Of a stretch of 64,000 bases of DNA, positions 1 through 64,000 are shown in pieces; the stretch's first letter is position 1, and each line of letters opens with the position of its first letter. Origin of the DNA: Shewanella sp. TC10 (GTDB lineage Bacteria; Pseudomonadota; Gammaproteobacteria; Enterobacterales; Shewanellaceae); assembly GCF_009663145.1 (NCBI RefSeq), contig NZ_VKHR01000016.1, forward strand, positions 23-64,022. Reading direction: 5' to 3'. Position numbers and translations under genes: made by a program. The notes under the pieces are model-generated. The model was not told where the DNA came from and searched no databases. It saw only the letters and a list, made by a program, of their open reading frames with translations.

Positions 1-554
1 TGATGTTGACGATTGACTAAGCGCTTTACCTTTTCAATATCTTTAACAAAGCCTAGGTCCAACATACGGTCAGCTTCATCAATCACTAAATGAGTAACAA
101 ATGATAAGTCCAAATCATGTTGGCCTATGACATCAAAAAGTCGGCCTGGGGTTGCCACTAAAATATCAACGCCTTTAGCTATTGCTTTGCGTTGAGGGTT
201 AATGCTGGCGCCCCCGTATACAGCCACACTCTCAAATGGTAGAAACTGCGCATAATTGACAATATTTTGTTCAATCTGGATTGCGAGTTCTCGCGTTGGC
301 GTCATGATTAATACTCGAAGCCTTTGCCAAGCAGTTTTATTGTCTTGCTCTTCAAGTTGCTGCTCTAGAAGTGACAACAAAGGTAATGAGAAAGCAGCAG
401 TTTTACCTGTCCCCGTCTGAGCACTGGCTAAGATGTCTTTACCTTCAATGGCCAATGGCATCACAACTTGCTGAACAGGGGTCAATTTGTCATAACCGCA
501 AGCTGTTACAGCATCTAAAATAGGCTGTGAAAAGCCAATTGAATCAAAAGTCAT
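1..554 (-). CDS. rhlE: DEAD-box ATP-dependent RNA helicase, RhlE type (3' end outside window)
   Basis: The reading frame begins at an ATG at 554 and runs off the window edge after 184 codons, so only the first RecA-like domain is present. The Q motif with TPVQ lies near residue 25-28, motif I (AQTGTGKT) at 45-52, PTRELA at 86-91, TPGR at 135-138 and the DEAD box at 159-162, followed by RMLDLGF. The opening residues and the GGASINPQ stretch resemble E. coli RhlE more than SrmB, DbpA or CsdA. Such helicases unwind short RNA duplexes during ribosome assembly and RNA decay in the cytoplasm. The helicase C-terminal domain and any basic tail cannot be assessed. The helicase assignment is firm; the RhlE subgroup is probable. 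Confidence 0.85.
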   Translation of the reverse strand, partial: MTFDSIGFSQPILDAVTACGYDKLTPVQQVVMPLAIEGKDILASAQTGTGKTAAFSLPLLSLLEQQLEEQDNKTAWQRLRVLIMTPTRELAIQIEQNIVNYAQFLPFESVAVYGGASINPQRKAIAKGVDILVATPGRLFDVIGQHDLDLSFVTHLVIDEADRMLDLGFVKDIEKVKRLVNRQH

Positions 555-821
555 ATTTTTCTCTAATTTACACTACCAATAATGGCGTCATTGTAACGGC
601 TATGGCCTAATTTGGCGATTTATTCACAGGCTTTATATTGTGATAAAGCTAATAATGCCATCGCAGAATCACACTCGATGGTTTGTTTCTGTTGGGGGCT
701 GATACTTTAAAAATCAGATATCAAAGTAACAGTTTGTATCTTTATCTTTTTTCTGTTGCTTTCAACAAACCATTTAAGCAACATGCTAGCTACATAAATA
801 AAACAAAAATAAAGGCCTCAA

Positions 822-1442
822 ATGAAACTGTTGTACCCTGTATTATTCGCTCTTACTTTATCCGCATGTGGCGGAAGTTCAGATTCAAGCTCTCCAGATC
901 CAGTTGCGCCAGACCCGCTCCCACCAGTTGAAGATAAAGAGCTTCAAATGGATATCTGTTATTTAATGTCTACCACTCTGGGTGATATGACCTTAGCTAT
1001 TGATACAACTACGACGCCAATTACCGGGCAAAACTTCAAAAATTACGTAGATGAACAATTTTATGATGGCACTATTTTCCATCGAGTGATTCATAACTTT
1101 GTTTCTCAAGGTGGAGGGTTTACTTCAGGCTTAGTAGCAAAACCTGGTAATGACCCTATTGAGCTTGAAACTAATCTAGGCTTAACAAATGCTCATTATA
1201 CGGTTGCGATGGCAAGAACAAATGACTTCAACTCTGCGACATCACAGTTTTATATTAATGCCCTAGATAACACAGATCTTGATTATCAAAATAGTACTAG
1301 TCCAGGATACGCAGTATTTGGTCAAGTAGTTGAAGGGTTTGATGTAGCAGATCAGATCAACATCACCACCACAAGTAACGATATACCTGTCACTGAGATC
1401 GTGATTAACACTGTTGTGGAAACTGCTTGCCCTACAAGCTAA
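822..1442 (+). CDS. Lipoprotein cyclophilin-type peptidyl-prolyl cis-trans isomerase
   Basis: This 206-aa protein has a lipoprotein signal peptide whose lipobox ends LSAC, placing the lipidated cysteine at residue 16. A Ser/Pro/Asp-rich tether of about 25 residues follows, then a compact cyclophilin domain from about residue 45 to the end. The family signature FHRVI (86-90) followed by QGG (96-98) is clear, and the catalytic arginine of that motif is kept. It would catalyse prolyl isomerisation of envelope proteins from a membrane anchor. The start was chosen because the signal peptide begins there and an AAAGG-like ribosome site precedes it; a longer frame from 683 is in another phase. It is monocistronic and ends at a strong terminator hairpin. 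The aspartate after the lipid cysteine rule (residue 18 is glycine) does not suggest inner-membrane retention, so outer membrane is likely. Confidence 0.85.
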   Translation: MKLLYPVLFALTLSACGGSSDSSSPDPVAPDPLPPVEDKELQMDICYLMSTTLGDMTLAIDTTTTPITGQNFKNYVDEQFYDGTIFHRVIHNFVSQGGGFTSGLVAKPGNDPIELETNLGLTNAHYTVAMARTNDFNSATSQFYINALDNTDLDYQNSTSPGYAVFGQVVEGFDVADQINITTTSNDIPVTEIVINTVVETACPTS

Positions 1443-1473
1443 ACAGCTAAAGTCTTCTGATTAAACAGACTTA

Positions 1474-1512
1474 AATGCCTATAACTAATTTAGTTATAGG
1501 CATTTTCATTTT
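1474..1512 (+). terminator. Rho-independent terminator after the cyclophilin gene
   Basis: A perfect 15-bp inverted repeat (1474-1488 with 1490-1504) has a one-base centre and is followed by a T-rich tail. It starts about 30 bases after the cyclophilin stop codon. Confidence 0.8.
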
Positions 1513-1707
1513 CAGTTCAAATATGCTCTAGATCAAATCTAAATAGTAAAATCTGCGCCGAATCCCTCTTTGGTATTAAAACTACAAAACCGAGCAAAAC
1601 AAGTATGAATATATGACTTTAATCACAAACTATAGTGAGTTTGGTTGTTACTTTAACGACAGAAAAGAATTTTATCATTTTATATTTTACGCTTTTATGA
1701 GGTTTTT

Positions 1708-2856
1708 ATGGCTACTAAATTTTTTATCCCAAGTGTCAATGTGATTGGTCAAGGTGGTGTTGATGAAGCGATTAATGACATTAAAACATTAGGTTTTAAA
1801 CGTGCATTAATCGTCACCGATACACCTTTGGTAAAAATTGGTTTAGTTGACAAAGTCACCAGCAAACTCATTGAAAATGGCATTGCTGTGTTTGTATTTG
1901 ATGGCGTGCAACCAAACCCAACCATTGCCAATGTTGAAGCAGGCTTAGCGATGCTAAATGCCCACGAATGTGACTTTGTGATTTCTTTAGGCGGTGGATC
2001 ACCACATGATTGTGCAAAAGGTATTGCTTTAGTCGCAACCAATGGCGGAAAAATTGGTGATTATGAAGGTTTAGATATGTCTGCTAAACCACAAATGCCA
2101 CTTGTCGCTATTAACACCACAGCAGGCACAGCAAGTGAAATGACGCGTTTTTGTATTATTACCGATGAAAAACGTCATATTAAAATGGCTATCGTTGATA
2201 AAAACACCACGCCAATTTTATCAGTGAACGATCCTGAGCTCATGATAGAAAAACCTGCAGCATTAACGGCTGCAACAGGTATGGATGCGTTAACTCACGC
2301 CATTGAGGCTTATGTATCTATTGCGGCAACACCTATTACTGATGCCTGTGCAATTAAAGCCATTGAGCTTATCCAAGCGAATTTAATCAATGCCGTTGAG
2401 CAAGGTGACAATATTGATGCACGTGAGCAAATGGCTTACGCACAATTTTTAGCTGGTATGGCATTTAACAATGCAAGTCTGGGTTATGTTCATGCAATGG
2501 CGCATCAACTTGGTGGCTTCTACGACTTACCACATGGTGTGTGTAATGCGCTGTTACTCCCACATGTTCAGAGTTACAACGCCAAAGTAGTACCTGCAAA
2601 ATTAAAAGATATTGCAAAAGCGATGAATGTTGATATTGCAGGATTAACCGACGAGCAAGGTGCTGAAGCAGCTATCGATGCAATCAAAACCTTATCTGTC
2701 GCCGTTAATATTCCTGCGAATCTCACTGAGCTAGGGGTTAACCCAGAAGATATCCCTGTGCTTGCTGATAATGCATTAAAAGATGCTTGTGGCCTAACTA
2801 ACCCTAAGCAAGCAACACATGCTGAAATTTGCGAAATATTCACCAACGCACTATAA
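1708..2856 (+). CDS. yiaY: Iron-containing alcohol dehydrogenase, YiaY type
   Basis: The 382-aa protein belongs to the group III (Fe-dependent) alcohol dehydrogenases, which interconvert alcohols and aldehydes with NAD(H) in the cytoplasm. It matches E. coli YiaY (383 aa) almost end to end from memory of that sequence. The nucleotide-binding GGGSPHD lies at 95-101. The expected metal ligands are all present: Asp193 and His197 in [12 protein letters not shown], and His262 and His276 in [17 protein letters not shown]. The start ATG follows a GAGG ribosome site. It stands alone; the physiological substrate cannot be read from the sequence. Its stop codon sits on the first base of a tandem-repeat array. 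Confidence 0.93.
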
Positions 2857-2951
2857 GTATAAAGAAAGAATTAATAGCAAGTATAAAGAAAGAATTAATA
2901 GCAAGTATAAAGAAAGAATTAATAGCAAGTATAAAGAAAGAAGCAGTAGCA
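2856..2951. repeat. Four-copy 24-bp tandem repeat beginning at the yiaY stop codon
   Basis: Three identical 24-base units (2856-2879, 2880-2903, 2904-2927) and a fourth with a changed second half (2928-2951) lie head to tail. The unit opens AGTATAAAGAAAGAATTAAT. Because 24 is a multiple of three, all frames stay in register, which produces a spurious reading frame of repeated SIKKELIA. Confidence 0.95.
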
Positions 2952-2988
2952 AAACTTATTAAAAATGATTGCTATAGCAATGTTTGGT

Positions 2989-3016
2989 TATGCACAACTG
3001 CATTAGGTTGTGCATA
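2989..3016. other. Inverted repeat downstream of yiaY
   Basis: A 10-bp perfect stem (TATGCACAAC at 2989-2998 with its complement at 3007-3016) encloses an 8-base loop. No T-run follows, so it may act as an mRNA 3' stabiliser or a weak terminator. Confidence 0.45.
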
Positions 3017-3246
3017 GCTCATTATTGTCTTATTGATGTATCAGACTCAGCTAGTAAGTACACGCTTCGGCTATTAATCGTGCAATACACACAAACAAAT
3101 AAACCACTCAACACTCTGAATTTATTAAATAAAAAAAGTTAACCCATTAACATTTGTTAACTAGATCTAACTTCTATAAATAACCGTTGACCAAAGTTAA
3201 ATTAGCGGTCTATGATGAATTACATTCTTAAAAAAGTAGGTAAGCT

Positions 3247-3612
3247 ATGACAGCAATCACTCATGTGTACAACTACACAGTAAGATGTCCTCATTACAAA
3301 GAAAACGAAAAACCAGCCAGCTGGTTAAATCATGTCGAAGTCAATCAATCTAGCGAAATCGCCTTAAACAGAATCACAAAATGGCATGATGAGCCAGGTA
3401 CAAAAGCCTTCAAAAGTGGCGAGTTTGTCGTCAGGAAATCCAATACGGATGACACATACTATGCTATGCAAAGTAACCGTATGTTCAACAATGCCCATTC
3501 ATTAGTTACCTTCAAAGTATTCTTAGACAAATGCTGTCAAGATGCTGACCCAGAGAAAATTATCGCTCATCTTGTTGAAGACTATAACGGTCGCTTAGCT
3601 AAAGCACAGTAA
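3247..3612 (+). CDS. Hypothetical protein, 121 aa
   Basis: I do not recognise this family. The product is a small soluble protein with no signal peptide or membrane segment. It has charged and aromatic-rich stretches (HVYNYTVRCPHY near the start), a Cys-Cys pair near residue 93, and a predicted helical C-terminus. It is credible as a gene because it has an AGGTAAG ribosome site just upstream of the ATG, codon use like its neighbours, and a two-hairpin terminator just after it. It stands alone between yiaY and ndh, so context gives no function. Confidence 0.75.
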   Translation: MTAITHVYNYTVRCPHYKENEKPASWLNHVEVNQSSEIALNRITKWHDEPGTKAFKSGEFVVRKSNTDDTYYAMQSNRMFNNAHSLVTFKVFLDKCCQDADPEKIIAHLVEDYNGRLAKAQ

Positions 3613-3621
3613 TTGCTTACT

Positions 3622-3693
3622 TATAGCGATATTGAGTTAAATAACAATCGCTATACTGATACCGACAAGTTTTTGCTTGTCGGTTTTGTGTTT
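3622..3693 (+). terminator. Double-hairpin terminator after the 121-aa gene
   Basis: The first hairpin pairs 3622-3630 with 3647-3655 (9 bp). The second pairs ACCGACAAG (3661-3669) with its complement at 3676-3684 and is followed by a T-rich tail, giving a standard intrinsic terminator. Confidence 0.85.
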
Positions 3694-4063
3694 TAGGCGA
3701 CATTTTTTATTGGAATTAGTGATCCATTGCTCATTTTTTTATTCTGTTTTAATAGTCGATCACACTTTAACGAACTTATTTAGACGTCCCCTACTGTTTA
3801 ATATATAAACATCTCTATCTGAATTTCTAACCTCTAATGTACTTCATTACCAGCAACTCGCTGTGGTGACCCATATGTTGTACTAAAATTTAGCGCTAAC
3901 GCTATGTAGTTGATTTCACTCTTTGGGCTCAATACCCACACTAATCAACGTCACCCCGACTAAGCATTCAACCAATTTATCCAGTAAACACTTGGTTCAT
4001 AGTTGTGGTTTTAAAGAAATTTTACCGAATTATTTTAATCTTAAGTCAAAGGAGCATCACACG
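3694..4063. other. Intergenic region upstream of ndh
   Basis: About 370 bases hold no convincing gene. The only structure noted is a short palindrome around 3891-3904 (TAGCG/CGCTA). A frame continuous with ndh extends back to 3923 but is not used, as explained under ndh. The ndh promoter is presumably here but no clear -35/-10 pair was chosen. Confidence 0.5.
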
Positions 4064-5365
4064 ATGCAAGCAGTTCCAAATATCGTCATCATCGGTGGCG
4101 GCGCAGGTGGTATGGAAATCGCCACTAAATTAGGCCGTAAAGTTGGCAAGAAAGGCAAAGCAAAAGTCACTTTAGTTGATTGCGCAGAAAGCCATGTTTG
4201 GAAACCTTTATTACATGAAGTAGCAACGGGTGCTCTTGATATTGGTCTAGATGCAATTAGCTACCGTGGACACGCATCAGATCATGGTTATCACTTTCAA
4301 CAAGGTGCCATGATAGATATTAATCGAGATGAAAAGCACATCATTCTTGCCCCTATCAATGATGATGAAGGCCAAGAGCTACTACCTGCTCGTAAAATCC
4401 CATACGATTATGCTGTTATTGCCATTGGTAGCGTTGCTAACGACTTTAAAATCCCCGGCGTTAAAGAGCACAGTGTGTTCTTAGATAACACTGAGCAAGC
4501 GATGTCTATTCGTAAAATTTTATTGAATAAATTTATGCGATACGCCAGTCATCATCAGCTAGATGAAAAAATAAAAATTGCCGTTGTCGGCGCTGGTGCA
4601 ACTGGCGTTGAAATGTCAGCTGAAATGCACCATGCCGTTGATCAGTTAAGTGGCTTTGGTTATAAAATCGATACCAGTTTACTTGAGGTAACACTTATCG
4701 AAGCAGATGAGCGTATTTTACCGAAAGTAGATAAAGTTGAAATTTCAAACTCAGTGACTCGCGAACTTAAACAGTTGGGCGTTAACGTCATGACTAATAC
4801 ACGCATTACCGAGGTCAGCCCTGAAGGTCTATCGACTACTGATGGAAACTTAATTCCTTCAGATATGGTCATTTGGTCTACTGGTGTTAAAGCGCCAGAC
4901 TTTCTAAATAGTATCGGCGGATTAGAGAGTAACCATATTAATCAAGTCATGGTTAAGCAAAACATGCAAACCACCTATGACGACCATATTTTCTCAATTG
5001 GGGATTGTGCAGCCTGCCCACAAGAAGACGGTAGCTGGGTTCCTCCACGTGGTCAATCAGCGAGGCAAATGGCCTTAATGACAGCTGACAACATCATGTT
5101 AATGCTTGATGGTAAAGCGCCAACCAATGAGTATGTCTATAAAGATCTTGGCTCGCTGGTTAATTTATCTAAGTTCCATACAGTAGGTAACTTAATGTCA
5201 TTTATGGGTGGTGGTGTACTCGTTGAAGGTAAGATCGCCCGATTTGTCTATACATCACTTTATCGTCGCCATTTGATTGAATTACATGGTGTAGTAAAAG
5301 GGACATTAATGATGTTAGCCAAAGGTATTGGACGCATTATTCATCCGCACCTTAAGCTCCACTAA
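4064..5365 (+). CDS. ndh: Type II NADH dehydrogenase (NADH:quinone oxidoreductase)
   Basis: The 433-aa product (E. coli Ndh is 434) is a membrane-associated flavoprotein that passes electrons from NADH to quinone without pumping protons. The FAD-binding GxGxxG is at residues 11-16 (GGGAGG) and the NADH-binding GAGATG at 176-181. A further SIGDCAACP motif fits the conserved FAD-contacting region, and the hydrophobic/basic C-terminus fits membrane attachment. The frame is open from 3923, but ATG 4064 was chosen because AAAGGAG lies just upstream and the protein then begins directly before the first beta strand. It is monocistronic and ends in a strong bidirectional terminator. Confidence 0.93.
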   Translation: MQAVPNIVIIGGGAGGMEIATKLGRKVGKKGKAKVTLVDCAESHVWKPLLHEVATGALDIGLDAISYRGHASDHGYHFQQGAMIDINRDEKHIILAPINDDEGQELLPARKIPYDYAVIAIGSVANDFKIPGVKEHSVFLDNTEQAMSIRKILLNKFMRYASHHQLDEKIKIAVVGAGATGVEMSAEMHHAVDQLSGFGYKIDTSLLEVTLIEADERILPKVDKVEISNSVTRELKQLGVNVMTNTRITEVSPEGLSTTDGNLIPSDMVIWSTGVKAPDFLNSIGGLESNHINQVMVKQNMQTTYDDHIFSIGDCAACPQEDGSWVPPRGQSARQMALMTADNIMLMLDGKAPTNEYVYKDLGSLVNLSKFHTVGNLMSFMGGGVLVEGKIARFVYTSLYRRHLIELHGVVKGTLMMLAKGIGRIIHPHLKLH

Positions 5366-5431
5366 ATATTAGTCGGAAATAGTTTTGCTCACTATCTTGG
5401 TAATGAATTTTATTAAGTAGCTGAATATAAT

Positions 5432-5469
5432 AAAAAAGCCCACTTCATTTAAATGAAGTGGGCTTTTTA
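5432..5469. terminator. Bidirectional terminator between ndh and the thioesterase gene
   Basis: A perfect 36-bp palindrome (5433-5450 with 5451-5468) has an A-run on the left and a T-run on the right, so it can stop transcription from both convergent genes. Confidence 0.92.
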
Positions 5470-5497
5470 GTGCTTGCGCACTATGCATAATTAATTT

Positions 5498-5866
5498 CTA
5501 AGCTGCATTTGCCCTTATTCCATGAGGAACGGGTAAGCCTCGTTCATTAATATTAACGAATACGACCTTATCCACAAAAGCAATCGGGGCGTTATTTAAA
5601 CTGTTTCGGACTTTACAGCGTAAGGTAATAGAGCTTTGTCCTAAACTAATAATTTCCATACCGAACTCAATCACATCCCCAAGAGAAGCTGGGCTCATGA
5701 AGTTTATCTCTGAGACTAATTTCGGCATCAGTAATTTACTGTGCATTTGGCAGCGGGCAAAAATTGAAGTCTCTTCGTTAAGCCAGTTCATTAACTGACC
5801 ACAGCATAGATTTTTATCAGAATTTAAATCAATAGGTTTTACAATATGACGGCCTAAATATTCCAT
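5498..5866 (-). CDS. Acyl-CoA thioesterase, hotdog fold
   Basis: The 122-aa protein matches the single-domain hotdog acyl-CoA thioesterases, which hydrolyse acyl-CoA to free acid and CoA in the cytoplasm. The helix motif CCGQLMNWLNEE (about 21-32) corresponds to the GG-L-W-DE active-site segment of the YciA/ACOT class, here with Cys-Gly in place of Gly-Gly and Asn in place of the usual Asp. The following strand pattern (FMSPASLGDVIEFGMEIISLG) is typical. Length fits one domain. Those active-site differences make substrate and even activity uncertain. It is transcribed alone toward ndh and shares its terminator. Confidence 0.75.
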   Translation of the reverse strand: MEYLGRHIVKPIDLNSDKNLCCGQLMNWLNEETSIFARCQMHSKLLMPKLVSEINFMSPASLGDVIEFGMEIISLGQSSITLRCKVRNSLNNAPIAFVDKVVFVNINERGLPVPHGIRANAA

Positions 5867-6214
5867 GATATTGATCCTTAAATTATGAATACCCCTAAAG
5901 AGGTAGCAAGTTCAATACCATAAAATTAAACCATTGATTAATATCACCATTTTATATTTTAATAAAATTATAAAAGAGTCTTATGACCTAATTGAAAGCA
6001 AACTATCTCTTTATTGCACCAAAAAAAGCATAACTTATACCTAAGTTGTAGTAACACATACTCGACCTTACACACCCGCTGGTTGGTCACGACTAGGTCG
6101 TACAAGGGGACCTGTTGGTATCGTAACTCACATTTGGACAAAAACGTTTTAAGAGCAACAATTTTATACCTCATATAAATTGGGTTAGTTACTTAAGACC
6201 ATTACTTCTATCTA
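5867..6214. other. Intergenic stretch without a supported gene
   Basis: The region holds a 68-codon - strand frame (5968-6174) whose sequence is rich in Cys, Tyr and Leu, has no recognisable domain and no good ribosome site. I do not count it as a gene. The upstream regulatory region of the thioesterase is expected near 5867-5960. Confidence 0.5.
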
Positions 6215-6219
6215 ATCCA

Positions 6220-6330
6220 TTGCCTGCCGCAGGCTCTTGTGCAAGCACGACTGTGACACGCTGCAAGTTCATCCCTGAAAGCTCGGCCATGACGTCCATG
6301 TCATGGACGGTCACAGCCGTGCTTACACCG
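6220..6330. repeat. Nested inverted-repeat element A
   Basis: Outer arms AGCACGACTGTGAC (about 6244-6257) and its near-complement (6309-6322, one mismatch) enclose an inner 8-bp inverted repeat CGTCCATG/CATGGACG (6293-6300 with 6302-6309). A small palindrome GCCTG-CCG-CAGGC lies just outside at 6222-6234. The layout is that of a dispersed intergenic palindromic repeat; this is inferred, as no second copy is in the window. Confidence 0.6.
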
Positions 6331-6423
6331 GAATTTTCATTTCTTCGATTTAACTTTAATCGCGTCAACTTAAAGATAAAAAAGATACAAATCTAAAAGA
6401 CTCCATTTGAATTGAGGACGTTG

Positions 6424-6508
6424 AAGAAAATAGCGTGAGCCTGACAGGACGTCAGGCTAGCTTTCGCGGTGCAGGGATGCACCATCGGAAGCGTTAGCAT
6501 TTTCGAAT
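6424..6508. repeat. Nested inverted-repeat element B
   Basis: Two adjacent hairpins are visible: AGCCTGAC (6438-6445) with 6451-6458, and GGTGC (6468-6472) with GCACC (6479-6483). Imperfect outer arms of the GAAAAT-AGC type bracket both. It resembles the preceding element in architecture (small stems carrying GACGTC-like cores) and may be another dispersed repeat. Confidence 0.55.
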
Positions 6509-6605
6509 AAGGCTGAAGCAGTCTACAAGGGAGGTTAAAAGCTGGATGATTCTCCGTTGGAAATTTTGCTGTTTAAATTTCGCCGGAGCTGCGGGGTGTT
6601 CTAAG

Positions 6606-6630
6606 AGGGAGTCGCAGTTCACTCCCTTTT
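6606..6630 (+). terminator. Possible terminator-like hairpin in the 6.2-6.8 kb repeat field
   Basis: AGGGAGT (6606-6612) pairs with ACTCCCT (6621-6627) across an 8-base loop and is followed by TTT. It could end an unrecognised + strand RNA in this region; there is no + strand gene directly upstream to explain it. Confidence 0.35.
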
Positions 6631-6763
6631 AGTCTGGTGTGGGCGAAGCGCCACGACTTTGATTTAGACGTTGACCTAGACTTTGAATTTAGATTCTATT
6701 CAAATCTAGAAATCATTAGCTAACGAAAGCAGCTAACAAATCTTGGGGCTGATCTGATTTAGG

Positions 6764-6812
6764 GCAACCTGTCAGTTCTAGTCACATCGAGGAAACGAAA
6801 CCGACAGGTTGC
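6764..6812. repeat. Long-loop inverted repeat downstream of ltaE
   Basis: GCAACCTGTC (6764-6773) is perfectly complementary to 6803-6812, with a 29-base loop. It lies about 60 bases beyond the ltaE stop codon, with no T-run. Confidence 0.55.
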
Positions 6813-6874
6813 ATTCAGACTAATTCACCTAAGTTATGCTTTTCAATTGCCTTTGGGTGGACAATATTCAGTGG

Positions 6875-7900
6875 CTATTGAGTTCTCGCTTGAGGCAGGC
6901 ACTTCTTAAGCGCATCAATAAACGTTAAAACGTCTTGACGTCTGATATCTTTATGAGTAACAAAACGCAATGAATAAGTTGCACTAATTAATATCCCCTG
7001 TTGCGATAGCAACAAGGTTAAATGGTTAACATCAAAACGTTTATCGAGTTCAGCGAACACCATGTTTGTTTGAACCTGTTTAGCATCAACATTAAATTCC
7101 GCCATCTCAGTTAAATGTTGAGCGAGTAAAGCAGCGTTGTCATGATCTTCTGCTAACCTATCAACCTGTTCAGTAATAGCGAGCTCAGCCGCTGCTGCGA
7201 TAATGCCAGCTTGGCGCATTCCACCTCCAAGCATTTTGCGCCAGCGAACCGCTTTTTTTATCAAACGTTCATCGCCAAGTAAAATAGAGCCTACAGGCGC
7301 GGCTAAGCCTTTCGATAAACAAATTGATACCGAGTCAAAATATTGAGTAATTTCGCTTATTTGAACATTTTGAGCCACAGCAGCATTAGCAACACGGGCA
7401 CCATCTAAATGAATTTTTAACCCTCGATTGAACGCTAAAGTTTGCGCGTCAGCAAGGTATTGTTGAGGTAAAACTTTACCACCAATAGTATTCTCAATAC
7501 TCAATAAGCGAGTGTGCGCAAAATGGACATCATCAGGTTTGATTGCCGCTTCAATATCTGACAATAAGATACTACCATCAGCTTGATTATTTAACGGTTG
7601 TGGCTGAATACTGCCAAGCACAGCTGCCCCACCACCTTCAAACTTATAATTATGGGCTTGCTGTCCGCACAAATACTCATCGCCGCGTTCACAATGGCTC
7701 ATAAGCGCTAAAAGGTTAGCTTGAGTACCTGAACTAACAAATAAGGCACTATCAAAGCCAAAACGCTCTGCGGCCATATCTTGTAAACGGTTGACGGTAG
7801 GATCATCACCATAAACATCATCACCAACCTCGGCAGTAGCCATTGCTTTGCGCATCGCATCGGTTGGTTTGGTCACAGTATCACTTCGAAAATCTATCAT
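6875..7900 (-). CDS. ltaE: Low-specificity L-threonine aldolase
   Basis: This PLP-dependent enzyme cleaves L-threonine and L-allo-threonine to glycine and acetaldehyde in the cytoplasm. The protein (341 aa) aligns from memory with E. coli LtaE throughout: it opens MIDFRSDTVTKP, has VGDDVYGDDPTVN near 25-37, the HLDGAR motif near 164-169, and the PLP-binding lysine at 197 in CLSKGL, the same number as in E. coli. The ATG at 7900 was chosen to match the family N-terminus; an in-frame TTG at 7912 would add four residues. It is a single gene, transcribed away from the mscS/ompA-like pair. Confidence 0.93.
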   Translation of the reverse strand: MIDFRSDTVTKPTDAMRKAMATAEVGDDVYGDDPTVNRLQDMAAERFGFDSALFVSSGTQANLLALMSHCERGDEYLCGQQAHNYKFEGGGAAVLGSIQPQPLNNQADGSILLSDIEAAIKPDDVHFAHTRLLSIENTIGGKVLPQQYLADAQTLAFNRGLKIHLDGARVANAAVAQNVQISEITQYFDSVSICLSKGLAAPVGSILLGDERLIKKAVRWRKMLGGGMRQAGIIAAAAELAITEQVDRLAEDHDNAALLAQHLTEMAEFNVDAKQVQTNMVFAELDKRFDVNHLTLLLSQQGILISATYSLRFVTHKDIRRQDVLTFIDALKKCLPQARTQ

Positions 7901-8002
7901 GTTTATTCTCAACTACATCAAGCTCGTTTAAAAGCAGTGTTAAAATATAAGAAACTCATTCTACCTTAAAAAATATTGTCATAGCTGAGTTAAATCTCAC
8001 AA

Positions 8003-8031
8003 ACAAAAAAGCCAGCATAAATGCTGACTTT
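8003..8031 (-). terminator. Terminator after mscS
   Basis: On the - strand a stem (8011-8018 with 8021-8028, one mismatch, extended by A-T pairs) is followed by a run of six T (complement of 8005-8010). It starts about 25 bases after the mscS stop codon. Confidence 0.8.
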
Positions 8032-8053
8032 AAAGTGATTGCTTAACTCGGTA

Positions 8054-8878
8054 TTACTGAGCTGGCATATCTTTTAAGTGTAAATCCATTTGCGGGAATG
8101 GAATTTCAATATTAGCTGCATCGAGTGCATTTTTAATTTGCTCTAGTAACTCAAAATGAGCCGGCCAGTAATCTGCTGTTTTAACCCATGGACGAACCAC
8201 AAAGTTGATAGAACAATCTGCTAACTCACCTAGTGCAACAGTGTATTCAGGATCTTTAAGTACATATTGATTGTTATCTAATACAGAAGAAATAACTTTC
8301 TTGGTTTCTGCAATATCAGCCGTGTAACCTACACCAATGACCAAATCAACTCGACGGGTTTCTTTAGTTGAGTAATTAGTAATAGTGCCATCCATCATTG
8401 CTGAGTTTGGAGCAATAATCGTTTTGTTATCGCCTGTACGAAGCTTAGTTGAGAAAATGGTAATTTCTTCAATCACACCAGCGACACCAGCGGCTTCAAC
8501 AAAATCACCTACACGACAAGGGCGGAAGATAACCATCAATACGCCTGCGGCAAAGTTTGATAAAGACCCCTGAAGCGCCAAACCAACAGCAAGACCAGCA
8601 GCACCAATAACAGCAACTAGAGAAGCAGTTTGAACACCAATCTGTCCTAAGGTAGCAATGATGGTGAATACAAAAACTAATCCCCATACTAAATTACCAA
8701 CAAAAGATGCCACTGTTTGGTCAATTTTGCGGCCTATCATCATTTTTGTGGTTAAATTCTTAGCCACATTTGCCAGATATTTACCAATAATAAATATCAC
8801 AATTGCCATGACAACTTTCAAGCCGTACGTCACGATAAGCTCTGGGGCTTGCGCCATCAAACCTTCAATATTTTCCAT
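8054..8878 (-). CDS. mscS: Small-conductance mechanosensitive channel MscS
   Basis: MscS is a heptameric inner-membrane channel that opens under membrane tension to release solutes on osmotic downshock. The 274-aa protein (E. coli MscS 286) has TM1 at about 15-33, TM2 at 58-78, and the pore-lining TM3 at 86-117 with the Gly/Ala-rich pattern IGAAGLAVGLALQGSLSN. The beta domain (RPCRVGDFVEAAG) and the C-terminal alpha/beta vestibule follow. It is the size of the minimal channel with no extra regulatory domain. It lies 22 bases after the OmpA-domain gene, so the two probably form an operon. Confidence 0.93.
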   Translation of the reverse strand: MENIEGLMAQAPELIVTYGLKVVMAIVIFIIGKYLANVAKNLTTKMMIGRKIDQTVASFVGNLVWGLVFVFTIIATLGQIGVQTASLVAVIGAAGLAVGLALQGSLSNFAAGVLMVIFRPCRVGDFVEAAGVAGVIEEITIFSTKLRTGDNKTIIAPNSAMMDGTITNYSTKETRRVDLVIGVGYTADIAETKKVISSVLDNNQYVLKDPEYTVALGELADCSINFVVRPWVKTADYWPAHFELLEQIKNALDAANIEIPFPQMDLHLKDMPAQ

Positions 8879-8900
8879 TGTCTTACTCCCTTAATAAAAA

Positions 8901-9464
8901 TTATTTTTTTACTTTAAATTCAACACGTCTGTTTAATTGCCTTTGCTCAGTTGTGGTATTGTTTGTCACTGGTTCAAGGCTTCCTTTTCCTAGCACTGTT
9001 ATTGCACTTGCTTCAAAATTATATTGCTCAATTAATACTTTTTTGACTGCCAACGCCCTTCTCAACGAAAGACTTAAATTGGTTTGTTCCGGCCCCACAT
9101 TATCAGTGTGCCCGACCAGTATGAGCCCTTTGCTTTCTTGTAAAACTGGTAAAGCTTTTTTAATTGTAGGAAGTTGTGTGGCTAAAACCTCTGCACGTGC
9201 AAAGTCAAAATAAATCAGTAATGGAGGCTCTTGAGAAAGATAAACACCTTGTGATTGAGCGCTCGCCGTTTGTTGGTTCAAATTGCTTGCACTTGTTAAT
9301 TCAGTGACTTCTTGGCAGCCATTTGCTAACACCACTACACCTAATGGTGTACCTGGGCAGGCATCTTTTTTATCAGGCACACCGTCTTTGTCCGTATCTA
9401 CCCAAGCAAAACTCGCCGGTATAAAGCATAAGAAAATGAGTAAGACCAACACTCTAATCATCAT
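8901..9464 (-). CDS. OmpA-domain envelope protein with thrombospondin type 3-like repeat
   Basis: The 187-aa product has a Sec signal peptide ending ASFA near residue 20. It then has a short calcium-binding TSP3-type repeat (DTDKDGVPDKKDACPGTP) and a C-terminal OmpA-like peptidoglycan-binding domain from about residue 85, with the GHTDNVG and LSLRRALAVKKVL signatures and the terminal RRVEFKV. It lacks a lipobox and a beta-barrel, so it is likely periplasmic and tethered to peptidoglycan. Its proximity to mscS suggests a joint role in envelope stress, but this is inference from operon structure only. Confidence 0.85.
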   Translation of the reverse strand: MMIRVLVLLIFLCFIPASFAWVDTDKDGVPDKKDACPGTPLGVVVLANGCQEVTELTSASNLNQQTASAQSQGVYLSQEPPLLIYFDFARAEVLATQLPTIKKALPVLQESKGLILVGHTDNVGPEQTNLSLSLRRALAVKKVLIEQYNFEASAITVLGKGSLEPVTNNTTTEQRQLNRRVEFKVKK

Positions 9465-10070
9465 TTAGCTACCTTACTCTCAAAACTTGGGGCTGCCCAT
9501 TAGTTGTGAAATAGTTAATTATTTATAACTAAAACAATTTATCAGTATAAATCCAGCGAGTTACATTTTATATATTTGTTAAGAGTTTGCAAAGCAAATA
9601 CATTTGATTAAACAAGTATAGTTTCAATTGCCAAACTCGCGCCTATATAAAGCAAACTAAAACAGCACCCCAAAGTAGTTTATGGATAAATTTACTCAAA
9701 CTTTCCTCTGGCAATCAAAACGTACAAAACAGCCCAAAGCTACAACATACGTATCCTACAAATCGTTTTAAAAGGTGATTTTGTACAAGTATTTACTCAG
9801 CCAGATGCCCCACTACCATTGACTTCTAGGGGCTTTAAAGGGTATATAAGGTTAGCTTTTTGAGGTTTTCATGATTAAAACTTTAAAAAGACGATATTTA
9901 ATATAATAAATAAACAACAAAGTGATTAATTTTATAGCAACCAAATTGAAACACTAAAAGGCTGAAGCCTGAAAATATCAATACGTTGAAATTAATTACC
10001 ATTGCAGACAACAATTTCTGTGGCGACCTTTGTCCCGCAGGCAAATCACAAGCTTAAGGTGGAAGACTTA
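9465..10070. other. Intergenic region between divergent ompA-like and POT genes
   Basis: About 600 AT-rich bases separate two divergently transcribed genes. I see no gene, no tRNA and no clear long inverted repeat. Both promoters must lie here. A reading frame continuous with the transporter starts at a TTG at 10002 but is not favoured. Confidence 0.5.
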
Positions 10071-11543
10071 ATGAGCAATGCAAAACCACAGGGGACCATG
10101 CTTGGTCATCCCAAGGGGCTTTTCCTGCTGTTTACAACAGAACTATGGGAAAGATTCAGTTACTACGCAATGCGTGCCATTTTGGTACTTTATCTAGTTG
10201 ATAAAGTTCAATCTGAAGGTGGTCACGGTCTTGGTTGGACACAAGCCGATGCAATCTCTCTTTACGGTACTTTCACAGGTCTTGTCTATTTAACACCACT
10301 CATTGGTGGATGGTTAGCAGATAACTATTTAGGTCAACGTAAAGCCATCATGATTGGTGGTGCATTAATGGCTGCTGGTCAATTCACACTTGCCTTCCCA
10401 CATAGCTGGGCACCTGGCGCTGAAACAACGGTTTTCTATATAGGCCTATTTACCTTAATCATTGGTAACGGTCTATTTAAGCCAAATATCTCTACTATGG
10501 TTGGTGACTTATATGAAGAAGGCGATCATCGTCGTGACGGTGCATTTACCATCTTCTACATGGGTATCAACGTAGGTGCGTTCCTTTCAGGTATTATCGT
10601 AGGTTCAGTTGTTGCTGCATATGACGGTAACTTCCAAATGGGCTTCCTTTGTGCTGGTATCGGTATGGTACTTTCATTAATCATTCAATTTGTGTTTGCA
10701 CAAAAACTGTTAGGTGACATCGGTCGTTACCCTGCTGCGAAACTTGAAAAAGAAAAGCAAAAAGAGCAAGGTGATGTTCGTAAAGAGCCACTGACTAAAG
10801 TTGAACGTGACCGTATTAAAGTCATCATGATAATGGGTCTTTTCACCATCATTTTCTGGGCTGGTTTCGAGCAAGCTGGCGGTCTAATGAACTTGTTCAC
10901 CAATGACTTCACCGATCGTATGATTGGTGGCTGGGAAGTTCCTACCACTTGGTTCCAATCATTAAATGCGATGTTTATTGTTATCTTCGCTCCTGTTATT
11001 GCCTCTATATGGGTACGACTCGGTAAAAACGAGCCAAACTCGCCAGTGAAATTTGCGCTTGGTCTAGTTTTACTCGGTATTGGTTTCCTATTCATGATTG
11101 GTGCGGTTTTAGAAATGGGTGGCGACGCTGATGCTAAGTCAAGCATGTGGTGGTTAGTCGGTGCATACTTCTTCCACACTATGGGTGAACTATGTTTATC
11201 TCCAATTGGTCTTTCAATGGTGACTAAACTTGCTCCACTTCGTATCGCATCGTTAATGATGGGTGCATGGTTCCTATTCGTAGCAATTGCAAACAAAGTC
11301 GGCGGCATCGTTGGTTCATTTATTGGACATGGCGGTGAGAAAGAAGAGCAATTAGCTAACGCAATGGCTATCTTCGCTGGTATCGCAATCACTTCAGCGG
11401 TATCTGGTATTATTCTTTACTTCATGGCAGACAAGTTAGTTGACTGGATGCACGGCGCTGAAGGCCATAATGAAACTGAAGAAGAAGCTTTAGCAGAAGA
11501 AATTGCTGTTACTGCTGAACATGAAGCAATTAAACCAAGCTAA
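10071..11543 (+). CDS. Proton-dependent oligopeptide transporter (POT/PTR2 family)
   Basis: This major-facilitator protein imports di- and tripeptides with protons across the inner membrane. The 490-aa product has the POT hallmark ELWERFSYY near its start (the ExxERFxYY motif used in proton coupling) and the family signature FYMGINVGAFL in the fifth membrane segment. About 12-14 hydrophobic segments are visible, and the C-terminal tail is acidic. ATG 10071 was chosen because AAGGTGG lies just upstream and MSNAKP is a typical short cytoplasmic lead; the TTG at 10002 would add 23 residues. It is monocistronic with a strong terminator. Close relatives are DtpA-like; exact substrate range is not readable. 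Confidence 0.9.
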   Translation: MSNAKPQGTMLGHPKGLFLLFTTELWERFSYYAMRAILVLYLVDKVQSEGGHGLGWTQADAISLYGTFTGLVYLTPLIGGWLADNYLGQRKAIMIGGALMAAGQFTLAFPHSWAPGAETTVFYIGLFTLIIGNGLFKPNISTMVGDLYEEGDHRRDGAFTIFYMGINVGAFLSGIIVGSVVAAYDGNFQMGFLCAGIGMVLSLIIQFVFAQKLLGDIGRYPAAKLEKEKQKEQGDVRKEPLTKVERDRIKVIMIMGLFTIIFWAGFEQAGGLMNLFTNDFTDRMIGGWEVPTTWFQSLNAMFIVIFAPVIASIWVRLGKNEPNSPVKFALGLVLLGIGFLFMIGAVLEMGGDADAKSSMWWLVGAYFFHTMGELCLSPIGLSMVTKLAPLRIASLMMGAWFLFVAIANKVGGIVGSFIGHGGEKEEQLANAMAIFAGIAITSAVSGIILYFMADKLVDWMHGAEGHNETEEEALAEEIAVTAEHEAIKPS

Positions 11544-11561
11544 TCCTTTGGTTAACACTTC

Positions 11562-11592
11562 AAAAAAACCTCGCTAATGCGAGGTTTTTTTT
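11562..11592 (+). terminator. Intrinsic terminator after the POT transporter gene
   Basis: A CCTCGC/GCGAGG stem with loop TAAT (11569-11584), extended by A-T pairs, is followed by eight T. Confidence 0.92.
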
Positions 11593-11602
11593 ATGCTTTT
11601 AT

Positions 11603-11883
11603 TAGGGGCTGTTGATCTTTGCCGCTTAAGTTTCGTTCGAAATAAAAGCGTTTTAATCGAGGCGAAAGAATTGATGCCTAGTCATCTAAGCCCCTTTTAT
11701 TCACAAAGATTCATTCAACAAAGAGTAAAGCACTTTTAGTCGACCCCTTCGGGCAGCGTTTGTTGGTTATTTTTACTGCGTTATCGACTTTTTATGTAGA
11801 ATAACTACACCACAAAGTCTCTGCCTTGTATAAATGACCAACAACTCGCTGCAAAAATAACCTTGAAAGAACAACAGCCCCTA
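11603..11883. mobile_element. MITE-like element, 281 bp, with 18-bp terminal inverted repeats
   Basis: The left end TAGGGGCTGTTGATCTTT (11603-11620) and the reverse complement of the right end (11866-11883) match at 17 of 18 positions. The element contains no open reading frame of note. Both ends carry TA, which would fit insertion at a TA target, as for IS630/mariner-type mobilisation, though the TA could equally belong to the repeat. It lies directly after the transporter terminator, a typical neutral insertion site. Confidence 0.75.
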
Positions 11884-11915
11884 GCTGAAATAACCAATGA
11901 AATTTAGAAAAGCCT

Positions 11916-13061
11916 TTAAATTAATTCGAGCTCAATAAAACCACCAGCAGGTAAGTCTTCATCATAAAACAAACCATCAAATTGATTTTTCAATAGTCGA
12001 TTTTTGTGTTGAGAGATGTTGCTTGCAATACAGATTTTTTCATTAGGCATTAATGTTCTAAACTGCATACTGGGCTTATTCCACTGCACAGTTCCAAGCT
12101 GTAAAGATTCAGATATAGCTAATGGGGCCAAACCATTATCATTTCTTAGATAACACCTTAAACCGCTTCCAGCTTGTCCAACTGCCACCCGAAAATTTGT
12201 TAACTCTACCGCGACATAAACGATATCGACATAAAGATTTAAACCTGAATTTGCCATTCTGTCATTGAGGTAACTCAACATGTTAAATGGCTCAATAAGA
12301 GTGTTACTGAGTCCATTTCTATATAGCTTGAGCTTTTGATTAACAAAACTTCGCAGCATTACACAACCGAATGCTGAACGATTATCTTCAGGGTGGAAGT
12401 GAGCCATATACATAATTAAGTGATTGTCGCCCACCATGGTGGAATCAATGAAATATGCACTAACATCGCTATTTTTACAAAGACTGTAATGGATCCTAGC
12501 GGCAGGATAACTCACATTAGAGGCAGGAAAAAGCTGCTGCTGAACACTTTTAGCCGCTTCTGCATTATGTTCAAGCAAAGTAAAATTATCACTGAGTTCT
12601 TGATAAGATAAATCTTGGCTCATGCTAGCCGCAGAGTTAATGACGGCGTCACTGTCATTAAAGTCGACAACACCAAATTCATTATTCACAGGAGAAATGG
12701 CTTGTTCGATTGCATGCTCAATAATTTTTAAATCAGCAACTGGTTTTACAAGGTAATCACTTGCACCATACCTAAGAGCTTCAACTACATCAGCCATAAC
12801 GTTATTACCGGATATGACGATTGAAGGAATAGCGGGGTTTATCTTAAGAATTTGTTTTAGCATGCCAAGGCCACCTAGCCTCGGCATACTTAAGTCTGCA
12901 ATGACAATATCAACTGGGTGAGATTGAAACTCACTGACGCCTTCGTCACCATCGCAAGCTTCAAATACAACGGCGCCTTGCTGGATTAAAAAATCCGCTA
13001 ATAACTGCCTAAAAACTGAATCATCTTCAACTAAAAGCACAGAGACATCGGTTAATGCCAT
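11916..13061 (-). CDS. RssB-like response regulator with degenerate PP2C-type output domain
   Basis: The 381-aa protein begins with a receiver domain (about 5-125) with the full phosphorylation set: acidic pair D13/D14, phospho-acceptor D56 in IADLSMP, S84 and K106. A helical linker (about 140-185) leads to a C-terminal domain with the layout of SpoIIE/PP2C phosphatases. The metal-binding motifs are missing: where an active enzyme has GGDFYD and GDVSGHG, this one has SDVSAYFID and AHFHPED. That combination is seen in RssB, the adaptor that delivers RpoS to ClpXP, so a partner-switch or adaptor role is inferred rather than catalysis. It lies 50 bases after mlaA, separated by an unusual hairpin array. 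Confidence 0.7.
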   Translation of the reverse strand: MALTDVSVLLVEDDSVFRQLLADFLIQQGAVVFEACDGDEGVSEFQSHPVDIVIADLSMPRLGGLGMLKQILKINPAIPSIVISGNNVMADVVEALRYGASDYLVKPVADLKIIEHAIEQAISPVNNEFGVVDFNDSDAVINSAASMSQDLSYQELSDNFTLLEHNAEAAKSVQQQLFPASNVSYPAARIHYSLCKNSDVSAYFIDSTMVGDNHLIMYMAHFHPEDNRSAFGCVMLRSFVNQKLKLYRNGLSNTLIEPFNMLSYLNDRMANSGLNLYVDIVYVAVELTNFRVAVGQAGSGLRCYLRNDNGLAPLAISESLQLGTVQWNKPSMQFRTLMPNEKICIASNISQHKNRLLKNQFDGLFYDEDLPAGGFIELELI

Positions 13062-13069
13062 ACAACTCC

Positions 13070-13110
13070 CTCGGCAGCTAACTGCCGAAGTTGCTTTTCG
13101 CCTCGGCAGT
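13070..13110 (-). promoter_or_regulatory. Competing hairpins between mlaA and the RssB-like gene
   Basis: In the - strand RNA, CTGCCGAGG occurs twice (13110-13102 and 13078-13070) and TTCGGCAG, complementary to both, lies between them (13090-13083). The middle segment can pair with either copy but not both. The second copy overlaps the start of the GAGGGAG ribosome site (13073-13067) of the response regulator, so pairing there may reduce translation. Confidence 0.55.
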
Positions 13111-13111
13111 G

Positions 13112-13894
13112 TTACTCAAGCTCTGATAAATATTCTTCGAGTAACTCATCGTCATCTTGTTTAGCAGGCACATTGCCATCGTAAACTTTGTAATCCATAT
13201 ACTGAAAATAAGCTTCTTTGACAAAAGTATACGGATCAAGCGCATTATCTAATAAACGTTCTTGATCTATAGCAGATGCTCGGGAATCGAGATTTTTTAA
13301 TCCCCATTTTAAAATTGATTGCCACAACAAGAACTCTGATAATGGAAAGTATAGACCATCAACCCAATCTGTCGCGAGTTCCCGAGTCACATAAGGACCA
13401 AAAAATGGCGCCATAAAATATGGACCATTAGGGACGCCGTAATAGCCTAGTACTTCGTTAAAATCATCTTGCTTTCTGACCATTCCCATCATGTCAGCAA
13501 CATCGACAACGCCAAGTAACCCTAGGGTTGTATTTACAGTAAAACGACCACCAGCATTAGCTGCCCAGCCCCATTTACCCTGTAATGCATTATTAACTAG
13601 TGAACTAGGTTCTTCAAAGTTGCGTACAAAATTATTGACACCAGATTTAACAGGGGAAGGTAAATAGTCGTTATAACCATGGGCAATTGGACGGAATAGG
13701 TGCTTATCTAAAATCAGATAATTAAAATCCCACATCGCACGGTTAAAACCTTCGATGGGATCACGTGGATCATTGTAAATAATCTCCACAGCTGGTTTTT
13801 GAGTCGGTTCACTAACATTACTTATTTCTTCTGCTTCACTTGATGCAGAAGAGCAACCCAACAACAAAGAAAGTAACATCCATCTATACTTCAT
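13112..13894 (-). CDS. mlaA: MlaA (VacJ) outer-membrane lipoprotein
   Basis: MlaA removes phospholipids from the outer leaflet of the outer membrane and passes them to the MlaC/MlaFEDB system to maintain lipid asymmetry. The 260-aa product starts MKYRWMLLSLLLGCSS, with a lipobox ending LLGC. The core carries family motifs DPIEGFNRAMWDFN, NNALQGKWG, GGRFTVNTTLG and GYYGVPNGPYFMAPFFGP. ATG 13894 was chosen because the lipoprotein signal begins there and AAAGAGAAA lies upstream; the frame is open to 13939 but that extension spoils the signal peptide. The C-terminus is acidic. It is the first gene of a probable two-gene operon with the response regulator. The rest of the mla system is not in the window. 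Confidence 0.92.
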   Translation of the reverse strand: MKYRWMLLSLLLGCSSASSEAEEISNVSEPTQKPAVEIIYNDPRDPIEGFNRAMWDFNYLILDKHLFRPIAHGYNDYLPSPVKSGVNNFVRNFEEPSSLVNNALQGKWGWAANAGGRFTVNTTLGLLGVVDVADMMGMVRKQDDFNEVLGYYGVPNGPYFMAPFFGPYVTRELATDWVDGLYFPLSEFLLWQSILKWGLKNLDSRASAIDQERLLDNALDPYTFVKEAYFQYMDYKVYDGNVPAKQDDDELLEEYLSELE

Positions 13895-14074
13895 ACATTT
13901 CTCTTTAGGGAAACAAACGAGCAAATTCAAACTAACCAATCATCTATAAAGGCTATAATATTAATTTAAATCAATACTATAACTAAAACCAAAAACATAA
14001 ATAAATACTATAACTAACATTCAAAACATAAAATAAACCACAAGTTGTATTCGAAAGTAAATGAATTGAAACGT

Positions 14075-14101
14075 TAAAGCTTAGTGGTTGTGAGTCGATA
14101 A
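14075..14101 (+). promoter_or_regulatory. Sigma-28 (FliA) promoter for the fliK-like/fhlB pair
   Basis: TAAAGCTT at 14075-14082 and GTCGATAA at 14094-14101 match the E. coli FliA consensus TAAAGTTT-N11-GCCGATAA with exact spacing (15 bases between TAAA and the -10 octamer). It lies about 140 bases ahead of the second FliK gene. Confidence 0.75.
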
Positions 14102-14243
14102 AGGTTAGTATCAAATACGCTAGATTTGAAAGTTGAACTTTGACATTCTGGCTAAACAATTATCGCTAAGAATACTGCTGAAACTCTGTAAATCAACAGT
14201 TAAATTGTAATAGAACATATTTAAAGGTGATATTGGGTTTATC

Positions 14244-16271
14244 ATGACTTCAATAAAATTAACAAACTCTTCCGAATTATCCACATTAAGAGCATCATCT
14301 ACAGATTCTCTTTCTAGTCATGCTTCCAAAACCAGTCTCGCTTCCCAAAATAGTGTTAAGTCACAAGTTAACCCTGAAACAGCTAACCTAAGCGGTGATA
14401 ACAAACCATCGCCAGAACAACAAAAAGCCACTAAAGGCACCGACAGCTCTGTCGCTGTAAATACTGCATTGAGAGCAGTAAAAGTCTTAACTCAGGATCA
14501 ATTAGCTTCAGTAAGCTCAGTTAGTGCATCCAAAGCTAATAGCCTAGCTATTGAAGTGGATGGGAAATTATTTCAAATTCAAACCAACGAGCAGCTTCGC
14601 CAGTTAATACAGTCCGGTGCAAAAGTGATGCTTAGTGCTGATAACTTAAGCCAGCTACAAGCTATGCCTACTTCAGCAGTCAACGCCCAAAATCAGCAGG
14701 TTCTTAAACAAATTGTAATAGCATCACAAGCAATCAAACTGAATCTCCCAGATGAAATACTCCAATTAGCAAAATCAAATGGCGTTTCATCTCAGCAGCT
14801 TTTGGCATTAGCAACACGGACTCAAGGCTATCAGTTACCTTCTGTCGAAATAAATAATAACAGGCTTCATTTTGACAATGGCACTAAAATTATGGTCTCG
14901 CCACTCAATAAGTTGCCCTCAGGTCCTCACCTAGCACAGATAACCCAATTAGCAGGGCAACTACAATTACGCTTAACCCCAATTCAACTGATTGATAACG
15001 TGTCTATTAGCCCAATTTCAAATCAAGCAATTAAGGCTTCACAATCATTAGAAAGTACTGTCATTGCTAAATCAGAACCAATTCAAATCATCACTCAATT
15101 TTTAAAAAAACTGGAACGGATCCCGTTTAATGAAAACACCCTTACGGAGCAAAAAACCGCAGCCAATCAGCAATTACCACAAAACCTAAGCGCTATTGTT
15201 CAGTCTCCCTTAAGCAGTAAGACCTTAGAACAATTAAAAAACTATCTAAACCAGCATACTAAGCTTGAACTGAATGTATTTAAACAACTGGAATTGCAAA
15301 TAAATCAGAGCTTATTAAAACCGGGAACGAGCTTAACTGTAAATCAAATGAGTGAATTGAAATTACTGCTAAGTAAGTTGAATCCTGAAACGATGGCAAT
15401 AAACCAAACTCAAATAAGTAAGTCGTTTAAATCACCATTTGAGGTATTAAATCAAAATTTGTCAAAAGCTGGAGCCATGCCAATGCGCACAGATGGTGAT
15501 AATGTTCAGCAAAACCTCGCGACTCAATTATTAAAATTGTTTCCTAAATTAGACCCTTCCCCTTTAACTGAACTTGCTAACCCTGCACTGTTAAAAGCAG
15601 AGCTTAAAAGTTTAGCAAGTTTAAATTTGTCTCAAGCTATGCAGACAGCCAATACCAACCTTTCTGGAGGGGCTATAACCAGCTTATTCCAGCTTTTGTT
15701 AGGCTTTAAGTTGCAAAGTAGTAATACCACAACCAGCCCGCGTTTACAGTCATACATGAACAAGCTGCAGCAGAAGATGCTGAGCTCATCGACACTCACT
15801 CCACAGTTATTAACCGCATTAGACAAAGCCGGCAGCATAGAGTCGATGACAAAGCTTGCTAGCAGCATTGGTATGTATCAACAAAGTAGTAGCGACACAA
15901 ATCAAAATACAACCTGGTACTTTGCTTTACCCTACTCAATTGGCCAAAGAGATGAGCAATTAGAAGGAAAATTTGAGAAATCACCAACAGATGAAAATGA
16001 AAACGATAACAATTCTTGGCGTCTGCAATTAAAGTTTAACTTAGCTCAAGGACCTTTACTTGTGATGGCTGTTAAGCAAGGTGAATACTTGGATTTAACC
16101 TTTACAGGAAATGACAAGCAGGTGTTGTCTAAGGTGGAGCAATACCAAACGTCGCTTACAGGGAAGATTCAACAGGCAGGTCTACAAGCAAGGGATATCA
16201 GCACTAAGATAGATGTTGTTCCTGCGACATTGTTACCAGGGGATCATTTCTTAGTGAAAACCAATGCATAA
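14244..16271 (+). CDS. Second FliK-like flagellar hook-length control protein
   Basis: The 675-aa protein has a long Ser/Gln/Asn/Leu-rich N-terminal region with no fixed fold visible, as in FliK ruler domains. Its C-terminal domain of about 75 residues (from LQLKFNLAQGPLLVMAV onward to near residue 660) follows the FliK C-terminal (Flg_hook) pattern: a strand with Leu, Gly-Pro-Leu, a second strand, then two helices ending GLQARDI. It is larger than the cluster's own FliK at 35608 and differs strongly from it. It is followed by a free FlhB C-terminal domain, the very partner that FliK contacts to switch export specificity. A B. subtilis pair, YlqG/YlqH, has the same arrangement. Function as a second, perhaps late, switch is inferred. 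Confidence 0.7.
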   Translation: MTSIKLTNSSELSTLRASSTDSLSSHASKTSLASQNSVKSQVNPETANLSGDNKPSPEQQKATKGTDSSVAVNTALRAVKVLTQDQLASVSSVSASKANSLAIEVDGKLFQIQTNEQLRQLIQSGAKVMLSADNLSQLQAMPTSAVNAQNQQVLKQIVIASQAIKLNLPDEILQLAKSNGVSSQQLLALATRTQGYQLPSVEINNNRLHFDNGTKIMVSPLNKLPSGPHLAQITQLAGQLQLRLTPIQLIDNVSISPISNQAIKASQSLESTVIAKSEPIQIITQFLKKLERIPFNENTLTEQKTAANQQLPQNLSAIVQSPLSSKTLEQLKNYLNQHTKLELNVFKQLELQINQSLLKPGTSLTVNQMSELKLLLSKLNPETMAINQTQISKSFKSPFEVLNQNLSKAGAMPMRTDGDNVQQNLATQLLKLFPKLDPSPLTELANPALLKAELKSLASLNLSQAMQTANTNLSGGAITSLFQLLLGFKLQSSNTTTSPRLQSYMNKLQQKMLSSSTLTPQLLTALDKAGSIESMTKLASSIGMYQQSSSDTNQNTTWYFALPYSIGQRDEQLEGKFEKSPTDENENDNNSWRLQLKFNLAQGPLLVMAVKQGEYLDLTFTGNDKQVLSKVEQYQTSLTGKIQQAGLQARDISTKIDVVPATLLPGDHFLVKTNA

Positions 16272-16283
16272 ATTTTCTCTGTA

Positions 16284-16445
16284 ATACCAATCGGGATAAA
16301 TAAGTGATCAGATATTGCTTAGGGAAAATCGCTTAGAACAAGGCAGGAATTGCAGCTAGCTAGTTGCTCTACCTACAAAATTTCTAACGACGTTATAAGT
16401 GATTTTAACCAGTAAGAATGAGCATATTATTATGCTGATTGGTAT
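16284..16445. mobile_element. MITE-like element, 162 bp, between fliK2 and fhlB
   Basis: ATACCAATC (16284-16292) is the exact inverse of GATTGGTAT (16437-16445). Internal hairpins are visible (AGCATA/TATGCT at 16421-16436 and the near-palindrome around GCAGCTAGCTAGTTGC). No coding capacity. It interrupts the pair of genes and ends only 15 bases before the fhlB start, so it supplies part of the fhlB leader. Confidence 0.75.
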
Positions 16446-16460
16446 AAAAGGAACATTGAC

Positions 16461-16760
16461 ATGAAAGATGTAAAGAAAGCGGTAGCATTAAGTTTTGACG
16501 GAAATAAAGCTCCTACTATCACAGCAACGGGTAAGGATTTAATTGCGGAAGAGATTATTGCTTTAGCTAAAGATGCTGGAGTTTATATCCATCAAGATGA
16601 ACATCTTAGTAATTTTCTACAATTGCTTGAGCTAGGTGATGAAGTCCCTGAGGAGCTCTACACATTAATTGCAGAGCTTATTGCATTTGTTTATATGCTT
16701 GATGGCAAGTTCCCTGAACAATGGAACAACCTTCACCAAAAAATTATTGAAAAAGCCTAA
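16461..16760 (+). CDS. Free-standing FlhB C-terminal (export-switch) domain protein
   Basis: The 99-aa protein aligns with the part of FlhB that follows its autocleavage site: KAVALSFDGNKAPTITATGKDLIAEEI matches the strand and helix after NPxH in the window's own FlhB, and EVPEELYTLIAELIAFVYMLDGK matches its last helix. It has no membrane domain and no NPxH motif, so it cannot cleave itself. The FlhB/EscU/YscU family switches the type III export gate from hook to filament substrates. Homologous short proteins are B. subtilis YlqH (FhlB) and the epsilonproteobacterial FlhX. An AAAAGGA ribosome site precedes the ATG. It converges on fipA. Confidence 0.85.
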   Translation: MKDVKKAVALSFDGNKAPTITATGKDLIAEEIIALAKDAGVYIHQDEHLSNFLQLLELGDEVPEELYTLIAELIAFVYMLDGKFPEQWNNLHQKIIEKA

Positions 16761-16811
16761 ACTTATATGACTAATCTAATACACCTAAGCTAATACGCTA
16801 AGAGAACCCAA

Positions 16812-17210
16812 TTACTTTTTATGTAACCGAATTATCAACTCAGCTTCAGCTTTAGGTAATTCACATTCTTGCATCAACTCTTCAACCCCAGCACCTAAAC
16901 CCACCATTTTTAACGCTCTGGAATACATCTTAGATTGTGGGTCTTGCTGACTTGCTTCTTCAATCTGTTCAGATTGTTTAGCCATTTTCTGCTCAAGCTC
17001 TACAACTCTTCTACCAACGCCAATGGTGCCACTGCGGAGTTCTTGAAGTTCTTTTTTAACCGTTTCACGCTGTCGATCCTGCTCTTTTACTAAAACAGTT
17101 AACGCATCGACTTTGCTCTGCAGTTTTGTTGTCTTTTTACTGAAAACCATCCATATGACAGCGCAACTAACAACATAAACAGCGATCGTAATCAGCAATT
17201 CTTGCGACAT
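16812..17210 (-). CDS. fipA: FipA, FlhF-interacting polar flagellum factor (DUF2802)
   Basis: The 132-aa protein has one N-terminal membrane helix (about 5-22), a cytoplasmic coiled coil (about 25-90) and a conserved C-terminal DUF2802 segment (MVGLGAGVEELMQECELPKAEAELI, starting near residue 101). DUF2802 proteins encoded beside the chemotaxis genes were shown in Vibrio, Pseudomonas putida and Shewanella to bind FlhF and help recruit it to the cell pole, and were named FipA. Identification rests on that domain pattern and the location after cheW. A terminator lies between cheW and this gene, so it may have its own promoter as well as read-through. Confidence 0.8.
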   Translation of the reverse strand: MSQELLITIAVYVVSCAVIWMVFSKKTTKLQSKVDALTVLVKEQDRQRETVKKELQELRSGTIGVGRRVVELEQKMAKQSEQIEEASQQDPQSKMYSRALKMVGLGAGVEELMQECELPKAEAELIIRLHKK

Positions 17211-17242
17211 TTATTTTCCTTAGCGAATTGAATTAAGTCATT

Positions 17243-17278
17243 AAAACACAAAAGCCAGCAAAAAATAATGCTGGCTTT
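17243..17278 (-). terminator. Terminator between cheW and fipA
   Basis: On the - strand AAAGCCAGCA (17278-17269) pairs with TGCTGGCTTT (17260-17251) and is followed by TTGTGTTTT, about 30 bases after the cheW stop. Confidence 0.82.
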
Positions 17279-17309
17279 GATTGTCAAACACTATGACTAA
17301 GTTATTTTA

Positions 17310-17804
17310 TTATAACTGAGTAATTTCAGCCCATTCATCATCTGATAATAACTTGTCTAAATCCACTAAGATCAATAGTTCGTTGTCACGGTTACTCACG
17401 CCTTGAATAAACTTAGCACTTTCTTCAGTTCCTACATTTGGTGCATTATCAATTTCTGAACGGCGTAAATATACAACCTCAGCGACACTATCAACCAAAA
17501 TACCAATGACTTGTTTTTCAGCTTCAATAATGACAATTCTTGATGAGTCATCGACTTCTGCAGCATCTAAACCAAAACGCGAACGGGTATCAATGACTGT
17601 AACTACGTTACCACGGAGATTAATAATACCAAGTACATATAAAGGAGCACCAGGAACAGGAGCAATTTCGGTATAGCGTAATACTTCCTGAACTTGCATT
17701 ACATTAATACCGTAAGTTTCATTGTCTAATTTAAATGTAACCCACTGTAGTACTACGTCTTCTTTACCAGCAGCAACTGCTGCAACATTTCTCGAGTCTG
17801 TCAT
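17310..17804 (-). CDS. cheW: Chemotaxis coupling protein CheW
   Basis: CheW links receptors to the CheA kinase in the polar array. The 164-aa protein is a single CheW domain of usual length, with VTFKLDNETYGINVMQVQEVLRY at the start of the fold, the GIINLRGNVVTVIDTRSRFG loop that contacts receptor and CheA P5, and the IGILVDSVAEVV strand. It follows parP by eight bases and is the last gene before the terminator, so it is co-transcribed with the flhA-to-cheW series. Confidence 0.95.
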   Translation of the reverse strand: MTDSRNVAAVAAGKEDVVLQWVTFKLDNETYGINVMQVQEVLRYTEIAPVPGAPLYVLGIINLRGNVVTVIDTRSRFGLDAAEVDDSSRIVIIEAEKQVIGILVDSVAEVVYLRRSEIDNAPNVGTEESAKFIQGVSNRDNELLILVDLDKLLSDDEWAEITQL

Positions 17805-17812
17805 AAATAACC

Positions 17813-18916
17813 TCAGTCAATCGAATCTTGACAACCTAATCCTGCATCTAGCATTTCGATAAGTGCTTGCACATTCAAAATACCACACATTTGTTCTTTT
17901 ACTACTCCAGCAAGCCAAGGGCGCTTACCAGGCTTTTCACGCCAATTAACGTGAGATTTATCTATTCTAACGGCATTAACCAAAGATTCGCATGCAAGTC
18001 CCCAGTCACTGTCTTCTAACATTACAAGGTATTGATAGTCGATACTGTCAGCCAATTCTTTAGTGTATTTCTCTGGCATCACCCAGCGGCAGCTATCAAC
18101 AACATTTACTTTCTGTTCACGACGAGTTTGTACACCTAAAAACCAATCAGGACGTCCAATTAAATGATTTATATGCTCTATTTTAACAATTCCACCCAAA
18201 CTTACCAATGGCACAGCTAATGTTAAACCCGCAACATTGAAAAATAAAACCTGAAACTCGTCATCTAACACATCTTGTAAATTACGCGTAATGCTCGGCG
18301 GTACCGCTGACTGTTGTGTGACAGGAGAGTCTTGCTCACTGTCGACTGCGCTAATACTCGTTTCAGCTTTATCTAGCTTTATATCGGCTGAAAATTGAGA
18401 TTCTTTATTATCAACAGAAGATAAAGTTTCAGTTTTTTCAGTCAGTTCTTTTTCAACCACAACTTGACCGAGTTGTTGTCTAACTTGCTGAGCTTTCGAT
18501 TTTATTTCTTGTTGAACTTGCTGCTGAGTTTTTATGGGTTCAGGCGTATTTTCTTCAGTCTTTAACGCTTTAACCTCATGCTCATGATGCTTAATCGACG
18601 ATTTAGAAACTGCCGATAACAATTTCGACAGTGCAGCTTTATCCACTTGAGGTTCGGCAAACTCTTTGTTTACCTCAGTATGCACTTTTTGCGATTCAAC
18701 TTGTGGGCTCTTAGCCGCAACAGTCGTTTTATCTTGAGTGCTCTTTAAGCTAGGTTTGCTAATTGTTTTGCTGTGTTGTTTTTTAAAGCTAACAGATTCA
18801 ACTTCTTTTTTTGTGCTATTAAGTTCATTTTCAGCAGTAACTGGAACCTCTTTTGAAGGCTCTTGTAATAAGACAGAGAAAAAATCAAAAACAGTCTCGT
18901 CAACCGATTTTGACAT
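17813..18916 (-). CDS. parP: ParP, CheW-domain polar array protein
   Basis: The 367-aa protein has a long charged, Gln/Lys/Glu-rich N-terminal region (about 1-215) and a C-terminal CheW-like domain (about 220-360) beginning FQVLFFNVAGLTLAVPL and containing IGRPDWFLGVQTRR. This is the layout of Vibrio ParP, in which the N-terminal part binds ParC and the C-terminal AIF domain enters the array and binds CheA, so that the array is held at the pole and shared between daughters. The reading frame overlaps the end of parC by 17 bases. The CheW-like domain differs from true CheW at the receptor-contact loop, as expected for ParP. Confidence 0.85.
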   Translation of the reverse strand: MSKSVDETVFDFFSVLLQEPSKEVPVTAENELNSTKKEVESVSFKKQHSKTISKPSLKSTQDKTTVAAKSPQVESQKVHTEVNKEFAEPQVDKAALSKLLSAVSKSSIKHHEHEVKALKTEENTPEPIKTQQQVQQEIKSKAQQVRQQLGQVVVEKELTEKTETLSSVDNKESQFSADIKLDKAETSISAVDSEQDSPVTQQSAVPPSITRNLQDVLDDEFQVLFFNVAGLTLAVPLVSLGGIVKIEHINHLIGRPDWFLGVQTRREQKVNVVDSCRWVMPEKYTKELADSIDYQYLVMLEDSDWGLACESLVNAVRIDKSHVNWREKPGKRPWLAGVVKEQMCGILNVQALIEMLDAGLGCQDSID

Positions 18917-19691
18917 GCTTAAACTCCTTCGCTAACAAAAAGTCTAATAATCGATTGTAAGCTTTCATGCCACGAGAACTTGGGAAAAAATGCGATACAG
19001 GAATGTGCGCTAAGCTGGCATCCCTAAACTTAGTATCCACAGGGATCACATCAGGCCATAAAGTATCAGGGTATGTTTCCTCTAACGACTTTAGTGCTGT
19101 TGGCGAGGCTTTAGTACGGCGATCAAACATGGTCGGTAAAATGGTGAAGCTGTAAGAAGTTTTTTTAGAACGTCCCATTAACCCCATGGTTTTTATCATT
19201 CTTTCTAAGCCCTTAATGGCTAAAAATTCAGTTTGTACCGGTATAACAATGTGCTGGCTAGCTGCTAGCGCATTCACCATCAACACGCCTAAAATCGGAG
19301 GACAATCAATGATGGCCACATCATATTTATCTTCAAGTAATGAGGTTACATTTCGCAGTACTAAGCCCATTCCTTCCTGATGGCCTAGCGCCCGATCAAG
19401 TGTTGCCAAGGCCATAGTGGCTGGAATCAAATCTAAACCATCAATAGATGTAGGAACGATGTGTTTTTCTACATCTTCTAAAGTTAAGTTTTTATGGGCG
19501 AGAAAAATATCATAAAGAGAACTAGGTACTTGCTCAGAATCAATACCAAGATAATAACCCAGTGACGCGTGAGGATCTGTGTCTATCATCAACACTCGCT
19601 GTCCACGTTTTACCAACGCACCAGCTAAGCTTGCAACTGTGGTCGTCTTACCCACTCCGCCTTTTTGATTAGCTATTGTCCATACTTTCAA
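18900..19691 (-). CDS. parC: ParC, ParA-like ATPase for polar chemotaxis arrays
   Basis: The protein (263 aa from TTG 19691) is a ParA/MinD-type ATPase with the deviant Walker A KGGVGKTT at 10-17 and the Walker B-like IIDCPP near 115-120. In Vibrio, ParC placed in the same position of the chemotaxis operon recruits ParP and CheW to the pole. TTG 19691 is preferred because GAGG lies six bases upstream and the family begins MKVW; a GTG at 19706 is the alternative and adds five residues. It overlaps parP. It is distinct from the replication ParA and from FlhG, which is also in the cluster. Confidence 0.87.
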   Translation of the reverse strand: MKVWTIANQKGGVGKTTTVASLAGALVKRGQRVLMIDTDPHASLGYYLGIDSEQVPSSLYDIFLAHKNLTLEDVEKHIVPTSIDGLDLIPATMALATLDRALGHQEGMGLVLRNVTSLLEDKYDVAIIDCPPILGVLMVNALAASQHIVIPVQTEFLAIKGLERMIKTMGLMGRSKKTSYSFTILPTMFDRRTKASPTALKSLEETYPDTLWPDVIPVDTKFRDASLAHIPVSHFFPSSRGMKAYNRLLDFLLAKEFKHVKIG

Positions 19692-19722
19692 ATCACGCCT
19701 CGTCACTCAATATTGTTTGCAC

Positions 19723-20187
19723 TTATTTATTGTTTTTAGGTGTCTCAGACTCTCGCGTTGTCACTCGAATTCCACCATGAGGCAACGTGATAACTTTGAC
19801 GCCTTGTGCATTTTCAGTGACTGCTTGACTTGAAAGTGCAGAATTTTTTGCTTGCTCAGTCATTAAACGGCTATCAGGAGTCTCTGAGCTAACTAGCTCG
19901 CTACCTGGCCCAAATGCCATGGTGATATCTTCACCCTTCGCGGCTCTAGCAGCCATAGCTTGAGTTTGTTCAGGATATTTAGCTAGCCAGTTTGCAATTT
20001 GTTCGGCTTGATCATCGGGAACCATTAACAGCACTTGCGATGCTTTCAGTGCTTTTACTTCTATTTCAAGTTCACGATTTTTTTTCGCTAAATCAAAATA
20101 TAAACTGCCTAAACATATCACTGCAATAATCAATATAAACACAACAAACATGTGTTGTGTAGACATTGCACGCTTAGCCCTAGCCAC
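19723..20187 (-). CDS. Membrane-anchored protein of the chemotaxis operon, unknown function
   Basis: I do not recognise this 154-aa protein. It has one N-terminal membrane helix (about 12-32, [20 protein letters not shown]), followed by a short charged helix and a hydrophilic tail of about 110 residues. The tail has a helical stretch with [19 protein letters not shown], a Ser/Glu/Thr-rich middle and a basic C-terminal beta-like segment ([19 protein letters not shown]). The positive residues before the helix suggest a cytoplasmic N-terminus and a periplasmic tail. Its GTG start overlaps the cheB stop by 8 bases, so it is co-translated with cheB; an ATG at 20166 is another possible start. It sits between cheB and parC. 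Confidence 0.8.
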
Positions 20188-21361
20188 GAGCGGTTTCTTT
20201 GATAATAGCTTCAGCCATGCTGTCTAATGCTATTGAGTGGCTAGAAATTCCTGCAGAAGTCACAGCTTGGGGCATGCCATAGACAACGCAACTCGCTTCA
20301 TCTTGAGCCCAAATCGTAGCGCCGGCAGCTTTTAACATTCTAGCACCCTCACGACCATCAGCTCCCATTCCGGTCAATACGACTGCCATTACATCGCTAC
20401 CAAAGGCTTTTGAAGCTGAAGCAAAGGTAATATCAACACTCGGCTTATAGTTCATGTCCGCGTTACCAGCGATAACCTTCAAACGGCCTAAAGAGCCACT
20501 TTTTTCAACCATCAACTGCATGCCACCAGGTGCAAGGTAAGCACAACCTGGTTTAAGTACATCACCGGTCTGTGCTTCTTTTACTTGAATTTTACATAAG
20601 CTATTAAGACGATTAGCAAAAGCTGGTGTAAACGCAGCAGGCATATGTTGGATTAATAAAATTGGATGAGGATAATTAGCAGGGAAAGCTGTCAAGATTT
20701 TTTGTAAAGCAACAGGGCCACCTGTTGATGTCCCAATTAATAATGCTTTATATTTTTTCCCGCTCGCTCGAATAGAAGCAACTGAGCTTGATGAAGCCGC
20801 TGGCTGACTTGTAGAACTTGAAGAAGATAACTTTGAGCCTAAAGCAGATTTTACGTTGCTAGATGAACCACTAAGACTAGAGCCCGCAGCTCTTGCATTA
20901 GTTGAGCTTGCTGTCGTTGGGCTTGCAGCAGTTGAACTTGATCGGGTTACAGGTCTATATAAACGTCGGCGACCTAATGCTTTAACTCTTTGCTGTAAGA
21001 GTTTAATCGCATCGTCTTTATTTGAGGCAATGTCTTCAAAGCGCTTAGGTAGAAAATCTAATGCGCCTGCATCTAATGCATCTAGAGTCGCTTGCGCTCC
21101 GTCATGAGTTAAAGAAGAAAACATCAATATTGGAGTTGGATTTGACGCCATTATTTCACGAACGGCAGTAATACCGTCCATTACAGGCATTTCAATATCC
21201 ATAGTGATGACTTGAGGTTTCAACTGGGCAGCCATATCAACGGCTTCTTTACCGTTAACGGCAACTCCCACAACTTCCAAGTCAGGATCTTGATTAACAA
21301 TCTCACTGACTCGTCGTCTAAAGAAACTTGAGTCATCAACAACTAAAACTTTAGTAGCCAT
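20180..21361 (-). CDS. cheB: CheB protein-glutamate methylesterase/deamidase
   Basis: CheB removes methyl groups from chemoreceptors and deamidates them, resetting their sensitivity. The 393-aa protein has an N-terminal receiver (about 1-120, DDSSFFRR start, phospho-acceptor Asp in ITMDIEMP) and a C-terminal methylesterase domain with the catalytic serine in GTSTGGP, histidine in IQHMP and aspartate in [10 protein letters not shown]. The two are joined by a Ser/Ala/Thr-rich linker of about 60 residues (about 140-200), longer than in E. coli CheB (349 aa). It follows cheA closely. No cheR is in the window. Confidence 0.95.
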
Positions 21362-21385
21362 TTAATTCCTTAAATAATGGAACTT

Positions 21386-23659
21386 TTATTTCTTACTTTT
21401 GGCGTAATATTTTAATAAACCTGGCACATCTAGAATGAGTGCAATACCACCATCAGAAGTAATCGTCGCTCCCGCCATACCTGGCGTGCCTTGCAACATA
21501 CTGCCAAGAGGTTTAATAACCACCTCTTCTTGGCCAATGAGCGCATCGACAACAAAACCTATTTGCATTGTGCCAAGTTGTACAATGACAACATGTCCCT
21601 GCTTTTTATCACCATGGGTAAAGTTGGTTTTATTTCGATGTAACCATTGCTCTAAATAAAATAACGGTACGGCTTTATCACGCACAATAACGGTTAATTG
21701 ACCATCTACTACATTTGTTTTAGTTAGATCGAGATGGAAAATTTCATTAACGCTTGAAAGAGGTAAAGCAAATACTTGCTTAGCAACATCAACCATCAGA
21801 GTTGGCATAATTGCTAATGTGAGTGGAACTTTAATCTCTAAGATTGTCCCTTTGCCCTGAACCGAATCAATATGCACAGTACCATTTAACTGAGTGATAC
21901 GTGTTTTTACCACGTCCATACCCACGCCACGGCCTGAAATATCAGAGATTTCTACTTTGGTAGAAAATCCAGGAGCAAAAATTAAATTATAAGCTTCATT
22001 ATCAGTCATTCTGGCAGCGGAATCTTCATCCAACACACCACGACTAATTGCAATTTCCTTTAACTTACCCGCATCCATACCGGCGCCATCATCTTCAATT
22101 TTGAGAAGAATATGATCACCTTCTTGACTAGCAGATAAGGTAATAGTACCCGTTCTTGGTTTACCATTTGCTTCACGGGTTATTGGCATTTCAATGCCGT
22201 GATCCACAGAGTTTCTAACTAAATGGACTAATGGATCAGCAAGAGCTTCAACTAAGTTTTTATCAAGATCGGTGTCTTCACCAACCATGATTAAGTCAAT
22301 TTCTTTATTCAAAGTCCGCGCTAAATCGCGTACAACGCGTGGGAAGCGACCGAACACTTTCTTGATTGGCTGCATACGCGTTTTCATCACAGCGCCCTGA
22401 AGGTCCGCTGTAACCAAATCTAAATTGGCTAAAGCTTTAGACATCTCTTCATCATCGCGAGAAATGCCTAGGCTAACCAAGCGATTACGCACTAATACGA
22501 GCTCTCCAACCATATTCATAATTTGGTCTAATCGAGAGGTATCAACCCGAACTGTAGTCTCACCCTGAGGCATAGCATTTTGAGCTTTGGCAGGTTCAGC
22601 CTTTTGGGCAGCGGGTTTAGCTGCTGAAGCAGGTTTAGCTACTGGCGCTTTTGGTGCTTTAGCGGGCTCTGTAGATACTTTAGGTTCTGCTTTTGCAGCT
22701 TCTACAGGCTTAGTATTTTTAGGCGTACTAGGCTCGGGCTGACTGGGGCTGACAGGTGTTTGAGGTGCAGCAGGTGCTGGGGTCACTGCTGCTGGTGCAG
22801 AGCCTTTACCATGTAACTCATCAAGTAACTTTTCGAATTCATCATCAGTAATGTCGTCAGCATCGACTTTAGGCTCTTCAGCTATTGGGGCTGGCTCACT
22901 CGCTTTGGCTGAGGATTGGAATCCACCTGAACCATGAAGTTCATCAAGTAAGGCTTCAAACTCATCATCGGTGATTTCATCGCTGGCAGCGTTTTCGGTT
23001 ACTGACTCAGTCGCTGGTACGTTAACTTGTTCGCTAATCGGTTCTTCAATAATTGATGTCGGGCTTTTCCCTTGACCATGCAATGCATCAAGCAATGCTT
23101 CAAATTCACTTTCATCAATATCATCTATGCTGCCTGAAGTATCAGAAGAAGTTGTTTCAACTGTAACCTCTGGCTGTGACTCTATAACCGCTTCTTCAGT
23201 AATCGCTTCGATAAACTCTTCAACGGCTGCGGGTTCAGCGACAGGCTCAGATAATTCAGAGGGAAGTGGAGCACCAGAACTCAGCAATTTAAGCTTTTCT
23301 AGTAAATCAGGATCTGCATCATCTTGTTGCTGACCTTGCTGAGTCTGCTCAAACATGCTGTTGATAGCATCAACAGCTTGTAGAATGATATCCATTAACT
23401 CTGCGTTTACTTGACGCTTACCGGTTCTCAGTAAATCAAAGGTATTTTCTGCTTCATGACAAACATCGACCATCGGTCCCAAGCTTAAAAAACCTGCACC
23501 ACCTTTTACGGTGTGGAAACCTCTAAAAATAGCATTAAGTAAATCAGCATCATCAGGATTATTTTCAAGAGCGACGAGTTGCTCTTGTAGAAGCTCTAAA
23601 ATTTCACCAGCTTCAATCAAAAAGTCCTGGAGTATCTCTTCATCAACATCAAAAGACAT
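21386..23659 (-). CDS. cheA: Chemotaxis histidine kinase CheA with a repeat region in place of P2
   Basis: CheA (757 aa) autophosphorylates in response to receptors and passes phosphate to CheY and CheB. The P1 Hpt domain (1-110) has the phospho-histidine at 49 in FHTVKGGAGF. The P3 dimerisation helices lie at about 368-430, the P4 kinase with N box VRNSVDHGIE (481-490) and G boxes DDGAGMD and GRGVGMD at about 430-615, and the P5 CheW-like domain to the end. Residues 125-365 show no P2 fold. They hold three copies of an acidic motif of the form DDEFEALLDELHG (179-197, 227-245, 268-286) and an Ala/Pro/Lys-rich linker. In Vibrio this region includes the LID segment that binds ParP. Confidence 0.94.
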   Translation of the reverse strand: MSFDVDEEILQDFLIEAGEILELLQEQLVALENNPDDADLLNAIFRGFHTVKGGAGFLSLGPMVDVCHEAENTFDLLRTGKRQVNAELMDIILQAVDAINSMFEQTQQGQQQDDADPDLLEKLKLLSSGAPLPSELSEPVAEPAAVEEFIEAITEEAVIESQPEVTVETTSSDTSGSIDDIDESEFEALLDALHGQGKSPTSIIEEPISEQVNVPATESVTENAASDEITDDEFEALLDELHGSGGFQSSAKASEPAPIAEEPKVDADDITDDEFEKLLDELHGKGSAPAAVTPAPAAPQTPVSPSQPEPSTPKNTKPVEAAKAEPKVSTEPAKAPKAPVAKPASAAKPAAQKAEPAKAQNAMPQGETTVRVDTSRLDQIMNMVGELVLVRNRLVSLGISRDDEEMSKALANLDLVTADLQGAVMKTRMQPIKKVFGRFPRVVRDLARTLNKEIDLIMVGEDTDLDKNLVEALADPLVHLVRNSVDHGIEMPITREANGKPRTGTITLSASQEGDHILLKIEDDGAGMDAGKLKEIAISRGVLDEDSAARMTDNEAYNLIFAPGFSTKVEISDISGRGVGMDVVKTRITQLNGTVHIDSVQGKGTILEIKVPLTLAIMPTLMVDVAKQVFALPLSSVNEIFHLDLTKTNVVDGQLTVIVRDKAVPLFYLEQWLHRNKTNFTHGDKKQGHVVIVQLGTMQIGFVVDALIGQEEVVIKPLGSMLQGTPGMAGATITSDGGIALILDVPGLLKYYAKSKK
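22802..23125 (-). repeat. Three acidic peptide repeats inside CheA
   Basis: The encoded repeats are at residues 179-197, 227-245 and 268-286, each with (D)E-F-E-x-LLD-x-LHG-x-G. Copies two and three differ at few positions; copy one has SEFEALLDALHG. They are spaced about 41-48 residues apart with unrelated sequence between, so they look conserved by function rather than by recent duplication. Confidence 0.9.
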
Positions 23660-23675
23660 TAAATTTGACTCCTAA

Positions 23676-24413
23676 TTAGAAACCCAGACTTGATAGCAGA
23701 TCATCAACTTCATCTTGGCCAGTTACCACGTCTTCTCGTGTTTCAGCGTTCAAGATAGGACCTTCTGCTTCAATTTTATTTTCATCAACGACCCGTGCTG
23801 AGTCTGCTGCATTATCGCCAAAGATAGTTAGCATTGACACTAAACTGCTTTCTACTTCTCTGACTAAATCAATAACACGACGGATCATTTGCCCAGTTAA
23901 ATCTTGGAAATCTTGTGCCATCAAAATTTGATTAAGCAATTCCTTTAACCTACCTGAGTCATGCTCGCTATGAGACATGATGTGTTGAACGTCATGACAC
24001 AGAGACTTAAATTCGCTCAGAGCGATGTCTCTTCGCATCAATTTGTCCCACATTGGTGTGACCGATTGAATGTTATTAATTATTGTATCGGCCAAAGGTA
24101 AACATTCTTCAACTGCATCCATGGTTTTATTTGCAGCTTGCTCTGTCATATCAATGACAAAGTTCAATCTTTCTTTTGCGTCAGGTATTTCACTGTTAGC
24201 AAGTTCGGCTAATCGCGTATCAATTTGGAATTCATTTAATGAACTATGAAGTTGACGTGTCAACTTTCCGACTTCATCAAACAACTCCCGTTGAAGAGGA
24301 GCTGACAAGTCACGAATGACTTCATCAGCTTGTTCTTGTTGGCCATCTTCAAGTAATTTTACGAGTTGCTTGGCTTGCTCAAGATCAATTAACCCTGATG
24401 TGGCTGCCTGCAT
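23676..24413 (-). CDS. cheZ: CheY-P phosphatase CheZ
   Basis: CheZ dephosphorylates CheY-P to end the motor signal. The 245-aa protein is almost all helical and has the catalytic motif AQDFQDLTGQ, giving D171 and Q175 as equivalents of E. coli D143 and Q147. The C-terminal tail ends DEVDDLLSSLGF, the amphipathic CheY-binding peptide, after an acidic flexible linker. It lies between cheY and cheA, as in Vibrio, with short gaps. Confidence 0.95.
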   Translation of the reverse strand: MQAATSGLIDLEQAKQLVKLLEDGQQEQADEVIRDLSAPLQRELFDEVGKLTRQLHSSLNEFQIDTRLAELANSEIPDAKERLNFVIDMTEQAANKTMDAVEECLPLADTIINNIQSVTPMWDKLMRRDIALSEFKSLCHDVQHIMSHSEHDSGRLKELLNQILMAQDFQDLTGQMIRRVIDLVREVESSLVSMLTIFGDNAADSARVVDENKIEAEGPILNAETREDVVTGQDEVDDLLSSLGF

Positions 24414-24427
24414 AACTTATCCTTAGC

Positions 24428-24811
24428 TTATGCTAAACGCTCAAAGATTTTATCGAGTTTTTCTTTTAGGGTTGCAGCAGTAAATGGCTTAACAACATAA
24501 CCATTCACACCTGCTTGCGCTGCTGCAATAATTTGCTCACGTTTTGCTTCTGCAGTGACCATTAATACTGGTAAATGTTTTAATGAATCATCTGCACGAA
24601 TTGCCTTTAGTAAGTCAATTCCTTGCATTCCAGGCATGTTCCAGTCAGTTACAACAAAATCAAATTCGCTTTTTTGTAACATCGGTAACGCGGTCGAGCC
24701 ATCATCTGCTTCTTGGGTATTGTTAAATCCCAAGTCTCGCAACAAGTTCTTGATGATACGTCTCATTGTTGAAAAATCATCAACAATAAGAATCTTCATA
24801 TTCTTGTCCAA
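24428..24811 (-). CDS. cheY: Chemotaxis response regulator CheY
   Basis: CheY (127 aa) is a lone receiver domain that, when phosphorylated, binds FliM and changes motor rotation. The full active site is present: D11/D12, D56 in [10 protein letters not shown]86 and K108, with Y105 as the signalling aromatic. The ATG that starts MDKNMKIL has GGAAACC upstream. It follows fliA by 44 bases and precedes cheZ. Confidence 0.96.
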
Positions 24812-24855
24812 GGTTTCCTCCGGTGAGCTTCACACATTGTGCTCTATATTAATAA

Positions 24856-25575
24856 TTATACCTGTGTCCAATGCTTGAGTTTGCCTTTAAGACGCAGCAT
24901 TGCCTGACTTAATATCTGGCTAACACGCGACTCACTGACCTCAAGAATGGCACCGATTTCTTTTAAATTTAATGCTTCGTCATAATATAGCGACAAAACT
25001 AACGCATCTCTTTCGGGTAATGTGGTAATTGCTTCAGATAATGCAGACTTAAATTGCATTTCAGCTAGCGAATCAAAGCTTTCATCATGGGTTACTTCTT
25101 CAGTGACGATGACGTCTTCTGAAACACCAAGATCTTCAATACCTATGATTTTACCTACTGAAACATCATTTAGAATATGATGATACTCTTCAAGAGTCAT
25201 CTCTAATTTCTCTGCAATTTCAGTATCTTTAGCGTCTCTACCGAGCTCTTGTCCTAGTTCATCAATCACCTGCGCGACTCGTCGCTGATTACGATGTACA
25301 GAACGAGGAACCCAATCGCCGCGACGGATTTCATCAATCATAGAGCCACGAATTCGAATTCCAGCAAAAGTCTCAAACTTAGCACCTTTACTACCATCAA
25401 ATTTCGATGATGCTTCCAATAACCCCATCATCCCTGCTTGTAATAAGTCATCTAACTGCACTGATGCTGGCAGCCTTGCTAGCATATGATGTGCAATTCT
25501 TTTTACCAACGGAGCATACTGTTCAACAATTGAAGTTTTATTATCAAACTGAGTATACGCTGCGGCTTTATTCAC
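24856..25575 (-). CDS. fliA: Flagellar sigma factor FliA (sigma-28)
   Basis: FliA (239 aa) directs RNA polymerase to late flagellar genes. Region 2 is seen in VEQYAPLVKRIAHHMLARLPASVQ and DDLLQAGMMGLLEA; region 4 near the end has the helix-turn-helix NLKEIGAILEVSESRVSQI. The GTG start overlaps the flhG stop by 8 bases, so translation is probably coupled. Candidate target promoters in this window are at 14075 (+) and 51976 (-). Its anti-sigma factor FlgM is not in the window. Confidence 0.96.
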   Translation of the reverse strand: MNKAAAYTQFDNKTSIVEQYAPLVKRIAHHMLARLPASVQLDDLLQAGMMGLLEASSKFDGSKGAKFETFAGIRIRGSMIDEIRRGDWVPRSVHRNQRRVAQVIDELGQELGRDAKDTEIAEKLEMTLEEYHHILNDVSVGKIIGIEDLGVSEDVIVTEEVTHDESFDSLAEMQFKSALSEAITTLPERDALVLSLYYDEALNLKEIGAILEVSESRVSQILSQAMLRLKGKLKHWTQV

Positions 25576-26449
25576 TCGTCGAGTCCTCTTGTGTCTCTTT
25601 ACGCTGAACTAAACGTTCAACAAAGAATTCAAGGTGCCCGCCAGGTTGCTGCGGAACGGGCCAGCTCATAATTTTATTGGCTAAACCGTGATAAGCAATT
25701 GCCGCTGGAGATTTAGGGAAAGCTTCAATGACTAACTTTTGTTTACGTACCGATTTACGCAAGTTTTCGTCAAATGGAACGGTCGCAACCAGTTCTAAAG
25801 CAACATCTAAAAATCTATCGGTCACTTTACTGAGTTTGGCAAATAATTCCATGCCCTCGCGCAAACTTCTGACCATATTGGCAACAATTTTGAAACGAAA
25901 CACGCCATGCTCACGGCTGAGGATTTTAATTAGCGCATAGGCATCGGTAATTGATGTCGGTTCATCACAAACAACAATAAGTACATCTTGTGATGCACGA
26001 GAAAAGCTCAATACCATATCGGAGATACCTGCTGCGGTATCAACAATTAAAATATCAAACTGGGTTTTCATTTCGCTAAAGGCACGGATTAAGCCAACAT
26101 GTTGAGCTTGAGTAAGTTCAACCATCGCTTGTGTACCTGAAGTGGCTGGCACAATGCCAATACCTTTTGGGCCACGAACAATAATATCGTCTAATTCTGC
26201 TTCACCAGATAATACATGAGATAAGTTACGTTCCGCTCGAATACCTAACATCACATCGACATTGGCTAAGCCTAGATCGGCATCGAGCACTAGTACTCGT
26301 TTACCTTTTTCTGCAAGTGCAACAGCTGTATTAATTGACACGCTGGTTTTACCCACGCCCCCTTTACCACCACTGACTGCAATTACTTTTACTTTTTCGT
26401 TATTTGGTTGATTCATCATACGTAAACCACTTGCTTGATCTCTGGTCAT
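25568..26449 (-). CDS. flhG: FlhG (FleN), MinD-like regulator of flagellar number
   Basis: FlhG limits polar flagella to one and, in Vibrio and Pseudomonas, restrains the FlrA/FleQ activator and stimulates FlhF GTPase. The protein (293 aa) has the deviant Walker A GGKGGVGKTS early in the sequence, Walker B-like VLVLDADLGLANVDVMLG, and the DTAAGISD motif. It begins MTRDQASGLR, the conserved DQAxxLR segment that in other FlhG proteins activates FlhF. ATG 26449 was chosen for this reason and because it lies 4 bases after the flhF stop; the frame is open to 26497 inside flhF. Confidence 0.93.
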   Translation of the reverse strand: MTRDQASGLRMMNQPNNEKVKVIAVSGGKGGVGKTSVSINTAVALAEKGKRVLVLDADLGLANVDVMLGIRAERNLSHVLSGEAELDDIIVRGPKGIGIVPATSGTQAMVELTQAQHVGLIRAFSEMKTQFDILIVDTAAGISDMVLSFSRASQDVLIVVCDEPTSITDAYALIKILSREHGVFRFKIVANMVRSLREGMELFAKLSKVTDRFLDVALELVATVPFDENLRKSVRKQKLVIEAFPKSPAAIAYHGLANKIMSWPVPQQPGGHLEFFVERLVQRKETQEDSTSE

Positions 26450-26453
26450 ATTT

Positions 26454-27839
26454 TTACTCGAATGCATAGGCCATGTCATTTGACCACGCAGTGTCATGTG
26501 ACGTTTGAGGTTTTGTGTCGTTCAATGCTGCTAACGCTTGCTTAGCAAGCATAAGCGTATCAGCAACTTGCATATCTTCTGGAACACGTTGACCATCGGT
26601 TATATAGCTTAATGGTAACCCATTTTGAATCAATACACTTAATGCGCCGGCAATCGAGACGGATTCATCTAGTTTAGTTAAAATCACCCCTGAAAGCGGG
26701 ATTCTTTTAAAATGCTCCACAGCATCTTGCAATACTCTTCTTTGCGAGGTTGCCGACATCACTAGAAAGCTTCTAATCGGTATTCTTGTGTTAGCCATTA
26801 AATCATCTAACTGCTGATATAGGCGCATATCACGTTGCCCCATTCCAGCCGTATCTATTAATACTAACTTACGATTCTTAAACTGATAAAGAATTTGTTC
26901 TAATTCAGCAAGATCATGAGCTTGTTTTACTGGACATCCCATTATTTTGCCATAAGTTGCCAATTGCTCATAGGCTCCAATACGATAATGGTCTGTGGTA
27001 ATCAGTGCAACCTGTTCAGGACCATGATGTGCAGCAAATCTTGCGGCCAATTTAGCCAATGAAGTGGTTTTGCCAACACCCGTCGGCCCAACAAAAGCAA
27101 CCACACCGCCAGTTCGAACAATATCATCACCTTGATTATCTAATAAATTAGCTAAACTTTGCGGCAATGCTCTTACTAAATCTGCTGGTGTATATTGCTG
27201 ACTTAGCCCTGCTAACTTAGCAGCAACTGCAGGTGAAAACTCAGCATTGATTAATTTACTTTCAAGCATGGCCCCAACAGGATCGGTGCGCTTTTTCTGA
27301 TCTTTCATCAAGGATGACACTTGGTGAGTCAATAAGCCTCTTAAAGATGCCATTTCTTCGCGCATCGCTTCCATTTCAGCAGACGGATTTTTATTACCAC
27401 TTCTTGGCTGCTCAAATTGCGGTTGCTGTACTTTAGGTTCAACTTTATTAGCTTTGGTATCTTGTAATTGTTTCGCCCAATCTGGTAACTCAGGTTCTTC
27501 AACACGCTGTGAAATCTGTTGCTGTAAACGATTATGCTGCTTTTCAAGCAAAGCTTGCAAAGAATCTGCTGCTGGCGGCGGACTGACTTTAGTTTGCGCC
27601 TTCACTGTTGGCTTACTTTGCCCAAGAGAGACTTGATCATCGCTGACATTCATAAATCCAGGAACGGGTGAGTTAACAGCAACATCAGCTTTAGGCTCGT
27701 CGTAGTCAACAGCCGCAACGATTTCTATTCCACCTGTTACTTTTTTATTAGACATAATCACAGCGTCAGAACCCAAGGTCTCTTTCACTTGAGCTAAGGC
27801 TGAACGCATGTCTTTGGCAAAAAATCGTTTAATCTTCAC
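26454..27839 (-). CDS. flhF: FlhF, SRP-type GTPase for polar flagellum placement
   Basis: FlhF (461 aa) marks the cell pole at which the flagellum is built. The N-terminal B domain (about 1-180) is basic then Pro/Gln-rich and unstructured. The N domain follows, and the G domain starts near 245 with the P-loop GPTGVGKTT at 251-259, DHYRIGAYEQL at 283-293, DTAGMGQRD at 329-337 and TKLDES for guanine recognition. Its binding partners FlhG and FipA are encoded in the same locus. It lies between flhA and flhG. Confidence 0.95.
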   Translation of the reverse strand: MKIKRFFAKDMRSALAQVKETLGSDAVIMSNKKVTGGIEIVAAVDYDEPKADVAVNSPVPGFMNVSDDQVSLGQSKPTVKAQTKVSPPPAADSLQALLEKQHNRLQQQISQRVEEPELPDWAKQLQDTKANKVEPKVQQPQFEQPRSGNKNPSAEMEAMREEMASLRGLLTHQVSSLMKDQKKRTDPVGAMLESKLINAEFSPAVAAKLAGLSQQYTPADLVRALPQSLANLLDNQGDDIVRTGGVVAFVGPTGVGKTTSLAKLAARFAAHHGPEQVALITTDHYRIGAYEQLATYGKIMGCPVKQAHDLAELEQILYQFKNRKLVLIDTAGMGQRDMRLYQQLDDLMANTRIPIRSFLVMSATSQRRVLQDAVEHFKRIPLSGVILTKLDESVSIAGALSVLIQNGLPLSYITDGQRVPEDMQVADTLMLAKQALAALNDTKPQTSHDTAWSNDMAYAFE

Positions 27840-27869
27840 TACACACCTCTTTCAAACAGATAGTCATCG

Positions 27870-29969
27870 CTATTGCCCTACTGCAGATACTATGCGTATT
27901 TGCTTTTCATCAGGTATTTCTTGGTAAGAAATAACTCGTAAATTCGGGATAGTATATTTAACAAATCGTGACAGCGTTGACCTTAGCATGCCTGATGTCA
28001 ATAAAATGGCTGGCTGACCGACCATTTCTTGCTTCTGAGAAGCGTCTAATAATGACTTCTGCATGCGTTCTGCAAGGCCTGGTTCGATATTTGGCCCTTC
28101 TCCGCCTGTCGCTTGCATAGACTTGTGCAACATCTGTTCCAACTCTGGTGCCAATGTTATGACAGGGATTTCTAATTCCGGTCCAGATATCTCTTGAACA
28201 ATCATTCGTTTCAATGCAATACGTACAGCTGCAGTTAATACTTCTGTATCATTACTCTTTGTACCGTATTCTAACAGGGTTTGCACGATTGTGCGTAAAT
28301 CACGGATAGAAACACCTTCATTTAGAAGGTTTTGCATGACTTTAACCACTGAGCCTAACGGCATAATGTCAGGAATAAAGCCATCTATGAGTTTAGGAGA
28401 ATTTTTACCTAGCATATCCATTAGCTGCTGCACTTCTTCATAACCCAGCAATTTAGCTGCGTTGTTCGTCAGTAACTGACTGATATGAGTTGCAACAACT
28501 GTTGCAGTATCCACAACGGTATAACCTAAAGTCTGTGCATGTTCACGTTGCTCTGGCGCAATCCACACCGCCTCTAAACCAAATGCAGGATCGGTAGTCT
28601 CAATCCCATCTAGCTTGCCGTAAACTTGCCCTGGATTAATGGCTAGCTCACAATCATGTCTAACCTCTGCTTCTCCAACCACGACACCCATCAATGAAAT
28701 ACGGTAACAATTCGGTGATAAATCAAGGTTGTCTCGAATATGAACCGCCGGAACTAAGAAACCTAATTCTTGAGATAACTTCTTACGTACCCCTTTAATA
28801 CGGCCGAGTAACTCACCACCTTGGCTTTTATCTACTAAGGGTATTAAGCGATAACCGACTTCAAGCCCAATTGTGTCAACATGTTGAACGTCTTCCCAGC
28901 TAAGCTCTTTCGGTTCGGTATCTTTCACTTCAGCAGGGTTTTTAACCGCTTGTTCAAGCGCTGCAGTTTTATTATCGTTATTGCGCTTGTAAATCATATA
29001 AGCCGCAAATGCGGTTATTCCAGCAAAAGTTAAGAAAGCAAAGTGAGGCATGCCGGGTACTATACCCATAATAAATAATACACCTGATGCTATCGCCATA
29101 GATTTATGGCTAACAAACATCTGACTTATCATCATGCCACCCATATCACCTGACTCATTTTGACGAGTCACCATTAGTGCAGCAGCAATGGATAGCAGTA
29201 GTCCTGGAATTTGTGCAACTAGACCATCACCAATGGTCAATAAGGTATAGATCTCAACAGCGCTAGAAAAATCTAAGTCATGTTGAACCATACCAATGAC
29301 AAAACCACCTAGAATGTTAATCACCAGAATCATGATCCCAGCAATGGCATCACCTTTTACAAATTTTGAAGCACCATCCATTGCCCCGTAAAAATCAGCT
29401 TCTTTAGTGACTTCAGCTCGGCGAACTCGTGCTTGATCTTGGGTCAATGTTCCCGCATTCAAATCAGCATCAATCGCCATTTGTTTGCCAGGCATAGCAT
29501 CAAGTGTAAATCGAGCGCTCACTTCAGAGATACGCCCAGCACCTTTGGTTACTACAGCAAAGTTAATAATGATCAGAATAAGGAAAACGACTAAACCCAC
29601 AGCATAGTTGCCTCCAATCACTACAGAGCCGAAAGCTTCAATAACTTTACCGGCGGCATCTCCACCGTTATGTCCTTCTAATAATACAATTCGAGTTGAT
29701 GCTACGTTTAGCGCCAAACGGAGTAAAGTCGCCACCAGAAGTACACTGGGAAATGCAGCAAAGTCTAACGGTCTGTCAGAGTAAATGGCGACGAGCAGCA
29801 CAACTAAAGCTAGGGCGATATTGAATGAAAACAGAATATCCAAAAGAAAAGCAGGCATGGGCAATACCACCATACCTAGGGCTGCAAGCACTAACAATGG
29901 CGTACCTACGCCTTTAAAAGTACTGAACCTAACTTGCTTAACTTGACCTAATGCTGCTTTTACATCCAT
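27870..29969 (-). CDS. flhA: Flagellar export gate protein FlhA
   Basis: FlhA (699 aa) is the nonameric inner-membrane ring of the flagellar type III export gate. The N-terminal half has about eight membrane segments, and the FHIPEP signature follows the pattern GRISEVSARFTLDAMPGKQM. The C-terminal half is the cytoplasmic platform that docks chaperone-substrate complexes. It is the first gene of the long flhA-to-cheW operon and has its own sigma-54 promoter 50-65 bases upstream. Length and composition are ordinary. Confidence 0.96.
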   Translation of the reverse strand: MDVKAALGQVKQVRFSTFKGVGTPLLVLAALGMVVLPMPAFLLDILFSFNIALALVVLLVAIYSDRPLDFAAFPSVLLVATLLRLALNVASTRIVLLEGHNGGDAAGKVIEAFGSVVIGGNYAVGLVVFLILIIINFAVVTKGAGRISEVSARFTLDAMPGKQMAIDADLNAGTLTQDQARVRRAEVTKEADFYGAMDGASKFVKGDAIAGIMILVINILGGFVIGMVQHDLDFSSAVEIYTLLTIGDGLVAQIPGLLLSIAAALMVTRQNESGDMGGMMISQMFVSHKSMAIASGVLFIMGIVPGMPHFAFLTFAGITAFAAYMIYKRNNDNKTAALEQAVKNPAEVKDTEPKELSWEDVQHVDTIGLEVGYRLIPLVDKSQGGELLGRIKGVRKKLSQELGFLVPAVHIRDNLDLSPNCYRISLMGVVVGEAEVRHDCELAINPGQVYGKLDGIETTDPAFGLEAVWIAPEQREHAQTLGYTVVDTATVVATHISQLLTNNAAKLLGYEEVQQLMDMLGKNSPKLIDGFIPDIMPLGSVVKVMQNLLNEGVSIRDLRTIVQTLLEYGTKSNDTEVLTAAVRIALKRMIVQEISGPELEIPVITLAPELEQMLHKSMQATGGEGPNIEPGLAERMQKSLLDASQKQEMVGQPAILLTSGMLRSTLSRFVKYTIPNLRVISYQEIPDEKQIRIVSAVGQ

Positions 29970-30018
29970 CAGTAAAAAACCTTTATAGTAATATTCTTGA
30001 CGCCGACGACAGTAAAAT

Positions 30019-30033
30019 GCAATTACTAAGCCA
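30019..30033 (-). promoter_or_regulatory. Sigma-54 promoter for flhA
   Basis: On the - strand TGGCTT-N5-TTGC (30033 to 30019) gives the GG-N10-GC spacing of RpoN promoters. It lies 50-64 bases ahead of the flhA start, in the only sizeable gap between flhB and flhA. Confidence 0.72.
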
Positions 30034-30085
30034 AAAGAATATTATTAAAAACCGACTCAAACTGAATGGGGAATTTATAAACGAT

Positions 30086-31216
30086 TTAATGCTTTAAATC
30101 ATCTGGGATAGGTTGGTTCATTGGAATGGGTTTAGGGCGTTTACCCTTACCTTTTTGATATTGTTTTAACTGAAAAACATAAGCTAAAATTTGTGCAACT
30201 GCGGTAAATAAGCCTTCGGGCACTTGCTGCTCAATTTTGGTCGTATGATATATCGCTCGCGCTAAAGGCGGTGCGGATACAATCGGTACTTCATGTTCTC
30301 TGGCGATTTCTCTAATTTTAAATGCTACATCATCAATTCCTTTTGCAATTAAAAACGGCGCAGCAGATTGACTGACATCATATTTAACTGCCACAGCGTA
30401 ATGTTCGGGATTTACTACGATAACATCGGCATTTGGCACTTCTGACATCATACGTTTGTTCGCCATTTCATGCTGCATCTGCCTGATCCGGCCTTTTACT
30501 TCAGGCTTACCTTCCGTGTCTTTGTATTCATCTTTGACTTCTTGCTTAGTCATTTTTAGCTGCTTATTGTGATTCCATATTTGAAATGGCACATCGATAA
30601 CCACAATAAGTAACATGGAAGAACATAATATAATGAACATCCACACTAATAACTCTAGCGCATGATAAACGTTTCCCGGTAAATGATCTGTTGATAAGGT
30701 CATGATGTCGTAGAAGTAAAAGCTTAATAGAAAATATGCAGATACCGCAACCACCAAAAACTTTGCAATCCCTTTAGTTAGCTCGACCAAAGCTTGAGTA
30801 CCAAACATTCTCTTAAACCCTTTAGCAGGGTTCATTTTGCTACCTTTGGGCATAAAGGCTTTAACGGAAAAAGTCATCCCACCTAAAATAATATTGCCAA
30901 TAAAGGCAATAAGGGCGAGAAAGGCAATAAAACTAATCAAAGGGAAAGCTAACTCATTTCCAATAACGCCCCATACACGAAACATTGAGCTGGTATCAAA
31001 AATTTGATCCCGGTCCATGGTTAACATTTGCGTCATTACACTGTGCAGGCTCCGGGCAAGATTAGGGCCTACAATCGCAAAGCCAACTGCAGAAGCTAAT
31101 AATACCGCAGCAGTTCCTAACTCTTTAGAACGTGCTACCTGCCCTTTTTCACGCGACTGTTGCAGTCGCTTGGCGGTGGGGTCCTCTGTGCGTTCTTGAC
31201 CTGTATCTTCTGCCAT
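30086..31216 (-). CDS. flhB: Flagellar export switch protein FlhB
   Basis: FlhB (376 aa) is part of the export gate and changes substrate choice from hook to filament. It has four membrane segments (about 35-55, 88-112, 145-168, 188-210) and a cytoplasmic domain with the autocleavage motif NPEH at 269-272. Most family members have Thr at the third position (NPTH), but Asn, Pro and His are kept. The segment after cleavage resembles the separate 99-aa protein at 16461. It ends the fliK-to-flhB gene run and precedes flhA. Confidence 0.95.
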   Translation of the reverse strand: MAEDTGQERTEDPTAKRLQQSREKGQVARSKELGTAAVLLASAVGFAIVGPNLARSLHSVMTQMLTMDRDQIFDTSSMFRVWGVIGNELAFPLISFIAFLALIAFIGNIILGGMTFSVKAFMPKGSKMNPAKGFKRMFGTQALVELTKGIAKFLVVAVSAYFLLSFYFYDIMTLSTDHLPGNVYHALELLVWMFIILCSSMLLIVVIDVPFQIWNHNKQLKMTKQEVKDEYKDTEGKPEVKGRIRQMQHEMANKRMMSEVPNADVIVVNPEHYAVAVKYDVSQSAAPFLIAKGIDDVAFKIREIAREHEVPIVSAPPLARAIYHTTKIEQQVPEGLFTAVAQILAYVFQLKQYQKGKGKRPKPIPMNQPIPDDLKH

Positions 31217-31223
31217 CAGTAAC

Positions 31224-32030
31224 CTACTGAGTTATCGAACCGTCAATTTGACAGGTCAGTTGCAAAATATCACACATCAATAATTGGCCTTGAAGCCAAA
31301 CCTCATCAAAATGGGACATGATGGGACCAAGTGTGAGCCAGAGAATTAACAAACCACTGACCATAGTCACTGGAAAGCCAATAGCAAAAATGTTTAATTG
31401 CGGAGATGCTCGGGTCATCACCCCGAATGATAGGTTAATGAGCAGCAATGCCACGATAGCTGAGATAGACATGGTTAAAGCTGCACCAAACATATAGCCA
31501 CCAAACTCAGCAAGCCTGCGATAATTTGTAATACTAAATCCCTGATTCGAAATGGGAATAGTGTCAAAACTTGCCACCAACATCTTAAACATTAATAAAT
31601 GCCCATCAACTGCCAAGAAAATCAACGTTGCTAGAAGTAAAAAGAAGTTACCTACCACTGGAGTTTGTTGTCCAGACCCCGGATCAACCATAGAAGCAAA
31701 ACCCAAACTGGTTTGCATACCAATAATTTGACCAGTGAGAACAAAGGTTTGCATCACTAAGATAGTGACAAAGCCCATGGCCGTTCCAATTAAGATTTGC
31801 TGGGCAGATATAAATACCGAACTGAGGGAGAATAACTCTACAGGCTCCACAAATGCAGGAAGTACAGGGGCAACAGCCACAGTAATAGCAACAGATAAAA
31901 GTAACCGAATTCTTGCGGGAGTGGTATTGGCACCAAACACTGCCATTACCATTAACATTGAAGATATTCTGAATAACGGCCATATATAGGCAGCTATTGT
32001 GCGGCTGATTTCTTCAAATAAAATCTCCAC
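31224..32030 (-). CDS. fliR: Flagellar export gate protein FliR
   Basis: FliR (268 aa) forms the core of the export gate with FliP and FliQ. Six hydrophobic segments are visible, with the family motifs GANTTPARIRL, GFASMVDPGSGQQ and a Pro-rich last loop (IGFPVTMVSGLL). It starts at a GTG three bases after the fliQ stop and is followed by flhB after seven bases, so the genes are tightly linked. Confidence 0.94.
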   Translation of the reverse strand: MEILFEEISRTIAAYIWPLFRISSMLMVMAVFGANTTPARIRLLLSVAITVAVAPVLPAFVEPVELFSLSSVFISAQQILIGTAMGFVTILVMQTFVLTGQIIGMQTSLGFASMVDPGSGQQTPVVGNFFLLLATLIFLAVDGHLLMFKMLVASFDTIPISNQGFSITNYRRLAEFGGYMFGAALTMSISAIVALLLINLSFGVMTRASPQLNIFAIGFPVTMVSGLLILWLTLGPIMSHFDEVWLQGQLLMCDILQLTCQIDGSITQ

Positions 32031-32033
32031 AGG

Positions 32034-32303
32034 TTAACCTATTACCTGCGGGATCATATTCACAATAGTATAAAAAAAGTCCATCATGGTTTGTACTAGC
32101 CAATGTCCTAGAAACATCAGTGAAAACAATGTCATTAACAATCTAGGTAAGAAACTTAAAGTTTGCTCGTTAATCGATGTCGCTGCTTGGAAAACAGCCA
32201 CAATCAAGCCAACAAAAAGACCAGGCAAAATAATGGCTGACACAATCAATACAATAACAGATAGCGCTTCACGAAAAATATCAATCAGTGACTCAGGTGA
32301 CAT
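32034..32303 (-). CDS. fliQ: Flagellar export gate protein FliQ
   Basis: FliQ (89 aa) has two membrane helices (about 16-36 and 55-75) linked by the polar AATSINEQTLSFLPR loop that is typical of the family. It joins FliP and FliR in the export-gate helix assembly. Length is exactly that of E. coli FliQ (89). It lies 12 bases after fliP. Confidence 0.95.
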   Translation of the reverse strand: MSPESLIDIFREALSVIVLIVSAIILPGLFVGLIVAVFQAATSINEQTLSFLPRLLMTLFSLMFLGHWLVQTMMDFFYTIVNMIPQVIG

Positions 32304-32315
32304 CTGCTGCGCTCC

Positions 32316-33062
32316 CTATGTACCGAAACTGTTTGCGAGTGTTCCCATTACTAATCCCCATCCATCGACGAGTACAAACAGCATAATCTTAAATGGTAGT
32401 GAAACAATCATGGGCGATAACATCATCATACCCATAGCCATTAAAATACTCGCCACCACTAAATCTAATACTAAAAATGGTACGAACAGCATAAATCCAA
32501 TTTGGAACGCTGTTTTCAATTCACTGGTAATAAAAGCTGGAACTAAAACACTCATCGGTGCTTGTTCTGGCGAGGCGATGTTGGTGTAACCCGAAATCTC
32601 AATGAAGGTTTCTAAATCTGTAGTTCTTACTTGCGATAGCATGAATGCACGAAGCGGCTCTTTACCTACTTCATAGGCTTGTTGCATTGTCAGTGATTCG
32701 TTTATGTATGGTTCCACGGCCCGATCATAAATTTGATCGAATACTGGTGCCATAATAAAAAATGTCATGAACATGCTCATACCAATAAGCACTTGATTTG
32801 AAGGGGTTTGTTGTAAACCTAATGCTTGACGTAAGATAGATAGCACAACGATAATCCGCGTAAATGATGTTAGCATTATCACCATCGCAGGGATAAAGCT
32901 CATCGCAGTCATCAACAGCAATATTTGCATCGTTACTGAATATTCAGTGCTACCGTCAGCGCCAGTAGAGACTGTAACGGCTTTTAATATTCCATCTTCA
33001 GCAAAACTTAATGGAGTAAAAAAAGCGGCTGCAAAAAAGGCTAATACTATCCACTTCTTCAT
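32316..33062 (-). CDS. fliP: Flagellar export gate protein FliP
   Basis: FliP (248 aa) has a cleavable signal peptide (about 1-21, ending LSFA) as usual for this family, followed by four membrane segments. Conserved stretches include [29 protein letters not shown] (split here as [17 protein letters not shown] and PSNQVLIG) and a C-terminal [13 protein letters not shown]. It forms the pentameric core of the gate with FliR and FliQ and follows fliO by five bases. Confidence 0.95.
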
Positions 33063-33067
33063 TATTG

Positions 33068-33496
33068 CTATTCCTTAGCCTGTTCTTTTGCTTGTTGTTT
33101 AGCTTGTTTTAATCGGCTGGCAAATGAGCTGGTTTCAACATTAACAGCAGAATCGAGTTTTTCGATAAGGTTAACTTGCTGGGCAGTAACACCGAGTAAA
33201 TATTGTTGCCCTTCTAACTCCACTAATACCAGCTTTTCTTTTTGACCTAAAGGCGTCATAGCCACCGTCTTAATGACACCTTGATTTGACTGAACTAAGT
33301 TCAGTTTTTTGACGATATAAGCTAGTACAAAAATAATTGCTATAACCAGTATCAGTCCGCCCATCATGCTTGATAATGCAGCAATATTGGATGTTTCTGC
33401 GCCGCGAATAGCAACCTCTGAGCTTGCAGGCTCTGAACTAACGGCTTCGGTAACAGCAGAGCTTGTCACCATCAATAAACTAACTGCATTTAGCAC
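33068..33496 (-). CDS. fliO: Flagellar protein FliO
   Basis: FliO (142 aa) is a small inner-membrane protein that helps FliP assemble. It has a hydrophobic N-terminus, a single strong membrane segment ([22 protein letters not shown], about residues 44-65, shown here in shortened form: [17 protein letters not shown]) and a cytoplasmic domain with [17 protein letters not shown] typical of the family. The GTG start has AAGGA eight bases upstream. The C-terminal tail is Lys/Gln-rich. Confidence 0.92.
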
Positions 33497-33530
33497 AGAT
33501 GAATCCTTACAGACTAAATTTAAAAATAAA

Positions 33531-33917
33531 CTACTTTAATTTTTTGATTCGTTCAGTTTGACTGATCACATCAGTTAACCGAATACCAAATTTGTCATTA
33601 ACCACAACCACTTCGCCATGAGCAATCAAGGTACCATTGACCATAACATCAAGAGGTTCGCCAGCAACCCTATCAAGCTCGACCACCGAACCTTGGTTCA
33701 ATTGAAGTAGATTGCGGATACTGATAAAACTGCGCCCAACTTCCATAGAAATAGTGACAGGGATATCCATGATGCTATCAAGTTTATCTGCTTCTTCTTT
33801 TGAAATTGGCGCAGACTCATCGACGAGTTCATCAAGTTCAACTTGCTCAGCGACATTCGCTTCTTCAAGTGCTTGCTCAGCCATCGCTGCAGCCCAATCG
33901 TCAGTATCATCACTCAT
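33531..33917 (-). CDS. fliN: Flagellar motor switch protein FliN
   Basis: FliN (128 aa) forms the lower part of the C-ring with FliM. The C-terminal SpoA domain (about 50-128) is clear: DIPVTISMEVGRSFISIRNLL, the GSVVELDRVAGEPLDVMVNG core and the VVVNDKFGIRLTDV end. The N-terminal 45 residues are acidic, as in Vibrio and Shewanella relatives. It lies ten bases after fliM and before fliO. Confidence 0.95.
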   Translation of the reverse strand: MSDDTDDWAAAMAEQALEEANVAEQVELDELVDESAPISKEEADKLDSIMDIPVTISMEVGRSFISIRNLLQLNQGSVVELDRVAGEPLDVMVNGTLIAHGEVVVVNDKFGIRLTDVISQTERIKKLK

Positions 33918-33927
33918 TTACGTCACC

Positions 33928-34956
33928 TTATAATTCTGAAATATCACGCGCTTTACCTTGTTTGCGTGTAATCAATTGTAATTCTGATTTAGCCGTTTCT
34001 GGGCGAGGAATTTTCTCACTGATCTTCAAGGCTAAATTTTCTCTCGATTTACCCAATTTACATCGATAAGTCGGTAAATCTTCTATTCGCATCATGATGT
34101 GTTCAGGCAGTTCAATTGGGATCACATCGCCCGCTTTAAACTCCATCACATCACGCAGTGTTACTTCATGTTCGATGATATTGGCATCAATACCCACTTG
34201 CACATCCATGATCTCGTCACGTAAGGCTTGACCCCAACGCATATCAGTATCTTGCTTATCACTCTGAACACCTGCATCAAGCAGTTCACGAATAGGCTCA
34301 ATCATCGAGTAAGGCATGGTGATATGGAAATCACCTCCACCACCATCAACTTCAATATGAAAAGAGTTAATCACGACCACTTCAGTTGGACTTACAATGT
34401 TAGCCATAGCAGGGTTAACTTCTGAGTCTAAATATTCAAACTCAACATCCATCACTGGAGCCCAAGCATCTTTGTAATCTTCAAATATGATCTTTAGCAG
34501 TAATTGAACGATGCGTCGCTCTGTTGGTGTAAATTCGCGGCCTTCGATTTTTGCGTGAAAGCGGCCATCACCACCAAAAAAGTTATCAACTAAGATAAAT
34601 ACTAAACGCGCTTCCATGGTGATAAGCGCAGTCCCTTTAAGTGGGCTAAAGCGCACCATATTCAAGCTTGTGGGAACAAATAGGGTATGAACATACTCGC
34701 CGAACTTGAGCATCTGTACGCCGTTAATTGACACTTCCGCAGCTCGGCGCATCATATTGAACATGCTTATTCTTAAATGGCGTGCAAAACGTTCGTTGAC
34801 AATTTCAAGCGTTGGCATTCGGCCACGAACGATTCTATCTTGAGATGAGAAATCATATACACGGGCATCATCATTTTCGCTAATGTCATCTTCATCAACA
34901 TCATCGACCCCATGCAGTAGCGCATCAATTTCGTCTTGGCTTAATAAATCACTCAC
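33928..34956 (-). CDS. fliM: Flagellar motor switch protein FliM
   Basis: FliM (342 aa) receives CheY-P and sets the direction of rotation. Its N-terminal peptide LSQDEIDALLHG (residues 5-16) is the CheY-P docking site. The middle CheC-like domain (about 45-230) and the C-terminal SpoA domain that joins FliN (about 250-330) follow. The start is a GTG with AAGGTG upstream. The docking peptide is strikingly like the CheA repeats at 22802-23125. Confidence 0.95.
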   Translation of the reverse strand: MSDLLSQDEIDALLHGVDDVDEDDISENDDARVYDFSSQDRIVRGRMPTLEIVNERFARHLRISMFNMMRRAAEVSINGVQMLKFGEYVHTLFVPTSLNMVRFSPLKGTALITMEARLVFILVDNFFGGDGRFHAKIEGREFTPTERRIVQLLLKIIFEDYKDAWAPVMDVEFEYLDSEVNPAMANIVSPTEVVVINSFHIEVDGGGGDFHITMPYSMIEPIRELLDAGVQSDKQDTDMRWGQALRDEIMDVQVGIDANIIEHEVTLRDVMEFKAGDVIPIELPEHIMMRIEDLPTYRCKLGKSRENLALKISEKIPRPETAKSELQLITRKQGKARDISEL

Positions 34957-34983
34957 GTCATCACCTTGTCTGATTCACTGGCG

Positions 34984-35514
34984 TTATTGCATTACAAAGC
35001 CAGTAAATAGTACTTTTTCAACTATTTTGCGCCCAGCTACTGGTTGCAATGTATTCTGTACATTCAGTAACGCCAATTGTCTTAATTCATCTTTACCAGC
35101 TTGAGTACTTAACTTTTGTACATCTGCAGCACTAAAAGTCGTTAACAGCGCATCTTCAATTAATGGAATATGCATTTTTGCTGTTTGACCATCATCACCA
35201 CGCACCATCAATTGCACTTTGATTTCCACTAAACGCGCTCGGTCGACTCCTGGAAGGTTGAACAAAAATGGTCTTGGCATACCAACATAATTAGCCTTAC
35301 CTTTTTTAGATTCATCAACCACAGTTTCTGTAGAGGCAGCTGTTCCTGGTGTTGCAGGAATCGACTCCTCATCACCACCACCCATGAAAAATAATACTGC
35401 TCCAGCAATTAACGCAACAAGGACAACGCCAATCACAATAAAGATGATGAGCTTTTTCTTACTCTTAGGTTGGTTTTCTGTTGTTAACTCTAACGATTCT
35501 TCTTCAGCCATCAT
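34984..35514 (-). CDS. fliL: Flagellar basal-body protein FliL
   Basis: FliL (176 aa) surrounds the stator and supports torque. It has a short cytoplasmic lead, one membrane segment (about 24-46, KLIIFIVIGVVLVALIAGAV), a linker, and a periplasmic domain with PFLFNLPG and RLVEIKVQLMVRG motifs, ending KVLFTGFVMQ. ATG 35511 directly after the first ATG is an equal start choice. It follows fliK by 93 bases and a hairpin. Confidence 0.92.
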   Translation of the reverse strand: MMAEEESLELTTENQPKSKKKLIIFIVIGVVLVALIAGAVLFFMGGGDEESIPATPGTAASTETVVDESKKGKANYVGMPRPFLFNLPGVDRARLVEIKVQLMVRGDDGQTAKMHIPLIEDALLTTFSAADVQKLSTQAGKDELRQLALLNVQNTLQPVAGRKIVEKVLFTGFVMQ

Positions 35515-35591
35515 TCATTCCATTTTCTGTTGCCACTAGGTGATATTTTCGTTGTGAATCTCACATGGCGTTGACTGTCTTTAACTTGATG

Positions 35592-35628
35592 GCTATAGAT
35601 TACCGACTTAGGCGTAATAATCTATAGC
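35592..35628 (-). other. Hairpin overlapping the fliK stop codon
   Basis: An 11-bp perfect stem (GCTATAGATTA at 35592-35602 with 35618-35628) encloses a 15-base loop that contains the fliK stop codon (35610-35608). No T-run follows on the - strand, so it is not a standard terminator. Confidence 0.6.
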
Positions 35629-37242
35629 TGAGTTGCTACTCTTTGCATGTTTTGTCGCAATGTCGAGTTCTTGTGCTGCTATTTCATCCAACATAGAATC
35701 GCCATTACTATTTTGCTCATCATATTCAGATTTTTTCTGACTTTCCCCGTCTTGGGAAACATGACTATCTGCAAGTTGTAACCCTTCCTCAGCGAGCATT
35801 TCACGCAGTTTAGGAATAGCCTGCTCGATTAAGTCTTTGGTTTGAGTCTGTGCTACTTGAAATTGTACTTGAGTTTGTTCGCCATTAACTTGAATTTTTA
35901 CCACCATATGCCCTAATTCTGCAGGATCAAGCCTAATCTCAGCGTGCTGTACTCCTTGTCCAACCATAGTGATAAGTTGCTGTTTCATAACGGGAGCAAA
36001 TTTTTGAATCATATCTTGCATTTGTACTGCAGATTCAGCGCCTTGACGTAATGAAAGTTGAAATTGAGGAACATCACTTTTGTGTTGAGGGGTAAAACTA
36101 CTTTGGTTTTGTAACGACTTAACATCTATCGATTCACTGTCTTTCGCTGCATCCTGAATCGAACTCGAATTGATAGAACTATTTGCTGCGCTATCTTTTG
36201 CTGCACTCAGTAAAGCGTTATTAAAAGCCACTTTTGAAGTCGGCTTATCTAAAGAGACATTAATTTCTGCTTTCGTCAGATTAACTGATGTCGTTTCTTT
36301 GTCTGTATTATTAATATCTAATTTCTTCGAATCTGAAATAACTTTAGTTTCTGCTGCTACTTTTTCTGCATTTGCCGCTTGTGCAGCAGAAACACTCGAG
36401 GCGTTTGCGACTTTGTCTGCGTCAGTTCCTCTTAATCCACTATCGGTGCCTTTAAGTTCAGCAGAATGTGATTCGGAGTTAAGGTTTTTATCTGCTGAAT
36501 GTAAGACCGTTTGACCATTCGAGTCAGTCTGACTCATTAAAGGTAAAATTAAACCATTATTGGCTAGTTGCTGCTGATTGAAATTGGTGATTAATTTATT
36601 AAGCTCTGCAGGATTTAACGCCGCGAGTTCAGCCTCAGTCATCGAAGAAAATTGGCTAAGTGCGCTAACTTGTTCAGTAGAGAGTGAATTTAAAAAGCTT
36701 GCTGTATTCAAATCTGCATCATTCAATAAATCATTGATTGGTAATTCATTGATAGGTAATTCAGTGTTTAAAAGTGCTTTATCAGTCGAGTGCTGCGTCT
36801 CATCAATTAATACCAACTCGCTATCAGCCTGTAAGAGACTTTCTTGAAAAACTTTATTCACAGGAGGGCTGTCTTCTGAACTTAAGTCTTCTGAACTTAA
36901 GTCTTCTGAAAGCAATGTTTGCGAAACATCTGTCTTTAACGGCAAGTCTTTGCCACTTTGCTCGGTACCTACGTTTTTTTCAAAGTTTTCAGCTAACCCG
37001 ATCTGAGCAAAAATAAGCTCCACATCAGCCTCTTCTGTTACTGACTCTCCGTTATTTTCGCTAATGACTTCAGCATTGGTATTTTTTTGAGTCTTATCTA
37101 ACTCTGATTGAGAAGCTTGATTAAACACTGACAAAAATGACTTATTATCAGTAGTTTGAACAGTATCTTCCATAGCACCAGCAACTTGTGCATTAGCTGT
37201 TTTACTACTACTTCCAAGTAAAATACTGCTCATTTGTTGCAT
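35608..37242 (-). CDS. fliK: Flagellar hook-length control protein FliK
   Basis: FliK (544 aa) measures the hook during export and triggers the FlhB switch. The long N-terminal region is Ser/Glu/Asn-rich and poorly ordered. The C-terminal Flg_hook domain is clear: EIRLDPAELGHMVVKIQVNGEQTQVQF, here residues about 445-475 in shortened form LDPAELGHMVVKI, then PKLREMLAEEGLQL. ATG 37242 was chosen since GGAG lies seven bases upstream; a GTG at 37254 is inside that ribosome site. The N-terminal half contains small tandem repeats. It is first in its operon, behind a sigma-54 promoter. Confidence 0.93.
   Translation of the reverse strand: MQQMSSILLGSSSKTANAQVAGAMEDTVQTTDNKSFLSVFNQASQSELDKTQKNTNAEVISENNGESVTEEADVELIFAQIGLAENFEKNVGTEQSGKDLPLKTDVSQTLLSEDLSSEDLSSEDSPPVNKVFQESLLQADSELVLIDETQHSTDKALLNTELPINELPINDLLNDADLNTASFLNSLSTEQVSALSQFSSMTEAELAALNPAELNKLITNFNQQQLANNGLILPLMSQTDSNGQTVLHSADKNLNSESHSAELKGTDSGLRGTDADKVANASSVSAAQAANAEKVAAETKVISDSKKLDINNTDKETTSVNLTKAEINVSLDKPTSKVAFNNALLSAAKDSAANSSINSSSIQDAAKDSESIDVKSLQNQSSFTPQHKSDVPQFQLSLRQGAESAVQMQDMIQKFAPVMKQQLITMVGQGVQHAEIRLDPAELGHMVVKIQVNGEQTQVQFQVAQTQTKDLIEQAIPKLREMLAEEGLQLADSHVSQDGESQKKSEYDEQNSNGDSMLDEIAAQELDIATKHAKSSNSAIDYYA
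36871..36910 (-). repeat. 15-bp tandem repeat inside fliK
   Basis: GTCTTCTGAACTTAA occurs at 36871-36885 and 36886-36900, with a partial third copy to 36910, coding for repeated SSEDL. A second short repeat of period 15 lies near 36725-36755 (INELPIN). Confidence 0.9.
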
Positions 37243-37346
37243 AACAAACTCCACTTATCATCATTCATATTGAATTATTGGGCACAAAATCAAAAACAGA
37301 ACAACAGTCACAAAGCTGACGCTTTGCCAGTTAACTATTTACATAA

Positions 37347-37361
37347 GCAATTAAAATGCCA
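37347..37361 (-). promoter_or_regulatory. Sigma-54 promoter for fliK
   Basis: TGGCAT-N5-TTGC on the - strand (37361 to 37347) has correct GG-N10-GC spacing and lies about 105 bases ahead of the fliK start. Confidence 0.8.
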
Positions 37362-37452
37362 GCTTATAAAAAAGTGATATTAAGAGGTCATTGAAAACTG
37401 TAATTAATATGATTAACAGTTATTGAGTTTAGAGTGTCGTTAGAAAGGTATA

Positions 37453-37899
37453 CTAGCGTGGTCTTTTCCTAATATATTGCTGCATAGCAAATTCATCAGA
37501 AGCTTGTTGTTCTCGCTTATTCTCAACTAACTGAGCCTTTAGGTTATTTTTTTCTAACAGCATTTCGACAGCCTTACGCTTCTGTTGCTTCTCTTGCCAG
37601 TGTACTTGGCGATATCCCGTTTGCTTTTCTGCTTCTTTTACCGCATTAACCTGTTGAATAAGGGCTTGATCAACCTGCTTAATAAACTCATGAAATGAGT
37701 GATATTCGCTAGCACTTAGGGTTTTGCCTTGGGTTTCGCCCATTTGTTTCATGTACTCAAGTCGGTAATTATTCAACGCATCGAGTTGCCCTTGACACTT
37801 TTGCTGCTCAAGTTGAGCTGACTTTAACTGCAAAGCAGCTTGCTCTTCAGCTTCTTTATTGATTTTTAAAACAGTAAGCAGTGGATCTGTGCGGCGCAT
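37453..37899 (-). CDS. fliJ: Flagellar export chaperone FliJ
   Basis: FliJ (148 aa) is a two-helix coiled coil that sits in the centre of the FliI ATPase ring and couples it to FlhA. The product is almost entirely charged helix with Gln/Lys/Glu heptads and ends RKRPR, normal for the family. Its ATG shares one base with the fliI stop codon, so translation is coupled. It is the last gene before the fliK promoter. Confidence 0.93.
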   Translation of the reverse strand: MRRTDPLLTVLKINKEAEEQAALQLKSAQLEQQKCQGQLDALNNYRLEYMKQMGETQGKTLSASEYHSFHEFIKQVDQALIQQVNAVKEAEKQTGYRQVHWQEKQQKRKAVEMLLEKNNLKAQLVENKREQQASDEFAMQQYIRKRPR

Positions 37900-39236
37900 T
37901 ATTTACATTGAGCAGCGATTTGCCCGACCATAGTTTGACTATCATTAAACGAAATAACATCCTTAAAGCCTTGTCTTAAAAATGCGTTCATGGCTGGCTG
38001 TAACCTAATGGCATTATCTATTCGTGGGTCGCTTCCTTGAGAATATGCACCAATAGAGATTAAATCGCGATTTTGCTGATAAGTAGAATACATTTGTTTC
38101 ACTAAACGCATCGACTCTAAATGCTCAGGCGCAATCACCATTGGGGCGACACGACTAATAGATTGTTCAATATCTATAGCCGGATAATGGCCAGAATCCG
38201 CTAGTGTTCGTGACAAAACAATATGACCATCTAAAATAGCCCTTGATGCATCAGCAATAGGATCTTGTTGATCATCGCCCTCCGTTAAAACTGTATAAAA
38301 GGCTGTGATAGAACCTTGACCAGGCCCACCATTACCCGCTCGTTCAACCAAGCGTGGCAGTTTTGCAAATACCGATGGCGGATAACCTTTTGTCGCTGGA
38401 GGCTCCCCGACAGCTAAAGCAACTTCACGTTGAGCTTGAGCATAACGAGTTAAGCTATCCATCAGCAGCAATACGTTGTAGCCTAAATCTCTGAAATATT
38501 CAGCAATACGAGTCGAGGTTTCACACGCCCTAAGACGCATAAGTGGCGAGGTGTCAGCGGGAGCGGCAACCACTACAGAGCGCGCTCGGCCTTCTTCTCC
38601 AAGGATTTCTTCAATAAACTCTTTAACTTCTCGTCCACGCTCACCGACTAAGCCGACAACAATAATGTCTGCCGTAGTTCCTCGAGTCATCATCCCTAAT
38701 AACACACTTTTACCCACACCAGAGCCAGCAAATAGTCCCATACGCTGACCTTTACCGACGGTAAGCATGGCGTTTATGGCTCTAACACCAACATCTAATG
38801 GCTCTGAAATGGCTCGTCTTGCTAACGGGTTTATTGGGGGAGCATGACGAGAGGCTTGTTGATCTGTATTTAATGGTCCTAAGCCATCTAACGGCAAGCC
38901 ACTTCCATCAAGTACCCTGCCGAGTAGACTTAAACCAACATTCAAACCAGATTGTTCACCTAAGGGCTTTACTCTTGCTCCCGGTAATACTCCTCGTAAC
39001 TCATCTACAGGCATTAGGTACAATAATTCATCGTCAAAACCTACTACTTCAGCTACAAGTTCTCCGGCCATGGTCTCAATAGAACATAAACTTCCAACAG
39101 GCGCTCTGCAGCCTGTTGCTTCAAGGGTTAAACCAACAACACGCACTAATTGCCCACTGGCAACAGGCCTGAGAGGGCTAACTTTCTGGCTTTGAATTTT
39201 GAGTTTATTCAGTAACTGATGTTGACGGTTTAACAT
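37899..39236 (-). CDS. fliI: Flagellum-specific ATPase FliI
   Basis: FliI (445 aa) is the hexameric ATPase of the export apparatus. The Walker [15 protein letters not shown], Walker [12 protein letters not shown] and the type III ATPase signature [18 protein letters not shown] (shortened) are all present. ATG 39236 was chosen because AAGGGG lies six bases upstream; the frame is open to an ATG at 39251. Either way it overlaps the end of fliH (by 32 bases from 39236). Confidence 0.95.
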
Positions 39237-40341
39237 TATCGTCCCCTTCATCAGTATCTAATTGAGTTATAGTTCCTAGCCCAGTGTTTTCCACTAAGTC
39301 ATTAGAGTCTAACAATTGCTGTTGATCAGAGGGTTGAACATTTTCTTGAGCTTGCTCTGAAACGTCATCTTTTATAGCCGTCTCATTTGACCCGTTGCCA
39401 TCTAGTATTTCTGAGTCATTCATACTCGTTTGATTGACGCTATCAAAAGTAGTTTCCGCTTGCTCCGTATCCTGAACACGGGGCTCAATGTCACTTTTCT
39501 TAGGTAACTGATCAACTATCTCAGTGGTATATTGTGGGTGTTCAGTTTTAATGGTTTGTACATTGGCTTGAATACCACTGGCTTGCTCTTGCAAATCATG
39601 CAACACCTGACGCATTCTTTCTTCAACTCGTAAATCAACACTTGAACGCATACTGTTGATAATACAGTCGCCCGGATTAAGTGAAGGATCAGCTTCTATA
39701 TCCCAGTGGTTTTTTTGTAATTGCGCGTCACTATAAAGTTGGGTGACTAAAGTGGCATCATCAGGATGTAACCTGAGTTTGACTTGCTGCTCTTTGATAG
39801 GTAATGAGTCAACGCCTTGACGTAGCACTGACAAGATATGTTCAGGGTGAGTTTTTAGCTCATGACCGACGATAGATTTAGCAAGATTAATCGCTAAAGT
39901 TAACACTTCGGCTTCGATTTCTGCATCAAGTAACATTAAAGGCTGTTCGAATTGCTTTACCAGCTGAGTTAATTGTTCAAGCACTTCATTGAGTTTGACT
40001 TGACCAACTTCATAGCCTTGTTGCTCACCTTGTGCAAAACCTTCAGCGTGTCCAAGCTCTAATCCTTCAAGCTTACCTTGTTCAAGACCTTGGCTATGAC
40101 CTTCAATTTTACCTTGCTCAAATCCCTCTTGCTCAGCCTCAACACGGATCTGCTCAATTTCAGCCATAGTTGGTGGCAATAATGGTTTATCTTCACTTGG
40201 TGCTGAAGGATTTTGATTACCTTGAAAACCAAAAAGATTAGATGGCGCATCAGTTTGGTCTTCGGTCACATCAGGTAGCTGCCAATGACTGAAATCTACG
40301 TCATCATTTTCAATTGATTTGTTGGTTTTAGATTCCGTCAT
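39205..40341 (-). CDS. fliH: Flagellar export ATPase regulator FliH, long form
   Basis: FliH (378 aa) binds FliI and the C-ring protein FliN, forming the outer stalk of the export ATPase. Usual length is 230-270. Residues 73-113 form an unbroken run in which every fourth residue is Gly (eleven glycines), the GxxxG segment known for FliH. The coiled coil and conserved V-type stalk domain ([37 protein letters not shown]) follow to about 255. A Glu/Asp/Gln/Ser-rich tail of about 120 residues, with no recognised domain, follows. Confidence 0.92.
40003..40125 (-). repeat. Unbroken GxxxG run in FliH
   Basis: Residues 73, 77, 81, 85, 89, 93, 97, 101, 105, 109 and 113 of FliH are all glycine, ten consecutive GxxxG steps. 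The intervening residues are mainly Glu, Gln, Leu and Phe. Confidence 0.95.
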
Positions 40342-40413
40342 CTGTCTACCTAATTTCTACTAAGATTAATTTACTCACAAAACAGCTTTTAGGTAAATTC
40401 GTTAGTGACAAAG

Positions 40414-41460
40414 TTACAAGAACTCTTCACCGCCACCACCACCTAGCATAATTTCACCACTATCACTTAAGCGACGTGCAATAGCGAGGATTTCTTTTTG
40501 GGCAACTTCAACTTCACTAATACGTATTGGCCCCATGGCTTCAAGATCATCGCGAAGTAACTCACCAGCTCGTTTAGACATATTACCGATGATTTTATCT
40601 GACAATTGGTCATCAGCACCTTTTAGTGCTTTCATCAGTACATCTTGCTGTACTTCTCGAAGTAGTACTTGTACACCACGGTCATCAACATCAATTAAGT
40701 TTTCAAATACAAACATAAGATCTTGAATTTGCTGCGCCATTTCCTCATCAGACTCACGCATCGTCTCCATAATCTGGCTTTCAACGCCTGTATCTAAGAA
40801 GTTCATAATATTAGCAGCAGCTTTAAGTCCGCCCATTTTGGCAGCTTGTGCACCGCCTTGGCCAGCAAACTGTTTCTCCATAATATCATTCAATTCTTGT
40901 AATGCTGCTGGTTGAACTTCTTCTAAATTGGCGATACGCATCATTAAATCAAGTCGAGTATTTTCAGGGAACTGACTGAAAATTTCAGCAGCTTGATCAG
41001 GCTCTAAATAGGATAGAACAATGGTCTGAATTTGCGGATGTTCGTTTTGAATAATAGTTGCAACTTGGCGTGCGTCCATCCACTTCAACGAGTCTAGACC
41101 TTTAGCACCACTACCCATGATAATTTGTTCGATTAAATTACCGGCTTTATCTTCACCCAGCGCGGCGGTTAATGCTTTTCTGACGAACTCTTCACTGTTA
41201 AAACCAATTGATGAGAACTTTTGGATTTCTTCAAGAAAAAGCTTATGAACTCCAATGACTTTTTCTTGACCAAAATCTTCCATGGCGGCCATGGACATAC
41301 CCACTTTTTGAACCTGTTTAGGTTCTAAATGTTTTAGTATTGAAGCCGCATCAGCTTCGCTAAGGCTCAAGAGTAAAATAGCGGTTTTTTCAGTTCCCGT
41401 TAAATCATCTGGGTTGAACCCTTTGGTAGCCTCTGCTACCGAAACTTCATCATTTGCCAT
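40414..41460 (-). CDS. fliG: Flagellar motor switch protein FliG
   Basis: FliG (348 aa) joins the MS ring to the C-ring and interacts with the stator. The N-terminal FliF-binding domain, the middle domain with the EHPQ motif (NEHPQIQTIVLSYLEPDQAAEI) and the C-terminal torque domain with the charged helix LLREVQQDVLMKALKGADDQL are all in order. The reading frame overlaps the end of fliF by 11 bases. The C-terminus is Gly-rich then EEFL. Confidence 0.96.
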   Translation of the reverse strand: MANDEVSVAEATKGFNPDDLTGTEKTAILLLSLSEADAASILKHLEPKQVQKVGMSMAAMEDFGQEKVIGVHKLFLEEIQKFSSIGFNSEEFVRKALTAALGEDKAGNLIEQIIMGSGAKGLDSLKWMDARQVATIIQNEHPQIQTIVLSYLEPDQAAEIFSQFPENTRLDLMMRIANLEEVQPAALQELNDIMEKQFAGQGGAQAAKMGGLKAAANIMNFLDTGVESQIMETMRESDEEMAQQIQDLMFVFENLIDVDDRGVQVLLREVQQDVLMKALKGADDQLSDKIIGNMSKRAGELLRDDLEAMGPIRISEVEVAQKEILAIARRLSDSGEIMLGGGGGEEFL

Positions 41461-43144
41461 CGTCTTGTAACCAACTCTTAATTACTTGGGTAGAAAGTTC
41501 AGGTTCATTTGCCACTAAAGCCCGAATTGATTTAATCATATCATCATCTTTATGCAGATTTGGGATCTGAATGGAACCATCATCAGCATAACTGTAATCT
41601 GCCTCCTGCGTATTCAACATACCCAGAGTATCAGCAGCGTACTGGTCTTCAATCTCAGCTAATTCATGGCCTAAACGAGCCTCTTCTGGCATTTCAATTT
41701 CATTGGTTTTCAGCAGTTTATTCAACATTGGTCTGATAACAAATAGAATTAACACTAAGACTAATAATGCACCTAAAATGAGTCTTACTGCACGCCAAAA
41801 CCAAGGTTGCTCCCATAGCTCAGGCTCAGGTAATGCTTCGATTAATTGATCCATAAATGGCACAGTTACCACTTCTAAAGTATCACCACGCTGACTTGTG
41901 AACCCCATAGCACCTTCAAGTAATCGACGAATATTCGTCAGCTCTTGCTCGGTTCTTGGCACTCTTGTGACCACACCATTTTCATCAACCGCGCCAGGTT
42001 TGTAATCAATCGCCACAGAAACACTGACTCGTCTTACTTGACCCACTTGCTGACGGGTGTGACTGATTGTGGTGTCTAACTCAAAGTTACGTGTTGCTTC
42101 ACGGTGACTGTCACCATTTACTGAAGTTGTTTCTGCTTCACCAGCTGCTTGGGGGATATCTGATTCCATTGGTGGCTGATTCGACAACGCCCCAGGGATC
42201 CCGCCCATGGATTGACCTGATGAATTACGCTCAATAGTCATTTCACTACGAATAGCCGGTAAATCAGGTGAAAATCGTTTTGCAGTTTGTTCAACCGCGG
42301 TGAAATCCATATTCACATCGACCTGAGAGGTAAAGTTTTCAGGTCCTAAAATAGGCATTAGAATTGATTCGACTTTGTTACGATATTCAGCTTCTTTTTG
42401 CTGAACTAACTCTTGTTCACGACGTGCTCTAGATGATGCTGCATCTTGGCTACCTGAGTTAAGTAAACGTCCATTTGAATCTGTTACGGTAACACGTGTA
42501 GGGTCTAAACCTTGTACTGCTGAAGCCACAATATCGACGATTGAATCGATTTCTTCTTGCCCTAAACTGCCACGACGAACGCTAACAACAACTGTTGCAC
42601 TCGGTTTTGATTTATTACGTGCGAACACATTTTCTTTTGGCAGGGCTAAAATCACTTTTGCACGGGTTACGCTTTTTAACTCTTCAATTACTCTGGCTAA
42701 GTTAATTTCTTGGCTTTGCTTTAATCGTGCTTGCTCCATACGTTGGCTCACACCAAAACCACTATCTTTGCTTAGATAATCTGTTGGCTGACTTGAGGCT
42801 TCAACGCCTGCACGACCTAATAATAATTTTACATTTTGATATTTGTCTTCTGGAATGCTGACGACATCGCCAGAAATCTTATAAGCGATTTTATTTTTAT
42901 CCAAAACGTCCAACACTTGGATCATTTCGTTTGTTTCCATTTGACCTAACGGTCTGTACTCAGGCTCTTGTGCCCACATCATCATAAATACAGCCAATAC
43001 TAAACAAACGGCTAATGCCAGAATCATAGTAATTTGACGCATAAAATCAGCACTACCAAAAGAACTCATCAAACCAGGTTTATTTTCCTGCTGAATCCCT
43101 GTGCTACTAGCGGTATCTGAATCTAATACGAGATCTGTACTCAC
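41450..43144 (-). CDS. fliF: Flagellar MS-ring protein FliF
   Basis: FliF (564 aa) forms the MS ring in the inner membrane. It has two membrane segments (about 37-57 and 448-468), a large periplasmic ring-building part with YscJ/FliF-type domains (MNEMIQVLDVLDKNKI-type segment early on, and QEINLARVIEELKSVTRAKV), and a cytoplasmic C-terminus that binds FliG. The start is a GTG. It lies 34 bases after fliE. Confidence 0.95.
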   Translation of the reverse strand: MSTDLVLDSDTASSTGIQQENKPGLMSSFGSADFMRQITMILALAVCLVLAVFMMMWAQEPEYRPLGQMETNEMIQVLDVLDKNKIAYKISGDVVSIPEDKYQNVKLLLGRAGVEASSQPTDYLSKDSGFGVSQRMEQARLKQSQEINLARVIEELKSVTRAKVILALPKENVFARNKSKPSATVVVSVRRGSLGQEEIDSIVDIVASAVQGLDPTRVTVTDSNGRLLNSGSQDAASSRARREQELVQQKEAEYRNKVESILMPILGPENFTSQVDVNMDFTAVEQTAKRFSPDLPAIRSEMTIERNSSGQSMGGIPGALSNQPPMESDIPQAAGEAETTSVNGDSHREATRNFELDTTISHTRQQVGQVRRVSVSVAIDYKPGAVDENGVVTRVPRTEQELTNIRRLLEGAMGFTSQRGDTLEVVTVPFMDQLIEALPEPELWEQPWFWRAVRLILGALLVLVLILFVIRPMLNKLLKTNEIEMPEEARLGHELAEIEDQYAADTLGMLNTQEADYSYADDGSIQIPNLHKDDDMIKSIRALVANEPELSTQVIKSWLQDDGK

Positions 43145-43178
43145 AATAATTACCTACTTTCTAATCTGATAAAGAGGC

Positions 43179-43520
43179 CTAAACAGGCATGCTCATAATT
43201 TCTTTATAAGCTTCTACAAGCTTATTTCTTACCTGTACTGTGGCTTCAAAAGCCACACCAGATTTTTCACGAGCGATGACGGTATCTGATAAAGTTACTG
43301 TCGAATCCCCCATCTCTAAGCGAGTGGCTAGGTTAGCCGAGTTTTTCTGTAACTCAGTCACACCACCAACGGCTTGAGAAAGTAACTCTCCAAAATCTGC
43401 CCCAGAAGTGTTTCCCACTTTTTGGACCATATCTGGCTGAATAGGTGAACGTAGATTAGGCGAAATTTCACCACGAAGTGATTGCATTTCTTGTAAAAAA
43501 GGATTTGAACTAATCTGCAT
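43179..43520 (-). CDS. fliE: Flagellar hook-basal body protein FliE
   Basis: FliE (113 aa) joins the MS ring to the rod. The family end motif AFEATVQVRNKLVEAYKEIMSMPV and the DFGELLSQAV segment are present, and length is typical. GGAGATTACA just upstream gives a strong ribosome site. It is the first gene of the fliEFGHIJ operon with its own sigma-54 promoter. Confidence 0.95.
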   Translation of the reverse strand: MQISSNPFLQEMQSLRGEISPNLRSPIQPDMVQKVGNTSGADFGELLSQAVGGVTELQKNSANLATRLEMGDSTVTLSDTVIAREKSGVAFEATVQVRNKLVEAYKEIMSMPV

Positions 43521-43576
43521 TGTAATCTCCTATTCGTCGGATAATTGACGACTAAAAACCAGTTACAATAGATTTA

Positions 43577-43591
43577 GCAAGTTGAATGCCA
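43577..43591 (-). promoter_or_regulatory. Sigma-54 promoter for fliE
   Basis: TGGCAT-N5-TTGC on the - strand (43591 to 43577) with GG-N10-GC spacing lies about 60 bases ahead of the fliE start. Confidence 0.83.
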
Positions 43592-43661
43592 ACAATATAG
43601 GTATATTGAAAGATTAAGCAGATTTATCACTAAAGGTTGGCTGTTTGACTAACAAATAGGC

Positions 43662-43695
43662 AGCAGGCCTAATTATTCAATAAATTAGGCCTGCT
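43662..43695 (-). terminator. Strong hairpin between flrC and fliE
   Basis: AGCAGGCCTAATT (43662-43674) pairs perfectly with 43683-43695 across an 8-base loop. It lies 30 bases after the flrC stop. No T-run follows on the - strand, so termination efficiency is uncertain. Confidence 0.65.
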
Positions 43696-43724
43696 TGAGA
43701 CGTGATGTATAAAGTAATCAGGCG

Positions 43725-45074
43725 CTATGCAGGAACTTGAATTCCCATGTCACGCATTTTTGCCATTTTATAACGTAAAGTTCTGGCACTGATCCCTAGT
43801 TTTTCAGCCACATCTTTGCGACTGCCATTACATTGATTTAACGTTTCTAAAATAATGACATGCTCTTGGGCTTTTAACTCTCCACCAAGGCCATCGTTCT
43901 CTACGGCTGGCTTAGCTTGTAAAGGTTCAGATTGCTGTAACTCAACTTCATTAGTGTCGAGAATAATATCGCTTGTAGAGATCTCATCACCGGTATGAAG
44001 AATAAGTGCTCGTTGAATCACATTATCGAGCTCACGGACATTTCCCGGCCAACGATAAGTAAGTAGTCTTCGACAGGCTACTTCATCTAAGCTTGGTACA
44101 GGTGAGATATTGGCTTTTTTAGCATGTTTAACCAGTATATGACGAGCAAGCGGCAATATGTCTGCAGGACGTTGGTTTAATGCTGGCCAAGTTAAAGGAA
44201 ATACATTAATTCGATAATATAAATCCTCTCTGAAACCTCCTGAGGCAACCATTTCTTTTAAATCTCGGTTTGATGTCGCAAGTACTCTGACATCCAATGA
44301 AATAGTTTTTCGACCACCCAGGCGTTCTACTTCTCGTTCTTGTAAAACACGTAGTAATTTAGCTTGTAATCCCAATTCCATTTCTGAAATTTCATCTAAT
44401 AAAATTGTGCCGCCTTGTGCCTGTTCAAATTTGCCAGGACAAGCTTGATAAGCACCAGTAAAAGCGCCTTTTTCATAGCCAAATAAGGTCGCCTCTAACA
44501 TGTTTTCAGGAATAGCGGCGCAATTTATCGCAATGAAAGGCTGTTCTGTACGGGTACTATTTTGATGAATATATCGCGCTAGCACTTCTTTACCTGAACC
44601 ACTTGGCCCCATAATCATTACTGATGCATCAGAGCTTGCCACACGCTGCGCAATTGATAACAAAGCCAAACTTTTATCATCTGCAACCACGGGTTGGTCA
44701 AGGTTTTGCTTTAACGGTAAATAACGTGATACTTGATTCAATAATACTTCTGGAGCAAATGGTTTAGCCAGATAATCGACAGCGCCAAGCTTTATTGCGC
44801 TCACAGCACTATCGATTGTGGCATATGCTGTCATTAACAAAACAGGTACTTTATTGTTTTGTTGCTGTAAATAATTCAGTAATCCAATACCACCAATGCC
44901 TTCCATCTGTACATCACTGATAACGAGATCAAACTCATTGGACTTTAAAGCAATGATCGCTTCTTCTGCAGATGCGACATCGACACATTCATAACTTGCC
45001 AAAAGTAAGGTATCAAGTAAGGCTTCTCGTAAAGATTCATCATCTTCTACAAGTAATAGTTTTGCTTCACCCAT
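43725..45074 (-). CDS. flrC: Flagellar sigma-54 response regulator FlrC
   Basis: FlrC (449 aa) is the NtrC-type activator of class III flagellar genes, phosphorylated by FlrB. The receiver (1-120) has D54 in VISDVQME and K104. The AAA+ domain has Walker A GPSGSGKE at 156-163, the sigma-54 contact loop GAFTGA at 203-208 and LLDEIS Walker B. A Fis-type helix-turn-helix (SRKDVAEKLGISARTLRYK) ends the protein. ATG 45074 is preferred because GGAGG lies upstream; its first 8 bases overlap the flrB stop, so the two are translationally coupled. Confidence 0.94.
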   Translation of the reverse strand: MGEAKLLLVEDDESLREALLDTLLLASYECVDVASAEEAIIALKSNEFDLVISDVQMEGIGGIGLLNYLQQQNNKVPVLLMTAYATIDSAVSAIKLGAVDYLAKPFAPEVLLNQVSRYLPLKQNLDQPVVADDKSLALLSIAQRVASSDASVMIMGPSGSGKEVLARYIHQNSTRTEQPFIAINCAAIPENMLEATLFGYEKGAFTGAYQACPGKFEQAQGGTILLDEISEMELGLQAKLLRVLQEREVERLGGRKTISLDVRVLATSNRDLKEMVASGGFREDLYYRINVFPLTWPALNQRPADILPLARHILVKHAKKANISPVPSLDEVACRRLLTYRWPGNVRELDNVIQRALILHTGDEISTSDIILDTNEVELQQSEPLQAKPAVENDGLGGELKAQEHVIILETLNQCNGSRKDVAEKLGISARTLRYKMAKMRDMGIQVPA

Positions 45075-46290
45075 GAGTTGCCTCCACTCCATTTACATTA
45101 TCATTTGTATGTTGTTCTGGTTTAGAATTAATTGACTGATAAATAGGAAATGATAGTCGAATCAAACAACCTTTATTCGGTTGTGACGAAACTTGTACAG
45201 TACCATTATGATTGCGAACCACAGTTTGAACCACCGCAAGACCTAAACCAGTACCCTGACTCTTAGTGGTAAAAAAAGGTTCTAGTATTTGCTGTTGCAT
45301 ATCAGCTGCTAACCCTTTGCCATTATCAATAACATCAATATGGATGTGAGTATCTGATGCAGCAGTTATGAGCCTAATTTCGGTAGCATTAGCTTCTAAG
45401 CTATTCATCACTAAGTTATTAATTGCTGAGCTTAAAGCATTCCCGTTCGCTAATATCTTCTCACTAGAGTGATTAAAATATTTTAACTTACATTGTTTGT
45501 TTTCAACTATAGGTTCACAGCTCGCTAGCACAGGCTCAATGATATCTTCCGCAGTCATGGGTTCAGACACATCATCTTGTTTATTTTTCGCCATTAGCAG
45601 CATGTCATTTACTTGGCGCTCAAGCTCATTAAGTCTATCAACGAGTTTTGTTTGAAAACGTTTTTTGGCTGTATCATTTAGCTTAGGACTTGCCAAGTTT
45701 GATGCATACAGCATCGCAGCAGAAAGTGGCGTTCTTACCTGGTGAGCTAATGTCGCTACCATTTTGCCTAGTGCGGATAAGCGCTGCAGGTGAGATAAGT
45801 TTTTTTGTAATAAACGGGTTTCTGTTAAATCAGTTAATACAATTAATTGTCCAGGTTCCGGTGTCAGCGGTGTAATGGCTAGCTTAACTCTACGACCATT
45901 TTTAAGTGAGACTTCATGACCATCATCTTCTTGGGGAGAGAAAGCACGATTAATGATATCAAACCATTTAGCACCTTGAAGCGGTCGACCTAATAATTCT
46001 GTAGCAACTGGATTAGCTAGAGTGACCAAGCCATCTCCATTGATAATCACAACACCAGAAGGCATTGCTTGAAGGATATGCGCCATTTGATTCGACATAT
46101 TCGCCGCCTTTTGCGGTGTGGAACGCCCAATGTGCTCAGCTGAACCTTTACTAGATGCTGTAATTAGGCTCTCAACACCTTTTACACTGGTACTCGTGTC
46201 ATTATAGCTATCACTTAAAGAATCCACTACATCTAATAGGGAGCTTGGCTCTATCATAGTTTGCGCTGAACTGTTGTGTGCCGAAAACAT
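45067..46290 (-). CDS. flrB: Flagellar sensor histidine kinase FlrB
   Basis: FlrB (407 aa) phosphorylates FlrC. It has no membrane segments, so it is cytoplasmic. A PAS-like domain (about 68-155) is followed by the HisKA H-box LAHQVRTPLSAAM with the phospho-histidine near residue 183, and the HATPase part with NxxxxN-like LVMNSLEANA, DNGKGL and GTGLGLAVV. ATG 46290 is chosen because GGAG lies five bases upstream; a GTG two codons earlier overlaps that site. It is preceded by a sigma-54 promoter, as for Vibrio flrBC. Confidence 0.94.
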   Translation of the reverse strand: MFSAHNSSAQTMIEPSSLLDVVDSLSDSYNDTSTSVKGVESLITASSKGSAEHIGRSTPQKAANMSNQMAHILQAMPSGVVIINGDGLVTLANPVATELLGRPLQGAKWFDIINRAFSPQEDDGHEVSLKNGRRVKLAITPLTPEPGQLIVLTDLTETRLLQKNLSHLQRLSALGKMVATLAHQVRTPLSAAMLYASNLASPKLNDTAKKRFQTKLVDRLNELERQVNDMLLMAKNKQDDVSEPMTAEDIIEPVLASCEPIVENKQCKLKYFNHSSEKILANGNALSSAINNLVMNSLEANATEIRLITAASDTHIHIDVIDNGKGLAADMQQQILEPFFTTKSQGTGLGLAVVQTVVRNHNGTVQVSSQPNKGCLIRLSFPIYQSINSKPEQHTNDNVNGVEATHG

Positions 46291-46329
46291 AGCCACTCCG
46301 TCAAAATATTATCTTTGGTTAGAGCTAAT

Positions 46330-46344
46330 GCATTTGATGTGCCA
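46330..46344 (-). promoter_or_regulatory. Sigma-54 promoter for flrBC
   Basis: TGGCAC-N5-ATGC on the - strand (46344 to 46330) has a perfect -24 element and GG-N10-GC spacing. It lies about 40 bases ahead of the flrB start and just downstream of the flrA terminator. Confidence 0.85.
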
Positions 46345-46369
46345 AAACATAACTATTGTTTATAGACAT

Positions 46370-46397
46370 AAAAAAAGCATGCCTAAGGCATGCTTTT
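46370..46397 (-). terminator. Terminator after flrA
   Basis: GCATGCC (46377-46383) and its complement (46387-46393) with loop TAA, extended by A-T pairs, are followed on the - strand by seven T. Confidence 0.9.
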
Positions 46398-46423
46398 ACT
46401 GTAACAGTTAAATCGTAAATTGG

Positions 46424-47854
46424 TTAATCTTTACTCATTCCATACTTGCGCATTTTCTCAACAAGCGTCGTTCTTCGTATTCCCAACATTTCAGCAGCAC
46501 GAGCAACGACATTATCTTGCTGTTCTAGAGCTTGGCGGATCATATCGATTTCTAGCTCAGCTAATAAGTCTTTAAGGTTAACGCCTTCTGGAGGTAACTC
46601 ACTTGGGAAACGCGTTTCAGGGATCTCAATAGGTTCATCATCACTGAAAATTGACGCTAAAGCATCACGTTCTTGTTGCTCTTCACTGATCTCAACACTG
46701 TACTCTGGCACATCGATATAACGATACTTACGAGGTAAATCATTAACATCAACAAGTCCACCGGGGAAAAGTATCGTTAGGCGTTCAACCAAGTTAGATA
46801 ATTCACGAACGTTACCTGACCAATTATGTTCCTTTAATGATTCTATAGCACGTTGAGTAAAACGGATTTTACCACGGCCTTCATTAAAGACTCTGCTAAC
46901 CAGTTCTTGTAGTAGCAGTGGTACATCATCACGACGCTCACTTAATGATGGCATCTCGATTGGGAATACATTTAAACGATAGTAAAGATCTTCACGGAAC
47001 AAGTTTTCATTAATCATCGTTTCTAAATCACGATGCGTTGCAGCTACCACCCGTACATCCGTTGTGATGGTTTTCGAACCACCTACTCTTTCAAACACTT
47101 TTTCTTGAAGCACACGCAGTAGCTTAACCTGCATTTGCAAAGGCATATCACCAATTTCATCTAAAAACAGCGTGCCATTTTCAGCTAATTCAAAACGACC
47201 TTTTCGGGTAGAAATCGCGCCAGTAAAAGAGCCTTTTTCATGGCCAAAAAGCTCACTTTCTAACAATTCTGGTGGGATAGCGCCACAATTTACAGGAATA
47301 AAAGGACCGTCACGGCGCTCAGACATGTAATGGATATTACGCGCGACAACTTCTTTACCAGTTCCTGATTGACCTAATACCAATACCGTCGCATCAGAAG
47401 AAGCAACTTGGCTTATCAGATGACGAACGTTGGCTATGCCTTCACTACGCCCAACAAGTGAACGGAATAACTTAGTTTGATTAGCACTGGTTGGAATTTG
47501 TGGTTGTTTAGCCTGACCGTAGACTTGGCAAAAATGTAACAGCTCAGTTAGTTGTGGGTAGTTAATGGGCTCATCAATAGTGCCTAAAACATTGACACCA
47601 TTTACTTCAAGAGCACCAATTAATAATACGGGCTGCCACGGAATTGATGACTGAACATCTTTAATAAATTCAGGAGATACAGATTCAGTATCTATGACTA
47701 AGGCTCTGAAACGCGATTCGCGCGTTAATGACGCAAGATCATCTGTAGTGATGATATGGTGTTTTTCATCTAAAAATTCAAAAATACAACAAAGACGAGA
47801 CACACGCTCAGAAGGTTCAGCAACAATTAAAATTCGTTGTTCTATTTGCATCAT
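46424..47854 (-). CDS. flrA: FlrA, master sigma-54 activator of the polar flagellum
   Basis: FlrA (476 aa; FleQ in Pseudomonas) starts the flagellar cascade with RpoN. The N-terminal FleQ-type domain (about 5-115) is receiver-like but has no usual phospho-acceptor set. The AAA+ domain has Walker A GQSGTGKE at 161-168, LFLDEIGDMP, and the sigma-54 contact loop reading GSFTGA (208-213) in place of the usual GAFTGA. A Fis-type helix-turn-helix (VARAAEMLGIRRTTLVEKM) ends it. It is expressed alone from a sigma-70-like promoter and followed by a terminator. Confidence 0.94.
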   Translation of the reverse strand: MMQIEQRILIVAEPSERVSRLCCIFEFLDEKHHIITTDDLASLTRESRFRALVIDTESVSPEFIKDVQSSIPWQPVLLIGALEVNGVNVLGTIDEPINYPQLTELLHFCQVYGQAKQPQIPTSANQTKLFRSLVGRSEGIANVRHLISQVASSDATVLVLGQSGTGKEVVARNIHYMSERRDGPFIPVNCGAIPPELLESELFGHEKGSFTGAISTRKGRFELAENGTLFLDEIGDMPLQMQVKLLRVLQEKVFERVGGSKTITTDVRVVAATHRDLETMINENLFREDLYYRLNVFPIEMPSLSERRDDVPLLLQELVSRVFNEGRGKIRFTQRAIESLKEHNWSGNVRELSNLVERLTILFPGGLVDVNDLPRKYRYIDVPEYSVEISEEQQERDALASIFSDDEPIEIPETRFPSELPPEGVNLKDLLAELEIDMIRQALEQQDNVVARAAEMLGIRRTTLVEKMRKYGMSKD

Positions 47855-47952
47855 GTAAGAAGGCCAAAGCTCTAGTTATTAGTTATTCAAGGTCATATTC
47901 ATGTTATTAGGTCTTTAACTGCTCAAAAATCAGAGCCTCGACTTGAATATTG

Positions 47953-47980
47953 ATTATCGCGCTATATTTATTGATGTCAA
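47953..47980 (-). promoter_or_regulatory. Sigma-70-type promoter for flrA
   Basis: On the - strand TTGACA (47980-47975) is separated by 16 bases from GATAAT (47958-47953). The -35 is a perfect match and the -10 has one mismatch. It lies about 100 bases ahead of the flrA start. Confidence 0.7.
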
Positions 47981-48276
47981 AACCTACCGGCTCAGTGACA
48001 CAATTATAATATAAACATTAACATAGCAGAATGCATACTCATATTTTTTAATCTTTACTTAAATATAGCCAAACCTGCAATAAAGTTTAAACGAATACGC
48101 AAAAAATAAATATTGTATTATCAGAGCATGAGAATCAAGTATCACGAGCTATTATTCTACCATGCTGTTGATTTAAGTCACTAACAGTTGTTTTTATAGG
48201 CAACTTTAATGATTTAGTTAAGAGGTACGCTATAAAATAGACGAGTTAACTGAAGTGTTTATCATCAAATAGAGCT
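47981..48276. other. Gene-free stretch between fliS terminator and flrA promoter
   Basis: About 300 very AT-rich bases with no reading frame or strong inverted repeat. Regulatory sites for flrA would be expected here but none is recognised. Confidence 0.5.
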
Positions 48277-48301
48277 TAAAAAAAAGACGCCATCGGCGTC
48301 T
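48277..48301 (-). terminator. Terminator after fliS
   Basis: AGACGCC (48285-48291) pairs with 48295-48301 with a three-base loop. On the - strand it is followed by a run of eight T. It lies 25 bases after the fliS stop. Confidence 0.92.
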
Positions 48302-48325
48302 ATTTTTTAAAGGTAACATATAGTA

Positions 48326-48730
48326 TCAACTAGCTTCAGATGTCATTTGATGCATATCTTGAGGGATAGCATCCCAACCTTCTTTAATGGTTCGTAGAAT
48401 GACTGTTACATCATCAATGGCTTTAACATCATTGTTCATATTAGCTTCTGAAATACGGCGTAACATGAAATCATATAAGTCACTTAAATTACTAGCAACA
48501 GAGTCTTTCACATCCATATTCAAGCTATTATTTAAGCCATTAATAATGCCAATAGCCTTATTGATGGCAACGCCTTTTCCTTGTAGATCTTGAGTTTCAA
48601 TTGCGTAGCGGCTCTGGGCTAAACGCAAAAGAGCACCATCAAACATCATTTGGATAATTCGATGGGGGGACGCAACAGCAATCTCACTATCTAGAGATAC
48701 TTTGCGGTAAGATTTTATTGATCCTCTCAT
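48326..48730 (-). CDS. fliS: Flagellin export chaperone FliS
   Basis: FliS (134 aa) binds the C-terminus of flagellin and holds it unfolded for export. The family start SYRKVSLDSEIAVASPHRIIQMMFDGALLRLAQ and the GINKAIGIINGLNNSLNM segment are both seen (fragments: HRIIQMMFDGAL, INGLNNSLNM), and the all-helical length is usual. It is the last gene of the flaG-fliD-flaI-fliS run and ends in a strong terminator. Confidence 0.95.
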   Translation of the reverse strand: MRGSIKSYRKVSLDSEIAVASPHRIIQMMFDGALLRLAQSRYAIETQDLQGKGVAINKAIGIINGLNNSLNMDVKDSVASNLSDLYDFMLRRISEANMNNDVKAIDDVTVILRTIKEGWDAIPQDMHQMTSEAS

Positions 48731-48742
48731 AGGTCACCTTCG

Positions 48743-49063
48743 CTACTTATTTGAATCGATTGACTGATATACATTTATTTGGCGCTGATTTTTTTTTCTA
48801 GCTTGAAGTAAAGATTGAATGTGCTTAAGAACATTATTTGCCCTTTTTTCAAAACCTTCACCAATCACAATTTGATCCTGAAGTGTTTTTCTAGCAACAT
48901 CCACATCACTTTCATCAATACTATCGAGTAAAATTTGACGCTCTCCAATCAATACAAGCAATTTAGATACCAACTCGTCAGATTTTTCATTTTCTGATGG
49001 TGTGTTTTCTAATAACTGAAGTGTTTCTTCAATAACATCATTTTTATTATTTAATTGATTCAT
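48743..49063 (-). CDS. flaI: FliT-like flagellar chaperone, FlaI of polar flagellum clusters
   Basis: The 106-aa helical, charged protein sits between fliD and fliS, the usual place of FliT, the FliD chaperone, called FlaI in Vibrio clusters. Sequence identity to FliT is not obvious; features seen are a Glu/Asp-rich N-terminal helix, a central helix ERQILLDSI and a Lys/Arg-rich C-terminal helix. The role as a FliD chaperone is inferred mainly from position and size. Confidence 0.7.
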   Translation of the reverse strand: MNQLNNKNDVIEETLQLLENTPSENEKSDELVSKLLVLIGERQILLDSIDESDVDVARKTLQDQIVIGEGFEKRANNVLKHIQSLLQARKKNQRQINVYQSIDSNK

Positions 49064-49085
49064 ATACTTTAAACAGTAATTAAAC

Positions 49086-50453
49086 TTAGTTCTGTGCTAC
49101 CGAACCAGGAAGTGAGTTTAAACGTTCCACTAATCCTGAACTTTGCTGGTTTAATGAGGCGACCACTAAGTCCATCGCATTAAACTGTTTAAATAAGCGT
49201 GCTTCAAGTAGCTCCATTTTCAAACTGAAAGCTTCACGCTGATCATCTAAACGACTTTTTTCACTGGTTAGACTGTTATTGCGGCTATCGATTAAGCCGC
49301 CGGTTTTGACATAACCTTCAACCATGGTATCTAAACGATTTGCAATCCCAGTATCGGGGGTTGCAAATAACCCTTCAACTAAATCCATGTTTTCACTGAT
49401 TGCTGTATCTAGTTTTTCACTGTCAATTGACATTTTGCCGTAGCGGTCTGTTTCAATACCTATGTCATATAATGCAACGGTTTGCCCATCTACATCGACT
49501 CGGTTACTGATCATACTTCTCATTTGGGATTCAATTGAACGGATCATTGAATCGCCTTGAAGCGCAGCCGCTTCTTCTTTTTCAGTGTCGTATTTAGACA
49601 TGTCACTGATTGATGTCACCAAAGTATTATATGCATCAACAAATGCCTGAACATTTTCTTTAACGAGCTCGTCATCTTGCTCAATTTTTAATGTTGATGT
49701 TTGAGATACATCCGCACTTGTTAGCGACAGTGTGACACCAGCAATGGCATCTGTTACTTCATTAGATTGTGATGTTACTTTTTGGCCATCTATGTATAAA
49801 ATGGCATTTTCTGCACTTTGCAGTGTCGTCAAATTTCCAGCACCGAACATATCATTTAATCCGGAGCCTGTAGAATCGGTAGCTGTAATTGTCACTTCGT
49901 TATCAGTACCAGGCTCATCTGAGCTAAATACTAATCGACTACCTGCATCACTTTTAATGATTGTCGCTGTTACACCTGAGTTGTCAGTTGCGCCATTGAT
50001 TTTTTTGGCAATATCTTCAAGTGAATCTGTCGCTTCAATATCTACAGAAAATGCTTCACCATTAACCGATAAATCAAGGCTGCCCGTTCCCACACCGAGA
50101 CTGGGATCAGCAACATTGGTACCTGCTACTTTATGTGAAGAGGCAAGTTGCTCTACTTGAATTTGATAACTGCCTGTTTGTGCAGTTTTATCAGCCGTAG
50201 CGCCAAAATAAATACTTTCGCCAGTAGATACTTTACGAATGTTAAGTGCGTCAGGGTCACTCAATTTCTCTAAAGCATCTTGGAATGTAGACAGTTTACT
50301 TTTCAATGAACCGATAGCAGACACTTTCGCATCAATGCTCGCTTCACTTTTATCAAATAATGCTTCTTTAGGAAGTTTTTCAGCATCTACAAGAACACCT
50401 ACAATGGTGTTGATATCTAGGCCAGAGCCAATACCGGTTGCTGTTAATGCCAT
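49086..50453 (-). CDS. fliD: Flagellar filament cap protein FliD
   Basis: FliD (455 aa) forms the cap under which flagellin subunits fold. The N-terminal conserved segment (GIGSGLDINTIVGVLVDAEK) and the C-terminal coiled-coil (QFNAMDLVVASLNQQSSGL) are clear, with D2/D3-like middle domains. Length is typical of polar FliD. It lies 90 bases after flaG and about 20 before flaI. Confidence 0.95.
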   Translation of the reverse strand: MALTATGIGSGLDINTIVGVLVDAEKLPKEALFDKSEASIDAKVSAIGSLKSKLSTFQDALEKLSDPDALNIRKVSTGESIYFGATADKTAQTGSYQIQVEQLASSHKVAGTNVADPSLGVGTGSLDLSVNGEAFSVDIEATDSLEDIAKKINGATDNSGVTATIIKSDAGSRLVFSSDEPGTDNEVTITATDSTGSGLNDMFGAGNLTTLQSAENAILYIDGQKVTSQSNEVTDAIAGVTLSLTSADVSQTSTLKIEQDDELVKENVQAFVDAYNTLVTSISDMSKYDTEKEEAAALQGDSMIRSIESQMRSMISNRVDVDGQTVALYDIGIETDRYGKMSIDSEKLDTAISENMDLVEGLFATPDTGIANRLDTMVEGYVKTGGLIDSRNNSLTSEKSRLDDQREAFSLKMELLEARLFKQFNAMDLVVASLNQQSSGLVERLNSLPGSVAQN

Positions 50454-50542
50454 AGTTTCCTCACATAGTATTCAATAAAATCGTTTACGCTTCTTTATCA
50501 CAAAAGATTGATTGCGAAAAATTAACTACAAAATCTCTTTAT

Positions 50543-50932
50543 TTACGCTTCAGTATTAAGCAATAATCCGGCCACTTCAGCTAGCTTTTGCGACAGTTCT
50601 AACGCTTCTTCGTTAGGGATCTGCCTAATGACGTCACCAGAGTCGATATCCATAACACTGATCACATTTTTACCAGAGTCGTCATCAACTTTAAAAGCTA
50701 GGCCTTTACGCATTATTGACGCCATGTCATTAAGATCATCTGTGACTTCCGATAAGTTCTTTTCTTCAGGTTTCTTATCAGTATAGTCTTGCTCATGCTG
50801 TTCTGATTTAGCCAGCTCTGATACTTTTGTTTTTTCCTCAGCCTGTTGAGTTTTGCTTTCAGCTAACTGACGCGTGCCCATATTATCAATAAGGGTATTT
50901 GAGGCGCTAGTAAAATTGATATCCATACTCAT
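50543..50932 (-). CDS. flaG: FlaG family flagellar protein
   Basis: FlaG (129 aa) affects filament length in polar flagella. The N-terminal half is polar and low-complexity with Gln/Glu/Lys; the C-terminal half carries the FlaG signature LAFKVDDDSGKNVISVMD and GDVIRQIPNEEAL. It follows flaB, from which it is separated by a terminator, and leads fliD. A weak sigma-28-like sequence may lie upstream but is not convincing. Confidence 0.92.
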   Translation of the reverse strand: MSMDINFTSASNTLIDNMGTRQLAESKTQQAEEKTKVSELAKSEQHEQDYTDKKPEEKNLSEVTDDLNDMASIMRKGLAFKVDDDSGKNVISVMDIDSGDVIRQIPNEEALELSQKLAEVAGLLLNTEA

Positions 50933-51016
50933 CTTACTCCTCTGAATTGTTATTATTGTAAAGCCATATGATTCGTTAAAGAGTTATCACTCTAAAACGA
51001 ACAAGATTAAAACGAT

Positions 51017-51044
51017 AAAAGGGAGACCTTTCAAGATCTCCCTT
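51017..51044 (-). terminator. Terminator after flaB
   Basis: AAGGGAGA (51019-51026) and its complement (51037-51044) form an 8-bp stem; TTTT follows on the - strand. It lies 35 bases after the flaB stop. Confidence 0.85.
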
Positions 51045-51077
51045 CTTTAATTCTAATATTTAAACAGACTATTCAAA

Positions 51078-51896
51078 TTATAGAAGAGATAAAGCCACTT
51101 GAGGTAGCTGGTTAGCTTGTGCAAGCATCGCAGAACCTGTTTGCTGTAATACTTGGTTCTTAGTCATTTCTGCAGTTTCTTTAGCGAAATCCACATCAAC
51201 AATACGTGATTTTGCATCTGCAACGTTTGCTTGAGTGTTCGCACTGTTAGCAATGTTATGCGCTAAACGGTTTTGTTTAGCACCTAAATCTGCACGTTGA
51301 CTATCAATTGTTTTGATAGCAGCGTCAATTTTGCCAAGAGCAGAAGCACGACCAGCAGACGTCGCATTAGTTAATGCCGCAACAGATAAGCTAGTAGAAT
51401 CACTTGTTTTAACTGTGATAGTAATATCTTCACCATCTTGGTGACCTACTTGGAAGTTTTTACCGGTTGAGAAACTACCATCTAATAATTTGGTTTCACC
51501 AAATGCAGTATTGTTACCAATCTCAGTGATTTCTAATGCAAGCTCATCCATTTCTGCTTTAATTGCTGTTAAATCTGCAGTACTGTTTGCACCATTCTCA
51601 GATTGTACCGTCAAGTCACGCATACGCTGAAGCATGTTTGTTTGCTCCTGCATTGCGCCTTCAGAAATTTGTGCAATTGAGATTGCATCATTTGCGTTAC
51701 GCATACCCACTTCTAAACCACGAACTTGAGAGTTCAAACGGTTAGAGATAGCTAAACCCGCTGCATCATCTTTTGCGCTGTTAATACGTAAACCACTTGA
51801 TAAACGTTCCATCGATGTGGCTAAATTTGAAGTTGAAGAATTTAAGTTCTTCTGCGCTTTCATTGAAGTGACGTTTGTATTTACTGTAATAGCCAT
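51078..51896 (-). CDS. flaB: Flagellin FlaB
   Basis: FlaB (272 aa) is a short flagellin made of D0 and D1 only: the N-terminal helices ([20 protein letters not shown]) and C-terminal helices ([20 protein letters not shown]) are joined by a small middle with no D2/D3 domain. It is close to FlaA next door, with most differences in the middle 80 residues. A good sigma-28 promoter lies 80-106 bases upstream and a terminator on both sides, so it is expressed on its own. The FlaA/FlaB naming follows Shewanella gene order. Confidence 0.94.
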
Positions 51897-51932
51897 AATT
51901 TGATTTCCTCTTTATACCTGGCTTTAAAACTT

Positions 51933-51952
51933 GCCTGTCTCTATTGCCAGGC
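51933..51952 (-). other. Leader hairpin of flaB
   Basis: GCCTG (51933-51937) pairs with CAGGC (51948-51952) across a 10-base loop in the 5' untranslated region, about 40 bases before the start codon. flaA has a comparable hairpin. Confidence 0.4.
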
Positions 51953-51975
51953 GGGTCTATTGGGTTACAAATACT

Positions 51976-52002
51976 TTAACGGCAGCAATTTTAGATACTT
52001 TA
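51976..52002 (-). promoter_or_regulatory. Sigma-28 promoter for flaB
   Basis: On the - strand TAAAGTAT (from 52002) and GCCGTTAA (51983-51976) match TAAAGTTT-N11-GCCGATAA with one -10 change and exact spacing of 15 bases between TAAA and the octamer. Confidence 0.87.
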
Positions 52003-52065
52003 GTTTTTTTTGAACATTTTTCACTCAAAGCCTTACTTTATTTAAAAACAACAACTTACAGATGC

Positions 52066-52102
52066 AAAAAGCCATATTTATCTTAAAAAGAAAATATGGC
52101 TT
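52066..52102 (-). terminator. Terminator after flaA
   Basis: GCCATATTT (52071-52079) pairs with 52092-52100, extended by two A-T pairs; five T follow on the - strand. It lies between the two flagellin genes. Confidence 0.88.
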
Positions 52103-52148
52103 AATTTAATGACTAACGAAAAAGTTGCGTATTAGCTTAATTAGTTTA

Positions 52149-52970
52149 TTAACCTAATAAGGATAACGCGACTTGAGGCAGTTGGTTAGCTTGGGCTAAC
52201 ATTGAGCTACCCGTTTGTTGCAACACTTGATTTTTAGTCATTTCAGCAGTTTCTTTGGCAAAGTCGACATCAACAATACGTGACTTTGCATCTGCAACGT
52301 TAGCTTGAGTATTTGCACTGTTAGCAATGTTATGAGCTAGACGGTTTTGTTTCGCACCTAAGTCTGCCCGCTGGGTATCAATATTTTTAATTGCCGCATC
52401 AATTTTGGTAAGCGCTGAGGCACGTCCTGCTGAAGTCGCATTAGTTAAAGCGCCTACAGATAGACTTGCCGCGTTGCTTGTTTTTACTGTGATGCTGATA
52501 TCTTCACCATCTTGATGGCCAACTTGGAAAGTTTTACCAGCAGAAAAGCCACCTGTTAATAATTTAGTATCACCAAAAGCAGTACTATCACCAATAGCAG
52601 TAATCTCTTCTGCTAATTGGTCCATTTCGGCTTTCAGAGCAGCTAAGTCTGCAGTACTGTTCGCACCATTTTCAGATTGAATGGTTAAATCACGCATACG
52701 CTGCAACATATTGGTTTGTTCTTGCATCGCACCTTCAGAAATCTGCGCAATCGAAATAGCATCGTTTGCATTACGCATACCAACATCTAAGCCACGAACT
52801 TGTGAGTTCAAACGGTTAGAAATCGCTAAACCAGCGGCATCATCTTTTGCACTGTTAATGCGTAAACCACTTGATAAGCGTTCCATCGATGTCGCCAATC
52901 CTTGGGTAGAAGCATTCAAATTTTTCTGCGCTTTCATTGATGTAACGTTGGTATTTACTGTAATAGCCAT
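52149..52970 (-). CDS. flaA: Flagellin FlaA
   Basis: FlaA (273 aa) has the same D0/D1-only architecture as FlaB and near-identical ends; it differs mostly between residues 110 and 200 and has one extra C-terminal glycine. It would form part of the filament, and in Shewanella two such flagellins occupy different zones. No sigma-28 or sigma-54 match was found in the 110 bases upstream, where only a hairpin is seen; expression may come from another promoter type or from the flgK/flgL transcript, since no terminator separates flgL and flaA. Confidence 0.94.
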
Positions 52971-52997
52971 AAATTTATCCTCATTCTTAGTTTTGTT

Positions 52998-53018
52998 GCC
53001 AAGACTTTGGAGCTTGGC
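52998..53018 (-). other. Leader hairpin of flaA
   Basis: GCCAAG (52998-53003) pairs with CTTGGC (53013-53018) across a 9-base loop, about 28 bases ahead of the start codon. Confidence 0.4.
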
Positions 53019-53081
53019 TAAATTTTACAATTTAACGTTGGTTTTTCTTGTTCATATATCTTACGAGATTCAAACGCCTAG

Positions 53082-54284
53082 CTAGATATAGTCAAACAAT
53101 GAAATAGAACCTACTTTGCCGAATACACTCGACACGGCATTTAATGCCAGTTGCTGTTTTTCAAACTCAGTTATTGCCGCTGCATAGTCCAAATCTTCAA
53201 GCATGGAGAGTGCACTATCATTAACAATTTTTTCTTCAGCGTGATGAGTAGAAATACTCTCTAAACTCTTCAAGCTATTGCCAGCAATACTTCTTGCTGT
53301 ACTGACTTGAATTTGACCACTATCAATATTATTCAATAGCTGTGCCAACTTTGAATTCCCTTGGGAAGTATTTGGAATTGTAGGGTCCTCAAGCATTGAA
53401 ATCGCTTCATTCAAGGTATCTAAAATACTGACAGTTTCTTGAGGTTCCATGGTAAAAGAGTCACCTGCAACAGGCTGCCCAGACAACTTAACCTCTATCC
53501 CGTTAAAGCTCACAGGGTTACTTGGGTCAAAATTAGGTACTGTAGAAACCACTGTGCCGCCAGAATCTTGAATTTGTAAATCTATCACCCCAGCATTATC
53601 AACAAAGTTAAACGTGTAGGTATCTTCAATATGGGCGGCAGAGTCAAAAATAGCTGCCTTTTCAACGGTGAACTCGCCTTGTTGTGATGGCAAATAATTG
53701 ACGCCATAATCACCTAACGGATTTGGAGCGTTCATAAATACCGTATCACCTGGCACATTTGTTCCGACGGTAACACCAGAGGCAACAACGCTTTGCCGCT
53801 CTCCGCTATCACCGCTATATACAATTTGACCGTTACTATCAAAAGCAAACGGTGGATTATTAGTATCATTACCAGCAAAGATGTAATTACCCGATTCATC
53901 TCTTGTGTTGGCAATTGACATTAGCTCTTCTAAGCTATCTTTCATTTCATCGGCAATCATTTGCCGTTCAGATTGAGACAAACTACCGTTTGCAGCCCGT
54001 TGAAATTGCTCACGCATACTGCTCAATATCGTTTCAGTACTTCCAAGCTTGCTTTCACTTAAACCAAGATGCTTTTGGGCATAATCGATATTTTTGACAT
54101 ATTGGTCTACTAACGAGTTTTTCTGTCGTAAATTATCAACACCGATAGCGGCAACGGGATCATCACCTGCAGTATTGATTTTTTTACCGCTGGCTAATTG
54201 TTCAAGAATCTTATTAGTTGCCGACTGCCCTTTAGAAATACTGCTCGTATTTTGATTAAACATCTGAGCGGTTGAAATTCGCAT
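53082..54284 (-). CDS. flgL: Hook-filament junction protein FlgL (HAP3)
   Basis: FlgL (400 aa) joins hook and filament with FlgK. The flagellin-like N-terminus MRISTAQMFNQNTSSISKGQ (20 residues) and C-terminal helices (LDYAAAITEFEKQQLALNA) bracket a middle domain. Its length is that of Vibrio/Shewanella FlgL. It follows flgK by 11 bases and precedes flaA without a terminator. Confidence 0.94.
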   Translation of the reverse strand: MRISTAQMFNQNTSSISKGQSATNKILEQLASGKKINTAGDDPVAAIGVDNLRQKNSLVDQYVKNIDYAQKHLGLSESKLGSTETILSSMREQFQRAANGSLSQSERQMIADEMKDSLEELMSIANTRDESGNYIFAGNDTNNPPFAFDSNGQIVYSGDSGERQSVVASGVTVGTNVPGDTVFMNAPNPLGDYGVNYLPSQQGEFTVEKAAIFDSAAHIEDTYTFNFVDNAGVIDLQIQDSGGTVVSTVPNFDPSNPVSFNGIEVKLSGQPVAGDSFTMEPQETVSILDTLNEAISMLEDPTIPNTSQGNSKLAQLLNNIDSGQIQVSTARSIAGNSLKSLESISTHHAEEKIVNDSALSMLEDLDYAAAITEFEKQQLALNAVSSVFGKVGSISLFDYI

Positions 54285-54295
54285 AACTGATTCTC

Positions 54296-56230
54296 CTAGC
54301 GAACTGAACTAAGCAGTGAGTTAAACATTTCCTGCGCAGTTGACATTATTCTGGCGGACGCTTGGTAAGATTGTTGAAAGCGCATGAGGTTTGCCGCTTC
54401 TTCATCTAAGTTAACGCCTGATTCACTTTGTACTCGGTTATAAGCTTGTTGATAAACCGCTTCATTTGAAGCAACTGACACAGAGGCAGCCTTAGTTTGG
54501 CTACCAATATCTAGCTTTGTACCTTCGAAAACTCCGGCTAGCGTGGTAGAACCACCATTCATCAATTTTGCATCGACTAATTTCGCCATTTCGACTGCAT
54601 TACTGTTATCACCTTCAGCAAATGACAAATCAAAGGTATAAGTATCAATAACACCGCCTGTAGAACTATCATCGATTTCGAAATCAAATCCATAAGGCGT
54701 GCTGATTTGAGGAGGTGTAAATGCAGTTGGGCCTCCAACAGCAGCTCCTGTTGAGTCAAATGCTTGATAGGTATTCGTGACAGTATCAATCTGAAAAGTT
54801 AATTCACTGTCTGTAATTGGGAAGTTTGGATTCGTTCTGTCAATACTCGTTAGTTTTACGCTTGTTTCACCAGAGTTAGTTGGCTCAGCAGTAATTTGCG
54901 GCCCCGCTGCTGCGATGCCTTTCGGGTCAGTCATTACGACACCGATCCCAGCTGCTGCACCTGCGTTAGGTCTAATTTCAAAAGTATCACCATCAGCGAA
55001 ACCCGCTGGAACTGAATCAATTTGAATAGAAAAACCATCCCCACCCGTTAATTGGTTATTCACAGCATCATAAGTTAACGCTTGGATATCACCAGTTTTA
55101 GTATCTTTCAGTTCATATGTAGAAGGCGCTGTGTAAGATAGCTCGTATGAACTGCCAGTGAGTTGGCTCACATCATCAATATTAACTCTTAATTTTGCAG
55201 TCCCAGTGTTACCTTCATATTCACCTACTCGGCCAGCTGCCATCGTTGGATCATTAATATCAGTAAAAATGTTCTGCCCTAGCTCACCATTTAAATCAAA
55301 ACCCTTAGACTGCATTTCATTAAATGCATCAGCAACACCAAGAGCAAGCTGCCCTAACTCTTGATTAACAGGGATAAGTGTTTCGTCTCTGAACTTGAAT
55401 AATTCGCCAAGTTGACCACCTAACTTTGAGCCATCTATGACTAATGTTTGATTGCCAGTCGATGTGGTTAATCTCACTTCATTTGGATAAGGGTCACCGG
55501 TAGTCGTTCCCACTTGCATGGCTACTTCACCAGATACAAGCATCACAGACCCACCTAACATGACACTCTTGCCACCATTATCTAGTGGGATCACATTCAC
55601 TTCAGAGTATTCACTTAGTTCAAGAATAAGTGCATCTTGCTGATCAAGTAATTGACTATCTTGATTGCCACTTTTCATCAGTTCTAAGTTAATATTGGCC
55701 AGTTCATTACTAATTTCATTAATACGATCCGCAACAGCACCGATTTGGCTATTTGTTTGCTTCATCTGTGAATCAAGATGTGACTGCATTTGATTTAAAC
55801 TGGTTGCAGTTTGCTGCGCAGCCCCGAGCATACTGTCACGCATAGCGAGATCTGTAGGTAGATCAGCAACACTGTTGATACTTGCAAAAAAGTCGTTAAG
55901 CCTATCTGGCACCATAGAACCAATTTGTGAATAAAGCTGATCCATCTCATTCATTTTGGTGTAACGGGTTTCAGCACCACTCATAGCGGTTTGGCCAATG
56001 CGTAATTCACGTGCTGCAAAGTCGTTATAAATACGCTTTACGTCAGATACATAAGTACCCTGTCCATAAAAGCTATTACCAATTTTCTGAGATTCTAATG
56101 TCGATTGCTCTGCAACTTGGCGGTGATAACCCACAGTATTGGCATTAGCAATGTTATTACTGGTCACGCCCATCTGAGATTGCGCCGCCAGTACACCCGT
56201 ACGGGCGATATTTAATAAATCAACAGCCAT
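54296..56230 (-). CDS. flgK: Hook-filament junction protein FlgK (HAP1)
   Basis: FlgK (644 aa) caps the hook and forms the first junction ring. The rod/hook family N-terminus (LLNIARTGVLAAQSQMGVTSNNIANANTVGYHRQ, seen as SNNIANANTVGYHRQ) and C-terminus (EEAANLMRFQQSYQASARI) are both typical. The length includes a large middle domain. Its start codon shares one base with the flgJ stop, so translation is coupled. Confidence 0.95.
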   Translation of the reverse strand: MAVDLLNIARTGVLAAQSQMGVTSNNIANANTVGYHRQVAEQSTLESQKIGNSFYGQGTYVSDVKRIYNDFAARELRIGQTAMSGAETRYTKMNEMDQLYSQIGSMVPDRLNDFFASINSVADLPTDLAMRDSMLGAAQQTATSLNQMQSHLDSQMKQTNSQIGAVADRINEISNELANINLELMKSGNQDSQLLDQQDALILELSEYSEVNVIPLDNGGKSVMLGGSVMLVSGEVAMQVGTTTGDPYPNEVRLTTSTGNQTLVIDGSKLGGQLGELFKFRDETLIPVNQELGQLALGVADAFNEMQSKGFDLNGELGQNIFTDINDPTMAAGRVGEYEGNTGTAKLRVNIDDVSQLTGSSYELSYTAPSTYELKDTKTGDIQALTYDAVNNQLTGGDGFSIQIDSVPAGFADGDTFEIRPNAGAAAGIGVVMTDPKGIAAAGPQITAEPTNSGETSVKLTSIDRTNPNFPITDSELTFQIDTVTNTYQAFDSTGAAVGGPTAFTPPQISTPYGFDFEIDDSSTGGVIDTYTFDLSFAEGDNSNAVEMAKLVDAKLMNGGSTTLAGVFEGTKLDIGSQTKAASVSVASNEAVYQQAYNRVQSESGVNLDEEAANLMRFQQSYQASARIMSTAQEMFNSLLSSVR

Positions 56231-57324
56231 TAGTTAGTCTCTCCAGGCAGTACAGACTTAAGTCCATTAGTCACTGACTCCATCACTTTCAACACTTTTT
56301 GTGCATATTGAGGATCTGTGGCATAACCGGCTTTTTGTAATGCATTAATAAATTTGGCAGGCTCAGCTGCTACTTTTCTAGCGTCTTGGTAACGTTCGCC
56401 ATTTGAAATAAATGACACAAAATCATTAAAACTTTGTTCGACGTTGTCATACATTCTGAAATCCGCTTTTTGCTTCACCGCAATCCCCTGTTCATATTCC
56501 AGAGTGTTCACAGAAGTTTTATCACCTTGCCAACGGCTATCAGCTTTAATGTTAAATAAGTTGTTGCTGGCACTACCATCTTGGCGGCGGATCATTTTTT
56601 GGCCCCAACCGGTTTCTAGTGCTGACTGAGCTAAAAGCACTTCAGGTGTTGTCCCTAAGGTTTTGGCAGCTTTTTCTGCATGGGGATATAACACCGAAAC
56701 AAAATGTTCTGGATTTTCAAACTCTGTTGGCGCCTGATGAATGGTTTGCGGCAATTGATTGCCACTGGAGGCAACAGAAGGAGCGGCATTACCGGCGAGT
56801 ATTTTTTCAAAGGTTTGTTCATCAATAACGCTATGGCTACTGGACAACTGATTAATATTAACCGCAGGTTTACCTGATTCAATCGCATTTAATGACGATG
56901 TATTCATAGTAGAAGCTTGATTTACTGAAGCTTCTTTAGGAGCTGCGTCAAATAATGAGTGATTGATTTTGGCATCGATATCGCCACGTAATACTGATGC
57001 AGGCTTAAATGGAGTATCTTGCGGTGATAACTGTTGCACCATCAGGTCAGCAATACCAAGCATTCCCTTGTCAGATAAATCTACTGACATTTGCTGGTCA
57101 CGCATGTTTTCGAAGAATTCGGTAGTTTGACTATTCATTGGGCTGTCAGATTTAAAAGCAGCGTTTGCATCACGCATGCTTTTCATCAACATTTGAATAA
57201 ATATCCCTTCAAACTGTTTGGCGACCTCTTTGAGCGCCGCCTTCTCGTCCTTCTGGGCTTGAGAACGTAATGAATCTAGTCCTCCTAGATCCAGAAAGTG
57301 CGATGAATTTGACAGCTTTTCCAT
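56230..57324 (-). CDS. flgJ: Flagellar rod-cap peptidoglycan hydrolase FlgJ
   Basis: FlgJ (364 aa) has an N-terminal rod-cap part (about 1-105; LDSLRSQAQKDEKAALKEVA, EGIFIQMLMKSMRDAN) and a C-terminal glucosaminidase/muramidase (about 205-355) with LAQSALETGWGQK holding the catalytic glutamate, plus NNLFNIKA. This dual-domain form is the one found in gammaproteobacteria. The middle linker is Ser/Ala-rich. It lies 17 bases after flgI. Confidence 0.94.
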   Translation of the reverse strand: MEKLSNSSHFLDLGGLDSLRSQAQKDEKAALKEVAKQFEGIFIQMLMKSMRDANAAFKSDSPMNSQTTEFFENMRDQQMSVDLSDKGMLGIADLMVQQLSPQDTPFKPASVLRGDIDAKINHSLFDAAPKEASVNQASTMNTSSLNAIESGKPAVNINQLSSSHSVIDEQTFEKILAGNAAPSVASSGNQLPQTIHQAPTEFENPEHFVSVLYPHAEKAAKTLGTTPEVLLAQSALETGWGQKMIRRQDGSASNNLFNIKADSRWQGDKTSVNTLEYEQGIAVKQKADFRMYDNVEQSFNDFVSFISNGERYQDARKVAAEPAKFINALQKAGYATDPQYAQKVLKVMESVTNGLKSVLPGETN

Positions 57325-57341
57325 AGTCGTACCGACAATTT

Positions 57342-58457
57342 TTAGATGATGATAAGTTCACCATGCAAAGCGCCTGCCATTTTTAACGCTTCAAGTATTG
57401 CAAGTACATCGGAAGGAGCTGCTCCGACTAAATTAACTGCACGTACAAGCTCATCTAAGGTTGTACCTGGGTCGAATAAAAACATTCTGCTGTCGGCTTC
57501 AGCCACATCTATGGTGCTTTCAGTAGTGACAACAGTTTGACCATTTGCAAATGCATTAGGTTGGGAGACCTGCGTTGCTTCTGCTATGGTTACCGTTAAT
57601 CCACCATGCGTTACCGCAGCTGGCATCAATTTTACATTTTGACCAACTACAATCGTCCCTGTACGCGAATTAACAATCACTTTCGCTGACTCACTGGCAA
57701 TTTCAACTTCGACATTTTCAAGCGTAGCAAGGAAAGAAACTCGCTGAGATGCATCCCGGGGAGCGCTCACTTGAACAGAAGTTCCATCCAACGCGCGAGC
57801 CATTCCTGGGCCTAAAAAACTATTGATGGCATCAGCCATACTTTTGGCGGTAGAAAAATCAGAGCGATGTAAATTGAAGGTTAAATGATCGCCAGTCGCA
57901 AAAGGCGACATGACACTACGTTCCACCATCGCACCACCAGGAATACGTCCAACGGTTGGGGTATTTTGAATCACTTGCGAGCCATCTAGACCTTCAGCAC
58001 TAAAACCACTGACAACTAGGCTACCTTGGGCAATGGCATACACATTACCATCAACACCTTTTAAGAAGGTTTGTAGTAATGTGCCGCCGCGTAAGCTTTT
58101 TGCTTCACCGATACTGGATACTGTAATGTCAAGATTTTGACCGGGTTTGATAAATGCTGGCATCTCAGCATGGACTGCAACAACCGCCGCATTCTTGGTT
58201 TTAGGACTGACATTATCAGGTAAGTTAATACCAAAGTTTTTCAACATGGTTCTGAATGTTTGTTCGGTATAACGGGTTTTTTCACCGGTTCCAGGTAAAC
58301 CAACCACTAAACCATAACCAATCAACTGGTTACTTCGTACCCCTTGAACATTGGCAATATCTTTAATGCGCTGGGCTTGAGTTGGCGCTGAGACAGTTAA
58401 CATCGCAACGGTTGCTGCGGAAATAACAACGCTCACAAAAAATGATTTAATCTTCAT
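57342..58457 (-). CDS. flgI: Flagellar P-ring protein FlgI
   Basis: FlgI (371 aa) builds the P ring in the peptidoglycan layer. It has a signal peptide of about 28 residues ending TQAQ, then [32 protein letters not shown] (fragments: [19 protein letters not shown]), and the conserved end [22 protein letters not shown]. Length is as in E. coli (365). It follows flgH by ten bases. Confidence 0.95.
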
Positions 58458-58467
58458 GGCATACTCC

Positions 58468-59142
58468 TTAGAAAGGCCACCATTCGCCCATGAAGAATGA
58501 ACTTAACCACCCCACCTTTTGGACATCAGCAAAAGTACCAGTACCACTATATTGAATACGGGCATTAGCAACACGGGTTGACTCTACGGTATTTTCTGGG
58601 GTGATATCTTGGCTTCGAACCATGCCAGTAACACGGATAAACTCATCACCATTGTTAATCGAAATCCATTTCTCGCCACGAATCACTAAATTACCATTAC
58701 TCAATACCTGCATGACGTTAGCTGAAATACTGCCATCTAAACTGTTTGACTGATCAGCATCAGACTCACGTTTGGTATCCATAGAATCTGAATAACGTAG
58801 ATCCAGTGGCACACCTTTAATAGTGACATTGCCACCACCAGCGTAAATTGGGTCAACACTTAAATTTGAGTCTTTCTTAATTTCATTGTTGGCACTTTTC
58901 TTCGCTTGAGTAGACTCATTAAGCAACACAGTAATAATATCGCCAACTTTATGAGCTCGAATATCCGAGTATAAACTCGACGATTGATGATCTATGTAAA
59001 TTGAACCCGTTGATACCATTTTTGTTGGCGGCGCCTCTGGGTATACAGGGGCATAAAACGGATCATCTGGAATAGGTTTTTGCTGAGTAGTGCTGCAACC
59101 TGCAAGTACTATTGCCGAAGCTAAGGCTAAGTAAATACGCAT
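58468..59142 (-). CDS. flgH: Flagellar L-ring lipoprotein FlgH
   Basis: FlgH (224 aa) forms the outer-membrane L ring. The lipobox LAGC gives a lipidated cysteine at residue 16. The family segments [30 protein letters not shown] (fragment [19 protein letters not shown]) and the C-terminal [14 protein letters not shown] are present. It lies between flgG and flgI. Confidence 0.95.
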
Positions 59143-59164
59143 TATCCTTCCCCTTCCATCAAAC

Positions 59165-59953
59165 TTATAGATTTTGAGTTACGTAAGACATCATTTGGTC
59201 AACAGCTGAAATCACTTTTGAGTTCATCTCATAAATTCGCTGACTTTGAATTAAGTTAACTAACTCTTCTGTGACATTCACATTCGATGTTTCAAGTGCA
59301 CCCTGTCGAATTGCACCTAAGCCATCTAATGAAGCCGTGCCTTGAATTGGCGTTCCACTCGCGCCCGTTTCGGTATACAAGTTTTGGCCTAGAGGATCTA
59401 GCCCTGATGGATTAATAAAATCACTCATAGCAAGCTGCCCAACAACTGTACTTTCAGTCGCGCCAGATAACTTAACCGAAACTTCACCTTCAGCTGAAAC
59501 CGTTATCGAGGTTGCATCATCTGGGATAGTGATTGATGGCTGTACAACATAGCCAGAACCTGGGGTCACAATTTGGCCATTCTCATCTAAACTAAACTGA
59601 CCATTTCGCGTATAAGCAGCGGTACCATCTGGCATTTCCACTTCAAAAAAACCAGGCCCCTCAATCATTAAATCTAGAGAGTTATCCGTAGTAAGCATGT
59701 TGCCTTGGGTGAACATTTTTTGAGTGGCAACAACCTTAGTACCCGCGCCAATATTCAGACCATTAGGTAGTTTAGTATTATCAGCACTAATACCACCCGC
59801 TTGATTCACGGTTTGATAAAGCAAGTCTTCGAATACTGCCCGGCTTTTCTTATAGCCAACAGTACTGGCATTCGCCACGTTATTAGAAATAACTGCAATA
59901 TCGGTTTGCTGGGCGTCTAAGCCAGTTTTACTTATCCATAAAGCGGGATGCAT
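59165..59953 (-). CDS. flgG: Flagellar distal rod protein FlgG
   Basis: FlgG (262 aa) forms the distal rod. The rod-family N-terminus ([36 protein letters not shown]) and C-terminus ([19 protein letters not shown]) are intact, and the length is that of E. coli FlgG (260). It lies 11 bases after flgF. Confidence 0.96.
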
Positions 59954-59964
59954 AATAATTACTC

Positions 59965-60708
59965 CTAACTAATTCTCATTAAAGATGACGATGCACGATC
60001 AAGGTCTTCGGCATTTTTCATCATCTTCACTTGCATTTCGTATTGGCGCTGAATATCAATTAACGCCACCATTTCAGATACAGCATTAACATTGCTGCCT
60101 TCAACAGCGCCTGTTTCAACTTTAATATTTGGATCGTTCGGTGCATTAAGCCCTGAGGTCAATCTGAATAAACCGTCTTCACCACGCATCATCTCTTGAT
60201 TGTCAGGGTTAACGAGTTTGATTCGAGCCACTTCTTCGATGACATCAGCTGTAGCGCCTTGTGGTCGTACAGAAATAATCCCATCAGGTGATATCTGAAC
60301 TTTATCGATAGGTAGCGGCAAGACAATAGGGCCTGCCTCACCCATCACAGGGTTTCCACGGCCATTAGTCAGTAAGCCTGTACTGTCAAAACTTAGACTC
60401 CCTGAGCGAGTGTAAGCTTCACCACCATCACCACCTTGTACTGCAATCCAGCCTTTATCTTTGATGGCGATATCTAAATCACGCCCCGTGGTTTTAATTG
60501 GCCCCGAACTAAAGTTATGGCCTGGGCTTTCTGTCATAGAGAAAACACGCGTAGGTAAACCTTCGCCAAATACTTGCATAGAGCGAGCCTGAGCCAAATC
60601 AGCTTTAAAACCATCGGTATTCGCATTGGCTAAATTATTGGCACGAACAGCCAAAGCATTCATATTCTGCTTTGCCCCACTCATGGCAACATAAAGTAAT
60701 TTGTCCAT
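59965..60708 (-). CDS. flgF: Flagellar proximal rod protein FlgF
   Basis: FlgF (247 aa) is a rod protein related to FlgG. Its N-terminus MDKLLYVAMSGAKQNMNALA and NNLANANTDGFKAD, and the C-terminal ALIDIQRQYEMQVKMMKN, are typical. ATG 60708 was chosen because GGAG lies eight bases upstream; a TTG at 60723 would add five residues across that site. It is the first gene behind a sigma-54 promoter and a hairpin pair that separate it from flgE. Confidence 0.95.
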   Translation of the reverse strand: MDKLLYVAMSGAKQNMNALAVRANNLANANTDGFKADLAQARSMQVFGEGLPTRVFSMTESPGHNFSSGPIKTTGRDLDIAIKDKGWIAVQGGDGGEAYTRSGSLSFDSTGLLTNGRGNPVMGEAGPIVLPLPIDKVQISPDGIISVRPQGATADVIEEVARIKLVNPDNQEMMRGEDGLFRLTSGLNAPNDPNIKVETGAVEGSNVNAVSEMVALIDIQRQYEMQVKMMKNAEDLDRASSSLMRIS

Positions 60709-60757
60709 TTGCTGCTCCGTCAAACTTTCTACATAACAAAAGATATATACAGAACTA

Positions 60758-60772
60758 GCAATCAGTGTGCCA
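60758..60772 (-). promoter_or_regulatory. Sigma-54 promoter for flgF
   Basis: TGGCAC-N5-TTGC on the - strand (60772 to 60758) matches the RpoN consensus at all ten fixed positions and lies about 50 bases ahead of flgF. Confidence 0.9.
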
Positions 60773-60875
60773 AAGTATAAAAGGAAGGATATTTAGAATT
60801 AACTGAATGAAATATAGAAGAAATAAACAGTGCTATAGAATAAAGAAAGCAGATAAATAGTCAGAATAAAATGGC

Positions 60876-60927
60876 AAAGAGTTGCCATGGCGGCAACTCT
60901 TTGACTCGCTAAACTCTTTGAGAGTTT
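60876..60927 (-). terminator. Two hairpins after flgE
   Basis: GAGTTGCC (60879-60886) pairs with 60892-60899, extended by three A-T pairs, and AAACTCT (60911-60917) pairs with 60921-60927. On the - strand the second structure is followed by TTTGCCATTTTATT, so termination after flgE is likely but may be partial. Confidence 0.65.
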
Positions 60928-60932
60928 AAGAT

Positions 60933-62297
60933 TTATCGAATCTGAAGAATCGATTGGTTCAAGGTGTTGTTCACTTCAAGCGTACGCGAGTTGGCTTGGA
61001 AGTTACGTTGAGCTGAAATCAAATCAACAAGCTCAGTAGTCAAATCAACGTTAGATTGCTCTAAAGCCGATGAACGAATGCCACCAAATGTGCCACTATT
61101 AGCTTCACCCGCTAGAGCAGCACCTGAATCTAAACTCGCCTTCCAAGAAGTGTTACCCACTTGCGTTAAGCCTTGCTCATTGGCAAAACGAACTAAAGCA
61201 ACACGTGCTAATGGCTCAGTTGTGCCGTTACTATAACTTGCTGTCACTAGTCCATCTTCACCGATCCCAACATTAGTTAAGCGGCCAACAGTGGTTCCGT
61301 CTTGGGTTAATTCTGTGACTTCAAAAGGTGATGCATATTGAGTTGGATTATTAAAACCAAGTGTAATCTTCTGACTTCCATCAGCGCCAGGACCTAATAC
61401 ATTAGCACCGTTAACACCCAGTTCTACCGTTTCAACAGTGGTAGGATCTGAACCTGTATAAGCACCCGCATCATTAAATTTTAAAACTGAGCCTTTCCAG
61501 CCAGATGCATTCTCAGCTAATGCAGTACCATCTGCAATACCATCACCTGTGGTATCAACGCCATATGAACCACCATTTGCTTGGTCAATATCAACTTGTT
61601 TGCCATCAACGGCATAAAATGCGACCCAGTTACTTTCACCTGTGTAAGCACCATCTGTAGGTTTAACAAAATAAGTCGTCATGATATGAGACTCACCTAA
61701 CGAGTCATAAATCGTTACAGAAGTTGAATTATTAAACGTGTCAGGATCATTCGGATCAAAATTCGCTGGATCTAATTCTGACTCGCCGACATTTAGGTTC
61801 ATTTGTAAGCCAACGTTACTTGTTTGAACTGGGCTACCTGCTGTATCAGGAATTTTAATCGGTACCGTACTCGATAAACTCACAGAAGTAGAGTTACCGT
61901 CAGCATCAACAGGGAAACCTTGAAGGTAATTACCTGCTGAATCGGTCATAAAGCTTTCTGAGTTAACTTTGAAAGCACCTGCACGGGTAAATGAGTGATC
62001 TTGAGTACCCACTTCAGAAGCTGTAACAAAGAAGCCACCGCCACTAATAGCCATATCAAGTGAGTTACTGGTGAACTGTAAACTACCTTGTTGGAATTGC
62101 TGAGCCACTTGAGTTGTGGTCGCACCGCCACCCACTGCAGTTTTGCTGTTGGAAAAAATAGAATTAGCATAAACATCAGCAAATTCTGCGCGGGACTCTT
62201 TAAAGCCAATAGTATTAACGTTGGCAATGTTATTTGCTGTGGTATTGAGATCTTTTTGAGCAGCGGAAATACCACTCAAAGCAATGTTAAACGACAT
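60933..62297 (-). CDS. flgE: Flagellar hook protein FlgE
   Basis: FlgE (454 aa) builds the hook. It has the hook/rod N-terminus (SFNIALSGISAAQKDLNTTA, NNIANVNTIGFKESRAEFAD) and C-terminus (ELVDLISAQRNFQANSRTLE), with middle domains including an Asp/Gly-rich stretch (WVAFYAVDGKQVDID). Length is usual for polar systems. It is the last gene before the flgE/flgF break. Confidence 0.95.
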   Translation of the reverse strand: MSFNIALSGISAAQKDLNTTANNIANVNTIGFKESRAEFADVYANSIFSNSKTAVGGGATTTQVAQQFQQGSLQFTSNSLDMAISGGGFFVTASEVGTQDHSFTRAGAFKVNSESFMTDSAGNYLQGFPVDADGNSTSVSLSSTVPIKIPDTAGSPVQTSNVGLQMNLNVGESELDPANFDPNDPDTFNNSTSVTIYDSLGESHIMTTYFVKPTDGAYTGESNWVAFYAVDGKQVDIDQANGGSYGVDTTGDGIADGTALAENASGWKGSVLKFNDAGAYTGSDPTTVETVELGVNGANVLGPGADGSQKITLGFNNPTQYASPFEVTELTQDGTTVGRLTNVGIGEDGLVTASYSNGTTEPLARVALVRFANEQGLTQVGNTSWKASLDSGAALAGEANSGTFGGIRSSALEQSNVDLTTELVDLISAQRNFQANSRTLEVNNTLNQSILQIR

Positions 62298-62401
62298 AAT
62301 TCACCCCTTCTCTTACTAATTCTATTTATTGTTAATAGTCAAAATGCTGACCATTATTGATATTTGGTTGTTAAGCTTTCCACGGTCTAATGTGCAGTAA
62401 A

Positions 62402-63172
62402 TTAACTTTCAGCTACAGCAAGTACATCTGACAATTGAATGCCGCCAATACCACGAAGATTTAATATTGCACCAGTGGTTACATCACCTAATGAAACACT
62501 GGAAACGTGAGCGTAAGTCGACACCGCTAAATCTTCTGATGTGCCATCAATTTTACCGTTCGCTTTGATGGCATAGTTTCCTTCAGCAACAGGCTCACCG
62601 TTTTTATCTAGACCGTCCCATGTCACATCGATGTTGCCGCCTGCAGAACCATCGACTTCGAACGTTCTAATGACTTGACCCGTTTCATCTTCAATATTGA
62701 CAGTAATGCTATCAATCGGTGTTGGCGTACTGATCACCCCTTTGACTTCAGAGCTATCAGTGCTGATATGGCCTGTATCAGACGGAATAAGCACTTTCTG
62801 TCCAACAAGACCAGATGCCTGCAAAGCTTGGCTAGAGCTGGTTAAGGTATTGAGGTTTAGAATCTCTTCATTTAGCTTGGCAATACCATCTACCGTCGAG
62901 AAGGATGCCATTTGAGAAATCATCTGGTCATTTTCTACTGGTTTGAACGGGTCCTGCATAGAAAGCTGCTGACTTAATAATGCAAAGAAATCTGCTTGAG
63001 TCAGTTCCTGGCTATTAGGCTCAGGTGTCTCAGCGACTTCAGCATGCTGAACACTGTCTAAAAAAGCATTACCTGTAGTTTCTGTTTGGGTAGTATTAGA
63101 TGCAATACCAGTAGAACTCGCTGACTGGGTTTGCGGCAAACTTTGACTACTGTAAGGATTAATGAGGCTCAT
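62402..63172 (-). CDS. flgD: Hook assembly scaffold protein FlgD
   Basis: FlgD (256 aa) caps the growing hook. The N-terminal conserved part TQADFFALLSQQLSMQDPFKP and NDQMISQMASFSTVDGI, and the C-terminal FlgD Ig/Tudor-like domain with WDGLDKNGEPVAEGNY, are clear. The first 50 residues are Ser/Thr/Gln-rich. It lies 24 bases after flgC, and 104 bases separate it from flgE. Confidence 0.94.
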   Translation of the reverse strand: MSLINPYSSQSLPQTQSASSTGIASNTTQTETTGNAFLDSVQHAEVAETPEPNSQELTQADFFALLSQQLSMQDPFKPVENDQMISQMASFSTVDGIAKLNEEILNLNTLTSSSQALQASGLVGQKVLIPSDTGHISTDSSEVKGVISTPTPIDSITVNIEDETGQVIRTFEVDGSAGGNIDVTWDGLDKNGEPVAEGNYAIKANGKIDGTSEDLAVSTYAHVSSVSLGDVTTGAILNLRGIGGIQLSDVLAVAES

Positions 63173-63196
63173 TTTTTACCTCCAACTAAATTCATA

Positions 63197-63613
63197 TTAC
63201 TTACCCATACGAAGCGTTTGTTGCAGCATCGATTTTGCCGCATCAGCCACTTGGACATTCATTTGATATGACCGAGAAGCAGAAATCATATCTGCCATTT
63301 CTTCCATCACATTCACATTTGGTTTATAGATAAAGCCATCACCATCAGCCATTGGGTGATCAGGAGAGAACTCCTTTAATAACGGTTTATCACTTTCAAC
63401 AATGCCTTTTACACTGACACTGTGAGAACTATTCTGTTGACTCGTTGCTTTAGCCATTTCAGCTTCAAAAATCGGATGGCGAGACTTATAAGTTTGATCA
63501 ACGCTGCTTGAGACAGAATCTGCATTAGCAATGTTACTGGCTGTGGTATTGAGTCGTACCGATTGCGCTGACATACCTGAACCTGACACATTGAATATAT
63601 TAAAAAGACTCAT
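63197..63613 (-). CDS. flgC: Flagellar proximal rod protein FlgC
   Basis: FlgC (138 aa) is a proximal rod subunit. It carries the N-terminal rod motif (IFNVSGSGMSAQSVRLNTTA, SNIANADSVSSSVD) and a C-terminus PNVNVMEEMADMISASRSYQ, with an NxxxPN-type central turn. Length matches E. coli FlgC (134). It starts two bases after flgB ends. Confidence 0.95.
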   Translation of the reverse strand: MSLFNIFNVSGSGMSAQSVRLNTTASNIANADSVSSSVDQTYKSRHPIFEAEMAKATSQQNSSHSVSVKGIVESDKPLLKEFSPDHPMADGDGFIYKPNVNVMEEMADMISASRSYQMNVQVADAAKSMLQQTLRMGK

Positions 63614-63615
63614 AA

Positions 63616-64000
63616 TTAATCCCCTCTAATCGCTTTACGCATGCCAGTAAACTTACTTTCAAGAAACCCTAATGACATTTGATACTCTAATGAGTTTTGC
63701 ATAAATGCTGCTTGTTCTTGCTGGGAGTCAACGGTATTTCCATCACCTGTATCAGGTTGATTTGGCACTCGGAACTGAACATGTTCTTGGCTTAATGCCT
63801 TTAAATCAAAATGTTTGTCAGTTGTTTGACTCATTTGAAGCCCTTTCTGATGTGAACGGGCACTGTTCATTGCAGATGCAAAGTCGACATCACGAGCTTT
63901 ATAGCCTGGCGTATTTGAATTGGCGATGTTACTTGATAGCACTTCAGCCCTTTGAGCGCGTATGCCCAATGAGTATTGATGTATCCCCAAACCGTTTTCA
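63616..64000 (-). CDS. flgB: Flagellar proximal rod protein FlgB (5' end outside window)
   Basis: FlgB begins the rod at the MS ring. The visible 128 codons run to the window edge without an in-frame start that fits the family: the frame upstream of the TTG at 63990 continues as ENG followed by LGIHQYSLGIRAQRAEVL, matching the internal part of FlgB, so the true ATG lies a few codons beyond 64000. SNIANSNTPGYKARDVDF and the C-terminal NSLEYQMSLGFLESKFTGMRKAI are typical. It heads the flgBCDE run. Confidence 0.93.
   Translation of the reverse strand, partial: ENGLGIHQYSLGIRAQRAEVLSSNIANSNTPGYKARDVDFASAMNSARSHQKGLQMSQTTDKHFDLKALSQEHVQFRVPNQPDTGDGNTVDSQQEQAAFMQNSLEYQMSLGFLESKFTGMRKAIRGD

Follow-up and report, generated by a model that had tools for sequence, protein, structure and literature searches.

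The CheA kinase of Escherichia coli contains a folded P2 domain between its P1 and P3 domains, and P2 is part of the textbook picture of CheA. In addition, the E. coli variant CheA-short recruits CheZ. A P2 domain has also been assumed, in excerpts of three papers, for one CheA each from Vibrio, Pseudomonas and Laribacter (PMC7534058, PMC11978298, PMC3180692). As far as excerpts of two papers go, certain CheAs have an extra domain, the LID, which is located between P2 and P3, is bound by the AIF domain of ParP and is confined to CheAs that occur alongside ParC and ParP (PMC7534058, PMC5706961). Here, these systems are compared with the CheA encoded in a window of Shewanella sp. TC10, the window being the whole stretch of 64,000 nucleotides that was analysed. 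A previous sequence-only reading of this window had pointed to three repeats in this CheA and had proposed that they dock CheY in the place of P2, with the LID as the alternative.

CheA Domain Organization and the Search for P2

The che genes of the window are arranged in the order cheY, cheZ, cheA, cheB, a small ORF, parC, parP and cheW. The cheA gene (21386..23659, minus strand) encodes a protein consisting of P1 (Hpt), a linker and P3-P4-P5. All of the domains that identify a CheA kinase were found with Pfam, namely the Hpt domain (residues 8-100), the dimerisation domain (H-kinase_dim, 368-427), the ATPase domain (HATPase_c, 475-614) and the CheW-like domain (621-750). The CheAs of named Shewanella share 70-77% identity with the window CheA in their best segments. 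The P1-P3 linker comprises about 270 residues of low complexity and is enriched in A, E, P and S between residues 126 and 365.

Neither of the two Pfam P2 models (PF09078 and PF07194) matches the window CheA, up to an E-value of 0.1. The statement of the sequence-only reading that no P2 is present between the Hpt domain and the dimerisation helices is thereby upheld, and this protein falls outside the P2-containing CheAs, when these are defined by a match of the P1-P3 region to a P2 profile. PF09078 gave zero matches across the whole genome of the strain (4.99 Mb), and among the Pfam families matched at an E-value of 0.01 in the 47 CheA-bearing rows of A5, a P2 model is absent. The Pfam P2 models may overlook divergent P2 domains; in L220, a CheA of a second type has, by eye, a folded-looking domain at the place of P2, yet this domain has no Pfam match. 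Among 276 sampled genomes of the class, PF09078 matched in two and PF07194 in one. The two genomes with a PF09078 match are outside the set of 106 genomes that carry the repeat motif, and in the third (G180), P2 is encoded in a different ORF on a different contig; with just three P2 matches among 276 genomes, little is said about whether P2 and the motif are mutually exclusive. The repeats share the P1-P3 position with P2, and a shared role is proposed below, whereas the window CheA has short repeats at this place instead of a fold.

Tandem Repeats in the P1-P3 Linker

The linker of the window CheA contains three copies of the motif I-[TS]-x-x-E-F-E-x-L-L-D-x-L-H-G in units of 19 residues, all encoded on the minus strand. 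Repeat 1 (IDESEFEALLDALHGQGKS) is located at 23063..23119 (residues 181-199), repeat 2 (ITDDEFEALLDELHGSGGF) at 22919..22975 (residues 229-247) and repeat 3 (ITDDEFEKLLDELHGKGSA) at 22796..22852 (residues 270-288). Three repeats had been reported from the sequence alone at 22802-23125, which is correct, with the third unit running six bases beyond that range. The repeat sequence that was given then fits copies 2 and 3 (DDEFEALLDELHG and DDEFEKLLDELHG) but not copy 1, which actually reads ESEFEALLDALHG.

When nine CheAs are aligned without the use of a pattern, the units are the only conserved parts of a hypervariable, poorly alignable linker, and every one of the three units has F, L-L, D and G in all nine sequences. 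A repeat profile (A2), made of 30 units from relatives and the window CheA, found just the three CheA copies (E-values of 1e-8 to 1e-11) in the six frames of the 4.99 Mb genome, and one further match, at an E-value of 0.77, in another ORF that looks like an exonuclease. A pattern scan of 106 CheAs, which were parsed out of 110 loci (L029, L076, L078 and L086 are without a full CheA frame), resulted in 320 units, 216 of which are distinct. Because the pattern itself requires F, D and G, its evidence sits in the remaining columns: among the 216 distinct units, I is found before the core in 186, E before F in 209, the two residues of L-L in 211 and 215, and H in 213.

The motif was detected in 106 of the 276 class genomes at an E-value of 0.01, with one to four matches per genome, and among the matches listed, most sit in CheA-sized ORFs. 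In a phylum sample, the motif was detected in 54 of 299 genomes at an E-value of 0.001, none of them more distant than the same class, and among the matches listed for this sample, it is absent from all 14 genomes of family f173. The repeats are real, specific and widespread. At one locus (L157, genome G240), a 119-aa open frame with two motif copies is present at the expected place of cheA, and this cheA looks broken or misassembled.

Weak matches to the SHOCT profile (PF09851) were observed over the units in 28 of 52 A5 members at an E-value of 0.01, and the ITxxEF start also resembles this family as well as a general helix cap. However, the window CheA scores below the Pfam gathering cut-off (18.3 vs 27), and the CheA units differ from SHOCT in being internal and tandem and in having LLDxLHG. 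The CheA of L205 (genome G210) passes the SHOCT cut-off (32.6 vs 27), and its linker contains three longer repeats around LPEGVDPDGEITDDEFEALLNQRD. A PDB sequence search with the linker gave zero matches, and searches of open-licence papers brought up neither the motif letters nor FliM-like or docking motifs in CheA.

Likeness to the FliM and CheZ Peptides

The sequence-only reading had compared the repeats with two other peptides of the window, and it gave both of them as they stand in the sequence. These are the N-terminal peptide of FliM (LSQDEIDALLHG; 34909..34944, minus strand, residues 5-16, in the protein identified as FliM by PF02154) and the C-terminal tail of CheZ (TGQDEVDDLLSSLGF; 23679..23723, minus strand, residues 231-245, in the protein identified as CheZ by PF04344). 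The aligned cores are ITDDEFEALL in CheA, LSQDEIDALL in FliM and TGQDEVDDLL in CheZ. The CheA repeats and the FliM peptide have the core [LI]-[ST]-x-[DE]-E-[IFV]-[DE]-x-L-L in common and, probably, one ligand, the cell's flagellar CheY, whereas the CheA copies are internal and tandem, with F replacing I and with a D-x-L-H-G extension. The CheZ tail shares D-E-hydrophobic-D-x-L-L-x-x-L with the repeats but is a single, C-terminal site with a weaker sequence likeness.

The 27,919 10-mers of the window (drawn from frames of 60 aa or more) were scored with a smoothed CheA-core profile. Outside CheA, the highest score (15.2) belongs to the FliM peptide; the CheZ tail has rank 27. Of 20,000 column shuffles, 1 reached the score of FliM and 102 reached that of CheZ. 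Among 439,896 10-mers from the loci of 80 relatives, the FliM score is attained by CheA-repeat sequences only; 3 of the 240 such 10-mers are in frames not labelled CheA, though their letters are those of CheA repeats. A profile was also made of 23 FliM peptides, these being the frames caught by a pattern in 28 loci (FliM is present in 27 of the 28 genomes, and the pattern missed at least L172 and L186, which have LSQDEVDALL). Under this profile, FliM has rank 1 in the window, the CheZ tail rank 3 and the CheA repeats ranks 4, 6 and 7. The second rank is taken by LGQEEIDSIV of FliF (41450-43144, minus strand), which sits inside a folded domain and was regarded as a chance match, not as a docking peptide. 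With a CheZ-tail profile made from 96 of 97 tails, the ranks of the CheA repeats among the 27,919 10-mers are as low as 52, 72 and 88, and the A2 HMMER profile detected neither FliM nor CheZ in the strain's own genome at an E-value of 10.

By the profile ranks and the shuffles, the FliM-like core of the CheA repeats stands above background, and, judged from the sequences, the likeness is beyond chance, although a general helix N-cap may account for some of it. Together with the HMMER result, these data indicate a clear likeness to FliM and a modest one to CheZ. The proposal of one motif common to CheA, FliM and CheZ thus stands for FliM and is weaker for CheZ, and the low ranks under the CheZ-tail profile also weaken the CheZ leg of the case for CheY docking.

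The CheW of the window ends in LSDDEWAEITQL (17313-17348, minus strand), a sequence with a high score under the CheA-repeat profile. Among the CheW frames from named relatives, 48 of 75 have a similar acidic-E-W C-terminus, and this C-terminus is possibly a further docking peptide, or a chance likeness.

ParC, ParP and the LID

The window encodes a ParC-like ParA ATPase (18900..19706, minus strand; AAA_31/ParA-type) and a ParP-like protein with a CheW-like C-terminal domain (17813..18916, minus strand; CheW domain at residues 222-354), which we take to be ParC and ParP from the locus order. These proteins would be the partners of the repeats if the repeats were the LID described in Vibrio. In that case, the repeats would attach to the ParP AIF domain and anchor the arrays at the pole, and P1 would phosphorylate CheY without a docking site. 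The position agrees with this, as the repeats lie in the P1-P3 linker and the LID is placed between P2 and P3, with ParC and ParP always alongside, in the description cited above (PMC7534058, PMC5706961). Also, in L237 (family f174), which has ParC- and ParP-like genes, the three repeats are, by eye, the sole conserved element of the linker, so that the LID may overlap the repeats.

The ParP profile matches 92 of the 276 class genomes. The motif and ParP are found together in 84 genomes, the motif only in 22, ParP only in 8 and neither in 162 (odds ratio of 77). This co-occurrence, in 84 of the 106 motif-bearing genomes, means that the repeats may overlap a ParP-binding LID, but shared inheritance of one che locus may account for it as well. 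Among the 92 ParP-positive genomes, 8 are motif-negative. The motif is absent at an E-value of 1 from G228, the contig of which ends inside cheA, and from G244, where parC and parP lie without cheA on a 3.9-kb contig. The ParP-positive G312 has motif matches at an E-value of 0.15 or worse only, and G091, G103, G211, G223 and G242 have weak ParP matches only (E-values of 1e-4 to 1e-6).

A ParC-profile search of 17 of the 22 motif-only genomes found ParC at 299 bits or above in 10 of them and nothing above 198 bits in the other seven; the second-best ParA-like matches in ParC-positive genomes climb to 190 bits. As for the remaining five motif-only genomes, a ParC gene is present at the locus in G167, G180, G227 and G272, and G277 ends before it. 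The seven genomes with no ParP match at an E-value of 0.001 and a best ParC-profile match of at most 198 bits belong to five families: G040 (f18), G059 and G190 (f37), G063 and G192 (f41), G175 (f153) and G210 (f66). Since the ParP profile overlooks some diverged ParPs that adjoin ParC genes, the absence of ParP in the seven rests mainly on ParC and on the five loci that were read (G040, G059, G175, G190 and G192). The contig of G063 ends in cheB. In G040, G059, G190 and G192, the locus runs from cheA past cheB to cheW with parC and parP absent, and in G175, cheA is followed by cheW.

No CheZ over the cut-off was found in the genomes of G059 and G190, which are 100 and 98% complete. Both retain CheY, the FliM peptide LSQDEIDALLSG and one full CheA motif, FSDAEFEALLDRLHGKG. 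Their flagellar che loci (L146 and L154, respectively) lack cheZ, parC and parP, and in both, cheY is located directly before cheA, in L154 in the same frame. G210 has three copies of the FliM-like half alone, ITDDEFEALLNQRD, and its CheZ is present. The motif in the seven genomes should serve something besides ParP and, in G059 and G190, also something besides CheZ. CheY is the remaining named partner that is obliged to meet CheA; CheB or another ubiquitous partner may also be bound. Retention of the motif without ParC and ParP, and in two genomes also without CheZ, favours CheY docking, possibly plus a ParP-related role.

Compared with the Vibrio LID as it has been described, the repeats are alike in their linker position and in their frequent company of ParP, but they differ in that they also occur without ParC and ParP matches, in 7 of the 106 motif-bearing genomes (best ParC match at most 198 bits, against at least 299 bits for true ParC). 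Binding to ParP as the sole role, which would also leave the FliM likeness unexplained, is therefore unlikely, and of the alternative raised in the sequence-only reading, a possible additional role is what is left. Such a double use, in which the same peptides would bind CheY and, where ParP exists, ParP, and in which array tethering could couple to CheY loading, is in our view rather doubtful. It would bring together the ParP correlation, the retention of the motif without ParP and the FliM likeness, and in some copies the LHG tail is missing while the FliM-like half is kept; however, G059 and G190 keep the LHG tail without ParP, which leaves the idea of one half for CheY and the other for ParP unsupported. 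A role of the repeats in recruiting CheZ, in the manner of CheA-short, or in contacting CheB, CheW or another region of CheA is quite improbable: CheZ, CheB and CheW are all encoded in the che locus of the window, but the motif persists in G059 and G190 with no CheZ over the cut-off.

CheY and Structure Prediction

The proposed ligand of the repeats, CheY, is encoded at 24428..24811 (minus strand). It is very similar to CheY3 of V. cholerae (3to5). In favour of docking, its C-terminal stretch, which we take to carry alpha4-beta5-alpha5, closely resembles the corresponding part of the CheY in the 2fka series of structures, presumably complexes with CheZ peptides, with K replacing E of TLEEKL.

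Two AlphaFold models were made. In model 1, CheY and CheA of L154 were joined in one chain, with a TGA read through (code 4) and with 5 CheY and 46 CheA rows. The motif is predicted as a helix at residues 380-390, and the block of residues 381-390 has a mean pLDDT of 80, with the other linker blocks at 34-50. In model 2, with CheA alone and the same CheA rows, the helix is at residues 205-215, and the blocks 201-210 and 211-220 have means of 70 and 60. The motif helix has a similar confidence whether or not CheY is part of the chain. The pLDDT blocks are offset and include residues on either side of the helix, so these values do not allow a gain from CheY to be claimed, and docking was not seen. 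The CheY part of model 1 is roughly modelled, with a TM of about 0.77 vs solved CheYs. The predictions support a helix-forming motif within a disordered linker.

According to an excerpt of a further paper, K117 in the FliM-contacting helix changed to E when F6-type CheYs came to serve F7 CheAs (PMC7184735). This change is in line with an altered docking partner, short of proof.

Proposed Role of the Repeats

CheY docking is the best supported reading of the repeats and, from the sequence comparisons, is moderately likely. Specifically, the repeats are probably short linear CheY-docking motifs at the place of a folded P2. At the position that P2 has in the CheA of E. coli, they would dock CheY and perhaps also the receiver of CheB. 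Each repeat would probably form a short capped helix on the alpha4-beta5-alpha5 face of CheY, like the N-terminal peptide of FliM. A flexible linker with one to four such copies could hold several CheY molecules near P1 for phosphotransfer, after which phospho-CheY would move to the same type of peptide on FliM at the motor and on CheZ, the phosphatase. We infer the binding of CheY, the face that is bound and the effect on phosphotransfer.

The Second CheA and Wider Implications

The strain has a second CheA (L192:7150-9000, minus strand; G000:C53), which is adjoined by a receiver-domain ORF. Its linker contains EGFGFFDDEP, EQGFGFFETPP and SKGYGLFDESD, around G-[FY]-G-[FL]-F, and a Pfam P2 match is absent in both of the scanned CheAs with a GFGFF-type motif (L192 and L231). 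By eye, similar GFGFF-type arrays of two to four copies are present in L194, L225, L226, L231 and L232, and a folded-looking stretch is found instead in L193, L195, L220-L224, L227-L230 and L233-L236. Given these arrays, replacing P2 by short motifs in tandem may be a general solution for which more than one code exists.

Tentatively, and on balance with some doubt, many gammaproteobacterial flagellar CheAs without P2 might catch CheY by the peptide code of FliM and CheZ. The kinase, the motor and the phosphatase would then compete for it, and the GFGFF code of the second CheA, for its own response regulator, would keep the pathways apart. If FliM-like tethering in many flagellar CheAs is true, models of phosphotransfer and of the competition between CheY and CheB would change, and so would the view of pathway separation in cells with multiple CheAs. 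As their natural copy number varies from one to four, the repeats provide a simple experimental handle.
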